Origin: Verrucomicrobiaceae bacterium
GTDB taxonomy: Bacteria; Verrucomicrobiota; Verrucomicrobiia; Verrucomicrobiales; Akkermansiaceae
Assembly (NCBI GenBank): GCA_027485615.1
Contig: JAIXQS010000073.1
Coordinates: 1-64,000, forward strand
Direction of reading: 5' to 3'
Length of the DNA stretch: 64,000 nucleotides
Shown: piece after piece, positions 1-64,000 of the stretch
Position numbering within the stretch: the stretch's first letter is position 1
Layout of the letters: the number at the start of each line of letters is the position of its first letter
Notes under the pieces: generated by a model
What the model was told of the DNA's origin: nothing
Seen by the model: only the letters and a program-made list of their open reading frames with translations
The model's database searches: none
Program-made: the position numbers and the translations under genes

Positions 1-65
1 CTTCCTACGCTGCGGCCTCCGGCCTTCGCTCCGGAAGCAGATTGACAAGGAGGTGGCAGCCACTA

Positions 66-317
66 TCAATGAACCCGAATCCTCTCACTTTGAGCGGACC
101 ATAAACTGGAAGGGTGCCACCGCCGCTTCTTGCGGTCATATCGGAAAGTGTTTTCCCACTGACCTTGCCTGGGCAGGATGCTGAACCACTTCTCCGCAAC
201 CTCGGGCGTAGTCAGTTCCCGGTAGTGCTTGAAGATGATCGAGGCAGAGTTACCCGCCTCAAGCGCCACCTGATCGGCACTCTGGACGATGGCGATGCGG
301 TAACTGATGAATGAGTC
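66..317 (-). pseudogene. C-terminal remnant of a second tyrosine recombinase
   Basis: Reading the minus strand from about 317 gives a segment (SFISYRIAIVQSADQVALEAG, then HYRELTT) that closely matches the C-terminus of the intact integrase downstream, including the nucleophile tyrosine in HYREL. Similarity stops near 316. There the expected LRHSF box reads RDSF, so the conserved His is lost, and nothing of the catalytic domain lies further upstream. The segment ends at a stop at 66 with its own diverged tail. I read it as the leftover 3' end of a related integrase, probably from an earlier or tandem integration at the same tRNA. It cannot be an active enzyme. Confidence 0.7.
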
Positions 318-479
318 ACGAAAATCGCCGGATTCGTTTCCGCCCTCAACGTCATCCCCTTCGTCGATCCAGCCATCGGTGTGCTCGTGTTCGCCGCCGC
401 ATCCCTACTCAAGGACACGGTGAACCGTATCGGTGACCTGGTGGATGACGGGGTGCCGAACTCCAGCTTCAAGGGATGA
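315..479 (+). pseudogene. 5'-truncated fragment of a small hydrophobic protein
   Basis: The plus strand holds 54 open codons running from an in-frame TGA at 312 to a TGA at 477-479. No start codon is visible. The translation contains a plausible hydrophobic helix (VIPFVDPAIGVLVFAAASLL) followed by a charged tail ending NSSFKG, which looks like real coding sequence rather than chance. It begins exactly where similarity to the integrase remnant on the other strand ends, so the two fragments were probably brought together by a deletion or insertion. I do not recognise the family. Confidence 0.4.
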
Positions 480-661
480 GCGGCACACCATTTTTCAAGC
501 TGCGTAAATTCGAGATGGGAAGACTTTTCCCCAGCCTCTAATTTTGCGTATGGTGCCACGTAGGAGCACGTTCCGGCCGCGCAAGGGGTGGCAATATCCC
601 CTCCCCCCACAAGACCATTCCGCGTCGCCGAACATCGTTGGCATACGGATTGAACGGGCGA
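480..661. other. non-coding stretch beside integrase
   Basis: I see no convincing gene, tRNA fragment or terminator between the hydrophobic fragment and the integrase stop. The antisense open frames here have no recognisable features. It is probably more debris from the integrated element. Confidence 0.4.
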
Positions 662-2014
662 TCACTTCTCGATGACCTTGCCGTTGAGGGTGATCCGGTT
701 CTTCCGCCTGTCCCATAGGAACGTGTTCTCCATCTGTCCATCCTTGGGCAGAATGCCGAACCACTTGTCAGCCTCACTCTCGGTGGTCAGTTCGCGGTAG
801 TGCCTGAAGATGATCGACGGCGAGTTGCCTGCCTCCAGAGCGACCTGGTCGGCGCTTTTCACTGAGGCAATCCGGTAGGAGATGAACGAATGCCTCAGCA
901 CGTTGCGCGGCCACTCGATTTTCAGGGCGCGGGTCAGGGCCGTCATGTCCACATACAGGTTCTTCGTGGCCACGACCTTGCCCTTGCGTTCCAGCGGAGC
1001 CAGCCACGCGGCGAGATTCTCGGTGATGGGCACCACCCGCCTTGATGCCGTCTTCGCCTGATCGGCACGGAGTTCGATGATGCGGCGATCCAAGTCCACG
1101 GCAGACCAATCGAGGCGGCGCAGTTCGGCGACCCGGACACCCGAGAATGCCTCAATCGCCAGTATCGGTATCAGGCGCGGCGGGGCGTTGTGCAAGATCG
1201 TCTCCATCTGCTCGGGCGTGAAGATCGAGTAGTCGTTCGAGACGTTCTTGACCAACCGCACCGGGTCGGCCGCCGTGCTGCGATCCTCGGGCAGATAATT
1301 GCGGCTGCGGGCGAAGGAGAAGAACACCTTGATGCAGCGCAACATCGAGTTGCGTGTCCCGGGTGCCACGGCCAGCGAGCGGAGCCATGCGTCGATCTCC
1401 TGCGAGGTGGCGTCGAGGATCTCGCCCGGAAACTTGGCGGCGAAGCGGTTGAGGGTTGTCTTCAACTGGCCCAGATAGACCTTGCTCGCCCCGTCCTGTT
1501 CGCGGTGTAGCAGCATTTCCGCCACGACCACGGGGATGGTGACTTTCCTCACCACCTTCCTGAAGTGCTGGCCATACTCAGCGGCCATGGCGGCGAGCGA
1601 TTCCGTTCCTGCCAGTTCGCGGGCGCGGGTGTAATCCTCGATGGCGGCGACCAAGGGAATGCCGGATTTCCGGAGCAGAGCCTCCGCCGCTTTGAAGCTG
1701 TCGCGCTCGTGCGGCTTGAGATCGGTGACGTGCTGCATGCCGGACTGAATCCGCTGCGCCACGAAGAGAGCCTCCTTTTTGGCGGACTCCAGATCGTTGA
1801 ACATTTTCCGCATGCGGCGCCCGTCCCGGTAAAAACTCAGCGTGTAGCGAACCCTGCCCTTGGATTCCGTTCGATAAATTGGCACCGCAGCCGACCCGAA
1901 TTTCACCTTGAGAAAAGGCCCGAGTTTTTTCCTAGCTCTGGATCGCCTTGGTTTCGTGCGGGTTGCAGATTCCGCACCCGCGTTTGTCGCCATTTTGTCG
2001 CCACCCTCGTTCAT
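662..2014 (-). CDS. tyrosine recombinase / phage-type integrase
   Basis: Site-specific recombinase of the phage integrase family, about 450 residues, cutting and joining DNA through a tyrosine. It has a basic N-terminal arm (TRTKPRRSRARKK), a SAM-like core-binding region in the middle, and a C-terminal catalytic domain. The catalytic domain shows the first Arg in SGVRVAELRRLDW, the second box as NVLRHSFISYR, and the nucleophile in FRHYRELTT. In this box the usual first His is Asn. The open frame continues upstream through the neighbouring tRNA-Leu, which is not coding, so I place the start at the ATG at 2014; the ATG at 1993 is the alternative. Its position directly 3' of a tRNA is typical of integrative elements that use the tRNA end as attB. 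Confidence 0.88.
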   Translation of the reverse strand: MNEGGDKMATNAGAESATRTKPRRSRARKKLGPFLKVKFGSAAVPIYRTESKGRVRYTLSFYRDGRRMRKMFNDLESAKKEALFVAQRIQSGMQHVTDLKPHERDSFKAAEALLRKSGIPLVAAIEDYTRARELAGTESLAAMAAEYGQHFRKVVRKVTIPVVVAEMLLHREQDGASKVYLGQLKTTLNRFAAKFPGEILDATSQEIDAWLRSLAVAPGTRNSMLRCIKVFFSFARSRNYLPEDRSTAADPVRLVKNVSNDYSIFTPEQMETILHNAPPRLIPILAIEAFSGVRVAELRRLDWSAVDLDRRIIELRADQAKTASRRVVPITENLAAWLAPLERKGKVVATKNLYVDMTALTRALKIEWPRNVLRHSFISYRIASVKSADQVALEAGNSPSIIFRHYRELTTESEADKWFGILPKDGQMENTFLWDRRKNRITLNGKVIEK

Positions 2015-2074
2015 GGGGTAGCGGGGGTTGTCAACCGGTCGGGGTGCATACCCCGTAACCCATTGATAATAAGA

Positions 2075-2161
2075 TGGTGCGCGCGACAGGACTCGAACCT
2101 GAACACCCTTGCGAGTACTAGAACCTGAATCTAGCGCGTCTACCAATTCCGCCACGCGCGC
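2075..2161 (-). tRNA. tRNA-Leu (CAG)
   Basis: The minus strand folds into a class II tRNA with a long variable arm. The acceptor stem is GCGCGCG / CGCGCGC, with discriminator A, and CCA is encoded at 2077-2075. The D-arm reads GGCGGAATTGGTAGACGCG, and the T-arm has the GGTTCGAGTCC signature. The anticodon loop TTCAGGT gives anticodon CAG, reading CUG leucine codons. The integrase gene begins about 60 bp beyond its 3' end, so this tRNA is the likely integration site. Confidence 0.95.
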
Positions 2162-2221
2162 ACATGAAAACCGCCCTTGCGGACGGGCGAGAAAGCAACC
2201 ACGCCCGCGCAGAGTTGGCAA

Positions 2222-2683
2222 TCACCATTTTCGCGGAGGCGCATCATTTCCGAACACGTTTTCGATCCGCGTCACCCTGGGCTTTTCGCCCTCCGCGACC
2301 TCGACCTCGATCACATCGAAGCGCCATGGCAAATCGCGGCTGCCGAGCCTGCGCAGCCATTCGTTCGCGCCGCGCTGGATCAGGGATCTTTTCTTGCGGT
2401 TCACGGCGGAGAGCCCGCGGATTTTTGCGTCCTTTTTCCGGGTCTTCACCTCGATGAAAAGGAGCTGCCTGCCTTTCCGCGCCACGATGTCCACCTCGCC
2501 ACCACGCCGGCCCTTGAAGTTCCTCGCGAGCACCTTGGCGTTGCGGGCGCGCAGCCAGTCGGCGGCGACGTTCTCGCCGTAATCACCCGTCCACTTCCTC
2601 GCGCCGCTGGCCCCCGTCCCCTGCCTGTAGGGCGAGTTGAGATACCGGCTGAAACGACCGACGATGATGGCGACAAGGCCCAT
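2222..2683 (-). CDS. yraN: YraN/UPF0102 family endonuclease-like protein
   Basis: Small protein of the UPF0102 (YraN) family, which has a restriction-endonuclease-like fold; its biological role is not settled. The family motifs are clear: GDYGENVAADWLRARNAKVLARN near the N-terminus, then GEVDIVARKGRQLLFIEVKTR with the E-D-E-K catalytic-type residues, then INRKKR-like and WRFDVIEV segments. I chose the ATG at 2683, which has an AGGA-type ribosome site just upstream and overlaps the end of rnhB by about 100 bp; an earlier GTG-type start at 2719 is possible. The rnhB-yraN order is common in bacteria, and the overlap argues for one transcript with rnhB. Confidence 0.9.
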   Translation of the reverse strand: MGLVAIIVGRFSRYLNSPYRQGTGASGARKWTGDYGENVAADWLRARNAKVLARNFKGRRGGEVDIVARKGRQLLFIEVKTRKKDAKIRGLSAVNRKKRSLIQRGANEWLRRLGSRDLPWRFDVIEVEVAEGEKPRVTRIENVFGNDAPPRKW

Positions 2684-3254
2684 GTTTCCTGAGTGCTTCG
2701 AGGTGTTCCCGCGTGCCATAGCCCTGGTGCCTGGCGAAACCGTACGCGGGAAACTCGGAGTCGATCATTTCCATAAAGCGATCCCTTGTCACCTTCGCAA
2801 TCACGCTCGCGGCGGCGATGGAAAGCGAAAGCCCGTCACCTTTCACCACGGACTCGTGCGGAACCGGCAGGCCTTTCACCGGCAACCCGTCCACCAGTGC
2901 GATGTCCGGTGTTTCCGAAAGCGAACCGAGGGCAAGCGCCATCGCCCTGTGGGTGGCGCGCAGTATGTTGATCCGGTCGATCTCCTCGGGCCCGACCAAG
3001 GCCACCGACCAAACCACGCCGGGGTTTCCGGTGATTTCCGCGTAAAGGATTTCCCTTCGCCGCTTCGTCAGCTTCTTGGAATCATCGAGAAGCGGGCATG
3101 AAAAAGAAAGAGGCAGGATCACGGCCGCTGCGGCAACCGGGCCGGCCAAAGGCCCCCTGCCCGCTTCGTCGACACCTGCCACCCGCGGAAACCCGCGTGC
3201 AGCCAGTCCATTTTCAAGGGCAAAATCAGGCATGGGCATATCACTGTGGGTCAT
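2583..3254 (-). CDS. rnhB: ribonuclease HII
   Basis: RNase HII cleaves the RNA strand of RNA-DNA hybrids and removes single ribonucleotides from DNA. The family motifs are intact: VAGVDEAGRGPLAGPV carries the first metal-binding Asp/Glu pair, DDSKKL follows, IALVDG gives the next Asp, SIAAASVIAKVTRD is the conserved Ser/Lys helix, and YGFARHQGYGT then HRRSF end the domain. The start is the ATG at 3254, which overlaps the stop of the upstream CAP-lipoprotein gene in an ATGA arrangement and so suggests translational coupling. The 3' end overlaps yraN. Length (about 223 aa) is normal; a short tail after HRRSF is poorly conserved. Confidence 0.93.
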   Translation of the reverse strand: MTHSDMPMPDFALENGLAARGFPRVAGVDEAGRGPLAGPVAAAAVILPLSFSCPLLDDSKKLTKRRREILYAEITGNPGVVWSVALVGPEEIDRINILRATHRAMALALGSLSETPDIALVDGLPVKGLPVPHESVVKGDGLSLSIAAASVIAKVTRDRFMEMIDSEFPAYGFARHQGYGTREHLEALRKHGPCRHHRRSFQPVSQLALQAGDGGQRREEVDG

Positions 3255-3811
3255 TGGAGCGGCATTCCCGCCTTCGCTCCACCGGGAGCGACCGGCGTAA
3301 TTCCGAACAGCTGGGTGGAAATCACCAGGCCGTCCGGTTCGACAGCGGTGGCCACACCCGTATACGTCCACTCATCGCACATGGTGGAGTTATGGGTTGG
3401 GGATTTTGACCACAAGACCACCAGATGCTTTGGAGAATGTTTTGACGATGCGACCACGTTTTCCCCCATAGATGTGATCCCGTAGGCGTGTTTGGCAATG
3501 AATGCCCGGCTCTCGAATCCCTCATGACCGACATGCACTTTGTAATCGCCGGGTTTATGCTCTTTCATGGCCAGAAAGTCGCAATGTGCCTGCGCGAGCC
3601 TGTCCAGGCCCGAATGCCTCACCAGGGCCGCCTTGCCTTTCGTAGCGCGATAAGAATTAACCTCGTGGACGATTTTTCCGGATAGCCGTGAGTCCTTGGC
3701 CGGAGCGGCCGTGGTCGCGCTATCGCGAAGATTCGACGAAGGGGCGGAACAGGATGCGAGCACACTCAAGCCAGTGGCTGCACACAAAACGGTTGATGGT
3801 TTTTTTTTCAT
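3251..3811 (-). CDS. CAP-domain lipoprotein
   Basis: Predicted secreted lipoprotein of about 186 residues. The signal peptide begins MKKKPSTVLCAATGLSVLASC, with lipobox LASC, so the mature protein should start at a lipidated Cys. The rest matches a CAP/SCP domain of the bacterial YkwD type: a helix with RHSGLDRLAQAHCDFLA, then GYKVHVGHEGFESRA, then MGENVVAS, followed by a C-terminal sheet with WTYTGVATA. Bacterial CAP proteins are often envelope proteins of unknown activity. The stop overlaps the rnhB start (ATGA). The window carries a second, differently built CAP protein at 18824. Confidence 0.85.
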   Translation of the reverse strand: MKKKPSTVLCAATGLSVLASCSAPSSNLRDSATTAAPAKDSRLSGKIVHEVNSYRATKGKAALVRHSGLDRLAQAHCDFLAMKEHKPGDYKVHVGHEGFESRAFIAKHAYGITSMGENVVASSKHSPKHLVVLWSKSPTHNSTMCDEWTYTGVATAVEPDGLVISTQLFGITPVAPGGAKAGMPLQ

Positions 3812-3999
3812 AATGGGTAGTTTTCGTTTACACTTTTCCAAGACATTCGGAAGGCATTTCTACCGCTTTTTTCGGAACCGCCAGATTGATTCAAGTCTCA
3901 CGACCGACCAGCGATTTGCAGGGGGTCGTCAGCAAATTCGGTGCCACGGTCCGGCATTTCGTTCTTGGCGCACAATGCCTGCCGGCGGTTCAATCACCC

Positions 4000-5949
<1,950 letters not shown>

Positions 5950-5966
5950 AGTGGCTTGAAGATCCG

Positions 5967-7028
5967 CTATCCAAGCGGCCCGACCGTCCCGCCTTCCACG
6001 AACTCCGCTTGGATGAAGCTCTGCCGACGATCCTCCCTGCCACGCGCCACATTGTCCACCCACCGCACCACACGGCTGACTACGGGACGCGTGTCCCAGC
6101 GGAAGTGCGAAACGACCGGCAGGCACCACGAGAATGCGACGTCGGGGTCATCGCAGATCAGCGACACATCGCGGGGTGCCAGGATGCCACGCCGCGCGAG
6201 ATGCTGCTGCGCCGCGATGAAAAGCCGTGCCTCCGTCAGGAACAACGCGGTGGGAGGAGTATGATGAAAAAGCGCATCCAAGCCGCGGTAAAAGCCCGCG
6301 ATATCATCCCCCCAGTCCGGCAGGTTGTAAGCGCCTGTCTTGATGCCGAGCGCTGTCAGCTCGTCGAGAAAGGCCTGTTCCAAGGCTGCCGGATACGGCT
6401 TGCGGCGCTCCTCCCGACACATGAATACGATGCGGCGGTGACCGTGGTCATAAAGCCGACGCACTGCGGCTTTCATCGCCGGAATCTTCTGCGTATTGAT
6501 CCCGGCAATCGGTAGCCCGGTCCATCTCCCGGAAAGGGCGAAGCTCGGCCCCGTCCGCGCCGCGAACCATTCGAGAATCTCCCGCGAGCCGGCGATAACC
6601 AGCCATACATCCGCCACGCTGGCCTCCACATACGCAGCCACCCGGTTCACATCCATCCCCAGATCGTGGAGCGATTTCTCCGCGAACGCCACTTCATGAC
6701 CCTGCTCTTTGAGACGGTGCAGGAGAACGTTGAACAACGACGAACCCCTGTCGCTAGGTTCGAACGGCAGGATCTTCACGCGCAAGACGACTTTGTCCGG
6801 CTTTTCAGCCCGCACGATGCGCCGCTTCCTCCCCGCCCCCTGCCCGGCCAGCACACCCTCCCGCTCCAACTGCCGCAGCGCATCCTCCACCGTCTTCGCG
6901 TTTGTTCCCAGCTCCGCCGCCAGCTCAAGCCGCCCCGGCATCGCCCCTTCCCAGCGCCCGCCCGCCAGCTCCGCCCGCAGGTGCGCCGCCACCTGCTCGA
7001 TCTTGCTCAGGAAACGCAATTCGCCCAT
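5967..7028 (-). CDS. GntR/LacI hybrid transcriptional regulator
   Basis: Regulator of about 354 residues. Residues 5-75 form a GntR-type winged helix (KIEQVAAHLRAELAGGRW, then LAAELGTNAKTVEDALRQLEREG). The rest is a LacI/periplasmic-binding-type effector domain with GLPIAGIN, RRLYDHGHRRIVFMC and DVSLICDDPDVAFSW. Proteins of this build (AraR-like) usually sense a sugar. The start is the ATG at 7028; the open frame also has a TTG three codons earlier. It is divergent from the PEP-CTERM gene, and a duplicated palindrome at 7096-7121 lies between them, the natural place for its operator. The effector is unknown; xylose or another sugar is a guess from xylA being nearby. Confidence 0.85.
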   Translation of the reverse strand: MGELRFLSKIEQVAAHLRAELAGGRWEGAMPGRLELAAELGTNAKTVEDALRQLEREGVLAGQGAGRKRRIVRAEKPDKVVLRVKILPFEPSDRGSSLFNVLLHRLKEQGHEVAFAEKSLHDLGMDVNRVAAYVEASVADVWLVIAGSREILEWFAARTGPSFALSGRWTGLPIAGINTQKIPAMKAAVRRLYDHGHRRIVFMCREERRKPYPAALEQAFLDELTALGIKTGAYNLPDWGDDIAGFYRGLDALFHHTPPTALFLTEARLFIAAQQHLARRGILAPRDVSLICDDPDVAFSWCLPVVSHFRWDTRPVVSRVVRWVDNVARGREDRRQSFIQAEFVEGGTVGPLG

Positions 7029-7095
7029 GTCGCACAACCTGCCCTTTTTTGTGACAGGTGGCCAGAGCTGAATTCCCTCGTCATACCGGGAAAAA

Positions 7096-7121
7096 AACCT
7101 AGTAGGTTAACCTAGTAGGTT
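7096..7121. promoter_or_regulatory. tandem 13-bp palindromic operator candidate
   Basis: Two identical copies of AACCTAGTAGGTT stand head to tail with no spacer (7096-7108 and 7109-7121). Each is a perfect palindrome, AACCTA and TAGGTT around a central G. They lie about 68 bp upstream of the regulator start and about 62 bp upstream of the PEP-CTERM start. That is where a GntR/LacI-type dimer would bind to control both genes. The sequence match is certain; the role is inference. Confidence 0.7.
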
Positions 7122-7183
7122 GTTGGCCACACGCGAAAAACCCGCTCACATTCCACCTCAGCAAAGCACACCAACACAAAATC

Positions 7184-7849
7184 ATGAAAATCAAACAACT
7201 CCTTCTCCCGGTCATCGCGCTCTGCATGACCGCAGTTTCCAGCCACGCGGCTACGATCATTTACAACTTCAGCGCTGGAGATGCGCTGGTTGACCTCACG
7301 AATAACGCTCCAGACTCGGCTACGAGTGCTGCAACATCCAACGATTTTGGCAGCGGCATCACGGCATCCGTTTGGACGGCCACTTCACCTACTGGTGAAA
7401 TTGGTGTTAGTGGCGGACGGATGGTGGCCGTTAAGAAAGCTGATACCGACACACATACATTCACCGTGACGATTCCAAGCGGTGTTTACGTGGATTTTAC
7501 GGCTCTCAGCTTTAGCTACGGCAATGTGGGAGGCGACACAAGTCCGGCCAACTTTACGGTTACAAGCACGGTTGCTGGCGGCACGTTTGCCCCTCAGAAT
7601 GTATGGACACACACGGCAGGCACTTTCGATGGAACTGCCAGCATGACCCTCGGAGGTAACTTCCTGAGCGACATCACCAATACAACCGTCACATTCACAT
7701 TCGCAGACTCCGCTGGCGGCAATAACAACTCACTCGCCCTGCACACGTTCATCGACAACGTCACCCTCACAGGCACGGTAGTCCCCGAACCCTCAACCGC
7801 CCTTCTCGGCGGTCTCGGCATACTTTGCCTCCTCCGCCGCCGCCGTTAG
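7184..7849 (+). CDS. PEP-CTERM sorting domain protein
   Basis: Secreted protein of 221 residues. A signal peptide (MKIKQLLLPVIALCMTAVSS, cut near SHA-A) is followed by a Ser/Thr/Gly-rich beta domain with repeated FTVT and TFTFADSAGGNN-like strands. The C-terminus is a standard PEP-CTERM signal: VPEPSTALLGGLGILCLL then RRRR. Such tails are recognised by an exosortase, which moves the protein to the outer envelope or matrix. The beta domain itself matches no family I can name. A strong terminator follows at 7894, so it is probably transcribed alone, under the duplicated palindrome upstream. Confidence 0.87.
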   Translation: MKIKQLLLPVIALCMTAVSSHAATIIYNFSAGDALVDLTNNAPDSATSAATSNDFGSGITASVWTATSPTGEIGVSGGRMVAVKKADTDTHTFTVTIPSGVYVDFTALSFSYGNVGGDTSPANFTVTSTVAGGTFAPQNVWTHTAGTFDGTASMTLGGNFLSDITNTTVTFTFADSAGGNNNSLALHTFIDNVTLTGTVVPEPSTALLGGLGILCLLRRRR

Positions 7850-7893
7850 TCCGGCAAAGGACGGCGCCACGCATGCGCACACCTGGATTCCAT

Positions 7894-7927
7894 AAACGCC
7901 CGCTTCTCTCCCCGAGCGGGCGTTTTT
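7894..7927 (+). terminator. rho-independent terminator after PEP-CTERM gene
   Basis: A perfect 11-bp stem (AAACGCCCGCT / AGCGGGCGTTT, 7894-7904 and 7915-7925) encloses a 10-nt loop and is followed by a T run. It sits 45 bp past the PEP-CTERM stop. Confidence 0.85.
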
Positions 7928-8005
7928 GTGTGGATACCACGCGCCGCCAGCCTTGCCGTCTTTTCAGTTGAAAATCCCCCGCATCCCGCATTCCTTCCCG
8001 CAAAC

Positions 8006-9472
8006 ATGAAGACACAAAAATCCCTCCTCGCGCTGTTCGCGCTCACCGCATCCGCCATCGCCGCGGAAAAGCCTGTCAAGGTTTTCATCCTCGCCGGGCA
8101 GTCGAACATGGTCGGCATCGGCCAGGTCGATTCCGGGGGCACCCGCTGGACGGACGAATGCACCGACGTGGAAATCTCTGTGTATGAGGGTGCCTACGAT
8201 GCCGCCAAGGACTACGACAAGATCGAGCCTCTCAGGAAGGAGAAGATGGCCAGCTTCGGCGGCACCGAACCCACCCCTTTTCCCGAGGGCGATGTGCGGA
8301 TCGCCAGGGGATTTTTCGCCGCCAAGCAAACCGGCGTCTATGAGTTCCGCCCCGGCTACGGTGACAGCGAGCACTGCATCATGACCGTCAATGGCATCAT
8401 GGCGCACAGCAAACAACCCGGCGCGGAACCCGTCCGGCAAGAGGTGAAGCTCACCGGGGGGGAGAAGGTTCCCTTCAAGATCACCTACCTCACCAAGGGC
8501 GCGTCAAGCCTCGGCTGGTATGCCCGCATGGACGTGCCGGGTACGCTCACCACCCTCGTGAAACACCAGGGGAAGTTCCCTTACCTCATCGATGCGGACA
8601 AGAACTGGAAATCCCGCGATGATGTCTGGTACAAGGGGGTCGTCACCGCCACCGGCAACAAGTGGCTCAGCATCGGCTGCGGCGCCGGCGCCAGCCAGAT
8701 CGGGCCGGAACTCGCCTTCGGCTGGGCGATGGGCGATGCCTTCGAGGAACCCGTCCTCATCCTCAAGGCCTCGCAAGGCAACCGCTCCCTGGCATGGGAT
8801 TTCCTCCCTCCCGGCAGCGAACGCTATCTGGCGGAAGTCCCCGACAAAAGCGGCAACAAGACCCCGAAGATCATCGCAGGCTACAAGGACAAGCCGGACA
8901 TGTGGGACGCCGATCCCGCCAAGGGACTCGCCACCGCACCACCCGCCGAGTGGCTCGACAAGAACGGCAAGCCCATCGACTGGTATGCCGGCAAGCAGTA
9001 CGACGATTGTTTCAACGAGGCCAAGGGTGTCCTCGCGAAGTTCGACGAATCATTCCCGCATTGGAAAGGCCGCAGCTACGAGATCGCCGGCTTTGTATGG
9101 TTCCAAGGCCACAAGGACACCGGCAGCGAGATCACGGCGCAGCGCTACGAGCAGAACCTCGTCAACCTCATCAAGGCGCTCCGCAAGGATTTCGGTGTGC
9201 CCGACGCACCTTTCCTGGTCGCCACCGGCTGCGGCAATGAAGGTCGTGAAGGCCCCGGCCTCATCGTCGCGGAGGCCCAGCTCGCTGTCGGCGATCCGGC
9301 GAAACACCCTGAGTTCAAGAGCAACGTGAAAAGCGTCGATACCCGCGATTTCATGCCCGACCCCGCGCAATCCCCGAGGGAGCAAGGCTTCCACTACCAC
9401 CAGAACGCCGGAGCCTACATGCAGATCGGCGAAGCCATGGGCAAAGGCATGCTCGAGCTTATCAAGAAGTGA
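8006..9472 (+). CDS. sialate O-acetylesterase-like (SASA) protein with inserted PA14-like segment
   Basis: Secreted esterase-like protein of about 488 residues. The signal peptide is MKTQKSLLALFALTASAIAA. The SGNH-type catalytic Ser is in the block VFILAGQSNMVGIGQ. About 170 residues then interrupt the fold with a beta-rich piece (ARGFFAAKQTGVYEFRPGY, CIMTVNGI, LGWYARMDVPG) that resembles a PA14-type carbohydrate-binding domain. The SASA fold resumes at IGPELAFGWAMGDAFEEPVLILKASQG, and FVWFQGHKD and GFHYHQNAGAY supply the C-terminal blocks. The family removes acetyl groups from sialic acids or plant polysaccharides; the real substrate here is not known. The ATG at 8006 was chosen because it starts the signal peptide. 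Confidence 0.82.
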   Translation: MKTQKSLLALFALTASAIAAEKPVKVFILAGQSNMVGIGQVDSGGTRWTDECTDVEISVYEGAYDAAKDYDKIEPLRKEKMASFGGTEPTPFPEGDVRIARGFFAAKQTGVYEFRPGYGDSEHCIMTVNGIMAHSKQPGAEPVRQEVKLTGGEKVPFKITYLTKGASSLGWYARMDVPGTLTTLVKHQGKFPYLIDADKNWKSRDDVWYKGVVTATGNKWLSIGCGAGASQIGPELAFGWAMGDAFEEPVLILKASQGNRSLAWDFLPPGSERYLAEVPDKSGNKTPKIIAGYKDKPDMWDADPAKGLATAPPAEWLDKNGKPIDWYAGKQYDDCFNEAKGVLAKFDESFPHWKGRSYEIAGFVWFQGHKDTGSEITAQRYEQNLVNLIKALRKDFGVPDAPFLVATGCGNEGREGPGLIVAEAQLAVGDPAKHPEFKSNVKSVDTRDFMPDPAQSPREQGFHYHQNAGAYMQIGEAMGKGMLELIKK

Positions 9473-9482
9473 TTACCCGTGG

Positions 9483-9501
9483 CTGGGACTTGCAGTCCCA
9501 G
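9483..9501. repeat. short perfect hairpin between SASA and amidohydrolase genes
   Basis: CTGGGACT and AGTCCCAG flank a 3-nt TGC loop, giving a perfect 8-bp stem in the 70-bp gap. There is no T run after it, so it is not a classical terminator. It may be an RNA processing or stability element, or a REP-like unit. Confidence 0.45.
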
Positions 9502-9543
9502 TCCGTCCGGGGGACATCCTGTCGCCCGTCCATCTTACCAGCC

Positions 9544-10434
9544 ATGTCCCGCCTTTACCCCTATCTCCTCATCCTTTGCACCCTCGGGTGGGCGGTGCCC
9601 CATTTCCACGCCCAGCAGCCAACCGCATCCGAGACCAAGCCTCCGTCCGACATCAGGTTCATCGATCCCCACGTCCACGCCATGTCGGTCACGCCGCTCG
9701 GCCTCCGTGCGGTGGCGAAATGGATGGAGGAACGCAACGTCGAGCGCTGCATCGTCAGCCCGCTCAACCATAAAGGCTCACGCCCGCAGACCGAGGAGGA
9801 GCACGCAACGATGCTCGCGAATTTCCTGCCATACAAAGGGAAGATCGACCGCATGGCCATCATCGATGCCGGCGAGGTGGAAAGCGCCGCGCAGGCCGTC
9901 ACCATCCTGGAAAAGGAAAAAGCGGAAGGCGCGATCGCTTTCGGCGAGCATTACGGGGTCGATCTCATGTTCGACGACCCGAAAAACCTCATGCTTTACG
10001 AGGCCTGCGAAAAGGTCGGCCTGCCCGTGATGTTCCACATCGACCAGAACAAGAACATGGTCGAGCCAGGCATGGAGCGAGTGGATCGCGTCCTGAAAAT
10101 GTTTCCGAAATGCAAGGTCATCGCCCACGCCTACTGGTGGCGGCAGTTGCAACACGCCGACCGCCAGCTCCAGGAACACCCGAACCTCTACGCCGACATG
10201 TCCGGCCATGTGGTTGTCGATGTCCTAAACCGCGACCGCAAGTACGCCCGCGAGTTCCTCATCCGCAATCAGGACAAGATCCTCTGGGCTACCGACGAGG
10301 GCTGGTGGTCGTTCGGAAACAAGGATCGCCAGATGAACCGGCACTACACCTTCCTTGAGGAACTCGACCTCCCGGACGAAGTGCGCCACAAGATCTACCG
10401 AGGAAACTCGGAGAAAGTGTATGGGCTGAAGTAG
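9544..10434 (+). CDS. secreted amidohydrolase-2 family protein
   Basis: Metal-dependent hydrolase of about 296 residues with an N-terminal signal sequence (MSRLYPYLLILCTLGWAVP). The amidohydrolase-related TIM barrel shows FIDPHVHAM (the HxH metal motif), GVDLMFDDPKN, VGLPVMFHID, CKVIAHAYWW, LYADMSG and ILWATDEGWW (the late metal Asp), and ends with a KIYRGNSEKVYGL helix typical of this family. The substrate is unknown. The ATG at 9544 is preferred because it starts the signal peptide; the frame is open from 9469. It follows the SASA gene by 71 bp and probably shares its transcript. Confidence 0.82.
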   Translation: MSRLYPYLLILCTLGWAVPHFHAQQPTASETKPPSDIRFIDPHVHAMSVTPLGLRAVAKWMEERNVERCIVSPLNHKGSRPQTEEEHATMLANFLPYKGKIDRMAIIDAGEVESAAQAVTILEKEKAEGAIAFGEHYGVDLMFDDPKNLMLYEACEKVGLPVMFHIDQNKNMVEPGMERVDRVLKMFPKCKVIAHAYWWRQLQHADRQLQEHPNLYADMSGHVVVDVLNRDRKYAREFLIRNQDKILWATDEGWWSFGNKDRQMNRHYTFLEELDLPDEVRHKIYRGNSEKVYGLK

Positions 10435-10473
10435 CCAACATCGCTCCCTGGCATAGAAGGAGCGAGCGGAGGA

Positions 10474-11781
<1,308 letters not shown>

Positions 11782-11834
11782 GAGTTGGGTTTATGAGGTC
11801 GGAAAGTCGTCGGCAAGGGCGAAAAGATTGAAAA

Positions 11835-12710
11835 GTGGAAGCGGTGGTTGATTCGCAGTCGCTCCCTCTTTACGTAAGGGGTGTGACCCGACCCGTCGAT
11901 TCGCTCATCGATTTCCTGCACGCCGAACAGGCGCGCGGTCGCAGCCACGTTTTTCTCGACGACAGCGCCCGCGAAGGACTTCGGGATCTCTATATCCGGA
12001 TGAGGAAACCGGTAGCCGTGCCGGCAACTGAGGCACCCGCCTCCGCCCCGGTGGTCAAACAGGACGCCATCGTTTCCGGCAGCGGAAAAGCGGAGCAACT
12101 CGCGGGTCTTCGGAAACAGGCGGAGAACTGGGCTCCCGCCCATGCGCTCGGCACCTTGCGGGAGAAGATGGTCTTCGCAACCGGCAACCCCGACGCAGAG
12201 ATCATGTTCGTCGGCGAGGCACCGGGCTACAACGAGGAAAAAGAGGGTGAGCCTTTCGTCGGCCCGGCGGGACAGAAACTCAACGACATCCTCAAGGCCA
12301 TGGGGATTCAGCGCGAGGACGTTTACATTTCCAATCTCGTCAAGTTCCGCCCGTCGCTTCCCAAGCAAACGACGAACAACCGCAAACCCAGCCCGGAGGA
12401 AATGGCCGCGTGCCTGCCGCTGGTGATGGCGGAAATTTCGGTGGTCCGACCGAAGCTCATCATCGCCCTCGGCGGGACAGCAGCGGAAGGACTACTGGGG
12501 CTTGAAGGAACGGTCGGCGCAATGCGGGACAAATGGCACGACCTTTCCGGCATCCCCGCGCGCGTCACCTATCACCCGAGCTACCTTCTCCAAAGCGGCG
12601 GCTCGAACGATGTGAAGCGCGCGCTCTGGGAAGACATGCTCGCCGCTATGGAAAAACTCGGCATGCCCATCTCCGAGAAGCAGCGCGGCTTTTTCCTGCC
12701 GAAGGGGTGA
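11835..12710 (+). CDS. family-4-like uracil-DNA glycosylase lacking most Fe-S cysteines
   Basis: Removes uracil from DNA in base excision repair, by homology. The family blocks are MFVGEAPGYNEEKEGEPFVGPAGQKLND (motif A area), YISNLVKFRPS, LIIALGGTAAEGLLG, and TYHPSYLLQ (motif B area). Family 4 enzymes normally carry four Cys for a 4Fe-4S cluster. This protein has one Cys in total, in EEMAACLPL. The position usually VKCRPP reads VKFRPS, and the N-terminal CxxC is absent. The first ~85 residues are a divergent, partly low-complexity extension. The first available start is a GTG at 11835; a GTG at 11883 is equally possible. It lies 23 bp ahead of the helicase gene, probably in one operon. Confidence 0.83.
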   Translation: MEAVVDSQSLPLYVRGVTRPVDSLIDFLHAEQARGRSHVFLDDSAREGLRDLYIRMRKPVAVPATEAPASAPVVKQDAIVSGSGKAEQLAGLRKQAENWAPAHALGTLREKMVFATGNPDAEIMFVGEAPGYNEEKEGEPFVGPAGQKLNDILKAMGIQREDVYISNLVKFRPSLPKQTTNNRKPSPEEMAACLPLVMAEISVVRPKLIIALGGTAAEGLLGLEGTVGAMRDKWHDLSGIPARVTYHPSYLLQSGGSNDVKRALWEDMLAAMEKLGMPISEKQRGFFLPKG

Positions 12711-12733
12711 CTTGGGCTCTTGTCTGACATGGA

Positions 12734-15190
12734 ATGAACGCGCCGCACCCCATGATTGAACGCTTGTTCACCGGGCGTGGATGGGAGCCTCATGATTTCC
12801 AACTGGAAACATGGCGTGCCTACGCCGAGGGGAAATCCGGCCTGCTCCATGCGCCCACAGGCACAGGGAAGACCCTCGCCGTCTGGCTGGGGCCGGTCGT
12901 GGAAGCGATGGAGGCCAGCGAAGCGCCGCAAGGCTGCCGCGTGATCTGGCTGACTCCGCTGAGGGCGCTCGCACAGGACACGGCGCGTTCGCTTGCGGAA
13001 CCGCTTCGCGCCCTGGGTAGCGGATTGGAAGTGGCGGTGCGTACCGGTGACACCTCATCCCATCGGAAAGCGAAGCTCCGCGAGCGCCTGCCCTTCGCTC
13101 TCGTCACCACCCCTGAGAGCCTTTCCCTGATGCTCACCTACGAGGATTCCAGTAGCAAACTCGGGCAACTCACCTGCGTGGTGATCGATGAATGGCACGA
13201 GCTCCTCGGCACAAAGCGCGGCGTCCAAACCGAGCTGTGCCTCGCCCGGCTGCGTCATTGGGCGCCGGATCTTCGCGTCTGGGGAGTTTCAGCCACGCTG
13301 GGAAATCTCCCGCAAGCCGCCGAGGTGCTGGGCGGTGCCTCCACAGCGCAAACGTGTCGTGTCGATTCGACGATCAAGCGAGAAATACAGATCCTTACGC
13401 TGATTCCGAAATCCGTGGAAACCTTCCCATGGGGCGGGCATCTCGGTTTGGCGATGGCCGGGCGCGTCGCCAAGTCCCTGCATTTGGTGAAAGCTTCCTT
13501 GGTTTTCACGAACACCCGGTCTCAAAGCGAGCTTTGGTTGCAGGCTTTGCTGGAGGCCGATGCTTCGCTGAAAGATCGGATCGCGATTCACCATGGCTCG
13601 CTGGCTCAGGATGAGCGCCGGGAAACGGAGCAGCTCCTGATGGAGGGAAAATTGCTCGCCGTGGTCTGCACATCCTCGCTTGATCTCGGTCTCGATTTCT
13701 CCTGCATCGAGCAGGTCATCCAGATCGGCAGTCCGAAGGGAGTGGCACGCCTCCTCCAGCGCGCCGGGCGCTCCGGCCACCAACCGGGCAGCACGCCGAA
13801 GTTGCTCTGCGTGCCGACCAACGCGCTTGAGCTGTTAGAGTTCGCCGCCGCACAGGATGCCATCGAAGCCAGGGAAATCGAATCCAAGCGCCCGCTGGAG
13901 CAGCCGCTCGATGTGTTGATCCAGCACGTGACCAGCTGCGCCATCGGCGAGCGTGTCTCGGAGGCGCAGCTATTCGGGGAAGTCCGCTCGACCTATGCAT
14001 ACCGCGCGCTTTCCCCGGAGCACTGGGAATGGGTGCTGGGCTTCATTTCAAACGGCGGCGCCGCTCTCCGCGCTTACCCGCAGTATCACAAGGTCACGCG
14101 GGAAAACGGGTTTCTCCACTTCACGGACAAACGCATGATCCAGCTGCACCGGATGAACATCGGAACGATCACGGGCGATACGGCGGTCAGCTTGCGGTTT
14201 TCAAACGGCCAGCGCGTCGGCAGCGTGGAGGAGGGTTTCATCCGCAAACTGAAACCCGGCTCACCTTTTATCTTCGCGGGGCGCTTGCTGGAGTTGGTGC
14301 GCCTTCACCAGTTGATCGCCACCGTGAAACCCTGCGCACGCAGCAAGGCGCGCGGTGAAATCCCGGTTTGGGCGGGCAGCAAAATGCCCTTGTCCACCGA
14401 GCTTTCCAAAGCCGTCGCCCGGCGGCTTGATGAGGATGCGAAACTCACAGCCCGCCCCGAAACCGATGCAATCAATGACCTGCTGCGCATCCAACGCGCT
14501 TGGTCCGAGGTTCCGAACGACCGGGTTCTTCAGGTCGAACATGCGCGATCCCGGCAGGGCGAGCACCTGTTTTTCTACACCTTCGCCGGCCGCATGGCCA
14601 ACGAAGGGCTCGGTGCCCTCTTCGCGCATCGCCTCAGCGAGGGCAGTCCGCAAAGCATCCAGGTGACGCAGAACGATTACGGATTTTCCCTGACATCCAG
14701 CCGACCGCTCCCGCTCGACGAATCACGGCTCCGTGAGGCGGCTTCACCGGATGACCTGTTAGAAACCCTGATGGATTGCCTCAACACCCATGAACTTTCC
14801 CGCACACGCTTCCGCGAGGTGGCTCGCGTAGCTGGCTTGATCCAACAAATGCAGCCCGGTGACCGCAAAGGCATGCGCCAGATCCAAACCTCCGCCGGCC
14901 TGTTGTTCGAAGTGTTCGGACGCTACGATCCTGAAAATTTGCTCCTCGATCAGTCGCGCCGCGAGATGCTTGAAGGCAGCCTTGAGATCGACCGCTTACT
15001 TCGCGTTCTCCATGAAATTTCCAAAAAGCCCATGCGTCTTATCGAGCTCAAGCGCCTCACTCCGATGGCTTTTCCGCTCTGGGCGGAACGCTTGAATTTT
15101 GTCATCTCCACTCAGGACGCCGCGTCCATATTGGAGGAAATGCTCATCACGTTGAATGCCGAAGCCGATGAAACCCTCCACCATTCCTGA
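12734..15190 (+). CDS. Lhr-like DEXH helicase (ligase-associated DNA damage response type)
   Basis: Large superfamily 2 helicase of 818 residues. The helicase motifs run in order: Q-like HDFQLETWRAY, Walker A APTGTGKTLAVWL, TPLRALAQD, TTPESLSLML, DEWHELLG (DEXH box), VSATLGN, then in the second lobe SLVFTNTRSQSELW, SSLDLGLDF and LLQRAGRSGHQ. A long C-terminal Lhr-type region follows. The length and the PdeM gene overlapping its stop fit the helicase of the ligase-associated DNA repair locus (TIGR04121 type). The usual partners, an ATP-dependent ligase and an exonuclease, are not adjacent here. Confidence 0.9.
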   Translation: MNAPHPMIERLFTGRGWEPHDFQLETWRAYAEGKSGLLHAPTGTGKTLAVWLGPVVEAMEASEAPQGCRVIWLTPLRALAQDTARSLAEPLRALGSGLEVAVRTGDTSSHRKAKLRERLPFALVTTPESLSLMLTYEDSSSKLGQLTCVVIDEWHELLGTKRGVQTELCLARLRHWAPDLRVWGVSATLGNLPQAAEVLGGASTAQTCRVDSTIKREIQILTLIPKSVETFPWGGHLGLAMAGRVAKSLHLVKASLVFTNTRSQSELWLQALLEADASLKDRIAIHHGSLAQDERRETEQLLMEGKLLAVVCTSSLDLGLDFSCIEQVIQIGSPKGVARLLQRAGRSGHQPGSTPKLLCVPTNALELLEFAAAQDAIEAREIESKRPLEQPLDVLIQHVTSCAIGERVSEAQLFGEVRSTYAYRALSPEHWEWVLGFISNGGAALRAYPQYHKVTRENGFLHFTDKRMIQLHRMNIGTITGDTAVSLRFSNGQRVGSVEEGFIRKLKPGSPFIFAGRLLELVRLHQLIATVKPCARSKARGEIPVWAGSKMPLSTELSKAVARRLDEDAKLTARPETDAINDLLRIQRAWSEVPNDRVLQVEHARSRQGEHLFFYTFAGRMANEGLGALFAHRLSEGSPQSIQVTQNDYGFSLTSSRPLPLDESRLREAASPDDLLETLMDCLNTHELSRTRFREVARVAGLIQQMQPGDRKGMRQIQTSAGLLFEVFGRYDPENLLLDQSRREMLEGSLEIDRLLRVLHEISKKPMRLIELKRLTPMAFPLWAERLNFVISTQDAASILEEMLITLNAEADETLHHS

Positions 15191-15827
15191 AGCGGGATCG
15201 CGCCGGATCCGTTTCGCAGGCGAGGATCTCGTGCTTCTCGCGGGACGTGCCGTTTTCTGGCCCGCACGCAGCGCCCTGATGCTGTCCGATGTCCATTTCG
15301 GGAAATCCGCCACCTTTCGCGCCCATGGAATCCCCGTCCCGGAAGGGGAATCGCAGACCGACCTGGATCGCATCACACAGCTTGTGGAACGATATGGAGT
15401 GGATCACCTCGCGATCATAGGTGATTTCTACCACAGCGGTATCGCACTCAGCACCGGCTTGCATGACTCGCTGGCCACATTTCGTGACTCGCTGGATGCC
15501 GAGATCATCCTGGTTCGTGGAAATCACGATCAGACACGGCATGAGCTTCTCCCCATGATTGACCGCCTGGATTGGTCTCCCATCGAGCTTGTCCACGATC
15601 CCGCCGATGCCGCGCCGGAAAAGCCCACCATCGCCGGACACTTGCATCCGCTCTGCCGGATCGGACGAGCCGGCCGGGCATCGAGGCTACCTTGCTTCCT
15701 GCAAAAGGATAACCTTCTCGTTCTTCCCGCCTTCGGCACGTTCACCGCAGGCCACATCATGAAAGCAAAGGCGGGACAAACGCTCTACCCCATCGCCAAG
15801 GAAACGGTCTTCGAAGATCCGCGCTGA
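15156..15827 (+). CDS. pdeM: ligase-associated DNA damage response endonuclease PdeM
   Basis: Calcineurin-like metallophosphoesterase of about 220 residues. The metal-binding blocks are MLSDVHFGKSATFR, IIGDFYHSG, LVRGNHDQT and IAGHLHP. This small form with a PALGTFTAGH-type ending matches the PdeM family, which travels with an Lhr-like helicase in bacterial DNA repair loci. Its start overlaps the helicase stop by about 35 bp, so the two are co-translated; an ATG at 15168 is an alternative start. It ends directly against the convergent LOG gene. Confidence 0.87.
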   Translation: MPKPMKPSTIPEAGSRRIRFAGEDLVLLAGRAVFWPARSALMLSDVHFGKSATFRAHGIPVPEGESQTDLDRITQLVERYGVDHLAIIGDFYHSGIALSTGLHDSLATFRDSLDAEIILVRGNHDQTRHELLPMIDRLDWSPIELVHDPADAAPEKPTIAGHLHPLCRIGRAGRASRLPCFLQKDNLLVLPAFGTFTAGHIMKAKAGQTLYPIAKETVFEDPR

Positions 15828-16646
15828 TTACCTCACAGCTCTCTCGCCCAATACCGGCATCGGTTTCGGAACTTGTTTCCGGCGCAACCCGAACTGCCTC
15901 ACCGCATTGCGCTGGAGGTGCGCCTTCGCCTCCTCGACGCTATCCGTGAAAAAGATCAGATCCGGATCCTGCGGGCTGATCACACCCTCTTCCGCCATTC
16001 GGTAAACGAAATCCATCAGCGGCTGCCAGAAATCCCGCCCCATGAGGATGATGGGGAAATTCTTCAGTTTCCCGGTCTGGATCAGGGTCATCGTCTCGAA
16101 CATCTCGTCGAGTGTGCCCGCCCCTCCGGGCATAACCACGAAAGCGTAGGAGTATTTCACCAGCATCGTCTTGCGCGTGAAAAAATAGCGCATGTTCACG
16201 GAGCGGTGTACGTAGGGGTTCACATGCTGCTCAAAGGGCAGTTCGATATTCACCCCGATCGAACTCCCACCCGCCTCGTAGGCTCCTTGGTTCGCCGCCT
16301 GCATGATGCCCGGCCCGCCGCCGGTGAGAACCGTGAAACCCAGCTCGGAACACGCCTCGCCCATCTCGCGGGCGAGTTCATAGTAACGTGTCCCGGGCTT
16401 GGTCCGGGCGGAGCCGAAAATGGTCACGCAGGGCCCGACGAAATGCAGGATACGGTAAGCGCGGATGAAATCGAGACCCACGCGAAACAGTGAGACCATG
16501 TCATTGAAGCGCGAGCGGGGCCCGGCGAGCCATGAGCTTTCTGCTGTCTCCAGTTCGAACCGTGCCTGTTGCCGGATATCCTCTTCGGTGATCTCGAGGT
16601 CTTCCGTGACTTCCGGACAACCCGGACAGGGTTTCTTATCGCTCAT
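15828..16646 (-). CDS. LOG family protein (TIGR00730)
   Basis: About 272 residues. The Rossmann-like LOG core shows VTIFGSARTKPGT, VLTGGGPGIMQAANQGA and VMPGGAGTLDEMFE; the last two are the family signature for nucleotide 5'-monophosphate phosphoribohydrolases. Related enzymes release cytokinin-type or ordinary bases from nucleotide monophosphates. An N-terminal extension of about 70 residues with a CPGCPE motif is unusual and of unknown role. The stop abuts that of pdeM on the opposite strand. Confidence 0.88.
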   Translation of the reverse strand: MSDKKPCPGCPEVTEDLEITEEDIRQQARFELETAESSWLAGPRSRFNDMVSLFRVGLDFIRAYRILHFVGPCVTIFGSARTKPGTRYYELAREMGEACSELGFTVLTGGGPGIMQAANQGAYEAGGSSIGVNIELPFEQHVNPYVHRSVNMRYFFTRKTMLVKYSYAFVVMPGGAGTLDEMFETMTLIQTGKLKNFPIILMGRDFWQPLMDFVYRMAEEGVISPQDPDLIFFTDSVEEAKAHLQRNAVRQFGLRRKQVPKPMPVLGERAVR

Positions 16647-16723
16647 CGCGGCGAGCTAACACGATTCCCGACCTGCTGCAAAAGGTTTTCCCAGAAGAAG
16701 GGGTGGGAGCCGAATCGATTCGA

Positions 16724-16891
16724 TCAGATGCGCACCTTGGCGAGGGCTGCGTTATTTGCGCGGCGCGGCGCAGCCTTCGCTGCTTCCTCGCCGACGCGTT
16801 TCAAGAGAGCGATCAGGGAGGCGGTGATGAAATATTCCTTGAGAAGGGCTTCGCGGCTTTCTCCGTTCTTGGTTTTGCGGACGATTTTCAT
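16724..16891 (-). CDS. small basic hypothetical protein
   Basis: A 55-residue frame from the ATG at 16891: MKIVRKTKNGESREALLKEY, then a hydrophobic-polar helix ending in APRRANNAALAKVRI. It is rich in Ala, Lys and Arg and looks like two amphipathic helices. I do not recognise it. It is supported mainly by its composition and by standing alone in a 450-bp gap. Confidence 0.4.
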   Translation of the reverse strand: MKIVRKTKNGESREALLKEYFITASLIALLKRVGEEAAKAAPRRANNAALAKVRI

Positions 16892-17105
16892 GCTATTTGT
16901 TTTTGTTTTCGGCGGAACAGACCCCGCCGTGTTCAGATGTAAGAGCGGCAAGACCACCCGTTTTATTCCGGATTTATTTCTTTTCCGAATGATTCACGTT
17001 CAACTGGGTGGGCTGTCCCGCTTGCTCGGTGGCTACGACAGTCAACTCGCGCCTGCCGGAAGCCGAAGTGAAATTGAGTTTGGACTCATGGAAAGCGATG
17101 ATTGC

Positions 17106-17546
17106 TTAGGCATCCATCGGGCTTTTTGCGGTGAACTGCCCGGCAACCTCCAAGGCGCTGTCAGCGTGGAACAGGCTGATGCCCCCGGAAAGATCCGCGG
17201 GTTTCGGCACCCAGCCGGGCACTGCGGAAAGACCCTGCGAGCCGAGCTGTGTGACGTCCCCGTCCTTGCCCTTCAAGGTGATCTTGCCCTCGGCGATGTC
17301 CTTGTAAGAAAGGGTCATCTCCTCTCCGCTCTTGGTGCGGATGGTCATGGTGCCCTTCGCGTCTCCGTGGGAAACCTCTTCCAGCGCAGGATTCCCCGAA
17401 AAAACGAACTCCACCGCCGCTTTCCGTGGATTCGCCGTGAACTCACCGAGCGCATTCTTCGCGATGAAGAATACGTAGGTTCCGAGCGCCAGCGCCATGA
17501 CCAGCAAGCCGCCGTACCCGATGCCCAACCACGCCATGGCAGGCAC
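17106..17546 (-). CDS. membrane-anchored hypothetical protein
   Basis: About 146 residues. An N-terminal membrane segment (MAWLGIGYGGLLVMALALGT) is followed by an extracytoplasmic beta-rich domain with GTMTIRTKSGEEMTLSYKDIAEGKITLK. This pattern, in which a transmembrane helix is followed by a residual-like TGEE..TLSY.DI..GK block, recurs in small uncharacterised bacterial envelope proteins. The start may be the ATG at 17546 or the one at 17537. No operon partner is evident. Confidence 0.65.
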   Translation of the reverse strand: MPAMAWLGIGYGGLLVMALALGTYVFFIAKNALGEFTANPRKAAVEFVFSGNPALEEVSHGDAKGTMTIRTKSGEEMTLSYKDIAEGKITLKGKDGDVTQLGSQGLSAVPGWVPKPADLSGGISLFHADSALEVAGQFTAKSPMDA

Positions 17547-17844
17547 CTCCTACTTGGCGCGGGCTTGCGGAGGAAAGGACGATGGGATTGCAGTTGGATT
17601 TTTCACGGGATATCTGTATCCGCATACCGGTCGTTGTGAATGAAGCTTCCTATCTCATGAACGAGATGGGCTCAAATGAACGGTCGAAATGACCGGATGC
17701 GGATCGAGGGTTCCGGAAGAGCATTCGAACCATACGAAGCGCTTTCGTCATCTCCCGAAACATCCAAAAAAGAATCCACAAAAGGGAATCACCAATCCAG
17801 AATCATGTGCAGCGCATTGCGTTAATCATCCTTCCTCCAACAAC
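17547..17844. other. intergenic region upstream of ddl
   Basis: This is about 300 bp between a divergent hypothetical gene and ddl. I see no gene. The part just before ddl is A-rich and may hold its promoter, but no clear -35/-10 pair stands out. Confidence 0.35.
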
Positions 17845-18759
17845 ATGTTAACCAACATTAAGATCGCCGTCCTCATGGGCGGCCCCGGCTCCGAGCGGCA
17901 GGTATCCCTCGCCTCCGGAAAAGCCGTCCTCAACGCCCTCCTCTCCCTTGGCATCGATGCAGTTCCGGTCGATGTCACCGGCACCGACATCGAAATACCT
18001 GCGGGCACCGGACTCTGCTTCAACCTGATCCACGGCACCTTCGGCGAAGACGGGCGGCTCCAGGAAATCCTCGACGCGAAAGGCATCCCCTACACCGGTG
18101 CGCGCGCCGCCTCCTCCCGCCGCGCCTTCGACAAAAGCCTCGCAAAACAGGCCTTCCTCGCCGCCGATGTCCCCACACCGAAGGCCGAGGTCATCGACTG
18201 CACCCATAGCACCTCCCTCCCCTCCTTCCCCGCTCCCTTCGTCGTGAAACCCCCGCGCGAGGGTTCCTCCGTCGGCATCGAGATCGTGAAAACCCAGGCC
18301 GAAGCCGAGGCCGCGATCTCCAAGGCCGCCAACCATTCCAAGGATCTCCTCATCGAGGAATTCATCTCCGGCCCCGAACTCACCGTGCCCGTCATCGATG
18401 GCAAAGCCTACCCCGTCGTCCACATCATCCCGCCCGACGGCATCTATGACATGGCCACAAAATACCCGTGGCTCTCCGGCAAGACCACCGGCTCGCAATA
18501 CATTTGCCCCGCCGACCTCGATCTCGAAACCACCATGGCCGTCCAGGCAGCTGCCGTCGCCGCCCACAAGGCCCTCGGCATCGAGGTGTATTCAAGAGTC
18601 GATGTCATGCTCGGCTCCGGCAACCGCCCCTACGTCCTTGAGGCGAACACCATCCCCGGCATGACCGAAACCTCCCTCCTCCCGAAATCCGCCGCCGCCG
18701 CCGGCCTCTCCTTCCCCGAACTCTGCAAGCTGATCGCCGAGCTTTCCCTGAAAGCCTGA
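17845..18759 (+). CDS. ddl: D-alanine--D-alanine ligase
   Basis: Makes the D-Ala-D-Ala dipeptide for peptidoglycan. About 305 residues, normal for the family. The ATP-grasp signatures are there: KIAVLMGGPGSERQVSLASG at the N-terminus, FNLIHGTFGEDGRLQEILD, YTGARAASSRRAFDK, FVVKPPREGSSVGIEIV, IEEFISGPELTVPVID and YVLEANTIPGMTETSL. Of the codons upstream, the ATG at 17845 fits the family start (the open frame reaches to 17689). It heads the wall/division cluster ddl-(CAP gene)-ftsQ-ftsA-ftsZ. Confidence 0.95.
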   Translation: MLTNIKIAVLMGGPGSERQVSLASGKAVLNALLSLGIDAVPVDVTGTDIEIPAGTGLCFNLIHGTFGEDGRLQEILDAKGIPYTGARAASSRRAFDKSLAKQAFLAADVPTPKAEVIDCTHSTSLPSFPAPFVVKPPREGSSVGIEIVKTQAEAEAAISKAANHSKDLLIEEFISGPELTVPVIDGKAYPVVHIIPPDGIYDMATKYPWLSGKTTGSQYICPADLDLETTMAVQAAAVAAHKALGIEVYSRVDVMLGSGNRPYVLEANTIPGMTETSLLPKSAAAAGLSFPELCKLIAELSLKA

Positions 18760-18823
18760 TCGGTATCATTTCACTTTGAATCATCGAATTTTTGATCAGG
18801 CTTAGTATCGAAAAAACAAACCT

Positions 18824-19858
18824 ATGCGACTTACAACCCTCCTCTTCATCCTGCTGGCCACGCTCACAAACGGGGCTGATGCATGGCGCACTTTCACGGA
18901 CAAAGGCGGCCGCAAGATGGAAGCCTCGGTGGTGAAAGTGGAAGAGGGCTACGCTATCCTGAAGCTCAGGAAGAACGGGCGCGAAGTGGAAATCCACTTC
19001 GACAAGCTGAGCGACGAGGATGTGGAATTTCTCGAAAGCCATGATCCCGGCGAGGCCGCGAAGGATGAGCCCGCGGAGGATGAGCCGGAAACCGGCCGGC
19101 TCTACCCGAGGAGCAAGGAGGAGATCCGCGCCGCGATCCGCGAGATCAAGGGCCGCGATAGACCCGACGGCATTTCCAAGGCGGTTCATGAAGCAACCCA
19201 GCAGCTCAACATCTTCCGCTACCTCTGCGGCGTCCCCTACGAGGTCGAGGCCGATGCGGATATGTCCGCGAAGGCGGAGGACGCGGCCAAAGCCTGCGAA
19301 AAACACGGCGGCCTCTCGCACGATCTCGGACATTCCACCGACAAATGCAACCTCGCCGGAGGAAGCGGCATGGTGAGCAGTGTCGCCCAATACATCAACG
19401 ACTCCGGCGAGAACAACCGCGAGCGCCGCGGCCACCGCGCTTGGTGCCTCAACCCACCCATGGACAAGGTCGGCTTCGGCGAAACCGACGGCGGCTACTC
19501 CGCCATGTGGTGCATGGAGTCCGGCGGGAAATCGATACGCGGCTCCTGGGCCTACCCCGGCAAGGGACTTTTCCCGCTGGAATACATGCACGGCAACGCG
19601 TGGTCGCTCTACGGCGCGGGCGTCCCGAAATCCGCGGACGAGGTCAAAGTGCAGGTGTTCAAGCTCTCCTCCCGACCCGACAAGCCCTTCGCCGCGAACG
19701 CCGACATCCCGGGCAGCGAGATCCCCGTGAATTACGTCTCCATAGCCTCCATGCACGGAATCAACTTCGAGCCCGAGGAACCCGCCAAGCGCGGCATCTA
19801 CTGGGTCACTGTCCGCGGAGGCGGCATCCGCGAGTCCTATCTGGTCGAGCTTTACTGA
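18824..19858 (+). CDS. secreted SHD1-like + CAP domain protein in the division cluster
   Basis: About 344 residues. A signal peptide (MRLTTLLFILLATLTNGADA) leads into a small SHD1-like beta domain (WRTFTDKGGRKMEASVVKV, then GREVEIHFDKLSDEDVEFL). An acidic linker follows, then a CAP-type domain: QQLNIFRYLCGVPYEVEAD, AEDAAKACEKHGGLSHDLGH, SVAQYINDSGE and RAWCLNPPMDKVGFGE. SHD1-like repeats are common in planctomycete and verrucomicrobial secreted proteins. Lying between ddl and ftsQ, it may work in the cell wall, but that is only context. A terminator is not evident after it, and ftsQ has its own promoter. Confidence 0.8.
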   Translation: MRLTTLLFILLATLTNGADAWRTFTDKGGRKMEASVVKVEEGYAILKLRKNGREVEIHFDKLSDEDVEFLESHDPGEAAKDEPAEDEPETGRLYPRSKEEIRAAIREIKGRDRPDGISKAVHEATQQLNIFRYLCGVPYEVEADADMSAKAEDAAKACEKHGGLSHDLGHSTDKCNLAGGSGMVSSVAQYINDSGENNRERRGHRAWCLNPPMDKVGFGETDGGYSAMWCMESGGKSIRGSWAYPGKGLFPLEYMHGNAWSLYGAGVPKSADEVKVQVFKLSSRPDKPFAANADIPGSEIPVNYVSIASMHGINFEPEEPAKRGIYWVTVRGGGIRESYLVELY

Positions 19859-19960
19859 TCCGGGGGGACCAATCGGAAATGCGTAGCGGTGTTCATCTGC
19901 CCCCCAAGGGGCGACGGCTGATCTTACACCCACCGCGCCTTGATGAAAACGCGTGGCGTG

Positions 19961-19988
19961 TTGACATTTAGGCTCCCTTTAATAATAT
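19961..19988 (+). promoter_or_regulatory. sigma70-type promoter upstream of ftsQ
   Basis: TTGACA at 19961-19966 and TAATAT at 19983-19988, separated by 16 bp, about 80 bp before the ftsQ start at 20067. The -35 is the consensus and the -10 differs by one base. It would let ftsQ-ftsA-ftsZ be transcribed independently of ddl and the CAP gene. Confidence 0.7.
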
Positions 19989-20066
19989 CCGCCAGCGTTG
20001 GTTACCGCCAACCGACATTGGAATGTCCACGGACCTTTCCTCCACCCTAAAGATGCCTCACCGCCC

Positions 20067-21050
20067 ATGCGCCAACGAACCTCCAAAACCCGACGCCATC
20101 GGCACCACGTGAAGGTGCTGAAGTCGGAGGTGATGTCGCCGCGCATCGCATGGATAACTTTTCTCGGCGCAATTCGCACGCTCACAAAAATCGCGATGGC
20201 GATCGGCCTGCTGCTTGCCGCCGCCTACGGGATCCGGACGGCCATCGAGCATACCTTCCACCGCAACCCGGATTTCCAACTCAAGGCGATCAACCTCAGC
20301 CCCAACGAAGTGCTCGACGAGGCTGAGCTCGTGGAGTTGCTGGAAATTGACCTCGCTGCCAACATCTTCGACGTTGATGTGGACGAGTTGGAGTCGAAAC
20401 TTACCGCACAGCCTGCGATTGCCGCAGCCCGGGTGGAGCGCAATCTGCCCGGCACGCTGGATTTCCGCCTCACCACGCGCAAGCCTGCGGCCTGGATCGC
20501 CTGTCCTGAGGAGGGTTTCCCCGCGACACGCGACATCGGCTCGCTGCTGGTCGATCACGAGGGTTTCACCTATCGCTGCCCGGCGGGACAGGTGGATTTG
20601 AACCAGTCACTGCCCATACTCGCCCTTTCCAAAAACGAGGATCACCCGATACGTGTCGGAAAAAACCTGGACCATCCGCAATACACCGAAACCCTGCGCC
20701 TCCTGAAGTCGGTGGTTTCCCAATCACCGAACGAGTTGCGCGCGGTCGATACCATCTCGCAGGCGAACGCGTGGTCACTCAACCTGGTGACACGCGGCGG
20801 CACGACGGCGACCTTCGGCCTGGGCGACCACGCCCGGCAGCTCGAATACCTCGGACGCGCCCTCGACCACGCACGGCGGAAAGGTTACGAAATCGGCACG
20901 ATCAACTTGATACCAAGGCGAAATGTCCCCATCACCCTCAGCGAAGACACGCCTCCGCCGCGTGCCATACCGGTGATGGAAGAAACGCCAGGCGAAACTC
21001 CCACCCGCAGCCAAGCCGACGATCTCCGAACCCTTCTGAACCGCAACTGA
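20067..21050 (+). CDS. ftsQ: cell division protein FtsQ
   Basis: Bitopic division protein linking early and late divisome parts. About 327 residues: a basic cytoplasmic tail, one membrane helix (TKIAMAIGLLLAAAYGI), then a POTRA-like domain (FQLKAINLSPNEVLDEAELVELL, with NIFDVDVDELESKL and AARVERNLPGTLDFRL), and the beta domain. The low-complexity Pro/Thr tail is not conserved. Identity rests on the topology, the POTRA pattern and the position directly before ftsA and ftsZ. The ATG at 20067 leaves the basic tail inside the cell; the frame is open from 19998. Confidence 0.88.
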   Translation: MRQRTSKTRRHRHHVKVLKSEVMSPRIAWITFLGAIRTLTKIAMAIGLLLAAAYGIRTAIEHTFHRNPDFQLKAINLSPNEVLDEAELVELLEIDLAANIFDVDVDELESKLTAQPAIAAARVERNLPGTLDFRLTTRKPAAWIACPEEGFPATRDIGSLLVDHEGFTYRCPAGQVDLNQSLPILALSKNEDHPIRVGKNLDHPQYTETLRLLKSVVSQSPNELRAVDTISQANAWSLNLVTRGGTTATFGLGDHARQLEYLGRALDHARRKGYEIGTINLIPRRNVPITLSEDTPPPRAIPVMEETPGETPTRSQADDLRTLLNRN

Positions 21051-21056
21051 CACCCC

Positions 21057-22274
21057 ATGGCTCGCCGCACGAAAATTCATGTCGGATTGGAAATCGGCAC
21101 CAGCAAGACCTGCATCGTCGTCGGCGAGGTGAAGCCGGACAGCGCGGTGAAGATCCTCGGAATCGGAGTCACGAAATCGGCGGGCGTGCGCAAGGGCGGG
21201 ATCTCCGATTTCCCCCAGGCCCGCGCATGCCTAAAGGATGCGCTGGCGAAAGCCGAGGACGCGAGCGACGTGGAGATCGGATCCGTATACCTTTCCGTCA
21301 CAGGCTCCCACATGCAGGGCGTGAACAACCGCGGCACCTTCCGTCTGCCGGACAACCAGCCGAACATTCTGCCGGAGCACCTTGAGGAGGCCTGCAACAT
21401 CGCCCGCGACGTGCATTACCCGCAGGATCATGTCTGCCTTCACACAATCATCCGGAAATATCTCGTCGACGGCCTCGAACAATCAGCCTCTCCCGTCGGC
21501 CTTTTCGCGAAAACCGTGGAGGCGGATTTCCACGTCGTCCACGGGATCGGCAACCGCATCCAGAACTCGATCAAGCTCGTTCGCGAATGCCCGCTGGAAG
21601 TCGACGACATCGTCTTCGCCCCTATCGCCACCGCGCAGATGGCGCTCGACCGCGAACAGCGGCTGCGCGGAGCTTTGCTAATCGACATCGGCGGAGGCAC
21701 CACGGATTACGTGCTTTACCTGGAGGGCGCCATCGCCGCCTCGGGATGCATCCCCGTCGGTGGCGACCACGTGACGAATGACATCCATCTCGTGACCGGA
21801 CTCCCGTTTTCCAAGGCGGAGAAGCTCAAGATCCTGGAAGGCAATGCATCTTCGGATCCTTCGCTCTCGGTCGGCTTCGCGAAACTCACGGACGAAAGCG
21901 GCTTTGCCGATGTGGAGGTGAAACGCGCGATCCTCAACGAAGTGATCCGCCAGCGGCTGGAGGAAACCCTCAAGCTCGTGCACGAACGCCTTCCGAAAGG
22001 GGCCGTGGAGAAAATCGGCGCAGGTGTTTTCCTCACCGGCGGCACCAGCCTGATGAACGGATTTTCCGAACTCGCCTTCGATGTCTTCGGTCGCGACATC
22101 TACCGTCCTGAGGCCTCTGAGAACTCCGATTCCGATCACCCCTCCTACAGGGATCCACGCTACGCCACGGCCATAGGCCTGATCCGCTATGCCCAGATTC
22201 TTGAGACCGAAAACATAAAGCCGCCCGGCTGCCTCGGAAAGCTGTTCCGCCTTTTCTGGCCATTTGGCCGCTAA
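21057..22274 (+). CDS. ftsA: cell division protein FtsA
   Basis: Actin-like ATPase that ties FtsZ to the membrane. About 405 residues. The actin-fold motifs are HVGLEIGTSKTCIVVGEV (phosphate 1), LLIDIGGGTTDYVLY (phosphate 2) and GVFLTGGTSLMNGFSELA (adenosine). The C-terminus KLFRLFWPFGR is an amphipathic membrane-targeting helix typical of FtsA. It starts 6 bp after ftsQ and ends 21 bp before ftsZ. Confidence 0.96.
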   Translation: MARRTKIHVGLEIGTSKTCIVVGEVKPDSAVKILGIGVTKSAGVRKGGISDFPQARACLKDALAKAEDASDVEIGSVYLSVTGSHMQGVNNRGTFRLPDNQPNILPEHLEEACNIARDVHYPQDHVCLHTIIRKYLVDGLEQSASPVGLFAKTVEADFHVVHGIGNRIQNSIKLVRECPLEVDDIVFAPIATAQMALDREQRLRGALLIDIGGGTTDYVLYLEGAIAASGCIPVGGDHVTNDIHLVTGLPFSKAEKLKILEGNASSDPSLSVGFAKLTDESGFADVEVKRAILNEVIRQRLEETLKLVHERLPKGAVEKIGAGVFLTGGTSLMNGFSELAFDVFGRDIYRPEASENSDSDHPSYRDPRYATAIGLIRYAQILETENIKPPGCLGKLFRLFWPFGR

Positions 22275-22295
22275 CCCACGACCCCGAAACGAGAA

Positions 22296-23969
22296 ATGAT
22301 TTCATACCAGCGCGACTCCCGCGAAACCATACCGGCCTCGGCGGTCAAGATCATCGGCCTCGGCGGCGCCGGGGCGAACATGCTCGAACGCATCGCCCTC
22401 GACAGCATAGAAGGCGCTGAGTTGCTGGCACTCAACACGGACATCCGCACTTTGGCCTCATGCCTTGCCAAGGACAAGATCCAGCTTGGCGTGAACCTCA
22501 CCAAAGGCCTTGGCACCGGCGGCGATCCGGAGTTGGGGCAGCAGGCCATGCTGGAGGCGGAAAACGCAGTCCGCGCCGCCCTCGTAGGCCAGCGTATCGT
22601 TTTTGTTTGCGCAGGCCTCGGTGGAGGGACCGGCTCCGGTGCCGCGCCGATCATAGCGCGCATAGCCCGCGAGGAAGGGGCGTTTGTGGTCGTCTTCGCG
22701 ACCATGCCCTTTTTCTTCGAAGGCCGCCGCCGCCGCGAACAGGCGGAGACCTCGCTTAACCAGCTCGCTGTCCTTTCCAACGCGCTCGTTACCTTCGATA
22801 ACAACCGCATGGGCGAGCTTGTCCTCGCCAAACAGGGCATCCACGAGGCCTTTGGCGCGGCGGACAGGATGATCTCCGAGTCGATCAAGGCGGTGATCCG
22901 TCTCGTAATCCGCCCAGGCCTGATCAACGTCGGCCTGGATGACCTGATGTCCGCCCTGCGAACCACCCGCTCCCGCTGCCTTTTCGGATCGGGGATCGCC
23001 GATGGCAAGGATCGCGCCCTGAAAGCCCTCCGCAACGCCCTTTCAAGCCCGCTTCTTGACCAGGGTTCGCTTCTCAAGGAAGCACAGACAGTGCTCGTCC
23101 ATCTCTCCGGCGGCGAGTCGCTCACGCTGTATGAAATCGAGCTACTGATGCGCAGCCTCCAGAAGCATGTCCCGGAAACGGCGCACGTCCTTTTCGGGGC
23201 GGCGATCGATCCTGCCATGGGCGATAACCTCTCCATCACACTGATCAGCGCGCTGCCGGAGGACTCGCTCACCGCCGGTGAACGGGATTCGATCAGTCAT
23301 GTCTCGGAACCCGCCGCTAAGCCCGAAGCGAAGGCTCCGTCCCTTCTGGATATCGAGAACCCGTTTCTGGAGATCGACCGGAAAGCCGAAGCACCCGTAG
23401 CCATCGAAACCAGGGAATCAGGGCAGCCACTTGTGGAAGCATCGCCCGCTGCTGATGAATCCGGAGATCATCAAGACGCGCTTTCGATAACGGAATCGCG
23501 TTCCGAACCGCCCCCTGAGATCGGAGTTCTCTTTCAGGAATCGGAGCGGGGCGAACCTTCGGAATCCGAGCCTAAGACACCGAAAAAAGAGGAGCGGCCG
23601 TTTGCGGAGTCCGAACTGACGGAAGCCACCGCAGGGATCGAGCCGCAAGGGAACATTTCCGACGACTCATCCATTTCGAGGGATCAACCGAAATACCGTA
23701 TGCCTGGCAAACAGCTCTGGGGCAAATCCGAGCCGCCTTCCAAGGGTAAACCCGAAGACAACGATCCTTTTGTGGACGATATCACGCCGCCTTCCCCGCC
23801 GGTCGAAAAAGCTCCCGCCCCGCAACTGAAGCTCGACCCGAAATTTCCCAGCCCGCAAAGCGAACTCCCGTTCGATATCGCGCCGAAAGGCCGTTTCGAA
23901 GGAGAGAATCCCAACGTTTTCGACGGCGAGGATCTCGACCTGCCGCCTTTCCTGCGGAAGAAGAAATAG
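22296..23969 (+). CDS. ftsZ: cell division protein FtsZ with long C-terminal linker
   Basis: Tubulin-like GTPase forming the Z ring. 557 residues. The GTPase domain has VKIIGLGGAGANMLERI, the tubulin signature CAGLGGGTGSGAAPI and NNRMGELVLA; the domain ends near residue 330. About 210 residues of charged, Pro/Glu-rich linker follow. The extreme C-terminus DLDLPPFLRKKK resembles the conserved peptide that binds FtsA and other partners. The linker is far longer than the usual 50-100 residues, a trait also seen in a few other phyla. Confidence 0.95.
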   Translation: MISYQRDSRETIPASAVKIIGLGGAGANMLERIALDSIEGAELLALNTDIRTLASCLAKDKIQLGVNLTKGLGTGGDPELGQQAMLEAENAVRAALVGQRIVFVCAGLGGGTGSGAAPIIARIAREEGAFVVVFATMPFFFEGRRRREQAETSLNQLAVLSNALVTFDNNRMGELVLAKQGIHEAFGAADRMISESIKAVIRLVIRPGLINVGLDDLMSALRTTRSRCLFGSGIADGKDRALKALRNALSSPLLDQGSLLKEAQTVLVHLSGGESLTLYEIELLMRSLQKHVPETAHVLFGAAIDPAMGDNLSITLISALPEDSLTAGERDSISHVSEPAAKPEAKAPSLLDIENPFLEIDRKAEAPVAIETRESGQPLVEASPAADESGDHQDALSITESRSEPPPEIGVLFQESERGEPSESEPKTPKKEERPFAESELTEATAGIEPQGNISDDSSISRDQPKYRMPGKQLWGKSEPPSKGKPEDNDPFVDDITPPSPPVEKAPAPQLKLDPKFPSPQSELPFDIAPKGRFEGENPNVFDGEDLDLPPFLRKKK

Positions 23970-23972
23970 CCA

Positions 23973-24707
23973 TCACCGCCGCCGCCAGACCGTAAGCATC
24001 GAGCGCGTCCACTGGAACTTCCGCGCGGTCTCGCGGATCAGGAACGGCTCATCGGTGCGTTTCACCAGATCAAAGGCCCAGCCGAGATGCCCTTGCAGCC
24101 ATGCGAGCGTATCGCCCGGAGGCCATTTTTCGGGAGCCGTGAAACCCTCAAGCCAAGTGCAGGGCGTGGCCAGCACCAGCTCGCCGCCGGGATTCACCAG
24201 TTCGGGAAATCGGTCCAGCAACAGGACGGGATCGGTGAGGCGACAAATCAGGTTTGCGGCATGTACACGGTCGAAGCCACCTATGTCGCCGGGCAACGCC
24301 ATCGCATCGCCCTGCAAAAATGACACTTTTGAGGGATCGATCCCTTCCGGACTCATCGCCGTGAGGCCGGTGGCAAGATGGCCTTCGTCGCGGCGGACGT
24401 AATCGACGGTTTTCCCCGCCCGCAGCTCATTCGCGGCATCGATGAAAGCGTGCGAGAAATCGATCCCGGTAACATGGCTGCAACTACGGGACATCTCGTA
24501 GGTGGAGCGCCCGACGGCGCATCCCAGGTCAAGCCCGCGCGCCGCGGCCTGATCGGAGAAATGCAGGGTGGTTCGGACGGCGAAATCGAGCGCCCGGGAC
24601 ATGCCCTCCGGCCACGCGATGTCCGGCGGCAGGATTTCCCCCGGCCTCCCGTAATGGAACAGCAGATACTCGGCTAGAACGCCCGGATCTTCGTAGATGT
24701 CGCTCAC
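23973..24707 (-). CDS. OvoA-type 4-mercaptohistidine N1-methyltransferase
   Basis: SAM-dependent methyltransferase of about 244 residues. The family-specific start MSDIYEDPGVLAEYLLFHYG, motif I LDLGCAVGRSTYEMSR with HVTGIDFS, and the ending RKFQWTRSMLTVWRRR match the stand-alone family named after the C-terminal domain of OvoA (TIGR04345). In OvoA that domain methylates the thiohistidine to make ovothiol. No sulfoxide synthase gene lies beside it, so its substrate here is uncertain. The start overlaps the stop of the EF-hand lipoprotein gene (ATGA), so they form a unit. Confidence 0.85.
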   Translation of the reverse strand: MSDIYEDPGVLAEYLLFHYGRPGEILPPDIAWPEGMSRALDFAVRTTLHFSDQAAARGLDLGCAVGRSTYEMSRSCSHVTGIDFSHAFIDAANELRAGKTVDYVRRDEGHLATGLTAMSPEGIDPSKVSFLQGDAMALPGDIGGFDRVHAANLICRLTDPVLLLDRFPELVNPGGELVLATPCTWLEGFTAPEKWPPGDTLAWLQGHLGWAFDLVKRTDEPFLIRETARKFQWTRSMLTVWRRR

Positions 24708-25009
24708 GGCCGCTCCTTGATTTCCTTGACGGTCACCTTCGCCTCGTCGAGCCGTGTCATCCCCGCCTCAGCCTCCGCGAGCGAGATCCTGCCGTTCTTG
24801 CCGGTGTCATAGAATGCGAGGATGTCCGCAGCGGGCAATCCGCTCAATCCCTCGGCTTCCATGAGTTCGGATAGGGAAAGCTGCCCGTCGCCGTTGTAAT
24901 CCCACCGGTCGAATTTTTCCAGGAGGCCGACCATCTGGCGTTTCACCGGGCCGGGCTGCGGGGCGCACGCCACGAGGGCGATGATCGGTAGGGCTGCGTA
25001 GTGTTTCAT
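24704..25009 (-). CDS. EF-hand lipoprotein
   Basis: About 101 residues. The signal sequence MKHYAALPIIALVACAPQPG has a lipobox (ALVAC). Two EF-hand-like loops follow: DYNGDGQLSLSEL, a full calcium-type loop, and DTGKNGRISLAEAE, a variant. A short tail ends the protein. EF-hand lipoproteins are frequent in Verrucomicrobia and Planctomycetes; the function is unknown. Its stop overlaps the methyltransferase start by 4 bp. The open frame runs on to 25231 but that part is antisense to rlmH. Confidence 0.8.
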   Translation of the reverse strand: MKHYAALPIIALVACAPQPGPVKRQMVGLLEKFDRWDYNGDGQLSLSELMEAEGLSGLPAADILAFYDTGKNGRISLAEAEAGMTRLDEAKVTVKEIKERP

Positions 25010-25057
25010 GTCGAGAAAGAAGCTGGAGGGCGCCGCGCGTTTCGGCAAGTCTGGCGC

Positions 25058-25501
25058 ATGAGATTTCGGATCGTTGTGGCGGGGAAGCCCGCGCTGAATT
25101 ACGCGAAGACGGCGGTGGAGGATTACCTGAAACGAATGGGCAGGTATGGCGGCTGCGAACTCACTGTTGTCAAAGCGGGTGACAGCGCATCCGTATCCGC
25201 ACGTCTTCTGGAAGCCTCCCAAGGATGCCACCGCATCGCTCTCGACGAACGCGGCGAAACACCGGACACCCGCTCACTCGCGGGGAAAATGGATGCGTTG
25301 GAAATGAAAGGTGAGGTGAAAACGGTTGCTTTCCTCATCGGCGCGGCCGACGGCCATACGCCGGAATTGCGCGATGCCTGCGATATGGTTCTCTCGCTAT
25401 CGAAGCTAACCATGCAGCACGAACTCGCTCTGATCGTCCTTTTGGAGCAACTCTATCGTCTCGCCTGCATCAAATCAGGCAGTCCTTACCACCGGGATTG
25501 A
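25058..25501 (+). CDS. rlmH: 23S rRNA (pseudouridine1915-N3)-methyltransferase RlmH
   Basis: SPOUT methyltransferase that modifies position 1915 in helix 69 of 23S rRNA. About 147 residues. Blocks: MRFRIVVAGKPA at the start, YLKRMGRYGGCELTVV, RIALDERGETPDTRSLAGKM, TVAFLIGAADGHTPELRDA (the knotted SAM loop), and the family's ending LLEQLYRLACIKSGSPYHR. The ATG at 25058 is the family start; the open frame goes back to 25001. Confidence 0.94.
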   Translation: MRFRIVVAGKPALNYAKTAVEDYLKRMGRYGGCELTVVKAGDSASVSARLLEASQGCHRIALDERGETPDTRSLAGKMDALEMKGEVKTVAFLIGAADGHTPELRDACDMVLSLSKLTMQHELALIVLLEQLYRLACIKSGSPYHRD

Positions 25502-25532
25502 AAAGATCACCGGTTTATAGGATCCACCGCGC

Positions 25533-25709
25533 CTAGCGGCGGTGCTGGTTCTGTGGCAGCATGCTGAACTGCCCGCCGCCTTGACCTGCGACCGGGACAT
25601 TCCAAGGGATCCGGCTACTTTCGGAAACGGGGCCGACGGGTTTGGTTGCTTCGTCGGCACAGGACGGGAAAATGACGGTGGCTAGCGTGAGCAGAAGGAT
25701 TCGTTTCAT
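25533..25709 (-). CDS. 58-residue lipoprotein
   Basis: An ATG at 25709 opens a 58-codon frame. The signal peptide is MKRILLLTLATVIFPSC, with lipobox FPSC giving a lipidated Cys17. A short, Pro/Gly/Gln-rich mature part follows (PWNVPVAGQGGGQFSMLPQN, then QHRR). The clean lipoprotein signal and a proper start make it likely real, though it is short. The function is unknown. It is convergent with rlmH. Confidence 0.65.
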   Translation of the reverse strand: MKRILLLTLATVIFPSCADEATKPVGPVSESSRIPWNVPVAGQGGGQFSMLPQNQHRR

Positions 25710-25762
25710 GGGATCGAAGGAAGCTCAGTTTGGCTACGGTTCAAGTGCGTGAGTCGGAGAAC

Positions 25763-26578
25763 TCAGTTCGATGCGGGTTTAGCGAGGATCACGCTGTCAC
25801 CCGGCTGGATGCGCACGCCAGGGGAAATGGTCTTGAAGTCGATCTCGGCGATGGTCTGGGTGGGCTCGATCGCGGAAGGATTCACTTTTCCGATCAGGCG
25901 ACCGTCGCGTTTCACAAGAAGGGTGGTTTGCGGGGTGAAGCCGGAATTGGCTCCGGCGCCTATCACAAGGAAACCCCAATCGCTGTCCACGGCGGTGACG
26001 CGCGCCTCCATGGCGTTGCGACTGATGCGGGTATCGCGAGCATCTTTCCGCACAACAAGCCGTGCCACAGCCTCCTGCTTGACAGCGAGGCTCTTCTTGG
26101 CGCCTTCGACCAGGGCGTCTAGTTCCTCCATTTTCGCACGCTTGCCTTTGATGTCCTCGTCAATCTCAGCGATCTTATCGCCAAGATTGTCTTCGTTCAC
26201 ATCATCGCCGAGATTCATATCGGCGAAAATCTTCTTCACTTCGTCGAGCGCGTTGTCGAGCTGTTCCTTCTCCTCATCCTGGGCGGCGAGATCGGCGTCC
26301 ACCTTGACCAGCTCGTTCTTGAGGCGGGTAGCGTCGGATTCAAGTGCTTGCACGCTGGCGGTTACGATTTCCAGATTCTTCTTGGATTCCTCGAGGAGGG
26401 CTTGCTCTTTCTCGATCTCGGTGTCGGCCTTGTCCGCGCTGGCGGTCACAGTCTTGTTCGTGGATATCGCTAGCAGGCGCTTATCCTGGTATTCCTGGAA
26501 TTTATCGGACTGCGTGAGACTGAAGTAAGCGGCGGCGCCGCAAACCAGGATGGCCAGGATGGGAAATACGAATTTCAT
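25763..26578 (-). CDS. membrane-anchored coiled-coil protein (paralog B)
   Basis: 271 residues. One N-terminal membrane helix (VFPILAILVCGAAAYFSL) leads to a long coiled coil of heptads (roughly residues 45-175), then a small C-terminal beta domain with VTAVDSDWGFLVIGAGANSG, LLVKRDGRLIGKV and GVRIQPGDSVILA. The layout (membrane helix, coiled coil, beta domain) recalls MreC-like proteins, but no MreC motif is certain. The gene just upstream on the same strand has the same plan, so the two are a tandem duplicated pair. The function is unknown. Confidence 0.78.
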   Translation of the reverse strand: MKFVFPILAILVCGAAAYFSLTQSDKFQEYQDKRLLAISTNKTVTASADKADTEIEKEQALLEESKKNLEIVTASVQALESDATRLKNELVKVDADLAAQDEEKEQLDNALDEVKKIFADMNLGDDVNEDNLGDKIAEIDEDIKGKRAKMEELDALVEGAKKSLAVKQEAVARLVVRKDARDTRISRNAMEARVTAVDSDWGFLVIGAGANSGFTPQTTLLVKRDGRLIGKVNPSAIEPTQTIAEIDFKTISPGVRIQPGDSVILAKPASN

Positions 26579-26615
26579 GAGTGTCGGTGAAGGGGTTTTT
26601 CTTCTCGGGGAAAAA

Positions 26616-27407
26616 TCAGTTTTCTGTGGGCTTCTTCGTCTTGGAACCGGTCACCACGCGGTCGCCGACCATCAGGGTGATGTCCTGGGCGATGGAATCG
26701 GGGATGATGCTGGCGGAGGCGCTGCGGCCTTCCACGGAGGTGACGAGCAGCTTGGCGATCGTCGCGCCGTCGCGAACCACATCGAGGGTTGAGCTCGAGG
26801 TAACCCCTGCGTTGTTGCCGGCGTTAAGGGTGACGAAGCCCCATGTCGGGTAAATGCTGCGAATGCTGGTCTTCAGGGAAGAAAGCGACTCGCCGCGGCT
26901 GAATGTTTCCAGCTCATCCTGACGCTTCTTAGCATCTGCTGCGGTGGCTCCGTCCTGTGCGGTGAGGTTGGCGAGGGTGGCCTCGTTGTCGGCGATGCTC
27001 TGGGTGAGTTCCTCAAGCTCCGTGCGCATCGCTTTCATCTTGGGAGCGAGCTCACGGATATTACCGATCTTGGCGACCTTTTCGCGGAACGCATCGAGTT
27101 CCTGGGTATTGGCTTCGATCTGGTCGGTCTTGTCCTCGATATCCGCCTTCAGCGCGTCGTTGGAATCCTTGAGCCCTGTTTCCACTTCGGTCTTGGCAGC
27201 GAACTGCGCGTCCACCTCGGCGCGCTCCATGGGCAGCCTTTTAAGTTCAGCGAGAGCCGCCGTTAGCCTCTCCTGGCTCTGCTTGAGACTTGCTTCCTCG
27301 GTGGCGCGGTTTTTAATTTCCTCCTCGAAGAGTGCGTTGTTTTTAAATGCCACATAAGCGGCGACTGCGAGGATGATGGCGGTGAAGATACCTAAAATGT
27401 TGGCCAT
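26616..27407 (-). CDS. membrane-anchored coiled-coil protein (paralog A)
   Basis: 263 residues and the same plan as the neighbour. There is an N-terminal membrane helix (ILGIFTAIILAVAAYVAF), a coiled coil of about 130 residues rich in Glu/Lys/Ala, and a C-terminal beta domain with IYPTWGFVTLNAGNNAGV, LDVVRDGATIAKLL and LMVGDRVVTGSK. WGFV / WGFLV followed by a NAG/GAN.G loop, and DGxxIAK / DGRLIGK, are shared with the next gene. The 37-bp gap to it suggests one transcript. Both would sit in the inner membrane with the beta domain outside. Confidence 0.78.
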   Translation of the reverse strand: MANILGIFTAIILAVAAYVAFKNNALFEEEIKNRATEEASLKQSQERLTAALAELKRLPMERAEVDAQFAAKTEVETGLKDSNDALKADIEDKTDQIEANTQELDAFREKVAKIGNIRELAPKMKAMRTELEELTQSIADNEATLANLTAQDGATAADAKKRQDELETFSRGESLSSLKTSIRSIYPTWGFVTLNAGNNAGVTSSSTLDVVRDGATIAKLLVTSVEGRSASASIIPDSIAQDITLMVGDRVVTGSKTKKPTEN

Positions 27408-27565
27408 GGAGTTTTGTTCGGTGTGAGCTTCCGGATCTGCGTGGGAGCATAGGTTGTCGCGGTCGGGGGCAGCAATACCAAAGTGCGCAATTTTTACGGA
27501 TCACATCGGCACATCCCAAGCTTGACTTTACAAAGCCGGATCCCGCGCCAAGCGTCACACCTCAC

Positions 27566-29296
27566 ATGAATTCGGTCATCCGCGTCTTCTCCTATCTTCG
27601 CCGCTATCCCGGCCTTGCGACTGCGCAGTTCATCTGCGCAACCCTGATGGCCGTGTCGGTCATCTTTTTCCCTAAAATCACGCAGATCGTCATTGATCGA
27701 ATCGTTCCCGATCCGGCGCGGCACGACGAACTCCTCTTCTGGGCAATCCTCGCCACCGCCTCCTACCTCTTCAAGGACGGCCTCAACTGCGCCCGCATTT
27801 TCGTGAACAACCACTTCGAGCAAAACGTCATCTTCGACATCCGCTCCGACCTCTACCGGAAAATCCAGCGCCTCCCGCTCAACTGGTTCGACTCACGCCG
27901 CACCGGAGACATCATGACCCGTGTCGTGGAGGATGTGACGTCCATGGAGCGCGTCCTCATCGATGGCATCGAGCTCGGCTTGGTCGCCATCATCCAACTC
28001 GTCGCCGTGGGCCTGGTGATGTATCTCACCGACTGGCAGGTCGCCCTCTGGGCCACCCTCCCCATCCCCATCCTGCTCATCGGAGCATGGGTTTACTCGA
28101 AGGACGCCCGCCATCGCCACAAGGCCGAGCGCAACGCTACCTCCGCCCTCAACTCACTCCTCCACGACAACATCGCCGGCATCCGCCAGATCAAGTCGTA
28201 CGCCGCCGAAGACGAGGAGCACGCCAACTTCAACCGCCTTTCCCATGAGGTGCGCAAGGCCACCCTCCACCTCATGAAATGGTGGGCCTACTACAACCCC
28301 TCCATGTCCTTCGCCAGCATGCTGGGCTACGTCCTCGTACTCGGTTTCGGATCCGCCGCGATCATCGACGGTCGGATGACCGCGGGCGACATGGTCTTCT
28401 TTTTCCTGCTCCTCAGCCTCTTCTACGAACCCGTCGGAAAACTCCGCCAGCTCAACCAGATGATCTTCTCCTCACGCGCCGCCGGCGACCGCGTCTTCGA
28501 GATCATGGATTCGGAGGACGAGGCGAACGCAGCCGATGGGAAATCCCTTCCCGCACAAATCAAGGCCCACGTCCGTTTTGAAAACGTATCCTTCGCCTAC
28601 GGATCGCAACCCACCCTCAACGGGGTCAACCTCGACGCCCCACCCGGGCACACGATCGCCCTCGTGGGCTCGACGGGAGCCGGCAAATCCACCGTCCTCT
28701 CCCTCCTCAACCGCTTCTACGAACTCGACTCCGGAACCATCACCATCGACGGCACCGACATCTCCTCCCTTTCCAAGAATTCCCTCCGCGAAAGACTCGG
28801 CTATGTCACCCAGGAGGCGTTCCTTTTCAACGGGACGGTCCGCGAGAACCTCTCGCTCGCCAAGCGCGATGCCAGCGACGAAGAAATGTGGAAAGCGCTC
28901 GCCGCAGCCAACGCGGAATCCTTTGTGCGGGAGCTTCCCGAGCAACTCGACACAAACGTCGGCGAGCGCGGCGTCAAACTTTCCGGAGGTGAAAAACAGC
29001 GCCTCTCCATCGCCCGAGCTTTACTGAAGGACGCACCCATCCTCTTGCTCGACGAAGCGACCGCCTCAGTCGATTCCGAAACCGAACGCCAGATCCAGGC
29101 CGCCCTCGACCGCCTGATGAAAAACCGCACCGCATTCGTCATCGCCCACCGCCTCTCCACCATCCAGAACGCGGACAAGATCTACGTTCTCGAAAAAGGC
29201 AAGGTCATCGAGCAAGGAACCCATACCGAATTGCTCGCGCGCGACGGAAAGTATGCGGAGCTGTGCAAGAGGTCGTTCCTTCCAGAGAAAGAATAA
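27566..29296 (+). CDS. MsbA-like ABC transporter (fused permease-ATPase)
   Basis: 576-residue half transporter. An N-terminal membrane domain of six helices includes FNSRRTGDIMTRVVEDV-type coupling segments. The C-terminal ATPase has Walker A LVGSTGAGKSTVLSLL, Q-loop YVTQEAFLFNGTVREN, signature KLSGGEKQRLSIARALL, Walker B ILLLDEATASVD and the switch His in VIAHRLSTI. This class exports lipids, lipid A core or drugs as a homodimer. The substrate cannot be told from sequence. A bidirectional terminator follows. Confidence 0.92.
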   Translation: MNSVIRVFSYLRRYPGLATAQFICATLMAVSVIFFPKITQIVIDRIVPDPARHDELLFWAILATASYLFKDGLNCARIFVNNHFEQNVIFDIRSDLYRKIQRLPLNWFDSRRTGDIMTRVVEDVTSMERVLIDGIELGLVAIIQLVAVGLVMYLTDWQVALWATLPIPILLIGAWVYSKDARHRHKAERNATSALNSLLHDNIAGIRQIKSYAAEDEEHANFNRLSHEVRKATLHLMKWWAYYNPSMSFASMLGYVLVLGFGSAAIIDGRMTAGDMVFFFLLLSLFYEPVGKLRQLNQMIFSSRAAGDRVFEIMDSEDEANAADGKSLPAQIKAHVRFENVSFAYGSQPTLNGVNLDAPPGHTIALVGSTGAGKSTVLSLLNRFYELDSGTITIDGTDISSLSKNSLRERLGYVTQEAFLFNGTVRENLSLAKRDASDEEMWKALAAANAESFVRELPEQLDTNVGERGVKLSGGEKQRLSIARALLKDAPILLLDEATASVDSETERQIQAALDRLMKNRTAFVIAHRLSTIQNADKIYVLEKGKVIEQGTHTELLARDGKYAELCKRSFLPEKE

Positions 29297-29297
29297 A

Positions 29298-29367
29298 GGA
29301 GAGCCGTGCCTCCGGCCGGCTTCTTCACACAACCAAAGCATACAGCCGGTCGAAGACACGGCTCTCC
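29298..29367. repeat. inverted REP-like element
   Basis: An 11-bp perfect pair, GGAGAGCCGTG at 29298-29308 and CACGGCTCTCC at 29357-29367, is extended inward by a second imperfect pair to about 24-bp arms. The left arm (29299-29326) matches, on the opposite strand, 58986-59014 at 27 of 29 positions allowing one gap. Both copies lie in intergenic space just after genes, as REP elements do. Confidence 0.75.
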
Positions 29368-29373
29368 CACAAA

Positions 29374-29405
29374 AAAACGCCCGGAGTTTCCTCCGGGCGT
29401 TTTTA
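29374..29405. terminator. bidirectional terminator between ABC exporter and rpsD
   Basis: A 13-bp perfect stem (AAAACGCCCGGAG / CTCCGGGCGTTTT) has a 4-nt loop, with A and T runs on each side. It serves the exporter on the plus strand and the rpsD end on the minus strand. Confidence 0.9.
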
Positions 29406-29425
29406 AAAATCCTGAACTGATCGGA

Positions 29426-30037
29426 TCAGCGGGAGTAGAGCTCGACGATGAGCTGCTCGTTGACGAGCGGGTCGATCTCGGAGCGTTCTGGAACGCGTGA
29501 AACAGTGGCTTCCATTTTCTCACGATCCACATCCAGCCAGTCCACGGAAGGGACGGCCTGGGTGAGATCGAGCATACGGAGGGCGAGTTGCTGCGAGGAA
29601 GGCTTGGCGCCGACCTTGATATGGTCGCCGGGCTTCACCTGATAGCTGGCGATATCGACGCAACGGCCATTCACGAGAACGTGACCGTGGTTGACCATCT
29701 GGCGGGCTGCCTGGCGGGAATTGCCGAAGCCAGCACGGTAGCAGACGTTGTCGAGGCGGCACTCGAGGAGCTGGAGGAGGATGATACCCGTGACACCGCG
29801 GCGGCGGGCTGCTTCCTCATAGTATCCGCGGAATTGCTTCTCAAGGACGCCGTATTGGAAACGGAGCTTCTGCTTCTCGCCGAGGGCGACGGAGTATTCG
29901 GACTTCTTCTTGCGGCCTGCGCGGACGCCGTGCTGGCCGGGTGGGAAGTTGCGGCGCTCCAAGGACTTGGAGGGGCCGAAAAGCGCGACGCCGAAGCGGC
30001 GGGAAAGTTTGGTGCGGGGACCTGTGTAGCGTGCCAT
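29426..30037 (-). CDS. rpsD: 30S ribosomal protein S4
   Basis: Primary 16S rRNA-binding protein, 203 residues. MARYTGPRTKLSRRFG at the start, the RQMVNHGHVLVNGR S4 domain and LELYSR-like end fit. The zinc-binding Cys residues of some S4 proteins are absent, so this is the Cys-free form. It is the last gene of rpsM-rpsK-rpsD and is followed by the terminator at 29374-29405. Confidence 0.97.
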   Translation of the reverse strand: MARYTGPRTKLSRRFGVALFGPSKSLERRNFPPGQHGVRAGRKKKSEYSVALGEKQKLRFQYGVLEKQFRGYYEEAARRRGVTGIILLQLLECRLDNVCYRAGFGNSRQAARQMVNHGHVLVNGRCVDIASYQVKPGDHIKVGAKPSSQQLALRMLDLTQAVPSVDWLDVDREKMEATVSRVPERSEIDPLVNEQLIVELYSR

Positions 30038-30070
30038 GATGTGTGAAAATTAGGTGTTTAAGGTGTTGGA

Positions 30071-30694
30071 TTAAACGCGGCGCGCTTTCTTCGGACGGCA
30101 ACCGTTGTGTGGGATCGGCGTGACATCACGGATCGAGAGGATTTCCAAACCGAGGCCTTGCACGGCGCGGACGGCGGACTCACGGCCGGAGCCGGGGCCT
30201 TTCACGCGGACATCGACCTCCTTGAGTCCGTGACCCATGGCTTGGCGGCATGCGTCCTGGGAAACCACCTGCGCGGCGTAGGCTGTGCTTTTGCGGGAAC
30301 CCTTGAAGCCCATCTTGCCGGCGCTGGACCAACCGATGGAGTTGCCGTTGGCGTCGGTCACGCTGACGAGCGTGTTGTTGAAAGTGGCCGTCACGTGGAC
30401 GATGCCGCGGGAGACGTTCTTGGATCCCTTTGCCTTGTGGATCTTGATCTCCTCCTCGCCTCCGCCGATCTCGGCGAAGATATCCCTCTTCTGCTCCTTT
30501 TTCGGGGAGCCGTCGGGATTAAGGGCAGGCGTGGCAGGTGCCTCAGCGGCAGGTGCGGCCTTTTTGGCTTGATCCGTTTTTGCGGATGCTTGATCCGGTT
30601 TTGCCGCTGGAGCGGGAGCCGGGGTTGCGGGTTTGGCCTCGGCAGCGGGAACCGCCACTTCTTCAGCTTCTGTGTTGTTTGTTTCTTCGGACAT
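30071..30694 (-). CDS. rpsK: 30S ribosomal protein S11 with long N-terminal extension
   Basis: The S11 core starts about residue 85 ([21 protein letters not shown]) and ends with the usual [15 protein letters not shown]. The first 80 residues are an Ala/Pro/Lys/Glu-rich stretch ([12 protein letters not shown], then repeated PA/KPA) that ordinary S11 (about 130 aa) lacks. The extension is in frame and starts at a good ATG, so it seems real. Its role is unknown; it should be disordered and may lie on the ribosome surface near the platform. Confidence 0.95.
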
Positions 30695-30753
30695 ATGTCG
30701 GGAATGGTTCGGCTACCTCCCGGCAGCCGGAAAATCACTTCGTAACGGGCCAG

Positions 30754-31122
30754 TTACTTCTTAACGCCAACGGTCTTCTTCTTGCCCTTGCGGGTGCGGG
30801 CGTTGGTGCGGGTGCGCTGGCCGCGGCATGGCAGACTGCGCTTGTGACGGATACCGCGGTAGCAGTTGATCGATGTAAGGCGCTTGAGCTGGACCTGGCG
30901 CTCGCGGCGGAGGTCACCCTCGACCATGATCTGTTCGGCTTGGATCACCTGGGCGATCTTGACCAATTGGTCTTCGCTGAGCTGTCCGGTGCGGATGTCC
31001 GGGTCGATGCCGGCGTGTTCCAGAACACGGCTCGCAAGGGAGCGGCCGATGCCGAACATGTAGGTGAGGGAAGCTTCGATGCGCTTCTCGTTGGGGATTT
31101 CGATGCCTAGGATGCGTGCCAT
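30754..31122 (-). CDS. rpsM: 30S ribosomal protein S13
   Basis: 122 residues, normal length. MARILGIEIPNEKRIEASLTY, the LTSINCYRGIRHKRSLP block and the RTRTNARTRKGKKK tail are standard. The ATG at 31122 is the family start; the open frame runs to 31311. It leads the rpsM-rpsK-rpsD group. rpmJ is not seen upstream, and rpoA does not follow. Confidence 0.97.
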   Translation of the reverse strand: MARILGIEIPNEKRIEASLTYMFGIGRSLASRVLEHAGIDPDIRTGQLSEDQLVKIAQVIQAEQIMVEGDLRRERQVQLKRLTSINCYRGIRHKRSLPCRGQRTRTNARTRKGKKKTVGVKK

Positions 31123-31353
31123 GGTGTGCGGAATTTCTCGTGAAATGCGGGGCACCGATCCATACCGGAAGCCCCGCGGGGCGGGTGATTTACCAGAAGA
31201 ACAAACTCTGGCAAGCCGGAAATGGAAAAAACCGCACCCTGCACCGTTTTTTCCGCGAACGCTCACAAACACTGCCACACTTTCACATTCACCCGCATCC
31301 CGCCTCGACAATACGGCCTATCCATCTAGCTTTCGCCAAACATCACCGCATTC

Positions 31354-32424
31354 ATGGATAACACTACCGAAGCACCCGAGGAAATCACCGCAGAAGCCAT
31401 CAAGCCCACCACATCGGGAAGTTCCGCCCACCAACTCCCGCCTGACGACGTTGCGGCCATTGATGAGCTGGGAAAAACCTACCAGGCCTTCCGCGCGGAA
31501 CTCGCGAAAACCATTGTCGGCCAGGATGAGGTGATCGAGAAACTCGCGATCTGCCTCTTCGCCCGCGGCCACGCCCTGCTGATGGGAGTTCCCGGCCTCG
31601 CGAAAACACTGCTCGTTTCCTCCGTCGCCCAGACCTTCGACCTCTCCTTCAACCGCATCCAGTTCACCCCCGACCTGATGCCCGCCGACATCACCGGCAC
31701 CGACATCATCCAGGAGTCCGCCGGCGGCAAGCGCGAGTTCGAGTTCGTCCAAGGCCCCGTGTTCGCCAACCTGCTGCTCGCCGACGAGATCAACCGCGCC
31801 CCCGCGAAAACCCAATCCGCCATGCTTGAGGCGATGCAGGAAAACAAGGTCACCGTCCTCGGCAAGACCTACGTGCTCCAGCCGCCGTTCTTCGTGCTCG
31901 CCACCCAAAACCCCATCGAGCAGGAAGGCACCTACCCGCTCCCCGAGGCGCAACTCGACCGCTTCATGTTCCTCATCGAGGTGGACTATCCATCCGCCGA
32001 GGAGGAAAAACGCATCGCCCGCGAAACCACCGGCGCCGCGAAGCAGGCGCTTTCCAAACTCATCGATGGCGAAAAAATCATCGCCTTCCAACAGCTCGTC
32101 CGCCGCGTGCCGGTTCCGGATCACCTCTACGACTACGCGGTCAAGATCGTCCGCAGAACCCGCCCCGGCCAACCCGAATCCCCGCAGTGGATCAGGGACA
32201 CTGTCGGCTGGGGAGCCGGCCCGCGCGCCGTGCAATATCTCATCCTTGGGGCGAAAGCCCGCGCCGCCCTCCGCGGCAATTACATGGCCTCCCTCGAAGA
32301 CCTGGAAGCCGTCGCCCCCGCCGTCCTCAACCACCGCGTCATCACCAACTTCGCCGCCGAATCGCAGGGCATGACCTCGAAGAAGATCATCCAGAAGCTC
32401 ATCGGAGAAATGGCGGATGCATGA
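31354..32424 (+). CDS. MoxR family AAA+ ATPase
   Basis: About 356 residues. Walker A GVPGLAKTLLV, Walker B LLLADEINRAPAKTQSAMLEAM, and sensor TQNPIEQEGTYPLPEAQLDRFMF are those of MoxR AAA+ proteins. These ATPases act as chaperones, usually with DUF58 and von Willebrand (BatA-type) partners, for assembling or protecting membrane complexes. Those partners follow at 32927 and 35707. Its stop is directly followed by the first heptamer of the array at 32425. Confidence 0.94.
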   Translation: MDNTTEAPEEITAEAIKPTTSGSSAHQLPPDDVAAIDELGKTYQAFRAELAKTIVGQDEVIEKLAICLFARGHALLMGVPGLAKTLLVSSVAQTFDLSFNRIQFTPDLMPADITGTDIIQESAGGKREFEFVQGPVFANLLLADEINRAPAKTQSAMLEAMQENKVTVLGKTYVLQPPFFVLATQNPIEQEGTYPLPEAQLDRFMFLIEVDYPSAEEEKRIARETTGAAKQALSKLIDGEKIIAFQQLVRRVPVPDHLYDYAVKIVRRTRPGQPESPQWIRDTVGWGAGPRAVQYLILGAKARAALRGNYMASLEDLEAVAPAVLNHRVITNFAAESQGMTSKKIIQKLIGEMADA

Positions 32425-32480
32425 AGAATCCAGAATCCAGAATCCAGAATCCAGAAACTAGAAACTAGAAAGTAGAGAAG
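32425..32480. repeat. eight-unit 7-nt repeat array, left
   Basis: It holds exactly eight 7-nt units: AGAATCC four times, AGAAACT twice, AGAAAGT, AGAGAAG. It fills the whole space between the moxR stop and the ATG at 32481. Every unit starts AGA. The last unit also serves as the ribosome-binding region of the next gene. Confidence 0.9.
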
Positions 32481-32849
32481 ATGCAGACTCATAATTTCGA
32501 GAACCTGGAGGTGTGGAAGAGGGGTTGCAGGTTGGCGGTAGATGTCTGTGTCGCTTCTTCAAAAACACGTGAGTTTGCCCTGAAAGATCAGATTACCCGC
32601 TCCGCGATTTCGATACCCTCAAACATCGCCGAAGGAGCCGAGCGATCATCTGATGCCGATTTCTCACGCTTCCTCAGTTACAGCAAAGGTTCATGCGGCG
32701 AGCTCCGCACACAACTCATGATCCACCAAGCTGTCAGCCGCGAACTCGCAACCGAACCCTTCGCCGGAACCGCCGATATGATCGAAGAGACCCGCGAAAT
32801 CTCCAAAATGCTAGGAGCCTTAATCGGAAAACTAACCCAAAAACCATAA
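32481..32849 (+). CDS. four-helix-bundle protein (23S rRNA intervening-sequence protein family)
   Basis: 122 residues, the usual length. The conserved start NFENLEVWKRGCRLAVDV, the central SIPSNIAEGAERSSDADFSRFLSYSKGSCGELRTQL and the C-terminal helix match the family (TIGR02436, also called S23). Its members are encoded inside intervening sequences of 23S rRNA in some bacteria and include the Avd protein of diversity-generating retroelements. The biochemical role is not known. The gene sits between two inverted 8x7-nt arrays and breaks the moxR-DUF58 operon. No reverse transcriptase or variable repeat is nearby. Confidence 0.93.
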   Translation: MQTHNFENLEVWKRGCRLAVDVCVASSKTREFALKDQITRSAISIPSNIAEGAERSSDADFSRFLSYSKGSCGELRTQLMIHQAVSRELATEPFAGTADMIEETREISKMLGALIGKLTQKP

Positions 32850-32865
32850 CACTCTGCCCAAAAAT

Positions 32866-32921
32866 CTTATCTGGCCTCTGGCCTCTAAATTCTGGTCTCT
32901 GGTTTCTGGCCTCTAGATTCT
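32866..32921. repeat. eight-unit 7-nt repeat array, right, inverted
   Basis: It holds eight 7-nt units, CTTATCT, GGCCTCT, GGCCTCT, AAATTCT, GGTCTCT, GGTTTCT, GGCCTCT, AGATTCT, all ending TCT. Read on the minus strand they begin AGA, so this is the same repeat style as 32425-32480 in the opposite orientation. It is the same length, 56 nt, and ends 5 nt before the DUF58 start. Confidence 0.88.
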
Positions 32922-32926
32922 AAAGC

Positions 32927-33820
32927 ATGCACACCTTCATCGACAGCGATTTATTGTCCCGCCTCGGCTCGCTCCCCATCGAGTCCCGTGTTCCGATGAT
33001 GGGCAACGTCGCGGGCAAGCACCGCTCGCCCCACCGCGGTTCCTCGGTCGAGTTCGCGGAGTATCGGAAATACGTCCCCGGCGATGACACGCGCCGCCTC
33101 GACTGGAAGGCTTTCGCCCGCTCCGACCGATTTTACATCAAGGAATTCGAGGCCGATACCAACCTCCGCGCCTACTTCGTGATCGACGCCTCCGGCTCCA
33201 TGAATTTCCACAGCCCCGGGCAGGAAACGAAGATCGAATACGCCCGCCGCATCGCCGCTTCGCTCGCGTATCTATTCGTGAACCAAGGCGACGCCGCCGG
33301 CCTCTCGATCTGCACCGACAAGCTCCACCTTGAAGTCCCGCCCTCCCGCCGCGCCGCGCACTTGGAGCGCTTTTTCTCCACGATCGAGAAAGTCGAGCCA
33401 TCCGGAGAAACCGGCCTGATTCCCGCCCTTCACACCATCGCGGAAAAGATCGGCCAGCGCGCCTTCGTCGTCATCCTGTCCGATTTTTTCACCGATACCG
33501 AACAGCTCTCCGAAGCCCTCCAGCACCTCCGCTACCGCAAGCACGACATCTCCCTCTTCCACCTCATGGATCCGCAGGAGATCGGCTTCACCTTCGACCG
33601 CCCCCACCGTTTCGTCGATCTGGAGGACGGCACCGCCATCGTCGCCGAGCCGAACCTCATCGCGGAGGAATACCACTCCGCCCTCAGGGAGTTCCTCAAA
33701 AACGTGCGTGACAAAGCCCACGACGCCAACGCGGACTACCAGCTCGTCACCACCGACACCCCGCTGGAGCCACTGCTCCGCGAGTTCCTCACGGCGCGGC
33801 TCCCCAAAGCGAAGCACTGA
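32927..33820 (+). CDS. DUF58 domain protein
   Basis: About 297 residues. The N-terminal RGSSVEFAEYRKYVPGDDTRRLDWKAFARSDRFYIKEFEA block is the DUF58 hallmark, and a von Willebrand-type fold follows with YFVIDASGSM (metal site) and VVILSDFFTD. These proteins pair with MoxR ATPases. The ATG at 32927 follows the right repeat array after only 5 nt, so its ribosome-binding site lies within or next to the array. Confidence 0.92.
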   Translation: MHTFIDSDLLSRLGSLPIESRVPMMGNVAGKHRSPHRGSSVEFAEYRKYVPGDDTRRLDWKAFARSDRFYIKEFEADTNLRAYFVIDASGSMNFHSPGQETKIEYARRIAASLAYLFVNQGDAAGLSICTDKLHLEVPPSRRAAHLERFFSTIEKVEPSGETGLIPALHTIAEKIGQRAFVVILSDFFTDTEQLSEALQHLRYRKHDISLFHLMDPQEIGFTFDRPHRFVDLEDGTAIVAEPNLIAEEYHSALREFLKNVRDKAHDANADYQLVTTDTPLEPLLREFLTARLPKAKH

Positions 33821-34197
33821 GCGCGGATCGGTTTGTTAGAAACCGAAGAAGTTCGTGTGCTTTTATCCTTAACCGTAGGCCAGATGGCATCCGCTTTTTT
33901 CCCCGCCTCCGGTCCGGCCATCGGCTCTTTCAACGGCCTTCACCCCAAAAGCAAATTTCCTGGCAATGGCCCTGAAACACGGCGAAGGCATCCGCGTCAT
34001 CGAACTCAACGGCCTCACCTCCGAAGCCACTTCATCTACCATCCGCACACCCCGCTCCTCACCACCTGCAAGACACTCGTTTCGCAGTGGCGGAGGCCAT
34101 CGAGATCGGAAACCACAACGCGGAGCACGGCGCGAATGTGTCGAAAAGTTCAGAAATCATGGGTGTGATCGTCCGCCATTTTCGCCTAAATCGGCAA
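33821..34197. other. intergenic region with no clear gene
   Basis: About 380 bp between DUF58 and the acyltransferase. Three overlapping frames in turn look weakly coding (for example KHGEGIRVIELNGL, then AVAEAIEIGNHNAEHGANV), but none has a start and stop that make a known protein. It could be a decayed gene or a long 5' region. No terminator is clear. Confidence 0.4.
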
Positions 34198-34938
34198 ATG
34201 ACCCAAACACTGGCGCCCCCACGCTACAGGATCAGAACCACCCGCGACGCCGGAGACATCCGCTCCGCCCAGCGCCTGCGCTACGCGGTTTTCAATGTCG
34301 AACTCGGAGAAGGCCTAGCCTCTTCCGATGACAGCGGCCTCGATGCGGATCCCTTCGATGCCCAGTGCGACCACCTCATCATCGAGGAACAGGAAACCGG
34401 CGAAGTGATCGGCACCTACCGCCTGCAAACCGGCCCCATCGCCGCCGCCGGTCTCGGCTACTACAGCGCCACGGAATTCGATTTCTCGCCCTACGAATCC
34501 CTGCGCCATGAAATCCTCGAACTCGGCCGCGCCTGCATCCACGCCGACCACCGGAACCGCGCCGTCCTGGATCTGCTCTGGACCGGCATTGCCCAATACG
34601 CGGAGGGCAGCGGCTCGCGCTATCTTCTCGGCTGCAGCTCGCTCACCTCGCAAAGCCCCGAGGAAGGCTGGGGGCTCTACGAACAGTTGACCGGAAAATT
34701 CCTCGCGCCGTCGCACTTGCGGACCCGCCCTATCGGCCAATACGTTATGCTTAGGCCTGCGGCTCCCTCGGGAACCGCCAAGACCCCGAAACTCTTCGCC
34801 GCCTACCTCGCGGTGGGCGCATGGATCGCCGGGCCGCCGGCGCTGGATACGGATTTCAAAACGATCGACTTCCTCACCATCCTCGATTTGGAAAACATGA
34901 CCCGCGCCGGCAAACGACACTTTTTCAAAACCGATTGA
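34198..34938 (+). CDS. OlsB-like ornithine N-acyltransferase family protein
   Basis: About 246 residues of the GNAT-type hemolysin-like family that includes OlsB. OlsB attaches a 3-hydroxyacyl chain to ornithine, giving lyso-ornithine lipid. Blocks: IRSAQRLRYAVFNVELG, DQCDHLIIEEQETGEVIGTYRL, ILELGRACIHADHRNRAVLDLLW and RYLLGCSSL. The ATG at 34198 fits the family start; a GTG at 34087 is open in frame but adds unlikely sequence. The next gene is an OlsA-like acyltransferase, and the stop overlaps its TTG start. Two genes of this kind, side by side, support ornithine lipid synthesis. Confidence 0.8.
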   Translation: MTQTLAPPRYRIRTTRDAGDIRSAQRLRYAVFNVELGEGLASSDDSGLDADPFDAQCDHLIIEEQETGEVIGTYRLQTGPIAAAGLGYYSATEFDFSPYESLRHEILELGRACIHADHRNRAVLDLLWTGIAQYAEGSGSRYLLGCSSLTSQSPEEGWGLYEQLTGKFLAPSHLRTRPIGQYVMLRPAAPSGTAKTPKLFAAYLAVGAWIAGPPALDTDFKTIDFLTILDLENMTRAGKRHFFKTD

Positions 34939-35654
34939 TCGCATCCCTCACAGCTCTCCGCAGGCTCACCAAACTCGCTTGGTCCATCCTCTACGGGCTC
35001 ACCGTGGACAGGCCTTCTTCCTCCCTCACCGGAAAAGCCGAATGGCAGCAACGGCAAGCCAGCCGCATGCTCCGCGCCCTTGAGACAAACGTCACCTTCT
35101 CAGGCACGTTTCCCGCCGAAGGACTTATGGTCTGCAACCACCTGGGCTACCTGGACACGATCATCATCGGTGCCCAAAGACCGCTCGTCTTCGTCGCGAA
35201 ATCGGACACGAGAAATTGGCCCGTCATCGGCCTCCTGATCCGGTCGGCAGGCTGTATCCTCGCGGACCGCAACCGCCGCTCAAGCGCCGTGGAAACCTCC
35301 TCGGAAATCCTCAGCGCGATGGAAACCGGCCTGCCCGTCGTCCTTTTTCCGGAAGGAACCAGCTCGGATGGTTCCAGTGTCCTCCCCTTCAAGCCCACCC
35401 TTCTCCAGATCGCGATGGAATCCGGCAAATCCATCACACCCGCCGCGATTTCCTATGAAGCGACCACAGGCGACCTGAAAAACGACGTCTGCTATTGGGG
35501 CGAGCACACATTCTCAACCCACATCATCCGCCTCGCGAAAATCCCGAATCTCACCGCCCACCTGACAATCGGCGACGCCCCTCCCCTCCCCGTGGACCGC
35601 AAAGCCGCCGCCCGGCTGCTGCACGCCGAGGTCTCCAGGCTACTCAAACACTGA
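34935..35654 (+). CDS. OlsA/PlsC-like 1-acylglycerol-3-phosphate acyltransferase
   Basis: About 239 residues. The PlsC motifs are VCNHLGYLDT (NHxxxxD), FVAKSDTRNWP, GCILADRNRRSS, LFPEGTSSDG and TPAAISYEA. The best start is a TTG at 34935, four bases overlapping the OlsB-like stop (TTGA); no ATG fits in front of the homology, and the earlier frame from 34821 lies inside the previous gene. With its neighbour it probably adds the second acyl chain to form ornithine lipid; phosphatidic acid synthesis is the alternative role. Confidence 0.83.
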   Translation: MIASLTALRRLTKLAWSILYGLTVDRPSSSLTGKAEWQQRQASRMLRALETNVTFSGTFPAEGLMVCNHLGYLDTIIIGAQRPLVFVAKSDTRNWPVIGLLIRSAGCILADRNRRSSAVETSSEILSAMETGLPVVLFPEGTSSDGSSVLPFKPTLLQIAMESGKSITPAAISYEATTGDLKNDVCYWGEHTFSTHIIRLAKIPNLTAHLTIGDAPPLPVDRKAAARLLHAEVSRLLKH

Positions 35655-35706
35655 CGGGAAATCTCTTTCTTGGAGTTTGGAATTATAAGTCTAGGCTTTC
35701 CTGCGA

Positions 35707-37692
35707 ATGACGTTCCTTTCCCCGCTCCTCCTCTGGTTTCTCGCCGCCGCGAGCGTGCCGGTCATCATCCATCTCCTCAACAAGCGCCGCCACAAAACCG
35801 TCCAGTGGGCGGCGATGCAGTTCCTCCTGAAAGCCACCCGCGAGTCGCGCGGGAAAAAGAAACTCCGCCACATCCTCATCCTCACCTGCCGCGCGCTCGG
35901 AATCGCGGCGCTCGCATTCGCCGCCGCGCGACCCGTCGTTTCCGGCCTGCTCGGCTGGGGCGCGGGTACGATAGATACCGTAGTTCTCATCCTCGACCGC
36001 AGCGCCTCCATGGAGCTCCGCTCCGGCGATGGCCAGGCGGCGAAGCGCGAGCTCGTCCTCCAGAAAGTCCGCGACTCCATGGCAAACATCGGCAACCCTC
36101 GCCTCGTCCTGATCGACAGCGCCACCGGAAAAGCTCAGGAAGTCCCCTCCCCCGATGTCCTCGCGGAGATATCCGCCACCGCTGCCACCGATTCCGCCGC
36201 CGATATCCCGGCGCTGGTTTCCGCCGCCGCCGAAACCCTCTCCACCGCTTCCGGCCGTTCGGAACTCTGGCTCGCCTCCGACCTCCAAAACTCGAACTGG
36301 CGCCCCGACGACAGCGAGCGCTGGGCGGTCGCACGCTCCAATCTCAACGCCCTTCCACAGAAGGCAGCCCTCCGCATTCTCTCGCTCACCGGCGACTCCG
36401 CCCCGAACGTTTCCCTCCGCCTCCTTGGCAGCCGCCGCTCATCGGACGGCTTGCTGCTCGATCTCGAACTCATCCGCTCCGATGACAACCGCGGCACACT
36501 CAACCTGCCTCTCACCGTCAGCGTGAACGGCGCAGCCACCGGCGAGACGGTCACCCTCCCCGGCCAATCGCTGCGTTTCCAGAAACGCGTCGCCATCAAG
36601 GACGAAACGGAATCCGGCCACGGGTGGCTTTCCATCCCCGCCGACGGTAACGCGCGCGACAACGCGGTCTTCTTCGCCTACGGCCCCGCCCGCAAGGTGA
36701 AAACCCTCATCGTCGCGCCCGCCGGTGAATCCGCGGGTTACCTCGCTCTCGCCGCCGCGCCTCCAGGCTTCGAAAAGCAGACAGCCGAGCGCATCGATCC
36801 CGCCGCCTTCGCGCAAACCTCCACCGCCGATTATTCGATGATCCTCTGGGCCGCTCCTCTGCCCACCGCCGCCAACGCAACCCTCCTCGAAGCGTTCCTG
36901 AAGGCCGGCGGCCAGATCGCCTGCCTGCCCACCGCAGAGCCTGGCAGCGAGACCTTTCTCGGCATGAAATGGGATCCCGTCGCCGAGGCCGAGAAGGGGA
37001 AATTTTTCATCCTCCAGGATTGGAACAAAACCGACGGCCCGCTGCGCGACGGCATCGACAGCACACCCATCCCAGCCGAGCGTCTCCGTGCGATCAAACG
37101 CGCCATCCCCGCCGGTGACTCCGCTCCCCTCGCCCGCTGGGAAGACGGCGAGCCGTTTATTACCAGGAAAATCGTAGATCGCGGCACCCTCTGGTTCCTC
37201 GGCTCCATACCCGATTACACATGGTCGAACCTCGGTGACGCGGACGTGCTCCTCCCCGCCGCCCAACGCATCCTCGCCCTCGGCGCGGATCGCTTCGATT
37301 CCTCCTATCTCGCCGAAATCGCCACCGAAGCCGCCAGCCTCGCCCCCGGCGAAACCCGCACCCGCCTGGATGATTTCTCGCAGGAAAACTCCCCCCACGA
37401 CGCCGGTGTCTTCCGCCTCGGCGAGCGCCTCGTCGCCGTGAACCGCCCGCTCTTGGAAGACGATCTCCAGATCGTCACCCAGGTAAACCTCGACGCCATG
37501 CTCGAAGGCACGGACTACCGTCTCCTGGATCAGGTAGGCCAATCCGCCGATCCCTCCCTCTCCACCGACATGTGGCGCGCCTTCCTCCTTGCCGTCCTCT
37601 TCTTCCTCATCAGCGAGGCGCTGCTCTGCCTGCCAAAGAAACAGAAAGAGGAAATCCTGGTGCCCAAGCACGGGTTCAAAACCTCGCCCTGA
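35707..37692 (+). CDS. BatA-type membrane protein with von Willebrand domain
   Basis: 661 residues. The N-terminus MTFLSPLLLWFLAAASVPVI with IHLLNKRRHKTVQWAAMQFL is the BatA (aerotolerance-type) signature; a second membrane helix lies near residue 62. A von Willebrand A domain begins with VVLILDRSASMELR. A long extracytoplasmic region follows and a last membrane helix is at about residue 625. With the MoxR ATPase and DUF58 protein upstream it forms the usual MoxR partner set, which helps membrane or envelope complex assembly. Confidence 0.88.
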   Translation: MTFLSPLLLWFLAAASVPVIIHLLNKRRHKTVQWAAMQFLLKATRESRGKKKLRHILILTCRALGIAALAFAAARPVVSGLLGWGAGTIDTVVLILDRSASMELRSGDGQAAKRELVLQKVRDSMANIGNPRLVLIDSATGKAQEVPSPDVLAEISATAATDSAADIPALVSAAAETLSTASGRSELWLASDLQNSNWRPDDSERWAVARSNLNALPQKAALRILSLTGDSAPNVSLRLLGSRRSSDGLLLDLELIRSDDNRGTLNLPLTVSVNGAATGETVTLPGQSLRFQKRVAIKDETESGHGWLSIPADGNARDNAVFFAYGPARKVKTLIVAPAGESAGYLALAAAPPGFEKQTAERIDPAAFAQTSTADYSMILWAAPLPTAANATLLEAFLKAGGQIACLPTAEPGSETFLGMKWDPVAEAEKGKFFILQDWNKTDGPLRDGIDSTPIPAERLRAIKRAIPAGDSAPLARWEDGEPFITRKIVDRGTLWFLGSIPDYTWSNLGDADVLLPAAQRILALGADRFDSSYLAEIATEAASLAPGETRTRLDDFSQENSPHDAGVFRLGERLVAVNRPLLEDDLQIVTQVNLDAMLEGTDYRLLDQVGQSADPSLSTDMWRAFLLAVLFFLISEALLCLPKKQKEEILVPKHGFKTSP

Positions 37693-37880
37693 AAGCTACC
37701 CGCAAAAGCCGCCCTCATATCGTCCTCGCAAGAGCGCGGAAGCGCGACTTGGGTGACATCAGTTCCGAGAGCGGGACGATCAGGTTCAGATTCAGGGGCA
37801 CCCTGCTTATAGCTTGCAACCGTAACCACCATCCCGCCCGTAACAGGGCAAAGGGGGTTGGTTTCCTGTGGGTCTTCAAG
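37693..37880. other. intergenic region after batA
   Basis: About 190 bp before the tRNA-Phe terminator. I see no gene; a minus-strand frame running from the tRNA into this stretch is open by chance. Confidence 0.4.
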
Positions 37881-37908
37881 AAAAAAAATCCCCCGACAAA
37901 AGGGGGGA
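37881..37908 (-). terminator. terminator after tRNA-Phe
   Basis: On the minus strand a C5 tract pairs with a G5 tract across a short TTTTGTC loop, and a run of eight T follows. It lies just 3' of the tRNA. Confidence 0.75.
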
Positions 37909-37909
37909 G

Positions 37910-37985
37910 TGGTGGCCCGAGCCGGATTCGAACCAGCGACACGCGGATTTTCAATCCGCTGCTCTACCAACTGAGCTATCGGGCC
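37910..37985 (-). tRNA. tRNA-Phe (GAA)
   Basis: A 76-nt cloverleaf with encoded CCA (37912-37910). The acceptor stem is GGCCCGA with TCGGGCC. The D-arm is TAGCTCAGTTGGTAGAGCA. The anticodon stem is GCGGA/TCCGC with loop TTGAAAA, giving GAA. The T-arm is CTGGTTCGAATCCGG. Confidence 0.96.
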
Positions 37986-38172
37986 TCACAACGCCCTTGC
38001 GGGCGGGAGGCGAGTAAGTCTCCCGCCCCCGGCTTTGACAACCTAAAAATCATAAACATCCCATTTTCCCCCACTCCCCCGCTCTTCCCCTCGTGCTTTC
38101 AAATGTGACAACCCCGTCACCGAGCGCCACTCCCCACCAGGCGCTTTCCCGCTTATCCACAGCTCCGACTTC

Positions 38173-39897
38173 ATGGAGCTTTTCCTCATAGATGCCATCG
38201 GCCCGTTCTTCCGGGGCTACTCGAAGCAACGGATCAACTGGTCGAAAATCCCTTTCACCCATCTCAAAACCTGCGGCGAGGGCGTGGAGGGGCAGTGGTC
38301 GGAGATCGAGACGGACATGCGCGCCTTCGCGGCGGAAGTCTCGGCGCTGGGTTACAACGCGGTCACGCTCGACGACCTCGCGCACCTCGCCATGCACCCC
38401 ATGCACGAGCCCGGGATCGCAGCGGACATCGCGGTGTTCAGGAAACGCTTCGCGCGGCTCTTCGACATGCTGGCCGATGAGTTCGGGCTGAAGGTTTTCC
38501 TGACATCCGACATCCTGCCGCTGACCCCGGCGCTCGACGCGGCCTTCGGAAACGACACCGCGAAGCTGGAGGCCTACTACCTCTCCCTGGTGGAAGGCAT
38601 CCTCGACGATTTCCCGCAGCTCTCCGGCCTCATCCTCCGCATCGGCGAGAGCGACGGCAACGATGTGAAAGACCCGATCCGCACCCGCCTCCACCTGCGC
38701 GATCCGAGGGAGACGAACCGCCTTTTGCGGAAACTCATGCCCGCCTTCGACTCGCGCGGCAAGACCCTGATCCTGCGGACTTGGACGGTGGGCGCGCACC
38801 ATATCGGCGATCTCATCTGGCACCGTGGCACGCTGGCCGAGACGCTGGAGGGGATGGACTCGCTGAATTTCATCGTCTCCATGAAGCACGGCGAGAGCGA
38901 TTTCTTCCGCCACCTGCCGCTGAACAAGGCCTTCTTCCGGGTGAAGCAGCGCAAGATCATCGAGCTCCAGGCGCGGCGCGAGTACGAGGGCGCAGGCGAA
39001 TACCCGTCCTACATCGGCAGCGCGTGCGAGGCCTTCGCCCGTGAGCTGGAGACGGCGGAGAATATGGCGGGCATCTCCGTGTGGTGCCAGACGGGCGGCT
39101 GGCACCGCTTCCGGCGGCTTGCCTTCCTGCCGGGAAACAAGCACCCGGACACCTGGATCCGCCTGAACGCCGCCGCCGCAATCCACATTTTCCGCTACCG
39201 CAAAAGCGTCGAGCAATCCGTGACGGAAACGGTGGGCGAGGAGCGCGCGCCCGCCACCCTCCAGCTCCTGCGACACGCCGACACGCTAGTGTTGCAGTTA
39301 CTCTACATCGAGGACTTCGCGCGGCAGAAGCTCTTCTTCCGCCGCGTCCGCATCCCGCCGCTGCTCAACGTCTATTGGGACTGCCTTTTCATCAACCACG
39401 CCGTCTCCAAGACCCTCCGCCACTTCGTCCCGGATCCCGAGCGCGCGCTGCGCTCCGGCGAGGGTGCGGCCACCCTTTTCCCGGATATGATCCGCCTCGC
39501 ACGTGAGGCGGAGCTGCCCGTGGCGGACATAGAGCACATGCGGGATTTCTTCGCGATGCTGCTGCTCGCGCGGCGCTATTATTTCCTACCCTTCGACGAG
39601 GAGCTGGCGGAGCGCATCCGCGGCGCGAAAAAGGAATACAAGAAGCGCTACCCCGCCACCGCACGCGAGCGCTACCGGATCAAGGTCTCGTTCGAGCCGT
39701 TCAAGGTGAAGCGCCGCACGCTCTCCTGGGCAGCCTCTTTGCTCCTGCGGAAAAAGCGCGGCTACCGCGTCATCGACCACCTCTTCACCCTCCACCTCAT
39801 CGGCTACCTTTTCCGCCTCTTCAAGCCGCGCGACCCCAAGGCCATGCCCAAGTTCATGCGGAAATCCGCGATGGGGATCGATTCGCTGTTCCGCTGA
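38173..39897 (+). CDS. large protein with TIM-barrel glycosidase-like features
   Basis: 574 residues. I cannot name the family. The first half alternates strands and helices as in a TIM barrel: FPQLSGLILRIGESDGNDV, KTLILRTWTVGAHHIGDLIWH, SLNFIVSMKHGESDFF, IGSACEAFARELE and ISVWCQTGGW. Barrel strands ending in RIGES, RTWT, MKHGE and WCQTGGW recall glycoside hydrolases where Glu and Trp line the sugar site. The second half is helical and Arg-rich. No signal peptide is seen, so it acts in the cytoplasm. No neighbour hints at the substrate. Confidence 0.6.
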   Translation: MELFLIDAIGPFFRGYSKQRINWSKIPFTHLKTCGEGVEGQWSEIETDMRAFAAEVSALGYNAVTLDDLAHLAMHPMHEPGIAADIAVFRKRFARLFDMLADEFGLKVFLTSDILPLTPALDAAFGNDTAKLEAYYLSLVEGILDDFPQLSGLILRIGESDGNDVKDPIRTRLHLRDPRETNRLLRKLMPAFDSRGKTLILRTWTVGAHHIGDLIWHRGTLAETLEGMDSLNFIVSMKHGESDFFRHLPLNKAFFRVKQRKIIELQARREYEGAGEYPSYIGSACEAFARELETAENMAGISVWCQTGGWHRFRRLAFLPGNKHPDTWIRLNAAAAIHIFRYRKSVEQSVTETVGEERAPATLQLLRHADTLVLQLLYIEDFARQKLFFRRVRIPPLLNVYWDCLFINHAVSKTLRHFVPDPERALRSGEGAATLFPDMIRLAREAELPVADIEHMRDFFAMLLLARRYYFLPFDEELAERIRGAKKEYKKRYPATARERYRIKVSFEPFKVKRRTLSWAASLLLRKKRGYRVIDHLFTLHLIGYLFRLFKPRDPKAMPKFMRKSAMGIDSLFR

Positions 39898-39912
39898 GGA
39901 AACGGCGCGAAT

Positions 39913-41217
39913 TCAGGCGATGTTTGCGGCGAGCCAGTCGCGGAACGGTTCCCAGTCCTTCGGCAGGGTCGTGGCCATCTTTTCCCTGTCGGCGAGGATG
40001 GCGAGACGCTCGGGAATTTCCACCATGCCTTTTCCGAGTTCCTCATCCATGACGTCCGGAAATTTCGCGGGATGTGCTGTTGCAAGAGTGATGGTTGAAC
40101 TGCCGGGATGGGTGGAATGCCATTGTTTCGCCGCAAGCCACCCGACAGCGGTATGGGGGCAGACTTCGTAGCCGTGGAGGGCTTTCATCTCGCGGATCGC
40201 CGCGCGGGTTTCCTCGTCGCCGAAGCTCATCCCGCTGACGGCGGATTTCATCGCATCCCATGAGTTCCCGAAAAGGGTGGACATGCGGACGAAGTTCGAA
40301 GGCGCGCCGACATCCATCGCGTTCGAGATCGTGGCGACGCTGGGGCGCGGCGTGTAGGTGCCGGTTTCCAGATACGCGGGCACCACATCGTTGCGGTTCG
40401 TGGCCGCGAGGAAATGCCGGACGGGCAGGCCGAGCTTCATCGCGAGCAGACCGGCGGTGAGGTTCCCGAAGTTCCCCGAAGGCACCACGAAGACGGGCTC
40501 CACGCCTTCGGAGAGCTGCCGTGCAGCGTGGATGTAGTAGAAGCTCTGCGGGACGAGGCGGGAGAGGTTGATCGAGTTCGCGGAGGTGAGGTTCATGCGC
40601 TCGGCGACCTCGCGCTCCAGGAAAGCTTTCTTCACCAGCGCCTGGCAATCGTCGAAGGTGCCCTCGATTTCCAGCGCCGTGATATTTCCGCCAAGGGCGG
40701 TGAGCTGCTTTTCCTGGAGGCCGGAGACCTTGCCCTTCGGATACAGGATGATGACCCGCGTGCCGGGGACGTTGTGGAAAGCGGATGCCACCGCGCCGCC
40801 GGTGTCCCCGGAAGTGGCGACAAGGACAGTGAGTTCGCGGTTTTCACCTCGAGTGAGATGCGCCATCAGCCGCGCCATGAAGCGCGCGCCGAAGTCCTTG
40901 AACGCCAGTGTCGGCCCATGGAAAAGCTCCAGGATGTGATCGCCGGGCGCGAGGGTGACGACGGGTGCCTCGAAGGCCAGCGTGCCGTCCACGATCTCGC
41001 GCAGGTTTTCCTCCGGCACGTCCTCGCCGAAAAATGCGCCCGCGACGGCGAAGCCGATTTCCCCGAACGAAAGATCCCGCCATTTCCCCCAGAAGTCCGA
41101 GCCGAGAGCCGGCAGCGTGTTCGGCATGTAAAGCCCGTTGTCCGGCGGCAGCGAGCGCAGGATCGCTTCCTTGAGACCGACCTGATGGGAGAGGTTGTTG
41201 GTGGAGTGGTATTTCAC
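39913..41217 (-). CDS. thrC: threonine synthase
   Basis: PLP enzyme converting O-phosphohomoserine to threonine, about 434 residues. LAFKDFGARFMARLM carries the PLP Lys; the LVATSGDTGGAVASAF and FVVPSGNFGNLTAG loops bind PLP phosphate; the C-terminal domain has LATAHPAKFPD. It starts at a GTG (41217) only 7 nt after the thrB stop, so the two form an operon. Confidence 0.95.
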   Translation of the reverse strand: MKYHSTNNLSHQVGLKEAILRSLPPDNGLYMPNTLPALGSDFWGKWRDLSFGEIGFAVAGAFFGEDVPEENLREIVDGTLAFEAPVVTLAPGDHILELFHGPTLAFKDFGARFMARLMAHLTRGENRELTVLVATSGDTGGAVASAFHNVPGTRVIILYPKGKVSGLQEKQLTALGGNITALEIEGTFDDCQALVKKAFLEREVAERMNLTSANSINLSRLVPQSFYYIHAARQLSEGVEPVFVVPSGNFGNLTAGLLAMKLGLPVRHFLAATNRNDVVPAYLETGTYTPRPSVATISNAMDVGAPSNFVRMSTLFGNSWDAMKSAVSGMSFGDEETRAAIREMKALHGYEVCPHTAVGWLAAKQWHSTHPGSSTITLATAHPAKFPDVMDEELGKGMVEIPERLAILADREKMATTLPKDWEPFRDWLAANIA

Positions 41218-41224
41218 GCGAGAT

Positions 41225-42166
41225 TCACTTCACCACATGCACACCGCGCGGGTTGATCTTCGAGACGTGAACCTGGCAGTTCACGGGGATGGCGGTGAAG
41301 ACCTTTTCCACTGCTGCTCCGACCTTGCGGGCGATTTCCTCGCCCTCGCAGAGCGCGAAGACGGAGGGGCCGGCTCCCGAGATCGAGAAACCGAGCGCTC
41401 CTGCGCCGAGGGCCGCGCGTTTCGCCTTGTAGAAATCGGGGATGAGCTTCTGGCGGCGCGGCTCGGCGATCACGTCGTGGATGGAGCGGGAAATGAGGCC
41501 GTAGTCTTCCTGGATCAGGCCGAGGATGAGGCCGCCGAGGTTGCCGATCTGCTGGGTGGCGTTCACGAGCGGGATTTCCTTGGGGAGGATCTCGCGCGCG
41601 ACCTTGGTCAGGATTTCAATATCCGGATGCACGACGGCGGCCCATAGGTTCGCGGGCGCGGGGATCTGGGCGATGTCGAGTTCCTCGTTGGAGCGGATGA
41701 AAACGATGCCGCCAAGCAGGCAGGGACCGACGTTGTCCGCGTGCCATGCGCCGTCCGCCGAGGCCTCGCCGGCCATCGCGAAAGGCAGGAGCTGGCGTTT
41801 CGAAAGCGGCTCGCCGATGAGCTTGTTGACCGCGTAGGCGCCCGCCACCGCCGAGGCGGACGAAGAACCGAGGCCGGAGCCGAAGGGCATTTTCTTGTGG
41901 ATCTCCATCTCAATGCCGCGATCCAGCATACCGAGGTGCTTGAGGAGATCGAGAGCGGCCACGCCTGCCGTGTTCTGCGAAGGCTCCTTGGGAAGCTTCC
42001 CGCCATCTCCAGTGATCTTGGTGATCTGGAGGCCGGGTTTGTTGGAATTGCGGACGACGATCTCATCGCCTGGCGAGTCGATGGCGAAGCCGAGCACATC
42101 GTATCCGCAGGCGACGTTGGCGACGGTGGCGGGGGCGAAGACCCGTATTTCCTGGTTGGCTGACAT
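41225..42166 (-). CDS. thrB: homoserine kinase
   Basis: GHMP kinase that phosphorylates homoserine, 313 residues. VFAPATVANVACGYDVLGFA at the start, KKMPFGSGLGSSSASAVAGA (ATP loop) and SISGAGPSVFALCEG (third motif) are diagnostic. It is followed at once by thrC. Confidence 0.95.
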   Translation of the reverse strand: MSANQEIRVFAPATVANVACGYDVLGFAIDSPGDEIVVRNSNKPGLQITKITGDGGKLPKEPSQNTAGVAALDLLKHLGMLDRGIEMEIHKKMPFGSGLGSSSASAVAGAYAVNKLIGEPLSKRQLLPFAMAGEASADGAWHADNVGPCLLGGIVFIRSNEELDIAQIPAPANLWAAVVHPDIEILTKVAREILPKEIPLVNATQQIGNLGGLILGLIQEDYGLISRSIHDVIAEPRRQKLIPDFYKAKRAALGAGALGFSISGAGPSVFALCEGEEIARKVGAAVEKVFTAIPVNCQVHVSKINPRGVHVVK

Positions 42167-42249
42167 GATGTTTTCCCCTGCGAAAGGGGCGGCAGTCTGA
42201 ATCGGATCAGATCACGATATCAAGCCCGACTTTGTCCGCAATATCCGGC

Positions 42250-43647
42250 TCAGAATTCGGTTTCCGAGCCCAGCTTTCCGATCCCGACGTTACCGCCCGC
42301 GCCGTTCAGGGCGGCCTGGAGGCTTTGGGCGGAATCGGGTTCGCCATGGACAAGCCATGTCCTGGTCTTAGGGCCGGTGATGCGAGCGTAGTAATCGAGC
42401 AGCTCCGAGTGGTCGGCATGGCCGGAAAAGGAGTCGATGGTCTCGATGTGCGCGCGTACATGGAAAGTGTCGCCGAGGATGTTGACGTCCTTCGCGCCGT
42501 CGCGGATTTTCCTGCCCAGGGTCCCTTCGGCGCAGTAGCCGACGAAAAGAATGGTCGTCTTTGGGTTCTCGATGTTGTTGCGGAGGTGATGGAGGATGCG
42601 TCCGGCTTCGCACATGCCGGAGGCGGAAATGATGATCGCCACTCCCTCGATGTCGTTGAGTTCCTTGGAGCCTTTGACGGAACGGACGAGAGTCAGCTCC
42701 TCGAAGCCGAACGGGTTCTGCTTCTCGAAGAGCGTGCGATAGACCTCGTCGCTGAATGACTCGGGGTGCAGGCGGTAGATCTCGGTGGCGCTCACAGCAA
42801 GCGGGCTGTCCACGTAGACGGGGATGTGCGGGATCTGGTTTTTGAGAAGAAGATCGTTGAGGTAGAAGAGAATCTGCTGTGTCCGCTCGACCGCGAAGGC
42901 AGGGATGAGGATTTTGCCTCCGCGCCTCACGGCCTGCCGGATCACATCGGCAAAGCGGTCGTCGATGCCCGGCGCCATGTCGTGCTCGCGGCCCCCATAC
43001 GTGCTTTCCATCAGGAGGAAATCGACATCCTCCACCGGCACGGGATCGCGCAGCACCTCGTTGTTGCCCCTGCCCACATCTCCGGAAAAAAGGAAACGCT
43101 TCTTGCTGGAGTCGGACTGATCCGTGACGTCGAGGATGATCTGGGCACTGCCAAGAATGTGCCCTGCATCGACAAAAGTGAGTTCCACCCCGTCGGAGAT
43201 CATGATGGGCCTTTCGTAACCGATGGTGACGAACTGCCTCAGGCATTTCTCGGCGTCGATTTCATCGTATAGCGGCTCCACCTGATCCAGACCCTTCCGG
43301 ACGCGGTGCTTGTTGAGCCAGTCGATGTCGCTTTCCTGGATGCGGGCGCAATCGCGGAGCATGATCTGGCACAGGTCACGGGTCGCGTTGGTGGCGAAGA
43401 CCGATCCCTTGAAGCCCTTCTTGGAAAGGTTCGGCAGGTTTCCGCTATGGTCGATGTGCGCGTGGGAAAGCACCACCACATCCACCGACGCGGGATCGAA
43501 GTGAGGGAAGCAGCAGTTGATCTCATACGCGTCCTTGCGATGCCCTTGGTAGAGACCGCAATCCAGAAGGATGCGCTTGCCGTTGATTTCCAGCAGATGC
43601 TGCGAGCCCGTGGTCGTTCCCGCCGCTCCGCAAAACTTGAGTTTCAT
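42250..43647 (-). CDS. beta-CASP metallo-beta-lactamase RNA hydrolase
   Basis: About 465 residues. The MBL fold holds VVVLSHAHIDHSGNLP (HxHxDH), DAGHILGSAQI, FSGDVGRGNNEVL and the beta-CASP block MESTYGG; later GGKILIPAFAVERTQQILFYLNDL, IIISASGMCEAGRI and IDSFSGHADHSELLDY. This matches the YSH1/CPSF73-like RNA nucleases, which process RNA. The start at 43647 begins the family sequence; the frame extends to 43767. Confidence 0.92.
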   Translation of the reverse strand: MKLKFCGAAGTTTGSQHLLEINGKRILLDCGLYQGHRKDAYEINCCFPHFDPASVDVVVLSHAHIDHSGNLPNLSKKGFKGSVFATNATRDLCQIMLRDCARIQESDIDWLNKHRVRKGLDQVEPLYDEIDAEKCLRQFVTIGYERPIMISDGVELTFVDAGHILGSAQIILDVTDQSDSSKKRFLFSGDVGRGNNEVLRDPVPVEDVDFLLMESTYGGREHDMAPGIDDRFADVIRQAVRRGGKILIPAFAVERTQQILFYLNDLLLKNQIPHIPVYVDSPLAVSATEIYRLHPESFSDEVYRTLFEKQNPFGFEELTLVRSVKGSKELNDIEGVAIIISASGMCEAGRILHHLRNNIENPKTTILFVGYCAEGTLGRKIRDGAKDVNILGDTFHVRAHIETIDSFSGHADHSELLDYYARITGPKTRTWLVHGEPDSAQSLQAALNGAGGNVGIGKLGSETEF

Positions 43648-43708
43648 ATGAAATGATCCTCTCCCTGCGCGAGCCCGAAGCAACGAAAAAAGCTTGTTAG
43701 AAGCCGAC

Positions 43709-43936
43709 TCAGAAAAGGTCATCCGCCGTAACGGAGCGCTGTTCGCGGCTGCCGAGCAAGACTGCATGCGTCACCACCGAATGGAGCTCCGCATCGAAAC
43801 GGAAGCTATGGCAGTTCGGGCAGATCGCGGTGGCTTTCCCAACAATCGAATCGCAACCCTCGCAAACCTTATAATTCGAGGGGTTCGAGGCGATCTTAGC
43901 TGCGGTTTCCGCGCGGTTGGGTGGTGGTGTCTGCAT
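43709..43936 (-). CDS. small zinc-ribbon protein
   Basis: 75 residues. The core KVCEGCDSIVGKATAICPNCHSFRFD has CxxC...CxxC, a zinc ribbon. The rest is short and polar. A terminator lies just upstream on its strand, so it has its own promoter, and it is 60 bp before the RNase start. The function is unknown. Confidence 0.72.
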   Translation of the reverse strand: MQTPPPNRAETAAKIASNPSNYKVCEGCDSIVGKATAICPNCHSFRFDAELHSVVTHAVLLGSREQRSVTADDLF

Positions 43937-43948
43937 GGCTGGGGCAAG

Positions 43949-43980
43949 GAAAAAGCGGCACCGGTTGTCCGGCCCGCTTG
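43949..43980 (-). terminator. rho-independent terminator after rpsT
   Basis: On the minus strand a GC-rich stem (AGCGG..CCGG / CCGG..CCGCT) with an ACAA loop is followed by TTTTT. It ends the rpsT transcript. Confidence 0.75.
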
Positions 43981-44017
43981 TGTTTCTTCGGGAAAACCCC
44001 GGAGCCGAAAATGCCGG

Positions 44018-44281
44018 TCAGGCGATCGCGGCAAGCGCTTTTGCGGTCTTGCTCTTGAGGTTCGCCGCCTTGTTCGGATGGATCAGGTTGCGCTTGGCCG
44101 CCTTGTCCACCACGGAGGAGAACTCGGAAGCCGCTTTGGCGGCTGCGTCCTTGTCGCCGGAGCCGATCGCGGCGATGGCTTTCTTACGGACCGTCTTCAT
44201 GCGGGATTTCTCGGCGCGGTTGCGCTCGGTACGTACGACGGTCTGGCGGTTGCGCTTGATTGAGGATTTATGGTTGGCCAT
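44018..44281 (-). CDS. rpsT: 30S ribosomal protein S20
   Basis: 87 residues. ANHKSSIKRNRQTVVRTERN at the start and the basic helical rest ending KRNLIHPNKAANLKSKTAKA are the family pattern. It is followed by a terminator. Confidence 0.96.
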   Translation of the reverse strand: MANHKSSIKRNRQTVVRTERNRAEKSRMKTVRKKAIAAIGSGDKDAAAKAASEFSSVVDKAAKRNLIHPNKAANLKSKTAKALAAIA

Positions 44282-44388
44282 GGTATTAAAAATTCGTTTT
44301 GTCTTGCCCCGTGTGGGTATTCATGGGGGCGGGATGCTAGAGGAGGTGGGATATTTGTGTCAAGCTGATGTTTTCGGAAAAACCGCGC

Positions 44389-44976
44389 TCAACGGGCGAC
44401 GATGTTGTTATTCTTGGGAGCGACCGAGGCAGGTAGTGAACCGCGCACTACATAGACGTCCGCGCCCTGCCCCACACGGTCGTAAAGATCCACGATGTCG
44501 CGGCATCCCATGCGGATGCAGCCATAGGAGGCAGGCGTTCCGAGACGGTTCATTTCAGGAGTCCCATGGATGTAGATAAAACGGCGGAAAGCGTTGCGGT
44601 TGTTTGAATCCGTTCCAGCCAGCCACAGGATGCGGCTGACAATCGGATCACGCCCCGGTGCGTTCGGCTTTAACACCTCGCCGGTGGGGCGGCGGCTCTT
44701 GAAAACCGCGCCTGGAGGGGATCCGGAACCAATTTTCTTTGCGACCTTCATCTTTCCAAGCGGGGTGCGGTTGGAGCCGGGCTGGTCACCGAGGCCGAAT
44801 TTGGAAGTGGAGATTTTGTAGGCCTTGATCGGTTGCCCGTCCCGGACAAGCAGCATTTTCTGGTCACGAACACTGACGATCATCTTGTTGCTGCTGTCGA
44901 AGGAGGGGCCGCAACTGTTCAGGAACGGGATAATGCTAATGAGGGGGAGAAGAAGGCGGGTGATACCTCTTTTCAT
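44389..44976 (-). CDS. L,D-transpeptidase (YkuD) lipoprotein
   Basis: About 195 residues. The signal MKRGITRLLLPLISIIPFLN with SC gives a lipobox (LNSC). The YkuD domain starts with KMIVSVRDQKMLLVRDGQ and has the catalytic block FIYIHGTPEMNRLG followed by SYGCIRM (His and Cys nucleophile). Such enzymes make 3-3 cross-links or attach proteins to peptidoglycan. It lies 3 bp downstream of the glycosyltransferase gene, in one operon. Confidence 0.92.
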   Translation of the reverse strand: MKRGITRLLLPLISIIPFLNSCGPSFDSSNKMIVSVRDQKMLLVRDGQPIKAYKISTSKFGLGDQPGSNRTPLGKMKVAKKIGSGSPPGAVFKSRRPTGEVLKPNAPGRDPIVSRILWLAGTDSNNRNAFRRFIYIHGTPEMNRLGTPASYGCIRMGCRDIVDLYDRVGQGADVYVVRGSLPASVAPKNNNIVAR

Positions 44977-44979
44977 GGG

Positions 44980-46494
44980 TCAGTGTGGATCGGAAAGGTT
45001 GGTGGCTGGCGTTTCGACGGATTTGGGACTGGAAACGGAAGGCAGCATTCGTGCCAGTGATGCGGTGGATGTGTAGAAGAACCCGATCGGGAATGGAAGC
45101 AGGAGGATCGCGGAAGACCAGCGTCCCTGCATCGCCGCCTCAATGACCACGAAAAGGAAAAAACAGCCGAATAGGAACTCAACGAACGGCGTAAGGGTTT
45201 TCATCGCCTTGTAGCTGCTCTTTTTCCAATCCGAATTTTTCAGCTCTACACCGTATTTCGGCGTTCGGATGAAGGCCGTCTGATGGTTGCAAAGCGCCTC
45301 GATCACGGCTTTCGCGTTGGTGATCGACATCCCGATGCCGAGTGCGAGAAGCAGAGGGAGGTAAGGGATTTCCTTCCACCATGTGTCAGGGCGGAGCGCC
45401 TTCTGTGATGTGAGATAGAACAGCAGCACCGAGACCGAGGCGAAGAAGAAGATGGGTATGTTGATGATGTAGTAGGTGAGCGCCCCGAAATCGGGATGGG
45501 CATGCTGGCTCGGGTAGATCAGGAAGCAGAGGCAGATCAGGAGCAGGTAGGCGAAGTTCGAGGTGAGGTGGGCGGTGGCCTCCATTTTCACGAACAGGGG
45601 CACTTTGCTCTTCCAGATGGCGGGCAGCACCTTTTTGCAAACCTGAATGGAACCCTTCGTCCAGCGGTGCTGCTGGCTCTTGAATCCGTCCATGTCCACG
45701 GGAAGTTCGGCGGGCGTTTCCACATCGTTGAGGAAAATGAAGCGCCACCCCTTCAGCTGAGCGCGATAGCTGAGATCCATGTCCTCGGTGAGGGTATCGT
45801 GCTCCCAGCCGCCGGCATCGGCGATGCAGGATTTCCTCCAGATGCCGGCTGTGCCGTTGAAGGTGAAGAAGCGTCCGGAACGGTTGCGTGCGGTCTGTTC
45901 GAGTTCAAGGTGCCCGTCGAGGAACATCGCCTGGATGCGGGTGAGGACGTTGTAGGTGCGGTTCAGGTGACCCCAGCGGGTCTGTATCATTCCAATCTTA
46001 TCATCTGAGAAATAATGGATCGTCTTCTTGAGGACATCGGCGTTCGGGACGAAATCGGCATCAAGAATGAAGAGATACTCACCCTTCGCATAAAGAGTGC
46101 CGTTTTCCAAGGCACCCGCCTTGTAGCCGGTGCGGTCCGTGCGATGGATGTGCTCGGCATCAAAGCCCTGCGCAACGAGGCGCGCGATCCCGGAGCGGCA
46201 GATTTCCACGGTGCCATCCGTGGAGTCGTCGAGAAGCTGGATCTGGATTTTGTCCTTGGGATAATCGATCTTGGCGACGGAATCCAAAAGGCGATCCACC
46301 ACGTGCATCTCATTGAAAACAGGGAGCTGGATGGTCACCAGCGGCAGTTCCTCGAATTCCCGCAACGGCACAGGCTTGTTGCGCGAGTGCTTCAGGTAGA
46401 GGAAAATGATCGTGAGGCGATGCGAGCCGTAACCGGCCAACCCGATCAAAACGGTAATGTAAGCGAAATACCAAATAGGTGATGTGATGTCCAT
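44980..46494 (-). CDS. family-2 glycosyltransferase, cellulose-synthase/mannan-synthase-like
   Basis: Membrane glycosyltransferase of about 504 residues. One N-terminal helix is followed by the GT-A domain: [42 protein letters not shown] (DxD), [10 protein letters not shown], and QQHRWTKG (QxxRW). Four or five C-terminal helices follow. This is the processive GT2 pattern of CesA/CslA proteins; beta-1,4-linked glucan or mannan is likely. No BcsB-type or other secretion partner is beside it. An L,D-transpeptidase follows in the same operon. Confidence 0.9.
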
Positions 46495-47222
46495 TAGGCT
46501 TGTTGATATGGATTAAAAAGGCTGGTAACTGATTGCAGATTACGGAATGGGGAGCCTCAGATCGAGAAATGCGGGCTTTATTCGCCTGCGGCGCATGTCA
46601 ACGGAGCTGTAATACCTTGTCAAGCCTAGAAGTGGTTTCAAAAGTCTTACAAAGACCGTAATGCATGCGCTTTTTGGAAAAAACGCCTTAGGCCGAGGTC
46701 ATGCGCTTTACTTGGACAGCACCCGATCCAGGGACTCGTGCTTCTTCGGCGGGGTCAGCCCGAGCTTCACCTTCAACGGCCCGCAGATCGACGGGGATCG
46801 CGCCGGCATCAGCGCACAGGTCACCCCCGCTGTCCGAAGCCACGCATTCTAAGACGGCCATATCGGCAACTTGGACTCCGGCTACTGTCCCCGAATACAT
46901 AACGACGATTCACGGCGCACGTCACGCAGTGGCAAATTCACGGCTGATTCACCGATAAAAATGACCGGGAATGGGTGCGGCCAGTCTCAACTTTCTCAAG
47001 AAGTAGGATTGCACGGGATAGGATCAGTGCGGGTTCTGGCCGATAAGATCCTGTGACTGGGAGCTGATAGGAGTTACGTTTGCCTACAACCAGGCAACGA
47101 GTCCCCGTTAACAACGATGCCCTTATTGTTCCGGAAAATCATGGAACCGGAAAACTTTCGGGTTTCACCGCATGCCACCCGCAGCCATAGCCGTTTACCA
47201 ACGGTAGATTGGCAAGTAGATA
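46495..47222. other. 728-bp gap without a recognised gene
   Basis: No frame gives a recognisable protein. Fairly open frames near 46700-46960 on both strands (for example FFGGVSPSFTFNGPQIDGDR) could be remnants of a lost gene. The part next to the glycosyltransferase contains TTGACA-like boxes on the minus strand that may be its promoter. Confidence 0.4.
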
Positions 47223-47918
47223 TCACTTTTTGGTGAGCACGATGTCCTTGAATTGGACTTTCATCGGCGGGCCGGCATGCATCTGGAGCGCGATGACGCC
47301 GGTCTTGGGAGCCTCGGCGGTGTTGTCGGTGACATCGACGGTGAGGAGGCCGTTGATGTATTGCTTCACGTTCGCGCCTGCCGCGACGATCTTGAATTCG
47401 TTCCAGTCGTCTTTCCTGATGGCGGCCTGGATCTCCTTGCTGTCGCCGGTTTTTCCGGTGACCTCCAGCTTCGGCTTGGCGGGCGTGTCGCCCTGCGAGA
47501 TGAGGACCTGTTCGCCGCGCTGGGCGAGGATGCCGCGGCCCTTTTCCTCATAGAGGATGCCGCTATAGTTGTCGCCGTATTCGAAATCCGCCTGATATCC
47601 GCCCACGATGAACTTCTCCGCGTCGATCACCTTGCTGCGGTATTGGATGCCGCTGTTGGTGTATTTCTTGTCGTCGCCCGGCGTCATCCTGAACTTGAGC
47701 GTGAGGGTGAAATCGGAAGCCTCGCCGCCTTTCCAGATGATGAAGGTGTTATGGGGAACGGGGTTCTCGGGAGTGGATTTCCCGGTGAGGGCGCCGTCCT
47801 GGACGGACCAGAATTTCGCGTCGCCTTCCCAGCCGGTGAGGTCTTTGCCGTTGAAGAGCTGGGTTTCCTCCGCAGATGCGAGGGAGGCGAGAAGAGCGAG
47901 GGTCAGGATCGGTTTCAT
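47223..47918 (-). CDS. secreted DUF1080 (3-keto-disaccharide hydrolase-type) protein
   Basis: 231 residues. Signal MKPILTLALLASLASAEE. The DUF1080 jelly-roll domain starts LFNGKDLTGWEGDAKFWSV, then FTLTLKFRMTPGD, NSGIQYRSKVID, GGYQADFEYG, WNEFKIVAAGANVKQYINGLL and VQFKDIVLTK. Related domains cleave 3-keto-glucosides. Members are common in Verrucomicrobia and Planctomycetes. It stands alone, 40 bp after tyrS. Confidence 0.88.
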   Translation of the reverse strand: MKPILTLALLASLASAEETQLFNGKDLTGWEGDAKFWSVQDGALTGKSTPENPVPHNTFIIWKGGEASDFTLTLKFRMTPGDDKKYTNSGIQYRSKVIDAEKFIVGGYQADFEYGDNYSGILYEEKGRGILAQRGEQVLISQGDTPAKPKLEVTGKTGDSKEIQAAIRKDDWNEFKIVAAGANVKQYINGLLTVDVTDNTAEAPKTGVIALQMHAGPPMKVQFKDIVLTKK

Positions 47919-47959
47919 GGTTGCTGTTAAACGGTTAATAAACGGTTAAGGCGGGATTT

Positions 47960-49138
47960 TTATTTCAGGCGGACGGCGTGTTTCTTGGAAAGTTTCAGGA
48001 CATCGCCGGGCTGCGTGGCGACGGACGCGGCGGGATCGGTGAGTTTCTCGCCGTTGAGCTGGACGGAGCCGGATTGGATGAACTGCTTGCGAAGCTCGCC
48101 GTTCGATTTCTCGATGCCGAAGGCGGTGAGGAAGGCGTAGGCGGTGAGGCTGAGGACGGTGGAATCGGCAGGCACGCTAATTTCCGGGAGCTCAGCGGCG
48201 GTGAGGTCTTTCTTGGAGAAACGCGTGTCCCAATCCTCCCGCGCAGCCGTGCCCGCCTCCGCGCCGTGGTAGCGGGCGGTGAGTTTCTCCGCGAGGGACT
48301 TCTTAGAATCCATGGGATGCGAGGAGGGATCGCGTTTTTCCCCGAGGAGGAGCAGGTAGTAGCGATCCATGAGTTCGTCGGAGACGGACATGATCTTGCC
48401 GAACATTTCCTGCGGCGGCTCGGAGACGCCGATGTAGTTGCCGTAGGATTTCGACATCTTCTTCACCCCGTCGAGTCCCTCGAGGAGCGGCATGACCATG
48501 ACCACCTGCTGGGGCTGACCCTCGGCCTTCTGCATGTCGCGGCCGACGAGGATATTGAAAAGCTGGTCGGTGCCGCCGAGTTCGACATCGGCGCGGATCT
48601 CGACGGAATCCCAGCCCTGCATGACGGGATATTGGAGCTCGTGGAGGCGGACTTCCTGGCCGGAATCAAGGCGGTTGCGAAAGTCCTCGCGCTGGAGCAT
48701 CTGCTGGAGGGTGACGCGGGCGTTGAGCTTGAGGATTTCCTCGTAGCTCATTTTCCGGAACCAATCACCGTTGTAAACGATCTCGGTTTTCGAGCGATCG
48801 AGGATCTTGAAGGCTTGCTCGGTGTAGGTGGCGGCGTTCGACAAGACCTCATCGCGGGTGAGCGGCGGGCGGGTGACGGAGCGACCCGAGGGATCGCCGA
48901 TGGTGGCTGTAAAATCCCCGATGAGAAGGACAGCCTGGTGGCCGAGCATTTGGAACTGGCGGAGTTTCTCGATGACGACCGTGTGGCCGAAGTGAATGTC
49001 CGGCGCGGTGGGATCGACTCCGAGCTTGATGCGCAGCGGGCGACCGAGGCTCAGTTTCTCAAGGAGCTCCTTTTCGGAAAGGGTTTTCGCGGCGCCCGCC
49101 GTGAGTTGGCCGAGCTGTTGTTCCGGGGTGAGTGACAT
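47960..49138 (-). CDS. tyrS: tyrosyl-tRNA synthetase
   Basis: Charges tRNA-Tyr. About 392 residues. The class I signatures HFGH (HIGH form) and KKMSKSYGN are present, with an S4-type RNA-binding domain at the C-terminus (SGSVQLNGEKLTD). The ATG at 49138 starts the family sequence; the frame is open to 49177. Confidence 0.95.
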   Translation of the reverse strand: MSLTPEQQLGQLTAGAAKTLSEKELLEKLSLGRPLRIKLGVDPTAPDIHFGHTVVIEKLRQFQMLGHQAVLLIGDFTATIGDPSGRSVTRPPLTRDEVLSNAATYTEQAFKILDRSKTEIVYNGDWFRKMSYEEILKLNARVTLQQMLQREDFRNRLDSGQEVRLHELQYPVMQGWDSVEIRADVELGGTDQLFNILVGRDMQKAEGQPQQVVMVMPLLEGLDGVKKMSKSYGNYIGVSEPPQEMFGKIMSVSDELMDRYYLLLLGEKRDPSSHPMDSKKSLAEKLTARYHGAEAGTAAREDWDTRFSKKDLTAAELPEISVPADSTVLSLTAYAFLTAFGIEKSNGELRKQFIQSGSVQLNGEKLTDPAASVATQPGDVLKLSKKHAVRLK

Positions 49139-49180
49139 GCGTTCGGAGGGAATGCCGCAAGCAGGGTGACGGGTCAAGGA

Positions 49181-51583
49181 TCACTCCTCGTCTTCGCCGC
49201 TGCCCTGGACGCTTTCGATATCCTTCAGCTTGTCGATCGCGCGCAAGGCCAGATCTTTCACCTCTTCGTATTGCGAACTGTCGGCAAATTTCTGGATGAT
49301 GGCGTAAGACCACGCTGCGGGTTTCACGTTTACCAATCCAAGGATCAGCTTTTTTTGCTCTTCCTGTGTTTTCGCCTCCGCGCTGAGCAGAGTCCAATTT
49401 TCCTGAATCTGAGTCTCGCTCCTGGCGGTGTAATCGAAGGCGGAATTGAAGGCGCGGTTGCGGATTGTGAGATCCGTGGCCGTTTTCAGGAATCCGATCA
49501 GCGTGGTATAACCGCCCCGGTCACCCCATACGCCCAAGGCGACGATTGCGGCGACCTTATCCTCATTCTTGGCGCTATCGAGGTTCTTTTGCACCAATTC
49601 GAGGGCCTTATCCCCGCCGATGCGTCCGATCAGCCTAAGCATGGTGTGGCGCACCACATCGTTCGGAGCGGAGTCATACGCGGCGGAAATGGCAGTGGCC
49701 AAAGCGGGCTTGGATTGGCTTTTTTCGATGATTTGCGCAGCGTTACCCTCAGCCGCTGTAATGATGGTTGTTTCCTTGGAGGTTTTGATGATCTCGAGAA
49801 ACTCAGCGAAATGACTGTCTTCTGCCATGAAACGGGTGGCCTGGATGGCAGCTTCAGAGGCCTGAACATCTTTGGTGGAACGGGCGAATTTCATCAAGGT
49901 GCCGATGATGGCAGGGTTGTTTCTCTTGCGAAGGACATCCCGGATCAGGACAACCCTGATGTTGGGAACCATCTCCTGGGTGGTGGCGCATTCCACGATA
50001 CGCGCGTCCACATCCGTGCCGTCGGTCGATTTCGCGAGATAGAGTGCCATGTAGATCGCCGCGCGTTTATCGTTGGCGCCCACGTCGGTGGCGGTGCGGA
50101 GCAGGATATCCAGCCTGCGTTTGTCCACGGGAACTTCCTTGGCGTCAGGTTTCGCAACCTGTTCGATCATCTCGTTGTACAGCTTTGCTTCGGCGTTTTC
50201 CCCGCTTTTTTTCAGCAAAAAAACAGCCATGACTACGGCAAGAATGCCAAGAATGGCGGCGATGAGTGTCTTCACTCCGTTGGACAGGCCTTTCTTCCTA
50301 GGTGCTGCAACGACCGGGACGGCATCCGGAATCGAGCCGAGCTCAGAGGTGGGAATTGGACTCGGCGCAGGTTTTGCGATGGCTGCAAGCTTGGGCCTGG
50401 AAATGGGAATCGCTGCGGGGGGGGCGACCGGCGTCACCGCGCGCTGCAAGATGGTGGAGGCGGGTTTCACCACTTCAAGAGTCGGAATGGGCGGTTCGGC
50501 GGGCGCCTCCTCAGGTGTTGCCTGCACGTCTTCCTGAGCGGCGGACTGGAGAACCTGTCCCGTTATGTGGATGCTGGGTTTCGATCCGACGGGCGGTGCC
50601 AGGGGTTTCGGCATGGATGCCGTCTTGAGAGACTGGGTCGATGGCACCTCTGCGATGAGATCTGGAACAGGAGCCGAGCCAGGGATCACGAGGCGCGGTC
50701 GTTTGGGCTGTTCGGCCACCATCGCCGGCATCCCCGTGCTGAGAGGTGGTGAAGTTTGTTCGTCATTCTCGACAAACACACGCAAAGACTCACGGGCTGA
50801 TGCCGGTCGATCCGAGGGTTGGCGGTTTATATGCCACATGATCCAGTCGCAGGCCCACATCGGAATGCCTTCGCGGACTTCGTGGATGGGGGTGACGTGG
50901 TGCTGCAGATGCGCAGCCATGACGCCGGCAGCTGTATCGGAGTCGAAAGGATACGTTCCCGTTAGGGCGTAATAGTAAACGCAACCGACCGCATAGAGGT
51001 CGACCTTCAGATCAATGGGAACCCTCTCGAATTGCTCGGGCGCCATGAAATAGATGGATCCAAACACACCATCCGATTGGTCGATGGTCTGCAGGGAGGG
51101 CTGGGGGGAAAGCTTGGACAGTCCGAAATCGACGATTTTCACCTGGACTTTGCCGGACGGCAGCCACGTCAGCATGATGTTGCTGGGCTTCAGGTCACGG
51201 TGAACCATGTTGAGTTCCTGGGCGGCGATCAGCGCCTCCATGGTTTGCATCGCAAGCTGGCGGAAATCCGCCCATGTAAAGGAAGCTTTCATGATGGCAT
51301 CCTCGATTGTGTCGCCTGTAAGGAGTTCCATCACCACGAAAGGACCGTCGTCATCGCTGCCAACATCATACACTGTCACGATGTTCGGATGCTGCAGGGA
51401 AGCCAGGGCACCGGCCTCCTGGATGAGTTGGCGCGTTGCCTCCAGGGGGATCGTCGCATCGTCGGTGTTTGCGATGATTCGCTTGATCGCCACCTCGCGG
51501 TTCATGCGGACATCCTGGGCACGATAGACCGACCCGAGTCCGCCCTGTCCGATCTTAGCCTTGATTTCGTAGCGTTCTTCCAT
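49181..51583 (-). CDS. Ser/Thr protein kinase with membrane helix and helical repeat domain
   Basis: 800 residues. The kinase domain (about 1-265) has GQGGLGSVYRAQDV, AIKRI, VHRDLKPSNIML, DFGLSKLS and MAPEQFERV. A Pro/Ala-rich linker leads to a membrane helix (about 436-458, TLIAAILGILAVVMAVFLL). The outer part is about 330 residues of HEAT-like helical repeats. The kinase would be inside and the repeats outside. Hanks-type kinases with one membrane helix are often sensors; the outer ligand is unknown. A SurA-like gene follows, 39 bp upstream on the same strand. Confidence 0.9.
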   Translation of the reverse strand: MEERYEIKAKIGQGGLGSVYRAQDVRMNREVAIKRIIANTDDATIPLEATRQLIQEAGALASLQHPNIVTVYDVGSDDDGPFVVMELLTGDTIEDAIMKASFTWADFRQLAMQTMEALIAAQELNMVHRDLKPSNIMLTWLPSGKVQVKIVDFGLSKLSPQPSLQTIDQSDGVFGSIYFMAPEQFERVPIDLKVDLYAVGCVYYYALTGTYPFDSDTAAGVMAAHLQHHVTPIHEVREGIPMWACDWIMWHINRQPSDRPASARESLRVFVENDEQTSPPLSTGMPAMVAEQPKRPRLVIPGSAPVPDLIAEVPSTQSLKTASMPKPLAPPVGSKPSIHITGQVLQSAAQEDVQATPEEAPAEPPIPTLEVVKPASTILQRAVTPVAPPAAIPISRPKLAAIAKPAPSPIPTSELGSIPDAVPVVAAPRKKGLSNGVKTLIAAILGILAVVMAVFLLKKSGENAEAKLYNEMIEQVAKPDAKEVPVDKRRLDILLRTATDVGANDKRAAIYMALYLAKSTDGTDVDARIVECATTQEMVPNIRVVLIRDVLRKRNNPAIIGTLMKFARSTKDVQASEAAIQATRFMAEDSHFAEFLEIIKTSKETTIITAAEGNAAQIIEKSQSKPALATAISAAYDSAPNDVVRHTMLRLIGRIGGDKALELVQKNLDSAKNEDKVAAIVALGVWGDRGGYTTLIGFLKTATDLTIRNRAFNSAFDYTARSETQIQENWTLLSAEAKTQEEQKKLILGLVNVKPAAWSYAIIQKFADSSQYEEVKDLALRAIDKLKDIESVQGSGEDEE

Positions 51584-51622
51584 GCGTAGGGTCTTTGGCC
51601 TTTGTTTTGTTGCGGTAAACTT

Positions 51623-52612
51623 TCAGTTTTCGGATCTGACGATCATAGCCCGCTTGCGGCAAGACTCAATCCAACGATCATACTGCGCGGAGGTTTTCTT
51701 GCGGCGGACACGCTCCTCGATCATGGGGCGGACGGATGCCAGCCCGGGTTCGGGTCCCGGGGATTTGGCGGTGATCCATACGATCGTGAAACCGCGGGGA
51801 TCGAGCAGAGGGCCGATCGCATGGTTTTCAGGCGCGTCGAAAAGAATGGCTGAGAATTCCGGCGAAAGGTCGGTGCGAGGCAGGTTTTCCTGGAGCCCGC
51901 CCACATCGGCGAACGCATCCTTTGAGTAGGCCTTGGCAAGTTCCTCGAACGATTTGCCTTCCTTGGCCTGCTTCGCGACATCCTCGGCCAGGGCAAGCTG
52001 GGTTCCCGGGGTTGCCGCGGGGTTCTCCGGGTCGGTGGCGGGTATGAAAATTTTCCGGAAGGAGATTTTGTCCTTGGTGACATCACGCAGGGTGGATTTC
52101 ACCTCGTTGTATTCGTTCTGGATTTCGTTTGGCAGCGGTGGGGGGGCGTCGGAAAACTGCTGCGCACGCATGGCTTGGACGACCATCTTCTCGCGTGTCA
52201 TCTCGCGATAGCCATCCATCGTCATGCGGGACTTTTTCAGTTCCTCGCGGAAAAGCGCCTCGTTACCATTGTAAAGCTCATGGATCTGGCGCTTGACCTC
52301 CTCGTCGATGAGGTGCGGGCGGATGTTCGCGCCGATCTGCTTGAATTCGTCAAGGATGATTCGGCGGTCGATGAGTTCCTGGAGGATCTTTTCGCGAGCC
52401 TCAGCGAACTGTTTCTCAAACTCCACGCCGCGCCTGGGGAACTGGGTCACGAGCTGTGCGTAAAGCGGCGACAGCATGAAGGCCACCTCGTTCTTGGTGA
52501 TCACGCTGCCGTTCACCTTGGCGGCGATGCCGTTGACCTCGACGGCCTGCGAATAGGCTGGGAGCGCTCCCAGAACGAGGGGGGTGAGCAAGAAGGCCAG
52601 TTTGCGGATCAT
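51623..52612 (-). CDS. SurA-like periplasmic peptidyl-prolyl isomerase
   Basis: 329 residues. Signal MIRKLAFLLTPLVLGALPAY is followed by a SurA N-terminal chaperone domain (NGIAAKVNGSVITKNEV, LQELIDRRIILDEFKQIG) and one parvulin-type domain (KISFRKIFIPA, AKAYSKDAFADVGGLQENLP, GPLLDPRGFTIVWI). SurA helps outer-membrane protein folding. It is shorter than the E. coli protein, which has two parvulin domains. Confidence 0.87.
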   Translation of the reverse strand: MIRKLAFLLTPLVLGALPAYSQAVEVNGIAAKVNGSVITKNEVAFMLSPLYAQLVTQFPRRGVEFEKQFAEAREKILQELIDRRIILDEFKQIGANIRPHLIDEEVKRQIHELYNGNEALFREELKKSRMTMDGYREMTREKMVVQAMRAQQFSDAPPPLPNEIQNEYNEVKSTLRDVTKDKISFRKIFIPATDPENPAATPGTQLALAEDVAKQAKEGKSFEELAKAYSKDAFADVGGLQENLPRTDLSPEFSAILFDAPENHAIGPLLDPRGFTIVWITAKSPGPEPGLASVRPMIEERVRRKKTSAQYDRWIESCRKRAMIVRSEN

Positions 52613-52711
52613 TTCGGTTTTTGTGAGCTTTTTTGGGGAAATTGGACAAGCAGGTGATACGGGAGTTTTCCGCGTGCGGAGGAAGATTGCAAGCGGGGAA
52701 ACGAAACGCGC

Positions 52712-53590
52712 TTATCCGATCTGCCGCGCGGCTTGCAGGGTGTTTTTCATCAGCATGGCAATGGTCATGGGGCCTACCCCGCCGGGGACGGGCGTGATCG
52801 CGGAGCAGCGGGGCGCGACCTCCGGGTAATCGACATCGCCGGTGAGGCGATGGCCGGATTTTTTAGAGGGGTCGGGAACGCGGTTGATGCCGACGTCGAT
52901 GACTACCGCGCCGGGTTTCACCCAATCCGCCTTTACCATCTCCGGACGGCCCACGGCGGCGATGAGGATGTCGGCGCGGCGGCAGATGGCAGGCAGGTCT
53001 TTCGAACGCGAGTGGGCGATGGTAACGGTGGCGTTTGAGTTTTTCGCAACCAGCAGCATGGCCATGGGTTTACCGACGATCATGGAGCGCCCGATCACGA
53101 CAGCTTCCGCACCGTTCGTATCTATGCCGGAAATTTCCAGCAGTTTCATGCAACCGGCCGGGGTGCAGGGCACGAAACCGGTGGGATCTTCGAGGACAAG
53201 CTTGGCGACGTTCTCCGGGTGGAAACCGTCCACGTCTTTGCGCGGATCGATGGCGCGGATCACGGTCTCCTCGTCGATGTGCTTCGGCGGCGGCGATTGC
53301 ACGAGGATGCCGTGGACGGCGGGGTCGGCGTTGAGATTGGCGACCACCTTCAAGAGTTCCTCCTGGGTGGTTTCCGCAGGCAGCTCAATTTTCACCGAGT
53401 GAAAACCGAGATCCGCGCAGGTGCGGGCTTTTGATCCTACGTAAACGGCGGAGGCCGGATCATCGCCGACAAGGACGACGGCTAATCCGGGCGTGATTCC
53501 TTTCGCTTTCAGTTCGGCGGTTTCGGCGCGGCATTCTTCGAGGACGGAGGCGGCGACGGACTTGCCGTCGAGGATGCGGGGTTGGTTCAT
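52712..53590 (-). CDS. folD: methylenetetrahydrofolate dehydrogenase/cyclohydrolase
   Basis: Bifunctional one-carbon enzyme, 292 residues. [21 protein letters not shown] contains the catalytic Tyr and Lys, [10 protein letters not shown] (the QLPLP-type block) and [18 protein letters not shown] follow, and [14 protein letters not shown] and [15 protein letters not shown] end the family pattern. The ATG at 53590 fits; the frame is open to 53617. It is divergent from the riboswitch-controlled receptor. Confidence 0.95.
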
Positions 53591-53654
53591 GCGCGGGATG
53601 GTAGGAGGAAATTTCAAAACTCAAAATTCAAAGTACAAGGAAGATGTGTTGCCT

Positions 53655-53825
53655 GCGGTTCCAAGGCGGGGCTAGTCTTTGCGCGCCGTGAAAAACAAAG
53701 CGGCACCCTCCGGGAAGCCCTTCGCTAGGGCAGGGAATTGATGGGGAATCCGGTTAGAATCCGGAGCGGTACCGCCACTGTATGGTTTGCGAAAGCAAGC
53801 CGAGCCAGATCGCCAGCCCGGGGAG
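53655..53825 (+). promoter_or_regulatory. cobalamin riboswitch
   Basis: The leader of the TonB receptor has the conserved core GGGAATCCGGTTAGAATCC then GGAGCGGTACCGCCACTGTA around 53743-53783, containing the B12 box GCCACTG. A short arm (TTTGCGAAAGCAAG) and GAGCCAGATCGCC follow. The outer ends are approximate. Adenosylcobalamin binding should turn the receptor off. Confidence 0.88.
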
Positions 53826-53870
53826 TTGTCTAATAAGGCTGCGGAACTCAGCCCGACGGATACCAAAAAC

Positions 53871-55670
53871 ATGACACCACACATAACATCCGGAAAAAAC
53901 CGGACGACAAGGACAAGCCGCGCCATCATCATGGCCACGGCACTCACGCTCGGTGGAATTTCCGCCGAGACGATACGGGAACTCGATGAACTCATCGTCT
54001 CCGCCGTGCGGATGCCGGGCGAGGCTTCGAGAACGACATCGGCGGTGACAGCGCTCGATGCGCGAGAGCTGGAAGAGCGCGGGGTGCTAGATTTAATCGA
54101 AGCACTCAACGAAGTGCCCGGAGTAATCGCTACCTCCACCTCTGCCCAAACAGGGGGCAGCGGCTCGGTGTTCATCCGCGGCACAACTGCCTCTTATTCG
54201 CAGCTCGTGGTAGACGGCATCCGCCTCAGCGACTCGACTGCACCCATGGGGAACTTTTTCTCCGGAGCACGTCTGGATGATTTGGGTAGGATCGAGGTTT
54301 TGCGTGGCGCCCACGCGGCGATCCACGGCGGAGAGGCCATCGGCGGTGTGATCTGGCTGGAAACGGCGCGCGGCGAGGGTGATCCCGAGACGCGCCTTCG
54401 CATCGAGGGCGGATCGTTCGATTCGCTCAACGGTCACCTTGCCCATTCCGGAAAGGAAGGCCCGTTCTCGTGGTTCCTCAGCGGAGGTTACGACGGCACA
54501 CACAACGACGTGGAAAGTCAGGACTTCGACCAAGCCCGCGCCGCGCTGCGCATGGAATGGGCACAATCGGAGAACCTCACGCTCGGCATGACCTACCGCG
54601 CGGTGGACTCACGTTTCGGACCTTTCGAGTATTACGGGCCGAACATCGATCACACCGATAGCGGACTAGCCACGATCTATGCGAATGCTCAACTTGCACC
54701 CGGATGGCTAGCGCGTTTCACACTAGGAAATTACAGGGAAAGCTACGACAACGACTCGACCTTCGGAAATTTCGGAACCGATCTCGACCGCATCGTGCTT
54801 TCCACGGATCAATCCTATGAAATCAATCGCCACCATCGCTTGTTGGGTGGCGCTTTCCTAGAGCATTCGATTTTCTCCAACACGATCGGCTCCGATTCCG
54901 ACGAATACCGCTACGGCGCGCACCTCGGCTGGGAGTGGACGCCTGTGGAAAGCGTGGTCACCGACGCCGTCGTCCGCTGGGAGGATTATGCGGATTACGA
55001 CGACCAAGTGACGTGGCGCATCGGTGCTTCGTGGCAGGCATTGGAGAAAACCCGTCTTCGTGCGGGGCTGGGAAAAGCTTTCCGTACGCCTACTTTCCTG
55101 GATCTTTACGGCACCACCTTTGGAGCGGGAAATCCTAACCTGAACGCCGAGGAAAGCATCGGCTGGGATTTCGGAGTCGAACAAGGTGTCGGCGAAAACC
55201 ACATGGTCTCCGCGAATTGGTTCGAGAACTCCATCGCAAACCGCATCCGCTCCTCACCCACTCCGCCAGTGAACCTCCCTAGCGACACGCCGACACGCGG
55301 TCTCGAATTCGCATTGAACGGAGCGCTCGGCGAACATCTTGCCTATCGACTCGCATGGACATGGCTCGGTGCGTCTCTTGATGATCAGCCAAAGAATACC
55401 GCCACCTCATCCATCGACTGGCAGCCTACGGCAAATCTGCTTTTAGGCATCGGCGCGAGCTACGTGGACGAGCGCTCCTACGGCGGTGCTCCGCTCGACG
55501 ATTACCTGCTACTACGCCTCTACGGCAGCTACGAACTCAGGGAAAACGTCACGCTCCATGCGCGCATTGAGAATCTTGCAAACGAAAGCTACGAGCTTTC
55601 CCACTTTTTCGGCCTGCGCATACCGGGTGCAGGACTTGGGTTCTTCGCGGGCGTGACGGTGGAATTCTGA
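53871..55670 (+). CDS. BtuB-like TonB-dependent receptor
   Basis: About 599 residues. A long, atypical N-terminal segment precedes a helix (SRAIIMATALTLGGISAE), then a TonB-box-like ELDELIVSAV. The plug domain has EALNEVPGVIATST, SVFIRGTTASYSQLVVDGIRL and RIEVLRGAHAAIHGGEAIGG. The beta-barrel closes with GLGFFAGVTVEF (terminal Phe). The cobalamin riboswitch directly upstream supports corrinoid uptake. No btuFCD genes are next to it. The ATG at 53871 follows the riboswitch; the frame is open from 53787. Confidence 0.9.
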   Translation: MTPHITSGKNRTTRTSRAIIMATALTLGGISAETIRELDELIVSAVRMPGEASRTTSAVTALDARELEERGVLDLIEALNEVPGVIATSTSAQTGGSGSVFIRGTTASYSQLVVDGIRLSDSTAPMGNFFSGARLDDLGRIEVLRGAHAAIHGGEAIGGVIWLETARGEGDPETRLRIEGGSFDSLNGHLAHSGKEGPFSWFLSGGYDGTHNDVESQDFDQARAALRMEWAQSENLTLGMTYRAVDSRFGPFEYYGPNIDHTDSGLATIYANAQLAPGWLARFTLGNYRESYDNDSTFGNFGTDLDRIVLSTDQSYEINRHHRLLGGAFLEHSIFSNTIGSDSDEYRYGAHLGWEWTPVESVVTDAVVRWEDYADYDDQVTWRIGASWQALEKTRLRAGLGKAFRTPTFLDLYGTTFGAGNPNLNAEESIGWDFGVEQGVGENHMVSANWFENSIANRIRSSPTPPVNLPSDTPTRGLEFALNGALGEHLAYRLAWTWLGASLDDQPKNTATSSIDWQPTANLLLGIGASYVDERSYGGAPLDDYLLLRLYGSYELRENVTLHARIENLANESYELSHFFGLRIPGAGLGFFAGVTVEF

Positions 55671-55671
55671 G

Positions 55672-56175
55672 CTAACCCATTTCGTCGAGACCGCCCTGGT
55701 TGGCGGTTTCGTCGAAATCCATCTCTCGGACGCGCTTCTTATCACGCATTGCCTCGACCTTTTTCCGAAGCGACTCGCGCAGCTCTAGGGAATCGTGAAT
55801 CGCATGGATGTCGATCTGCGGCATCGAGCGGTCGGAGGTGTCCAGATGGATCGTGCCGAGGCCGGTCATCCGCATCCACCATTTCCGCACCACGAGGATG
55901 TCCTTCACGCGGTAGAGTTCCACCTCGTCGATCTCCTGGTTGATCACGCCCTTGGAAATGCGCAGGCGCTCGTTGGTGAGCTCAAAGGTCTGGGTGCGCA
56001 CCACGAGGTAGCGCCAGGCGATCCAGCCAAGCGGGAAGATGAGTCCGATGAAGGCGGGCGGGAAAAACACTCCACATATCACGATGCCTACCGCAAGAAG
56101 TATCGCGGCGCCGAAGTGCCCGATGTTCAGCCACTGCGAAGGGCTGCCTTTCCAGAATGTCGTTTCCTCACCCAT
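55672..56175 (-). CDS. membrane PH-domain protein (YdbT/bPH2-like)
   Basis: 167 residues. Two close membrane helices (IGHFGAAILLAVGIVICGVF and the next) are followed by a bacterial PH domain: FELTNERLRISKGVINQEID, VELYRVKDILVVRKWW, GLGTIHLDTSD. The C-terminal tail is charged. The function is unknown. It is convergent with the receptor gene. Confidence 0.82.
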   Translation of the reverse strand: MGEETTFWKGSPSQWLNIGHFGAAILLAVGIVICGVFFPPAFIGLIFPLGWIAWRYLVVRTQTFELTNERLRISKGVINQEIDEVELYRVKDILVVRKWWMRMTGLGTIHLDTSDRSMPQIDIHAIHDSLELRESLRKKVEAMRDKKRVREMDFDETANQGGLDEMG

Positions 56176-56273
56176 GCCCGGAGGGTGGCGACAGCTTCGC
56201 GGTTAGGCAAGTGGACATTTAGAAGGTAATCGCCGCTTGCGGTGAAGTGCCGCCACGGGCGAGGCTGGCGCAC

Positions 56274-56993
56274 ATGGAAAAGCTTTTCGAGGAACTCGAT
56301 TTCCGCACCACGCCCATCGGCGATCTCATCCTCCAGCGCCGCAAGTATCTCCAACTCGACGGCGAGGTGGTGTATGAGGTGAAACTCGGTGACGCCTTCC
56401 TCATGTCGAGCATGTTCCATGAGGTCGAGGAGGCGCTATCGCGGCTCGGGCTCGGGGCGCTGGAAGGTGAGGCCTGGGACGTTGTGGTCGGCGGGCTGGG
56501 GCTTGGATACACGGCGGTGGCGGCGCTTGCCTTTCCAGAGCTGAGGTCGTTGCTCGTGGTCGATGCGCTGGAGGGAGTGATCGATTGGCACGAGCGGGAG
56601 ATGGTGCCGCTGGGGAAAACGATGAACAACGATCCTCGCTGCCGGTATGTGCTCGGGGATTTTTTCGCGCTGGCGACGGAGGCCGGGAAAAATTTCGATC
56701 CCGCTGCACCCGAGCGGAAATTCCATGCCGTGCTGTTAGATATCGACCACTCGCCGCGCAATCTCCTCGCCCCGCGCAACGCTGCTTTCTACACGCCGGA
56801 CGGCTTGCGGAAACTCGCCACGCGCTTGCATCCGCAAGGTGTTTTCGCGCTCTGGTCGGATGACGCGCCGGACGAGGATTTCATGGCAGATCTGCGCAAC
56901 GTTTTCCGGGATGTGCGGTCGGAGGTCGTGCCATTTCCCAATCCGTTGCTCGATACGGTTTCCGAAAGCACGGTTTACGTCGCGCGACTGTAG
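56274..56993 (+). CDS. spermidine-synthase-like protein
   Basis: About 240 residues, Rossmann fold. MEKLFEELDFRTTPIGDLILQRRK opens it, and WDVVVGGLGLGYTAVAALA resembles the SAM-site GGGxG with extra Gly, then LLVVDALEGVIDWH and AVLLDIDHSPR. The aminopropyl-transfer residues are not obvious, so polyamine synthesis is not sure; it may be a methyltransferase-like relative. The ATG at 56274 starts the homology. Confidence 0.75.
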   Translation: MEKLFEELDFRTTPIGDLILQRRKYLQLDGEVVYEVKLGDAFLMSSMFHEVEEALSRLGLGALEGEAWDVVVGGLGLGYTAVAALAFPELRSLLVVDALEGVIDWHEREMVPLGKTMNNDPRCRYVLGDFFALATEAGKNFDPAAPERKFHAVLLDIDHSPRNLLAPRNAAFYTPDGLRKLATRLHPQGVFALWSDDAPDEDFMADLRNVFRDVRSEVVPFPNPLLDTVSESTVYVARL

Positions 56994-57041
56994 CACTCCA
57001 GGTTTGCGCGGTCGCTGCAGCGCGCACATATTCCCGCCGAG

Positions 57042-58775
57042 ATGAATCGGGAGGAAATGGCGGATGTTTTGGAGAAGATCGCTCTGTTGCTCGAGCTGAA
57101 AGGGGAAAATCCGTTCAAGGTGCGGGCTTACCGCCAGGGTGCGGAGACCGTGCTCGCGATGGAGGGGGATGTCGTGGAACTGGCGAAAAATGATGAGCTC
57201 AAAGGAATCAAGGGCATCGGCGATGCGTTGCGCGACAAGCTCGGCGAGCTGGCGAAGACGGGCGGGCTGGAGTTTTACGAGAATCTGAAAAAGGAGTTTC
57301 CCGAGAGCGTTTTCGAGCTGTTCGAGATCCAAGGACTCGGCCCGAAGAAGATCAAGTCGCTGTATGATGAACTCGGGGTCGATTCCACGGCGAAGCTGAA
57401 AGCCGCCTGCGAGGAGGGCAAGGTCGCGGTGCTTCCTGGATTCGGCGAGAAGACGCAAAAGAAAATCCTCGATGCGATGGCGGCGAACGAGAAGTTTGCG
57501 GACAGGTTCCGGCTCGGCTCGGTCACGGCGCTGGTGGAGGGGATGCTGGAAACGCTACGGCTGCATCCCGAGGTTTCGCGCGTCGCCGTCGCCGGTTCCT
57601 ACCGTCGCGCGAGGGAAACGGTGGGCGATCTCGATTTCCTCGTCGCCACGAAAGAGGGTGCGCTGGTCTGTGAGGATTTCACGACCCTGCCGCAGGTGGA
57701 ATCGGTGATCGCCTGTGGCGAGACCAAGGCGTCCGTCCGCCTGCAAAACGGGATGCATTGCGACCTCCGCGCGGTGAAGAACTCCGAGTTTCCCTTCGCG
57801 CTGCAGTATTTCACCGGATCGAAGGAGCACAACGTCGCCCTCCGCTCCTTGGCGCTGAAGAAGGGCTGGTCGCTCAACGAATACGGGCTCAATCCCGTGG
57901 ACCCCGGGGAAACGCCGCCGTACGTCGAGGAGGAGAAGGACATCTACCGTTTACTAGGCTTGCAGTACATTGAGCCGGAGCTGCGCGAGAACCGCGGCGA
58001 GATCGAGGCCGCGGCGGAGAACAAGCTGCCTCGGCTAGTGGAGTTGATGAACCTGCGCGGCACCTTCCACAACCACACCACCGCCTCCGATGGCAAGGAC
58101 ACGCTGGAAGCCATGGTGGAGGAGGCGATGGAGCTGGGCCTGCAATACCTCGGCATTTCCGACCACTCGAAATCCTCTTGGTATGCCGGCGGACTCGATG
58201 AGGAGCGTTTGCTGAAACAGGTGGAGGAGATCCGGGATCTGGAGAAGATGCTCGGGGGGTTCCGGATCTTCGCGGGTTCCGAGGTGGATATCCTCAAGGA
58301 CGGCGATCTCGATTTTTCCGACGAAATCTTGGCCCAACTCGATTTCTGCGTGGCCTCCGTCCACAACGTTTTCAACCTCGACGAGGACACCATGACCCGC
58401 CGCATCTGCCGCGCAATGGAGAACGAGCACATCACGATGCTCGGACATTCCACAGGCAGGCTGCTTCTGAAACGGGAGGCGTATCCGCTCGACCACGCTC
58501 GCATCATCGACTGCGCGGCGGCGACGAGGACGGTGATCGAGCTGAACTGCAGCCCCATGCGCATGGACATGGATTGGCGCTGGTGGAAGCGCGCGCGCGA
58601 CAAGGGCGTCCTCTGTTCGATCAATCCCGACGCCCACTCCCGCGATCAGCTCCATAACCTCGGCACGGGTGTCCGCGTGGCCCGCAAAGGCTGGCTGCGG
58701 CGCGAAGACGTTCTGAATACGCGCACTGCGCCGGAGATCGAGGCGTTCCTGAAAATGCCGAAGGCGAAGAGGTAG
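57042..58775 (+). CDS. polX: DNA polymerase X with PHP domain (PolX)
   Basis: 577 residues. HhH region with NDELKGIKGIGDALRDKLGE, polymerase domain with AVAGSYRRARETVGDLDFLVA and NGMHCDLRAVKN, then a C-terminal PHP nuclease domain with TFHNHTTASDG, YLGISDHSKSS, EVDILKDG and SINPDAHS. PolX works in base excision or end-repair gap filling, with the PHP domain giving 3'-5' exonuclease or AP activity. Expression seems separate from the neighbours. Confidence 0.93.
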   Translation: MNREEMADVLEKIALLLELKGENPFKVRAYRQGAETVLAMEGDVVELAKNDELKGIKGIGDALRDKLGELAKTGGLEFYENLKKEFPESVFELFEIQGLGPKKIKSLYDELGVDSTAKLKAACEEGKVAVLPGFGEKTQKKILDAMAANEKFADRFRLGSVTALVEGMLETLRLHPEVSRVAVAGSYRRARETVGDLDFLVATKEGALVCEDFTTLPQVESVIACGETKASVRLQNGMHCDLRAVKNSEFPFALQYFTGSKEHNVALRSLALKKGWSLNEYGLNPVDPGETPPYVEEEKDIYRLLGLQYIEPELRENRGEIEAAAENKLPRLVELMNLRGTFHNHTTASDGKDTLEAMVEEAMELGLQYLGISDHSKSSWYAGGLDEERLLKQVEEIRDLEKMLGGFRIFAGSEVDILKDGDLDFSDEILAQLDFCVASVHNVFNLDEDTMTRRICRAMENEHITMLGHSTGRLLLKREAYPLDHARIIDCAAATRTVIELNCSPMRMDMDWRWWKRARDKGVLCSINPDAHSRDQLHNLGTGVRVARKGWLRREDVLNTRTAPEIEAFLKMPKAKR

Positions 58776-58985
58776 AGGGCATCATTGAGACGCTGCGCGG
58801 TCTGGGGCAGATATAGCGTAGAGGAGCACACGCGCCCTCGCGTGTCCCGGGCTGCGCCCTCGCTGCCCGGCGGCTGGAATCAAGGACGGCATCGTCTTGG
58901 GATATTGGTTCGCACCATCCCGCAGTTTCCAGCCACGTATTTCTCTTTATGGAGAAGGGATTTGAAATTCCTTTCTCGTGATTCG
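58776..58985. other. intergenic region with hairpins
   Basis: It contains a stem ACACGCG/CGCGTGT, a CCGGGC/GCCCGG stem and GAGAAGG/CCTTTCTC around 58950. None ends in a T run. These may help RNA 3' ends between the two convergent genes. Confidence 0.4.
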
Positions 58986-59014
58986 GAAGAAAGCCGGCCG
59001 GAGGCGCGGCTCTC
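58986..59014. repeat. second copy of the REP-like element, inverted
   Basis: Matches the left arm of 29298-29367 on the opposite strand with one mismatch and one extra base over 29 nt. It lies right after the DAHP synthase stop. Confidence 0.65.
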
Positions 59015-59016
59015 GA

Positions 59017-60078
59017 TCAGCCCCGGCGCTTGCGGACGGCTTCGGCGAGGACTTCGAGGGTCTCTACGGTGTCGTCCCAGTTGATGCAGGCATCGGTGAC
59101 GGATTGGCCGCGGGTGAGTTTTGTCAGGTCGGGGTTCAGCTTCTGGTTCCCTTCGACGAGGTTCGACTCGATCATCACCGAGGTGATCGTGCGCGATCCG
59201 GCTGCGATCTGGTTGGCAAGGGCGCGCGCCACGAGGGGCTGGTTGCGGAAGTCCTTGTTTGAGTTTCCGTGGGAGCAATCGACCATGACGGAAAGCGGCA
59301 GGTTCTGCTCGGTGAGCATGGCCTCGACGTTCGCGATGCTTTGCTCGTCGTAGTTCGGGCCGGTTTTTCCGCCGCGCAGGATGAGGTGGCAGGAGTTGTT
59401 ACCCGCGGTCGAAACGATGGCGGAGACGCCCTGTTTCGTGACGGAGAGAAAATGGTGGGGGCGGGAGGCGGAAAGGATGGCGTCGAGCGCGAGCTGGATG
59501 GAGCCGCCGGTGCCGTTCTTGAAACCGACCGGCATGGAAAGGCCGGAAGCGAGCTCGCGGTGGATCTGGGACTCGGTGGTGCGCGCGCCGATGGCTCCCC
59601 AGGCGATCAGATCAGCGATGTATTGCGGGGAGATCGTGTCGAGGAACTCGGTGCCGGCGGGCATGCCCATGTTCGCGAGATCGATCAGGAGCTTGCGGGC
59701 GACGCGGAGGCCTTGGTTGATGTCGAAGGAATCGTCGAGGTGCGGATCGTTGATCAGTCCTTTCCAGCCGACGGTGGTGCGTGGTTTCTCGAAATAGACC
59801 CGCATGATGATGCAGAGGTCATCGCGCAGGCGTTCGGTTTCCTTGAGGAGCTTTTCGGCGTATTCGATGGCGGCCTCGGGATCATGGATCGAGCAAGGGC
59901 CGACGATGGCGAGCAGGCGGTCGTCCTGGAGATGGATGATGGCATCGGCCTCGGTGCGGGCGGTGTGGACAACGGATGCGACCCGCTCGTTGATGGGCAG
60001 GTAATAGGCGAGCACCGCCGGGGAGATGAGCGGATTGATGCCGGAAATGCGGAGGTCGTCTGTGCGGTGCTTGGTCAC
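59017..60078 (-). CDS. class I DAHP synthase (AroF/G/H type)
   Basis: First step of the shikimate route, 353 residues. LRISGINPLISPAVLAYYLP, LLAIVGPCSIHDPEAAIEYA (PEP site), PRTTVGWKGLINDPHLD, ARTTESQIHRE and VDCSHGNSNKD match the family. Starts at a GTG (60078). Which aromatic amino acid regulates it cannot be read from sequence. Confidence 0.93.
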   Translation of the reverse strand: MTKHRTDDLRISGINPLISPAVLAYYLPINERVASVVHTARTEADAIIHLQDDRLLAIVGPCSIHDPEAAIEYAEKLLKETERLRDDLCIIMRVYFEKPRTTVGWKGLINDPHLDDSFDINQGLRVARKLLIDLANMGMPAGTEFLDTISPQYIADLIAWGAIGARTTESQIHRELASGLSMPVGFKNGTGGSIQLALDAILSASRPHHFLSVTKQGVSAIVSTAGNNSCHLILRGGKTGPNYDEQSIANVEAMLTEQNLPLSVMVDCSHGNSNKDFRNQPLVARALANQIAAGSRTITSVMIESNLVEGNQKLNPDLTKLTRGQSVTDACINWDDTVETLEVLAEAVRKRRG

Positions 60079-60145
60079 GGGGCGGATGGATTAACTCCCC
60101 GCGCCCGGCTTTGCCAGTGCTAAGTGAGCGTTTCAACGCGGCGCA

Positions 60146-61171
60146 TCAGGCGCGGCGCATATAGTCCGGCACCTGTTTCCGCTGCATCGCAGGCGGGATC
60201 GCCGGATTGCGGAAGGAAATCACCGCCCCGATGCCTGCCGCGTGACTACCGCCCAATCGCGGCTCCACCTCGAATTCCGGGAAACGGAACCTCACCCTGC
60301 CTCTCCACCACGCCACCGCGCTCCATAGCACCAACAAACCGCCGAAAACCGCAGCCGTGACCGCGCCCACCCGTTTCATCCAAGACGGTGTTTCCGCCAC
60401 CTCCTCCTGAACCTTAACTCCTGTGAACGACCGCCCGTTTTCCCCACCCGGGATCGACTCCTCCGTCTCCGCCGCAGTGCCTTGGGCCATACGCTCCATC
60501 CAGTAGATCCGGATCGACATCTGCACAAGGAAGGCCTCGAGTTGGTCGGAGGGAATATTGCTGCCGAAAGCCTGCATCACGGAGCTTTCCAACGCGCGCC
60601 TTTGCTCCGCCGCCGAGACGGCATCCGTGATCACGGGGCTGAGATACATCGCCGAGCGCTGCGGGGCACCGACATAATAATAAATCACCGCCGCAGGTTT
60701 TCCATCCGCATACAGCCGCTCCACGATCTCCTCCTCGCGCACATCGCTGGGAATCCGCTGATCCACCCCGAAGACATACACATACATATCAATGGAGGAG
60801 TCCCCCGCGTGGTGGGAGAGAAAAGCCTCCAGGTCTTTCCCCTCGCGGGTGCCCAGCAGACCCTGGGGATCGACCAAATACCCGGAGGGTTTCGCTTCGA
60901 AATAGGCGGTAAGATATTCCTCGCCGACCTCCCGCTCGTCCTCCGGTGCGTCTGCAAGCTCTTCGGCTGTCGGATCTTCAATGCTTGAGGGCAAATCTTC
61001 GCCCTCATCCTCGCCGGAGACACCCTCAAAATTGAGGAGAAGACGGCCGGCCATCCAGCCATCATCCATCATTTCCGAGCGTTCATCAGCGTTCCATGCC
61101 GGAAGCGGAGGTTCGACCCGCGCCATCACCATTCCCGCCGCAAAAATGAACGTCGCCAGGCAACACCTCAT
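60146..61171 (-). CDS. secreted membrane protein with TPM-like domain
   Basis: About 341 residues. A signal sequence (MRCCLATFIFAAGMVMARV) leads to an acidic linker and a TPM-like domain: YLVDPQGLLGTREGKDLEAF, DMYVYVFGVDQRIPSD, AVIYYYVGAP. A C-terminal membrane helix follows (VTAAVFGGLLVLWSAVAW) with a basic tail. Its start overlaps the stop of the zinc-ribbon TPM gene (ATGA). TPM proteins occur near photosystem or envelope genes; the function here is unknown. Confidence 0.65.
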   Translation of the reverse strand: MRCCLATFIFAAGMVMARVEPPLPAWNADERSEMMDDGWMAGRLLLNFEGVSGEDEGEDLPSSIEDPTAEELADAPEDEREVGEEYLTAYFEAKPSGYLVDPQGLLGTREGKDLEAFLSHHAGDSSIDMYVYVFGVDQRIPSDVREEEIVERLYADGKPAAVIYYYVGAPQRSAMYLSPVITDAVSAAEQRRALESSVMQAFGSNIPSDQLEAFLVQMSIRIYWMERMAQGTAAETEESIPGGENGRSFTGVKVQEEVAETPSWMKRVGAVTAAVFGGLLVLWSAVAWWRGRVRFRFPEFEVEPRLGGSHAAGIGAVISFRNPAIPPAMQRKQVPDYMRRA

Positions 61172-61830
61172 CTCTCCACCCCCCTGCCCTCTTCGGGTTG
61201 CGCCACAGCCGGGCGGTTTCCTTCGCGAATCTTCCTGACCAGATCGCCCACCGCCACGGGGGTTGCAACCTTTTGCTCGTATCTTTCCGGATCGCGCCGT
61301 GCCTGGCGGGAACGTTTTCTGAGCAGCTTTCGTAGCTGGCTGAGGCACTTCAGCACCCCGTCCATATAGCGCCCCTCGAGCCAGTACGCGTGAGCCCGCG
61401 AGAGGCAATCAAAGGTGTCCTGTTCCGCCAGAAATGGATCAAGCAGGTAACCGAATGTCATACCTGCCGCCTTGGAGTCGGGATCGATCACGATCAGTAT
61501 CCCCGCCTCGTTCGGTTTTTCCACCGGCACATCCTCGAACAAGCCCCGGTTAAGCAACCAGAACCCAAACTGCCGCAAGTTCGCTATTTCCCCGACACTG
61601 CCCGTGTAGACGGCCACGAAAACCTGTGGAAAAACGATCCCGATCCGCTCCATCTCATCCTCCAGGCGGTCGCGGTCATTGCGCCGGAAAATTCCCGCCG
61701 TGTCGGTCAGGCTGCGCAACTTCACATCAACATCCCCGAACATCCGATCCGCATCGGCCAGGCCGAATCCACAGTGCGGACAGACCACAGCAGCACGGTG
61801 GATCAGTTGCACACATCGCGGACATTTCAT
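61168..61830 (-). CDS. zinc-ribbon + TPM domain protein
   Basis: 220 residues. The zinc ribbon MKCPRCVQLIHRAAVVCPHCG is followed by a TPM domain (FPQVFVAVYTGSV, EAGILIVIDPDSKAAGMTFG) and a basic helical tail. No signal is seen, so it is cytoplasmic. It is co-translated with the secreted TPM-like protein that follows. Confidence 0.75.
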   Translation of the reverse strand: MKCPRCVQLIHRAAVVCPHCGFGLADADRMFGDVDVKLRSLTDTAGIFRRNDRDRLEDEMERIGIVFPQVFVAVYTGSVGEIANLRQFGFWLLNRGLFEDVPVEKPNEAGILIVIDPDSKAAGMTFGYLLDPFLAEQDTFDCLSRAHAYWLEGRYMDGVLKCLSQLRKLLRKRSRQARRDPERYEQKVATPVAVGDLVRKIREGNRPAVAQPEEGRGVER

Positions 61831-61930
61831 ATTCCCTCTCTTTGCTACGGAAAACCCAGTATTTCGTCAAAGCAAAATACCAGAGGGTCTTGAGGAACGC
61901 CGCCACCGGGGATTATTTTGCCCCGCGCGA

Positions 61931-62770
61931 TCAATCCACACCCCGCGCCATTTCCTCGAGCCAGCCCGCGCGGACGGCGTCAAATAGCGGGTTTTCTTCG
62001 AAATGCCGTGTGCCGTAAGCGGAGACGCGGACGGGGCCGCGGATCGAGGAGGTAAGGAACATTCCTTCGGCCTTAGTCACGTCCGAACGCTTCAGGGTTT
62101 TCTCCCGGCACGGGATGGCGTGAGCGGCCGCAAGCCGGATGACGAGGCCACGCGTAATCCCAGCCAAGCAGCCGCTGTCCAGCCCGGGAGTGAGAAGGGA
62201 GCCGGAGCGGATCAGGAAAACATTTGCCATCGCGGCCTCGCAAAGCTCGTCGTCGTTGTTGAAAAACAGCATTTCCCCGAAACCCTCGCGGCGCGCCATG
62301 TCCATGGCGATGAGGTGCTCGGCGTAGTTGCCGACCTTGAGGCCACGCAGGACGCTCTCGCGGTCACGGCGCCATGGGGCGGTGGTGACGCGAACGGTTT
62401 CCGGCAACTCGTCCACAGGCGTGGCTGTCATCCATGCCCAAGCCGCGCCGCTGTCGATGAGGTTAAGCGGCCCCGCGCCGAGGCTCACCGCCAACCGGAT
62501 GCGGGCCATGCCACAGCTAAGTCCGTTTTTTTCCAACAGCCCTACCATCGCACGCCGCAGCCCTGTGCCGGAGAGCTCCACGCGGGACACCGCCAGCCTG
62601 TCCAATCCACCGCGTAGGCGGTCAAGGTGCGCGCGTAGGAGGCGCGGCTCGCCGTCGACGGCCAGCAAGGTTTCGAAAACGCTCATGCCATGGCAAAGAC
62701 CACGGTCCAGGGGCGAGACCCTAAACTCATTGACCGGGACAAAATCACCGTCGCACCATACAAAACCCAT
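61931..62770 (-). CDS. class IV aminotransferase (PabC/branched-chain family)
   Basis: 279 residues, PLP fold type IV. DRGLCHGMSVFETLLAVDG, RLLRAHLDRLRGGLD, GLKVGNYAEHLIAMD with the PLP Lys, NNDDELCEAAMANVFLI and GCLAGITRGLV are the family blocks. It may be aminodeoxychorismate lyase (folate) or a D-amino/branched-chain transaminase; sequence alone does not decide. Confidence 0.85.
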   Translation of the reverse strand: MGFVWCDGDFVPVNEFRVSPLDRGLCHGMSVFETLLAVDGEPRLLRAHLDRLRGGLDRLAVSRVELSGTGLRRAMVGLLEKNGLSCGMARIRLAVSLGAGPLNLIDSGAAWAWMTATPVDELPETVRVTTAPWRRDRESVLRGLKVGNYAEHLIAMDMARREGFGEMLFFNNDDELCEAAMANVFLIRSGSLLTPGLDSGCLAGITRGLVIRLAAAHAIPCREKTLKRSDVTKAEGMFLTSSIRGPVRVSAYGTRHFEENPLFDAVRAGWLEEMARGVD

Positions 62771-63028
62771 GCGGGAGTAAGGGGCTGGCCGAAGGCCGTG
62801 GCAAGTGCCGAGGCGGGTTGAGCGGCTGCCAGAAGAAAAAAGAAGCGACCCGACCGATTATCCCCGGGAAAAACCCAAAAACCCAAAGGGACGTTCAGTC
62901 GGGTCGCCTTGTCTTGCGACGACCCAAAGAACCACGGGCGAGGGGAGCTGTCAACACGATTTTGAAGAAAAAGCAAAAAAAACGGGCAAGATGGAGGTGT
63001 GGCGGCGAACGCCATCCGGTCACCCCAT
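62771..63028. other. gap between fabH and the aminotransferase gene, with hairpin
   Basis: No gene is seen. It holds GCGACCCGAC at 62845-62854 and GTCGGGTCGC at 62898-62907, a perfect 10-bp pair with CCC/GGG tracts inside, and on the minus strand a T-rich run follows (62830-62844). It probably terminates fabH or attenuates the next gene. Confidence 0.5.
62830..62907 (-). terminator. long hairpin with T-rich tail after fabH
   Basis: A perfect 10-bp outer stem, a 43-nt inner part with further C/G pairing, then TTCTTTTTTCTT on the minus strand. The inner part is long for a plain terminator, so a regulatory or small RNA role is possible. Confidence 0.55.
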
Positions 63029-64000
63029 TCACCACCTGACAGCGGCGGCAGCCCAGGTGAGGCCGGCGCCGAATACTACGAGGACGATATTGTCACCGCG
63101 CTTGAAGGCGCCGGAGCGGGCTGCCTCGTCGAGGGCGATGGCGACGGCTGCCGCGGAGGTGTTGCCGTATTTGTCGAGGTTCACGAAAACGCGGCCTTCG
63201 GGCACGGATAGGCGCTCGGCGATGGCGTCGATGATGCGGAGGTTCGCCTGGTGGGGGATCACGCAGGCGATGTCCTCGGCCTGCAGGTTCGCGCGGCGGA
63301 TGACGGTTTCCGCAGCCTCCTTCATACGGTTCACGGCATGCTTGAAAACCTCCTTACCCTGCATGGCGAGGGTGGCGAGGTGTGTGCCGACGTTTTCCGA
63401 TGTGATCGGGCAGGCGGAGCCGCCGCCGGGAATGTTGAGGAGGTGGGTGAGGTTGCCGTCGGTGCCCATCTCGGTGGCAAGGATCTCGCCCTCACCCGGC
63501 AGTGAACGGCGGAGCACAGCGGCTCCCGCACCATCGCCGAAGAGTACGCAGGTCGAGCGGTCTTCCCAGTTCACGAAGGCGGAGAGCTTTTCCGCGCCGA
63601 TGATCAGTGCGTTCTCGAACGCGCCGTCGGCGATGAGGCGCTTGCAGATTTTCATCGCGTAAAGGAAGCCGGAGCAGGCGGCGGAGATATCGAAAGCGAC
63701 GGCGTTCATCGCTCCGAGCTGCTGCTGGACATAGCAGGCGGTGGCGGGTGTGAGGGTGTCGGGAGTGATCGTGGCGACAATGATGAGCTTGATCTCGGAA
63801 GCCTCCAGCCCGGCCTGTTCGAGAGCCTTGCGTGCTGCCTTTGATGCCATGTGGGAGGTGAACTCGCCCTCCGCCGCGATTCGCCGCTCGCGGATACCCG
63901 TGCGGGTGAAAATCCACTCGTCGCTGGTATCCACGCTTTTCGCCAGATCCTCGTTCGAAAGCACCCTTTCCGGCACGTAGCTGCCAGTCCCCGCAATGCA
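63029..64000 (-). CDS. fabH: beta-ketoacyl-ACP synthase III, 5' end outside window
   Basis: Starts fatty acid elongation by condensing acetyl-CoA with malonyl-ACP. The visible part has GTGSYVPERVLSNEDLAK at the window edge, WIFTRTGIRERRIAA, ISAACSGFLYAM (Cys nucleophile), VIPHQANLRIIDAIA (His) and YGNTSAAAV (Asn). The reading frame is still open at position 64000, so the start is beyond the window; only a few residues should be missing. Confidence 0.95.
   Translation of the reverse strand, partial: CIAGTGSYVPERVLSNEDLAKSVDTSDEWIFTRTGIRERRIAAEGEFTSHMASKAARKALEQAGLEASEIKLIIVATITPDTLTPATACYVQQQLGAMNAVAFDISAACSGFLYAMKICKRLIADGAFENALIIGAEKLSAFVNWEDRSTCVLFGDGAGAAVLRRSLPGEGEILATEMGTDGNLTHLLNIPGGGSACPITSENVGTHLATLAMQGKEVFKHAVNRMKEAAETVIRRANLQAEDIACVIPHQANLRIIDAIAERLSVPEGRVFVNLDKYGNTSAAAVAIALDEAARSGAFKRGDNIVLVVFGAGLTWAAAAVRW

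Follow-up and report, generated by a model that had tools for sequence, protein, structure and literature searches.

Known systems and the organisation of the locus

The closest described relative of the locus analysed here is the cluster of genes for LigB, an Lhr-core helicase, the endonuclease MPE (PdeM) and a metallo-beta-lactamase exonuclease (Ejaz and Shuman 2018, cited through PMC10140301 and PMC8301817). According to the second source, 276 of 319 genomes have MPE in the vicinity of bLhr genes. Fusions of the exonuclease to LigB have already been published; PMC10140301, in the part available, describes them from Opitutus terrae and from Antarctic Dry Valley metagenomes, the loci of the latter being dispersed and showing little synteny. 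Also relevant is Lhr of Escherichia coli, in which, according to excerpts of PMC10953399, the helicase is fused to a C-terminal uracil-DNA glycosylase (UDG) domain and helicase domains stimulate the UDG.

The locus lies in a 64,000-nucleotide stretch (hereafter the window) of a draft genome from the Verrucomicrobiaceae, and comprises three genes on the forward strand, for a UDG (11883..12710), an Lhr-core DEXH helicase of 818 aa (12734..15190) and a PdeM/MPE endonuclease homologue (15168..15827). All three open reading frames, proposed as repair genes in the initial annotation, are real, their profile scores lying above the respective cut-offs. The UDG frame is open from a GTG at 11835, and a start at 11883 is likelier by comparison with relatives, which have ATG (G365) or GTG (G460, G459 and G428) at the equivalent position. 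The PdeM frame is open from 15156, its likely start being the ATG at 15168, since the resulting MKPS beginning is also found at loci L243, L245 and L246. Spacing is tight, as had been noted: a junction of 23 bp on the same strand (12711..12733), containing CTTGTCTGA, separates UDG from the helicase, and the PdeM gene overlaps the helicase end. On the left, xylA (xylose isomerase; 10474..11781, reverse strand; TIGR02630, 669.3 bits) is divergent from UDG, and on the right a LOG-family gene (15828..16646, reverse strand; TIGR00730, 159.9 bits) abuts the PdeM stop with its 3' end. Neither a ligase nor an exonuclease gene is found next to the helicase–PdeM pair, the neighbours being xylA, UDG and LOG, so that the altered layout described in the initial annotation, with UDG upstream, holds. 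A promoter and terminator scan of the locus performed no better than on shuffled sequences and was uninformative. Thus, whereas the overlapping helicase and PdeM genes belong by score to the LigB/Lhr-core/MPE/Exo cluster, the locus differs from it in having no ATP-dependent ligase and no metallo-beta-lactamase exonuclease, which relatives of this genome carry fused elsewhere, and in having UDG upstream of the helicase.

Assignment of the three proteins

The helicase, containing WH_Lhr and DEAD_assoc domains, scores 991.7 bits with TIGR04121 (cut-off 850), which identifies it as a ligase-associated DEXH helicase. It resembles E. coli Lhr in that an Lhr-type helicase is linked to a UDG; however, the window has separate genes, its UDG is of the family-4 type rather than AlkZ-like as is the C-terminal domain of Lhr, and the UDG-bearing C-terminal extension of 600–700 aa is absent from the 818-aa Lhr-core, in which Pfam reveals no further domain. 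PdeM scores 193.5 bits with TIGR04123 (cut-off 150), matches the structure of Pseudomonas putida MPE (6nvp) with an E-value of 4.5e-35 and possesses the metal-site motifs DVHFGK, GDF, GNHD and GHLHP.

UDG scores 154.1 bits with TIGR00758 (cut-off 125.3) and also matches PF03167. It shares with the family-4 enzymes of Thermus (1ui0) and T. maritima (1l9g) the catalytic motifs GEAPG, PFVG and HPS and an Asn residue, but not their four-cysteine 4Fe-4S set. The three motifs are present in 30 of 30 orthologues from the genus and the Asn in 29, whereas the first three cysteines are replaced in all 30 by Trp, Ala/Val and Phe/Tyr, respectively, only the fourth being kept (29 orthologues). The literature searched, from which most subscription papers were absent so that absence is unproven, contained no clear report of a family-4 UDG lacking the Fe-S cysteines. 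Identity with UdgX was rejected: the protein has GEAPG in place of the UdgX motif A, given as GEQPG in the accessible part of PMC10359453, and scores 139.4 bits with TIGR03914 against a cut-off of 189.95.

UDG is a resident gene

UDG was matched in 70 of the 73 genomes of the genus and the helicase in 25. The order xylA–UDG–LOG occurs in seven relatives, with UDG and LOG at most about 140 bp apart. Among 30 UDG loci of the genus, the gene beside UDG is LOG in 19, the helicase in five and neither in six; xylA adjoins UDG in 11. The helicase–PdeM pair stands inside the UDG–LOG gap in five genomes only, all with a UDG–helicase gap of 18–23 bp, and its PdeM stop abuts the same LOG 3' end that genome G428 shows without the cassette. 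Because UDG sits by xylA and LOG in relatives that have no helicase, it is a resident gene and not, as first proposed, a replacement occupying the upstream place. The resident xylA–UDG–LOG block explains the UDG–helicase order, and the sequence comparison indicates that the helicase–PdeM pair came in behind UDG.

Origin of the helicase–PdeM pair

In the helicase tree the five-genome clade groups with G424, Roseibacillus and Haloferula (support 100/100), whereas in the tree of the exonuclease–ligase fusion it groups with G347 and G338 of its own genus (100/100), apart from G424, Roseibacillus and Haloferula, which are united with equal support (100/100). The fused gene precedes the helicase in the operons of Haloferula, Roseibacillus and G424; complete fusion–helicase–PdeM operons are found at loci L248 and L249 and in G424, where the operon was joined through an exact 109-bp match of contig ends. 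Haloferula rosea KCTC 22201 is among the bearers of the complete operon. The clade's own fusion gene is located elsewhere than helicase and PdeM. The relatives' fusion has the same domain order as those from Opitutus terrae and the Dry Valley, in so far as the available text describes these, namely the metallo-beta-lactamase nuclease followed by LigB; the clade differs in that the helicase–PdeM pair is split off and the trees assign the two halves different histories. The helicase tree departs from the genera generally, with G338, G440 and G222 also straying, and lateral moves are therefore not special to this clade. Within the UDG–helicase junction, CTTGTCTGA is identical to the final 9 nt of the fusion gene preceding the helicase in Roseibacillus. 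It may be a remnant of that gene, although a match so short and spotted after the fact is suggestive only.

The exonuclease–ligase fusion in relatives and in the draft genome

Each of the four further genomes that share this layout carries the fusion elsewhere; in G365 and G459 it is whole, and in G416 and G460 contig ends interrupt it. In 11 other genomes of the genus it is shortened, stopping near residue 546–590, before the ligase catalytic domain, and three have the exonuclease part alone. Across the order, helicase–PdeM without an adjacent ligase is the commonest layout (27 of 59 loci), and an ATP ligase scoring above 100 bits is encoded elsewhere in 22 of the 27 genomes with a separate pair. 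The PdeM profile matched 190 genomes, 130 of them below its cut-off. A keyword search for exonuclease–ligase fusions together with Verrucomicrobia returned nothing, most subscription papers lying outside the search and absence being unproven.

The draft genome of the window itself (3.45 Mb, 179 contigs, 94.05% complete) yielded no fusion sequence, no match to the TIGR04120 ligase and, for the TIGR04122 exonuclease (cut-off 325), only matches of 38 and 35 bits away from the locus. It has one helicase at E ≤ 1e-60 and one PdeM; a standard operon elsewhere with a second helicase–PdeM pair, the outcome against which the initial annotation had set its reading, was not found in the draft. A metallo-beta-lactamase protein encoded at 42250-43767 of the window was rejected as the missing exonuclease: it scores only 35–41 bits with TIGR04122, weak matches of this kind recur in other genomes, and two beta-CASP models give 419 and 315 bits, although neither reaches its cut-off.

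Explanations for the locus

Quite probably, a helicase–PdeM cassette from a complete operon entered the UDG–LOG gap while the fusion was kept elsewhere, leaving the pathway split over two loci; the locus would then be mostly an ordinary rearrangement. The source would be an [exonuclease–ligase fusion]–helicase–PdeM operon of the Haloferula/Roseibacillus/G424 type, from which the two genes would have been inserted into the short gap in the ancestor of the small clade, and they are now most likely carried on the UDG transcript. The four activities of the clade would thus be divided between helicase and PdeM here and exonuclease and LigB-type ligase in one fused protein elsewhere. Judging from their families, the helicase would move 3'-5' on single-stranded DNA and open damaged DNA, PdeM would nick single strands, the exonuclease would trim and the ligase seal; UDG would serve ordinary uracil base-excision repair, co-expressed by position and not a replacement part.

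A true reduction, in which the species lost the exonuclease–ligase and helicase, PdeM and UDG use the housekeeping ligase and other nucleases, is rather unlikely. The absence of any ligase match from so complete a genome and the shortened or partial fusions in the genus speak for it, yet the fusion persists in the four other genomes with this layout, so that a reduced locus is not supported for the clade; that description suits at most the draft itself, whose lack of the fusion coincides in part with the end of a contig. In G416 the fusion starts 1466 bp past the last gene shared with contig C162 of the draft, and C162 breaks off 572 bp past that gene. Bacteria rarely lose uvrC, which adjoins the fusion in G460 and is likewise unmatched in the assembly, pointing to missing sequence. 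An ancestral-looking block (175-aa gene, fusion, HAD and pdxH), which G338 has intact and G368 with its fusion truncated, also has no DNA match in the draft. Since C162 ends where the fusion, about 900 codons long if whole, is expected, and uvrC, pdxH and the 175-aa neighbour are missing too, the fusion is probably absent through an assembly gap, which we favour over loss. Loss gains some likelihood, however, because the right flank of the block is assembled, within the 61-kb contig C127, with another gene in the place of pdxH; moreover, at the G365/G459-type site pduO (on C120) and a 774-aa gene (inside C127) both stand without fusion, HAD and pdxH, as a block deletion would give. The fusion site varies, several neighbourhoods being seen among relatives, and the argument for a gap is for this reason not conclusive.

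Were UDG recruited for lesion recognition, it and the helicase would correspond, as a pair of proteins, to E. coli Lhr. The joining of both activities in Lhr, with its stimulation of UDG, and the order and spacing kept in five of five cassette-bearing genomes agree with such recruitment, but these genomes are close relatives, the resident block already accounts for the order, and the helicase lies away from UDG in 20 of the 25 genomes of the genus that have it. Furthermore, when the other 59 of 60 loci examined (23 of the 59 also without helicase) and 17 named loci outside the clade were searched with family-4 queries, none yielded a UDG. These loci thus give no sign, outside the clade, of a more general partnership between UDG and helicases of this family, and we regard recruitment as improbable. 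It is quite improbable, too, that the insertion was kept for coupling, with the Fe-S-free family-4 UDG, helicase and PdeM as a uracil-directed repair unit served by the fusion in trans; such a three-protein unit would be the split-gene counterpart of Lhr. A role in defence or in a mobile island instead of general repair is highly improbable: the helicase matches the PADLOC defence helicases BrxHI, DpdJ and SngC, and the trees suggest that the pair has moved, but TIGR04121 is by far the better fit for the helicase (992 bits), UDG, PdeM and the fusion have no PADLOC match at E ≤ 1e-10, and the direct neighbours are resident genes.

Implications

For this set of repair genes, gene order on its own is a misleading guide. 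Within a single bacterial order, the helicase–PdeM and exonuclease–ligase halves often lie apart and are separately inheritable, which argues against an obligate four-gene unit. The damage handled by the pathway is not known, according to the accessible text of PMC10140301, and the natural variants, with fused, split or shortened ligase, are material for finding it. The UDG neighbour serves mainly as a caution that a new adjacency seen in a single genome is a poor basis for assigning function.

Identity of the genes in the window

The three ORFs described in the initial annotation are present as stated, and HMM searches place each over a curated cut-off: a family 4 uracil-DNA glycosylase (UDG; 11883..12710, + strand; TIGR00758), a ligase-associated DEXH-type helicase (12734..15190, +; TIGR04121) and PdeM (15168..15827, +; TIGR04123). 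The product of the latter matches the structure of the Pseudomonas putida MPE nuclease and keeps the metal-site motifs. The trio is flanked by xylA, to the left of UDG, and by a TIGR00730 LOG-family gene, to the right of PdeM; as noted initially, neither ligase nor exonuclease adjoins it. Elsewhere in the window, a cobalamin riboswitch (53695-53835; Rfam, 42 bits) overlaps the 5' part of ORF 53787-55670, the best NCBIfam match of which is a TonB-dependent B12 receptor (172 bits, below its cut-off).

In a comparison of 30 UDG orthologues (window 11883-12710 and loci L138-L166) with the Thermus UDG, all 30 had the GEAPG, PFVG and HPS motifs, and 29 had the Asn. Of the four Fe-S cysteines, the first three are substituted in 30/30 of these family-4-type proteins, and the fourth is retained in 29/30. 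Judging from the motifs, the protein is likely to be enzymatically active.

Insertion of helicase–PdeM between resident genes

UDG is matched in 70 of the 73 genomes of the genus and the helicase in 25. The two genes adjoin in only five, G000 (the draft genome containing the window), G416, G460, G459 and G365, and by coordinates lie apart in the other 20 helicase-bearing genomes. On that side of UDG, the 30 loci carry LOG in 19 cases, the helicase in five and neither in six; xylA is seen at 11/30 loci, seven of which have xylA, UDG and LOG together with the helicase absent. In G428, a genome of the genus, UDG and LOG are separated by a few bases, and the 3' end of LOG is approximately the sequence that follows the PdeM stop codon in G000. 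Therefore, helicase and PdeM entered as a pair between two genes already resident there. UDG, described initially as taking the upstream place in what could be a reduced or altered repair locus, is the 'landlord' rather than a replacement part.

Distribution of layouts across the order

Among 288 genomes of the order, 60 (G000 included) have a PdeM scoring over the cut-off. Layouts were surveyed at 60 loci, namely the other 59 PdeM loci and a helicase locus from another order (G134), by seeking UDG, helicase, PdeM, exonuclease and ligase within ~8 kb, or less on short contigs. Helicase–PdeM without an adjoining ligase was the layout at 28 loci (27/59 in the order, plus G134), and PdeM without a helicase in the fetched stretch at 23, some of them short contigs (e.g. 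L066-L073, L075, L078). Co-directional exonuclease-ligase-helicase-PdeM was found at four loci, other arrangements with an exonuclease–ligase fusion close by at two, PdeM preceding the helicase at two and UDG-helicase-PdeM at one (G365). An ATP ligase scoring >100 bits is encoded elsewhere in 22 of the 27 order genomes with helicase–PdeM; none was matched at that level in G153, G200, G205, G343 and G366.

According to published work, the four genes form a cluster whose target lesion is unknown, and exonuclease–ligase fusions are described both for Opitutus terrae and for sequences from the Dry Valleys (PMC10140301); LigB is found next to an Lhr helicase and two nucleases (PMC10799422), helicase and MPE are paired in 276/319 genomes (PMC8301817) and E. 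coli Lhr is itself a UDG (PMC10953399).

The exonuclease–ligase fusion

In genomes of the order, exonuclease and ligase mostly share one open frame of ~900 aa. The G365 fusion (898 aa; nuclease part at residues 7-314, ligase domains at 350-895) scores 204 and 283 bits, under both equivalog cut-offs (325 and 400 bits, respectively), so genes of this type are easily missed. In 11 genomes of the genus the match ends near residue 546-590, retaining the nuclease and the DNA-binding part of the ligase without the catalytic ligase domain, and in three more the nuclease stands alone (frames of 373 aa); among the shortened genes, L170-L173 and L176 were inspected, and frameshifts are possible. G288 carries an unfused pair over the cut-offs alongside a fused gene (C1:56631-59191; C11:955120-957792).

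Origin of the helicase–PdeM pair

The helicases of the five UDG-helicase-PdeM genomes group with those of G424, Roseibacillus and Haloferula (100/100). The 16 other genus helicases in the tree fall apart from this group and do not themselves make up one clade. In the fusion tree, the fusion of the clade with the UDG-helicase-PdeM layout groups with genus members G347 and G338 (100/100), and G424, Roseibacillus and Haloferula are set apart (100/100). The helicase–PdeM half and the fusion half have different histories. Fusion, helicase and PdeM occur in that order in Roseibacillus and Haloferula rosea, the genes overlapping or nearly so, and in G424 the helicase contig and the fusion-carrying contig have an exact 109-bp end in common. 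The 23 bp ahead of the G000 helicase contain CTTGTCTGA, with which the fusion gene of Roseibacillus also ends, the spacing to the start of the helicase being nearly equal in the two; this short match, noticed after the fact, could be left over from the original operon.

Whereabouts of the fusion in G000

The search for ligase and exonuclease suggested at the outset returned no TIGR04120 match in the G000 draft (179 contigs, 3.45 Mb, 94.05% complete) and, for TIGR04122 (cut-off 325 bits), just two hits, at 38 and 35 bits. A protein query with a relative's fused enzyme yielded a single match, of 18.6 bits, and G000 has one helicase (E <= 1e-60) and one PdeM. The other four genomes with the UDG-helicase-PdeM layout do carry the fusion. 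The gene is whole in G365 and G459; contig ends truncate it in G460 and in G416, where the N-terminal 236 residues are present with 93% identity to G365.

The neighbourhood of the fusion differs among close relatives (L127, L174, L123, L186, L183, L187, L184, L185), the surroundings including 175-aa gene/fusion/HAD/pdxH, pduO/fusion/HAD and trpE/fusion/uvrC, the last in G460. G338 has the order 175-aa gene/fusion/HAD/pdxH/774-aa gene, as does G368 with a shortened fusion; the left part of this block is kept in G416 and G428 and the right part in G365 and G459. Deletion of the whole 175-aa/fusion/HAD/pdxH block from G000 would fit the assembly of that genome, which includes the pduO side as well as the 774-aa gene; this gene lies within a 61-kb contig, where an unrelated gene occupies the expected position of pdxH. 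Deletion is the less likely reading, however, since uvrC has no match in the G000 assembly and the left flank (307-aa gene and vsr) reaches the end of contig C162 (7186 bases). We consider it probable that the block moved and then fell in unassembled sequence. The remainder of the G416 stretch past the 307-aa gene and vsr has no match in G000; the G460 sequence past uvrC corresponds to G000 contig C45, 2.2 kb from its end, and the preceding part of C45 has no match to G460. The vsr gene at the C162 end (L238 6604-7113) encodes a Vsr mismatch endonuclease (TIGR00632, 129 bits), to which G428 has nothing but short matches.

We infer that the fusion is present in the organism, that helicase and PdeM are transcribed together with UDG, and also the order of biochemical steps in the repair pathway. 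The locus in the window is a known repair pair at a new site.

What the first reader, a model, noticed from the sequence alone, without database searches (positions are those of the whole stretch)
32425..32921. Four-helix-bundle gene enclosed by two inverted 8 x 7-nt arrays, looking like an intervening sequence inside an mRNA operon
Seen directly: exactly eight heptamers (56 nt) fill the space between the moxR stop and the gene's ATG, and exactly eight heptamers of inverted sense precede DUF58 by 5 nt. In register the two arrays pair in most positions (by my count about 43 of 56 including wobble), so the RNA could fold into a long stem with the whole gene as its loop. Known: proteins of this family are encoded inside 23S rRNA intervening sequences that are bounded by stems and excised by RNase III without religation. 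Inference: this is a free-standing version of such an element, placed between protein genes, possibly mobile, and possibly able to cut or uncouple the moxR-DUF58 transcript. I do not know of a described system with this exact form.
Basis: partly seen in the sequence, partly recalled or inferred. Interest (0 to 1): 0.9.

Follow-up and report, generated by a model that had tools for sequence, protein, structure and literature searches.

The report
Intervening gene between matched heptad arrays
A small gene known mainly from inserts inside bacterial ribosomal RNA sits here between two ordinary operon genes, bracketed by mirror-image rows of 7-letter DNA repeats, and the same bracketed arrangement turns up around most sampled copies of this gene family across many bacterial phyla, often together with gene-less copies of the same repeats elsewhere in the genome.

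Summary
Window 32425-32480 is exactly eight 7-mers, 32481-32849 encodes a PF05635/TIGR02436 (23S_rRNA_IVP, S23) protein, and 32866-32921 is eight 7-mers of inverted sense. In register 40 of 56 positions pair Watson-Crick and 2 by wobble. It is not a one-off. Of 115 IVP genes from related genomes, 97 have matched inverted arms beyond the 99th percentile of shuffles; of 80 named loci across phyla, 56 do. The dominant period is 7 (82/115, 68/80). The repeat unit differs by site and IVP clade, but both arms of a locus match each other. Sites are polymorphic: the moxR-DUF58 junction is empty in many congeners. IVP is under purifying selection and almost always codirectional with its neighbours. IVP-less hairpins of the same repeats are dispersed, and their repeat type tracks the IVP type in the genome (p about 1e-4). 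The published Coxiella 23S intervening sequence has the same anatomy, heptamers included. So this is an operon-borne member of the IVS/IVP class. The proposed mRNA-cutting role is not supported by sequence: wobble pairs are not enriched over A.C mismatches, and three elements inside genes leave the host frame open. I found no paper describing the general rule.

The parts
31354..32424 (+). moxR-type AAA ATPase gene, upstream host gene
   Evidence: ORF list; PF07726 E 7e-63
32425..32921 (+). whole intervening element (array + IVP gene + inverted array)
   Evidence: absent from the same junction in many congeners
32425..32480 (+). upstream array, eight heptamers (AGAATCC/AGAAACT type), last unit AGAGAAG next to the ATG
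32481..32849 (+). IVP (S23, four-helix-bundle) gene, 122 aa
   Evidence: PF05635 E 2.2e-27; TIGR02436 E 1.8e-27, NF008912 E 3e-41; solved relatives 2GSC and 2RLD, five chains each
32866..32921 (+). downstream array, eight heptamers in inverted sense, innermost unit AGATAAG on the reverse strand
32927..33820 (+). DUF58 gene, downstream host gene
   Evidence: PF01882 E 6e-47

Best explanation
The element is one operon-borne copy of a widespread class of IVP-encoding intervening elements, the same class as the S23p-type intervening sequences of 23S rRNA. It consists of an IVP gene, sense to its host operon, between two inverted arrays of short (mostly 7-nt) repeats. Shown here: the anatomy, its recurrence across phyla, presence/absence at the same junction, purifying selection on IVP, codirectionality, and type-specific co-occurrence with dispersed IVP-less arrays. 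Inferred: IVP, a pentamer, recognises its own repeat type at both ends of the element as nucleic acid; the arms are kept alike by a DNA-level process (repeat slippage plus copying between the inverted arms, or the insertion process itself) rather than by selection for an RNA stem; and IVP helps arrays of its type persist and spread in trans, so the IVP-less hairpins are its non-autonomous relatives. At this junction the element is now mostly passed on vertically, is transcribed as part of moxR-DUF58, and is tolerated there; whether its RNA is cut is open.
For: Family. Arms at 97/115 IVP genes versus shuffles and neighbour controls and 56/80 across phyla; best period 7 in 82/115 and 68/80. Arms of one locus match each other better than the same site's arms in other genomes, 68/85, p = 1e-11. 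Empty and filled moxR-DUF58 junctions. dN/dS 0.02-0.24, mostly under 0.1. Neighbours codirectional on both sides in 24/27 AT-rich loci, both opposite in 0 (38 vs 1 in all named loci with arms). No G.U excess, 127 vs 154. Dispersed IVP-less arrays and hairpins, with type-specific co-occurrence: GTTGAnn 7/8 vs 14/91, p = 5e-5; AGACnnA 10/19 vs 8/80, p = 1e-4; swapped controls p = 0.48 and 1. Shared inner AGAAGA-type motif on both sides, also seen in IVP-less hairpins. Coxiella IVS has heptamers and a 28-bp stem.
Against: IVP has no known catalytic activity and no transposase was looked for, so the spreading mechanism is unknown. IVP clades are tied to single sites and no recent IVP transposition was seen. 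IVP is rare on plasmids (21 of 72,556 records) and absent from the phage collection. G037 has many AGACnnA arrays but no IVP hit (76% complete). Loops of the IVP-less hairpins are not alike beyond the inner motif, which simple copying of a MITE would not predict. IVP binding to heptads is not shown by anything here.
Confidence: 0.6

Rival explanations
1. mRNA intervening sequence in the strict sense: in the transcript the arms pair into a long stem with the IVP gene as loop; RNase III cuts the stem, releasing the IVP piece and separating the moxR and DUF58 messages without religation.
For: RNA folds with the arms paired, z = -2.6; median arm about 34 nt, long enough for RNase III; the Coxiella 23S IVS with the same anatomy is cut by RNase III (PMC4990558); strong sense-orientation bias.
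Against: No excess of G.U over A.C among arm mismatches (127 vs 154), so no sign that sense-RNA pairing is selected. In three elements inside methyltransferase genes the host frame is kept open through the element (3/3 versus 1/112 elsewhere), pointless if the message were always cut there. Some arms are direct, not inverted (L314).
Confidence: 0.2
2. Autoregulation: the IVP pentamer binds about five upstream heptads of its own mRNA beside the ribosome-binding site, TRAP-like, and so sets its own and the downstream gene's expression.
For: Upstream arm ends a median 19 nt before the start codon; AGAAGA-type motif at its inner end; pentameric relatives 2GSC and 2RLD; about five heptads per median arm; IVP conserved; IVP clade and repeat type go together.
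Against: Does not explain why the downstream arm matches equally well, nor the dispersed IVP-less arrays in genes and elsewhere. Clade-repeat correspondence is confounded with site.
Confidence: 0.15
3. By-product: 7-nt repeats are generally prone to slippage in bacteria, and inverted arms are made alike by template switching; IVP is only an old passenger near such sites.
For: Heptameric simple repeats are over-represented in bacterial genomes (reviewed in PMC4692102); arrays also occur without IVP, for example in the uvrA linker with different heptads in different genomes.
Against: Strict period-7 arrays are rare (2 in 800 kb of G049) while most IVP genes have matched arms; neighbour controls lack them; type-specific co-occurrence.
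Confidence: 0.1

Closest known systems
S23p-encoding intervening sequences (IVS) of 23S rRNA (Coxiella, Leptospira)
   Same: IVP ORF inside an insert with complementary ends; about 28-bp terminal stem; tandem heptamers (GACAGAT) with strain-variable copy number; AG-rich motif AGAAGA near the start (PMC4990558)
   Different: Host is a protein operon, not 23S rRNA; IVP under purifying selection and likely translated, whereas Coxiella S23p appears decayed; cutting not shown; gene-less relatives dispersed in the genome
REP/RAYT or MITE-type systems
   Same: A gene bracketed by inverted short repeats plus many gene-less hairpins of the same type in the genome
   Different: IVP is not a transposase; units are 7-nt tandem arrays whose sequence changes from clade to clade; hairpin loops not conserved
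Heptameric STRR/SSR arrays (Calothrix, Nostoc GGGGATT, Xanthomonas GGGAATC, Beggiatoa TAACTGA)
   Same: Tandem 7-nt repeats in intergenic regions (PMC4692102, PMC4679880)
   Different: Described without the IVP gene or the inverted pairing around it; searching those papers for 'four helix' (and 'S23' in one) found no mention
Avd, accessory protein of diversity-generating retroelements
   Same: Related four-helix-bundle pentamer (my knowledge)
   Different: No reverse transcriptase in the own genome or in G049; no template/variable repeat examined here

Membership tests
23S_rRNA_IVP / four helix bundle protein (PF05635, TIGR02436) | profile score above the curated cut-off | tested here: met
   95.8 bits vs cut-off 33.8; 95.7 vs 24
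23S rRNA intervening sequence | lies inside a 23S rRNA gene | tested here: not met
   lies between moxR and DUF58
23S rRNA intervening sequence | complementary ends that can form a stem around the IVP ORF | tested here: met
   40 WC + 2 GU of 56 in register; fold z -2.6
23S rRNA intervening sequence | excision by RNase III without religation | not testable with these tools
   needs RNA; sequence evidence points against obligatory cutting
23S rRNA intervening sequence | tandem heptamers beside the ORF (reported for Coxiella) | tested here: met
   8 + 8 heptamers; Coxiella from PMC4990558
transposable element | empty site in relatives | tested here: met
   moxR-DUF58 gap -1 to 66 nt in ten congeners
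transposable element | target-site duplication | tested here: inconclusive
   no clear duplication at moxR-DUF58 or at the methyltransferase site by eye
transposable element | encodes a transposase or recombinase | tested here: not met
   the only gene recognised inside is IVP
transposable element | recent copies at different places in one genome | tested here: not met
   IVP clades tied to sites; only IVP-less arrays are dispersed
diversity-generating retroelement | reverse transcriptase present | tested here: not met
   PF00078 absent from G000
REP/RAYT | Y1 REP-associated transposase flanked by REPs | not tested
   the gene here is IVP; a RAYT acting in trans was not searched for

The most novel reading that the evidence does not exclude
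IVP is the recognition component of an unrecognised family of small elements whose inverted heptad ends can change sequence while staying matched to each other and to their IVP; 23S IVSs are the rRNA-located members, operon elements like this one the common form, and dispersed heptad hairpins the non-autonomous form spread in trans.
Probability: 0.35. Interest if true: 0.92.

Novelty: new variant of a known kind. Interest (0 to 1): 0.78.

Why it matters
The origin and function of IVSs and of the S23/IVP family, known for decades, are unresolved. If most IVP genes across bacteria sit between matched inverted heptad arrays, mostly in protein operons, then the rRNA cases are a minority of one element class. 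The over-represented bacterial heptamer repeats gain a candidate protein partner, and IVP function becomes testable by a binding assay with cognate and non-cognate heptads.

Tried and rejected
RT dependence: 62 of 99 relatives carry RVT_1 but the own genome and the complete congener G049 do not, so rejected as a requirement. Selection on an RNA stem: tested by G.U versus A.C among arm mismatches, not supported. Orientation by codon model was too often undecided or wrong on its own calibration and was replaced by long ORFs in AT-rich genomes. An ORF-clustering attempt failed on a database error. An Rfam scan of 20 named loci for a 23S location found no rRNA. Literature searches for IVP/S23/TIGR02436 with heptamer repeats found no general description; one query was malformed. 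A phage or plasmid vehicle was dropped: no phage records, 21 plasmids. A uvrA query failed once on a stop codon and was redone.

Full report
What is there. The window holds moxR (31354-32424), an array of exactly eight 7-mers (32425-32480), an IVP/S23 gene (32481-32849), an array of eight 7-mers in inverted sense (32866-32921) and DUF58 (32927-33820). Shuffling the order of the heptads gives almost the same pairing, so what the arms share is the repeat type.

It is one of many. The own genome (3.45 Mb, 179 contigs) has four IVP genes, each between neighbouring genes and each with short repeats in its flanks, of different sequence. 94 of 99 relatives have IVP genes. I read 115 IVP genes with flanks. 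Local alignment of the upstream flank with the reverse complement of the downstream flank gives a median score of 41 against 15 for shuffles and 16 for neighbouring sequence (maximum 22); 97 exceed the 99th percentile of shuffles. In 80 named loci from many phyla (Verrucomicrobia, Bacteroidetes, Proteobacteria, Acidobacteria, Firmicutes and others) 56 do. The best period is 7 in 82/115 and 68/80; neighbour controls show no such peak. Periods 8, 10 and 11 occur in some clades. Caveat: both sets were taken from the best-scoring family matches, not at random.

Repeat type, clade and site. The IVP tree groups loci with the same repeat type, for example AGACnnA, AGTnTTC, CCAGAnn (this locus), GTTGATn, GGGGnnA. 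By flanking genes each clade sits at one conserved junction: metK-ahcY, argD-argF, nuoI-nuoJ, livG-livF, ilvB-ilvN, moxR-DUF58 and others (names are my reading of the flanking peptides). Repeat type, clade and site are therefore confounded there. Within a site the two arms of one genome match each other better than arms of different genomes (68/85, p = 1e-11), so the arms change together. IVP and host-gene distances agree partly (Mantel r 0.74, 0.44, 0.21). The moxR-DUF58 junction is empty in ten of the congeners read and filled with IVP and CCAGAnn-type repeats in others; one has the arms with a truncated IVP, and several have other small ORFs. dN/dS of same-site pairs is 0.02-0.24, mostly below 0.1.

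Orientation. In AT-rich named loci with arms, where genes are unambiguous, both neighbours run with IVP in 24 of 27 and both against it in none; in all named loci with arms, 38 against 1. In cyanobacterial plasmids annotated IVP genes lie between cas6 and cas4 and between cas10 and a cmr3-family gene, same strand, in line with a published note that IVP genes occur in cas loci (PMC3936711). IVP is presumably expressed from the host transcript.

RNA or DNA? If the stem were selected in sense RNA, G.U mismatches should outnumber A.C. They do not: 127 versus 154 in 5007 columns. In three loci the element lies inside a gene: the same place in a DNA methyltransferase in two genomes (L020, L023) and a pglX-like methyltransferase in a third (L005). 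In all three the host frame runs open through both arms and through the IVP gene in another frame; only 1 of the other 112 loci has such an open frame. Uninterrupted homologues show the empty site. A message that is always cut there would not need an open frame. Whether the long protein is made is not known.

Arms without the gene. In 800 kb of the complete congener G049, strict period-7 arrays are rare (2), but inverted heptad arms without IVP occur as short hairpins, for example at 47212-47376, 64985-65173, 74338-74444 and 373465-373555. In the own genome CCAGAnn arrays occur at several other places, some in frame inside genes, one in the linker of uvrA. In G024, G029 and G034 hairpins of about 77-136 nt with mostly four GTTGAnn units per arm and an inner GAAGAG-like motif are frequent; their loops differ. 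Across 99 genomes, GTTGAnn arrays are found in 7 of 8 genomes where I had read a GTTGAnn IVP versus 14 of 91 others (p = 5e-5), and AGACnnA arrays in 10 of 19 versus 8 of 80 (p = 1e-4); crossing the types gives no association (p = 0.48 and 1). The 'other' genomes include ones whose IVP arms I did not read, which makes this conservative; relatedness was not corrected for, and G037 has arrays without an IVP hit.

Known work. The Coxiella 23S IVS has terminal inverted repeats forming a 28-bp stem, tandem GACAGAT heptamers before the S23p start with strain-variable number, an AGAAGA motif, and is cut by RNase III; the authors recall earlier proposals that IVSs were mobile (PMC4990558). Heptameric repeats are over-represented in bacteria (PMC4692102) and TAACTGA arrays were described in Beggiatoa and cyanobacteria (PMC4679880); neither text mentions four-helix proteins by the terms searched. 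I found no paper stating that IVP genes generally sit between inverted heptad arrays; subscription papers and preprints were not searchable.

Verdict. A real, recurrent arrangement; an operon-borne form of the IVS/IVP class. The cut-mRNA reading is possible but not favoured by sequence. Recognition of the heptads by IVP and spread of arrays in trans are inferences that explain the type-specific co-occurrence and are directly testable.

Noticed in passing
L020, L023 (G052, G054), L005 (G029): IVP element inside DNA methyltransferase coding genes, with the host reading frame open through the IVP gene in a different frame: apparent dual coding over about 120 codons.
   Followed up: partly
L185 / G000:C7:21668 and uvrA linkers in L316-L340: The linker between the two halves of uvrA carries an in-frame CCAGAAA array in the own genome and, by its peptide, other repeat types in other genomes.
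   Followed up: partly
L314 (Pseudanabaena galeata plasmid, between cas6 and cas4): Arrays of about 10-15 heptads on both sides of IVP in the same (direct) orientation, AAAAGCT upstream and AAAAGCC downstream, an exception to inversion.
   Followed up: no
moxR-DUF58 junction in L117, L118, L120, L122, L124, L129, L130, L138: The same junction holds other small ORFs in congeners, so it looks like an insertion hotspot.
   Followed up: no
L341-L350 (G024, G029, G034): Families of IVP-less hairpins with conserved heptad arms and inner GAAGAG motif but unrelated loops, which plain copying of a MITE does not predict.
   Followed up: partly
G037: 57 AGACnnA pattern hits although no IVP gene was found; the assembly is 76% complete.
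   Followed up: no
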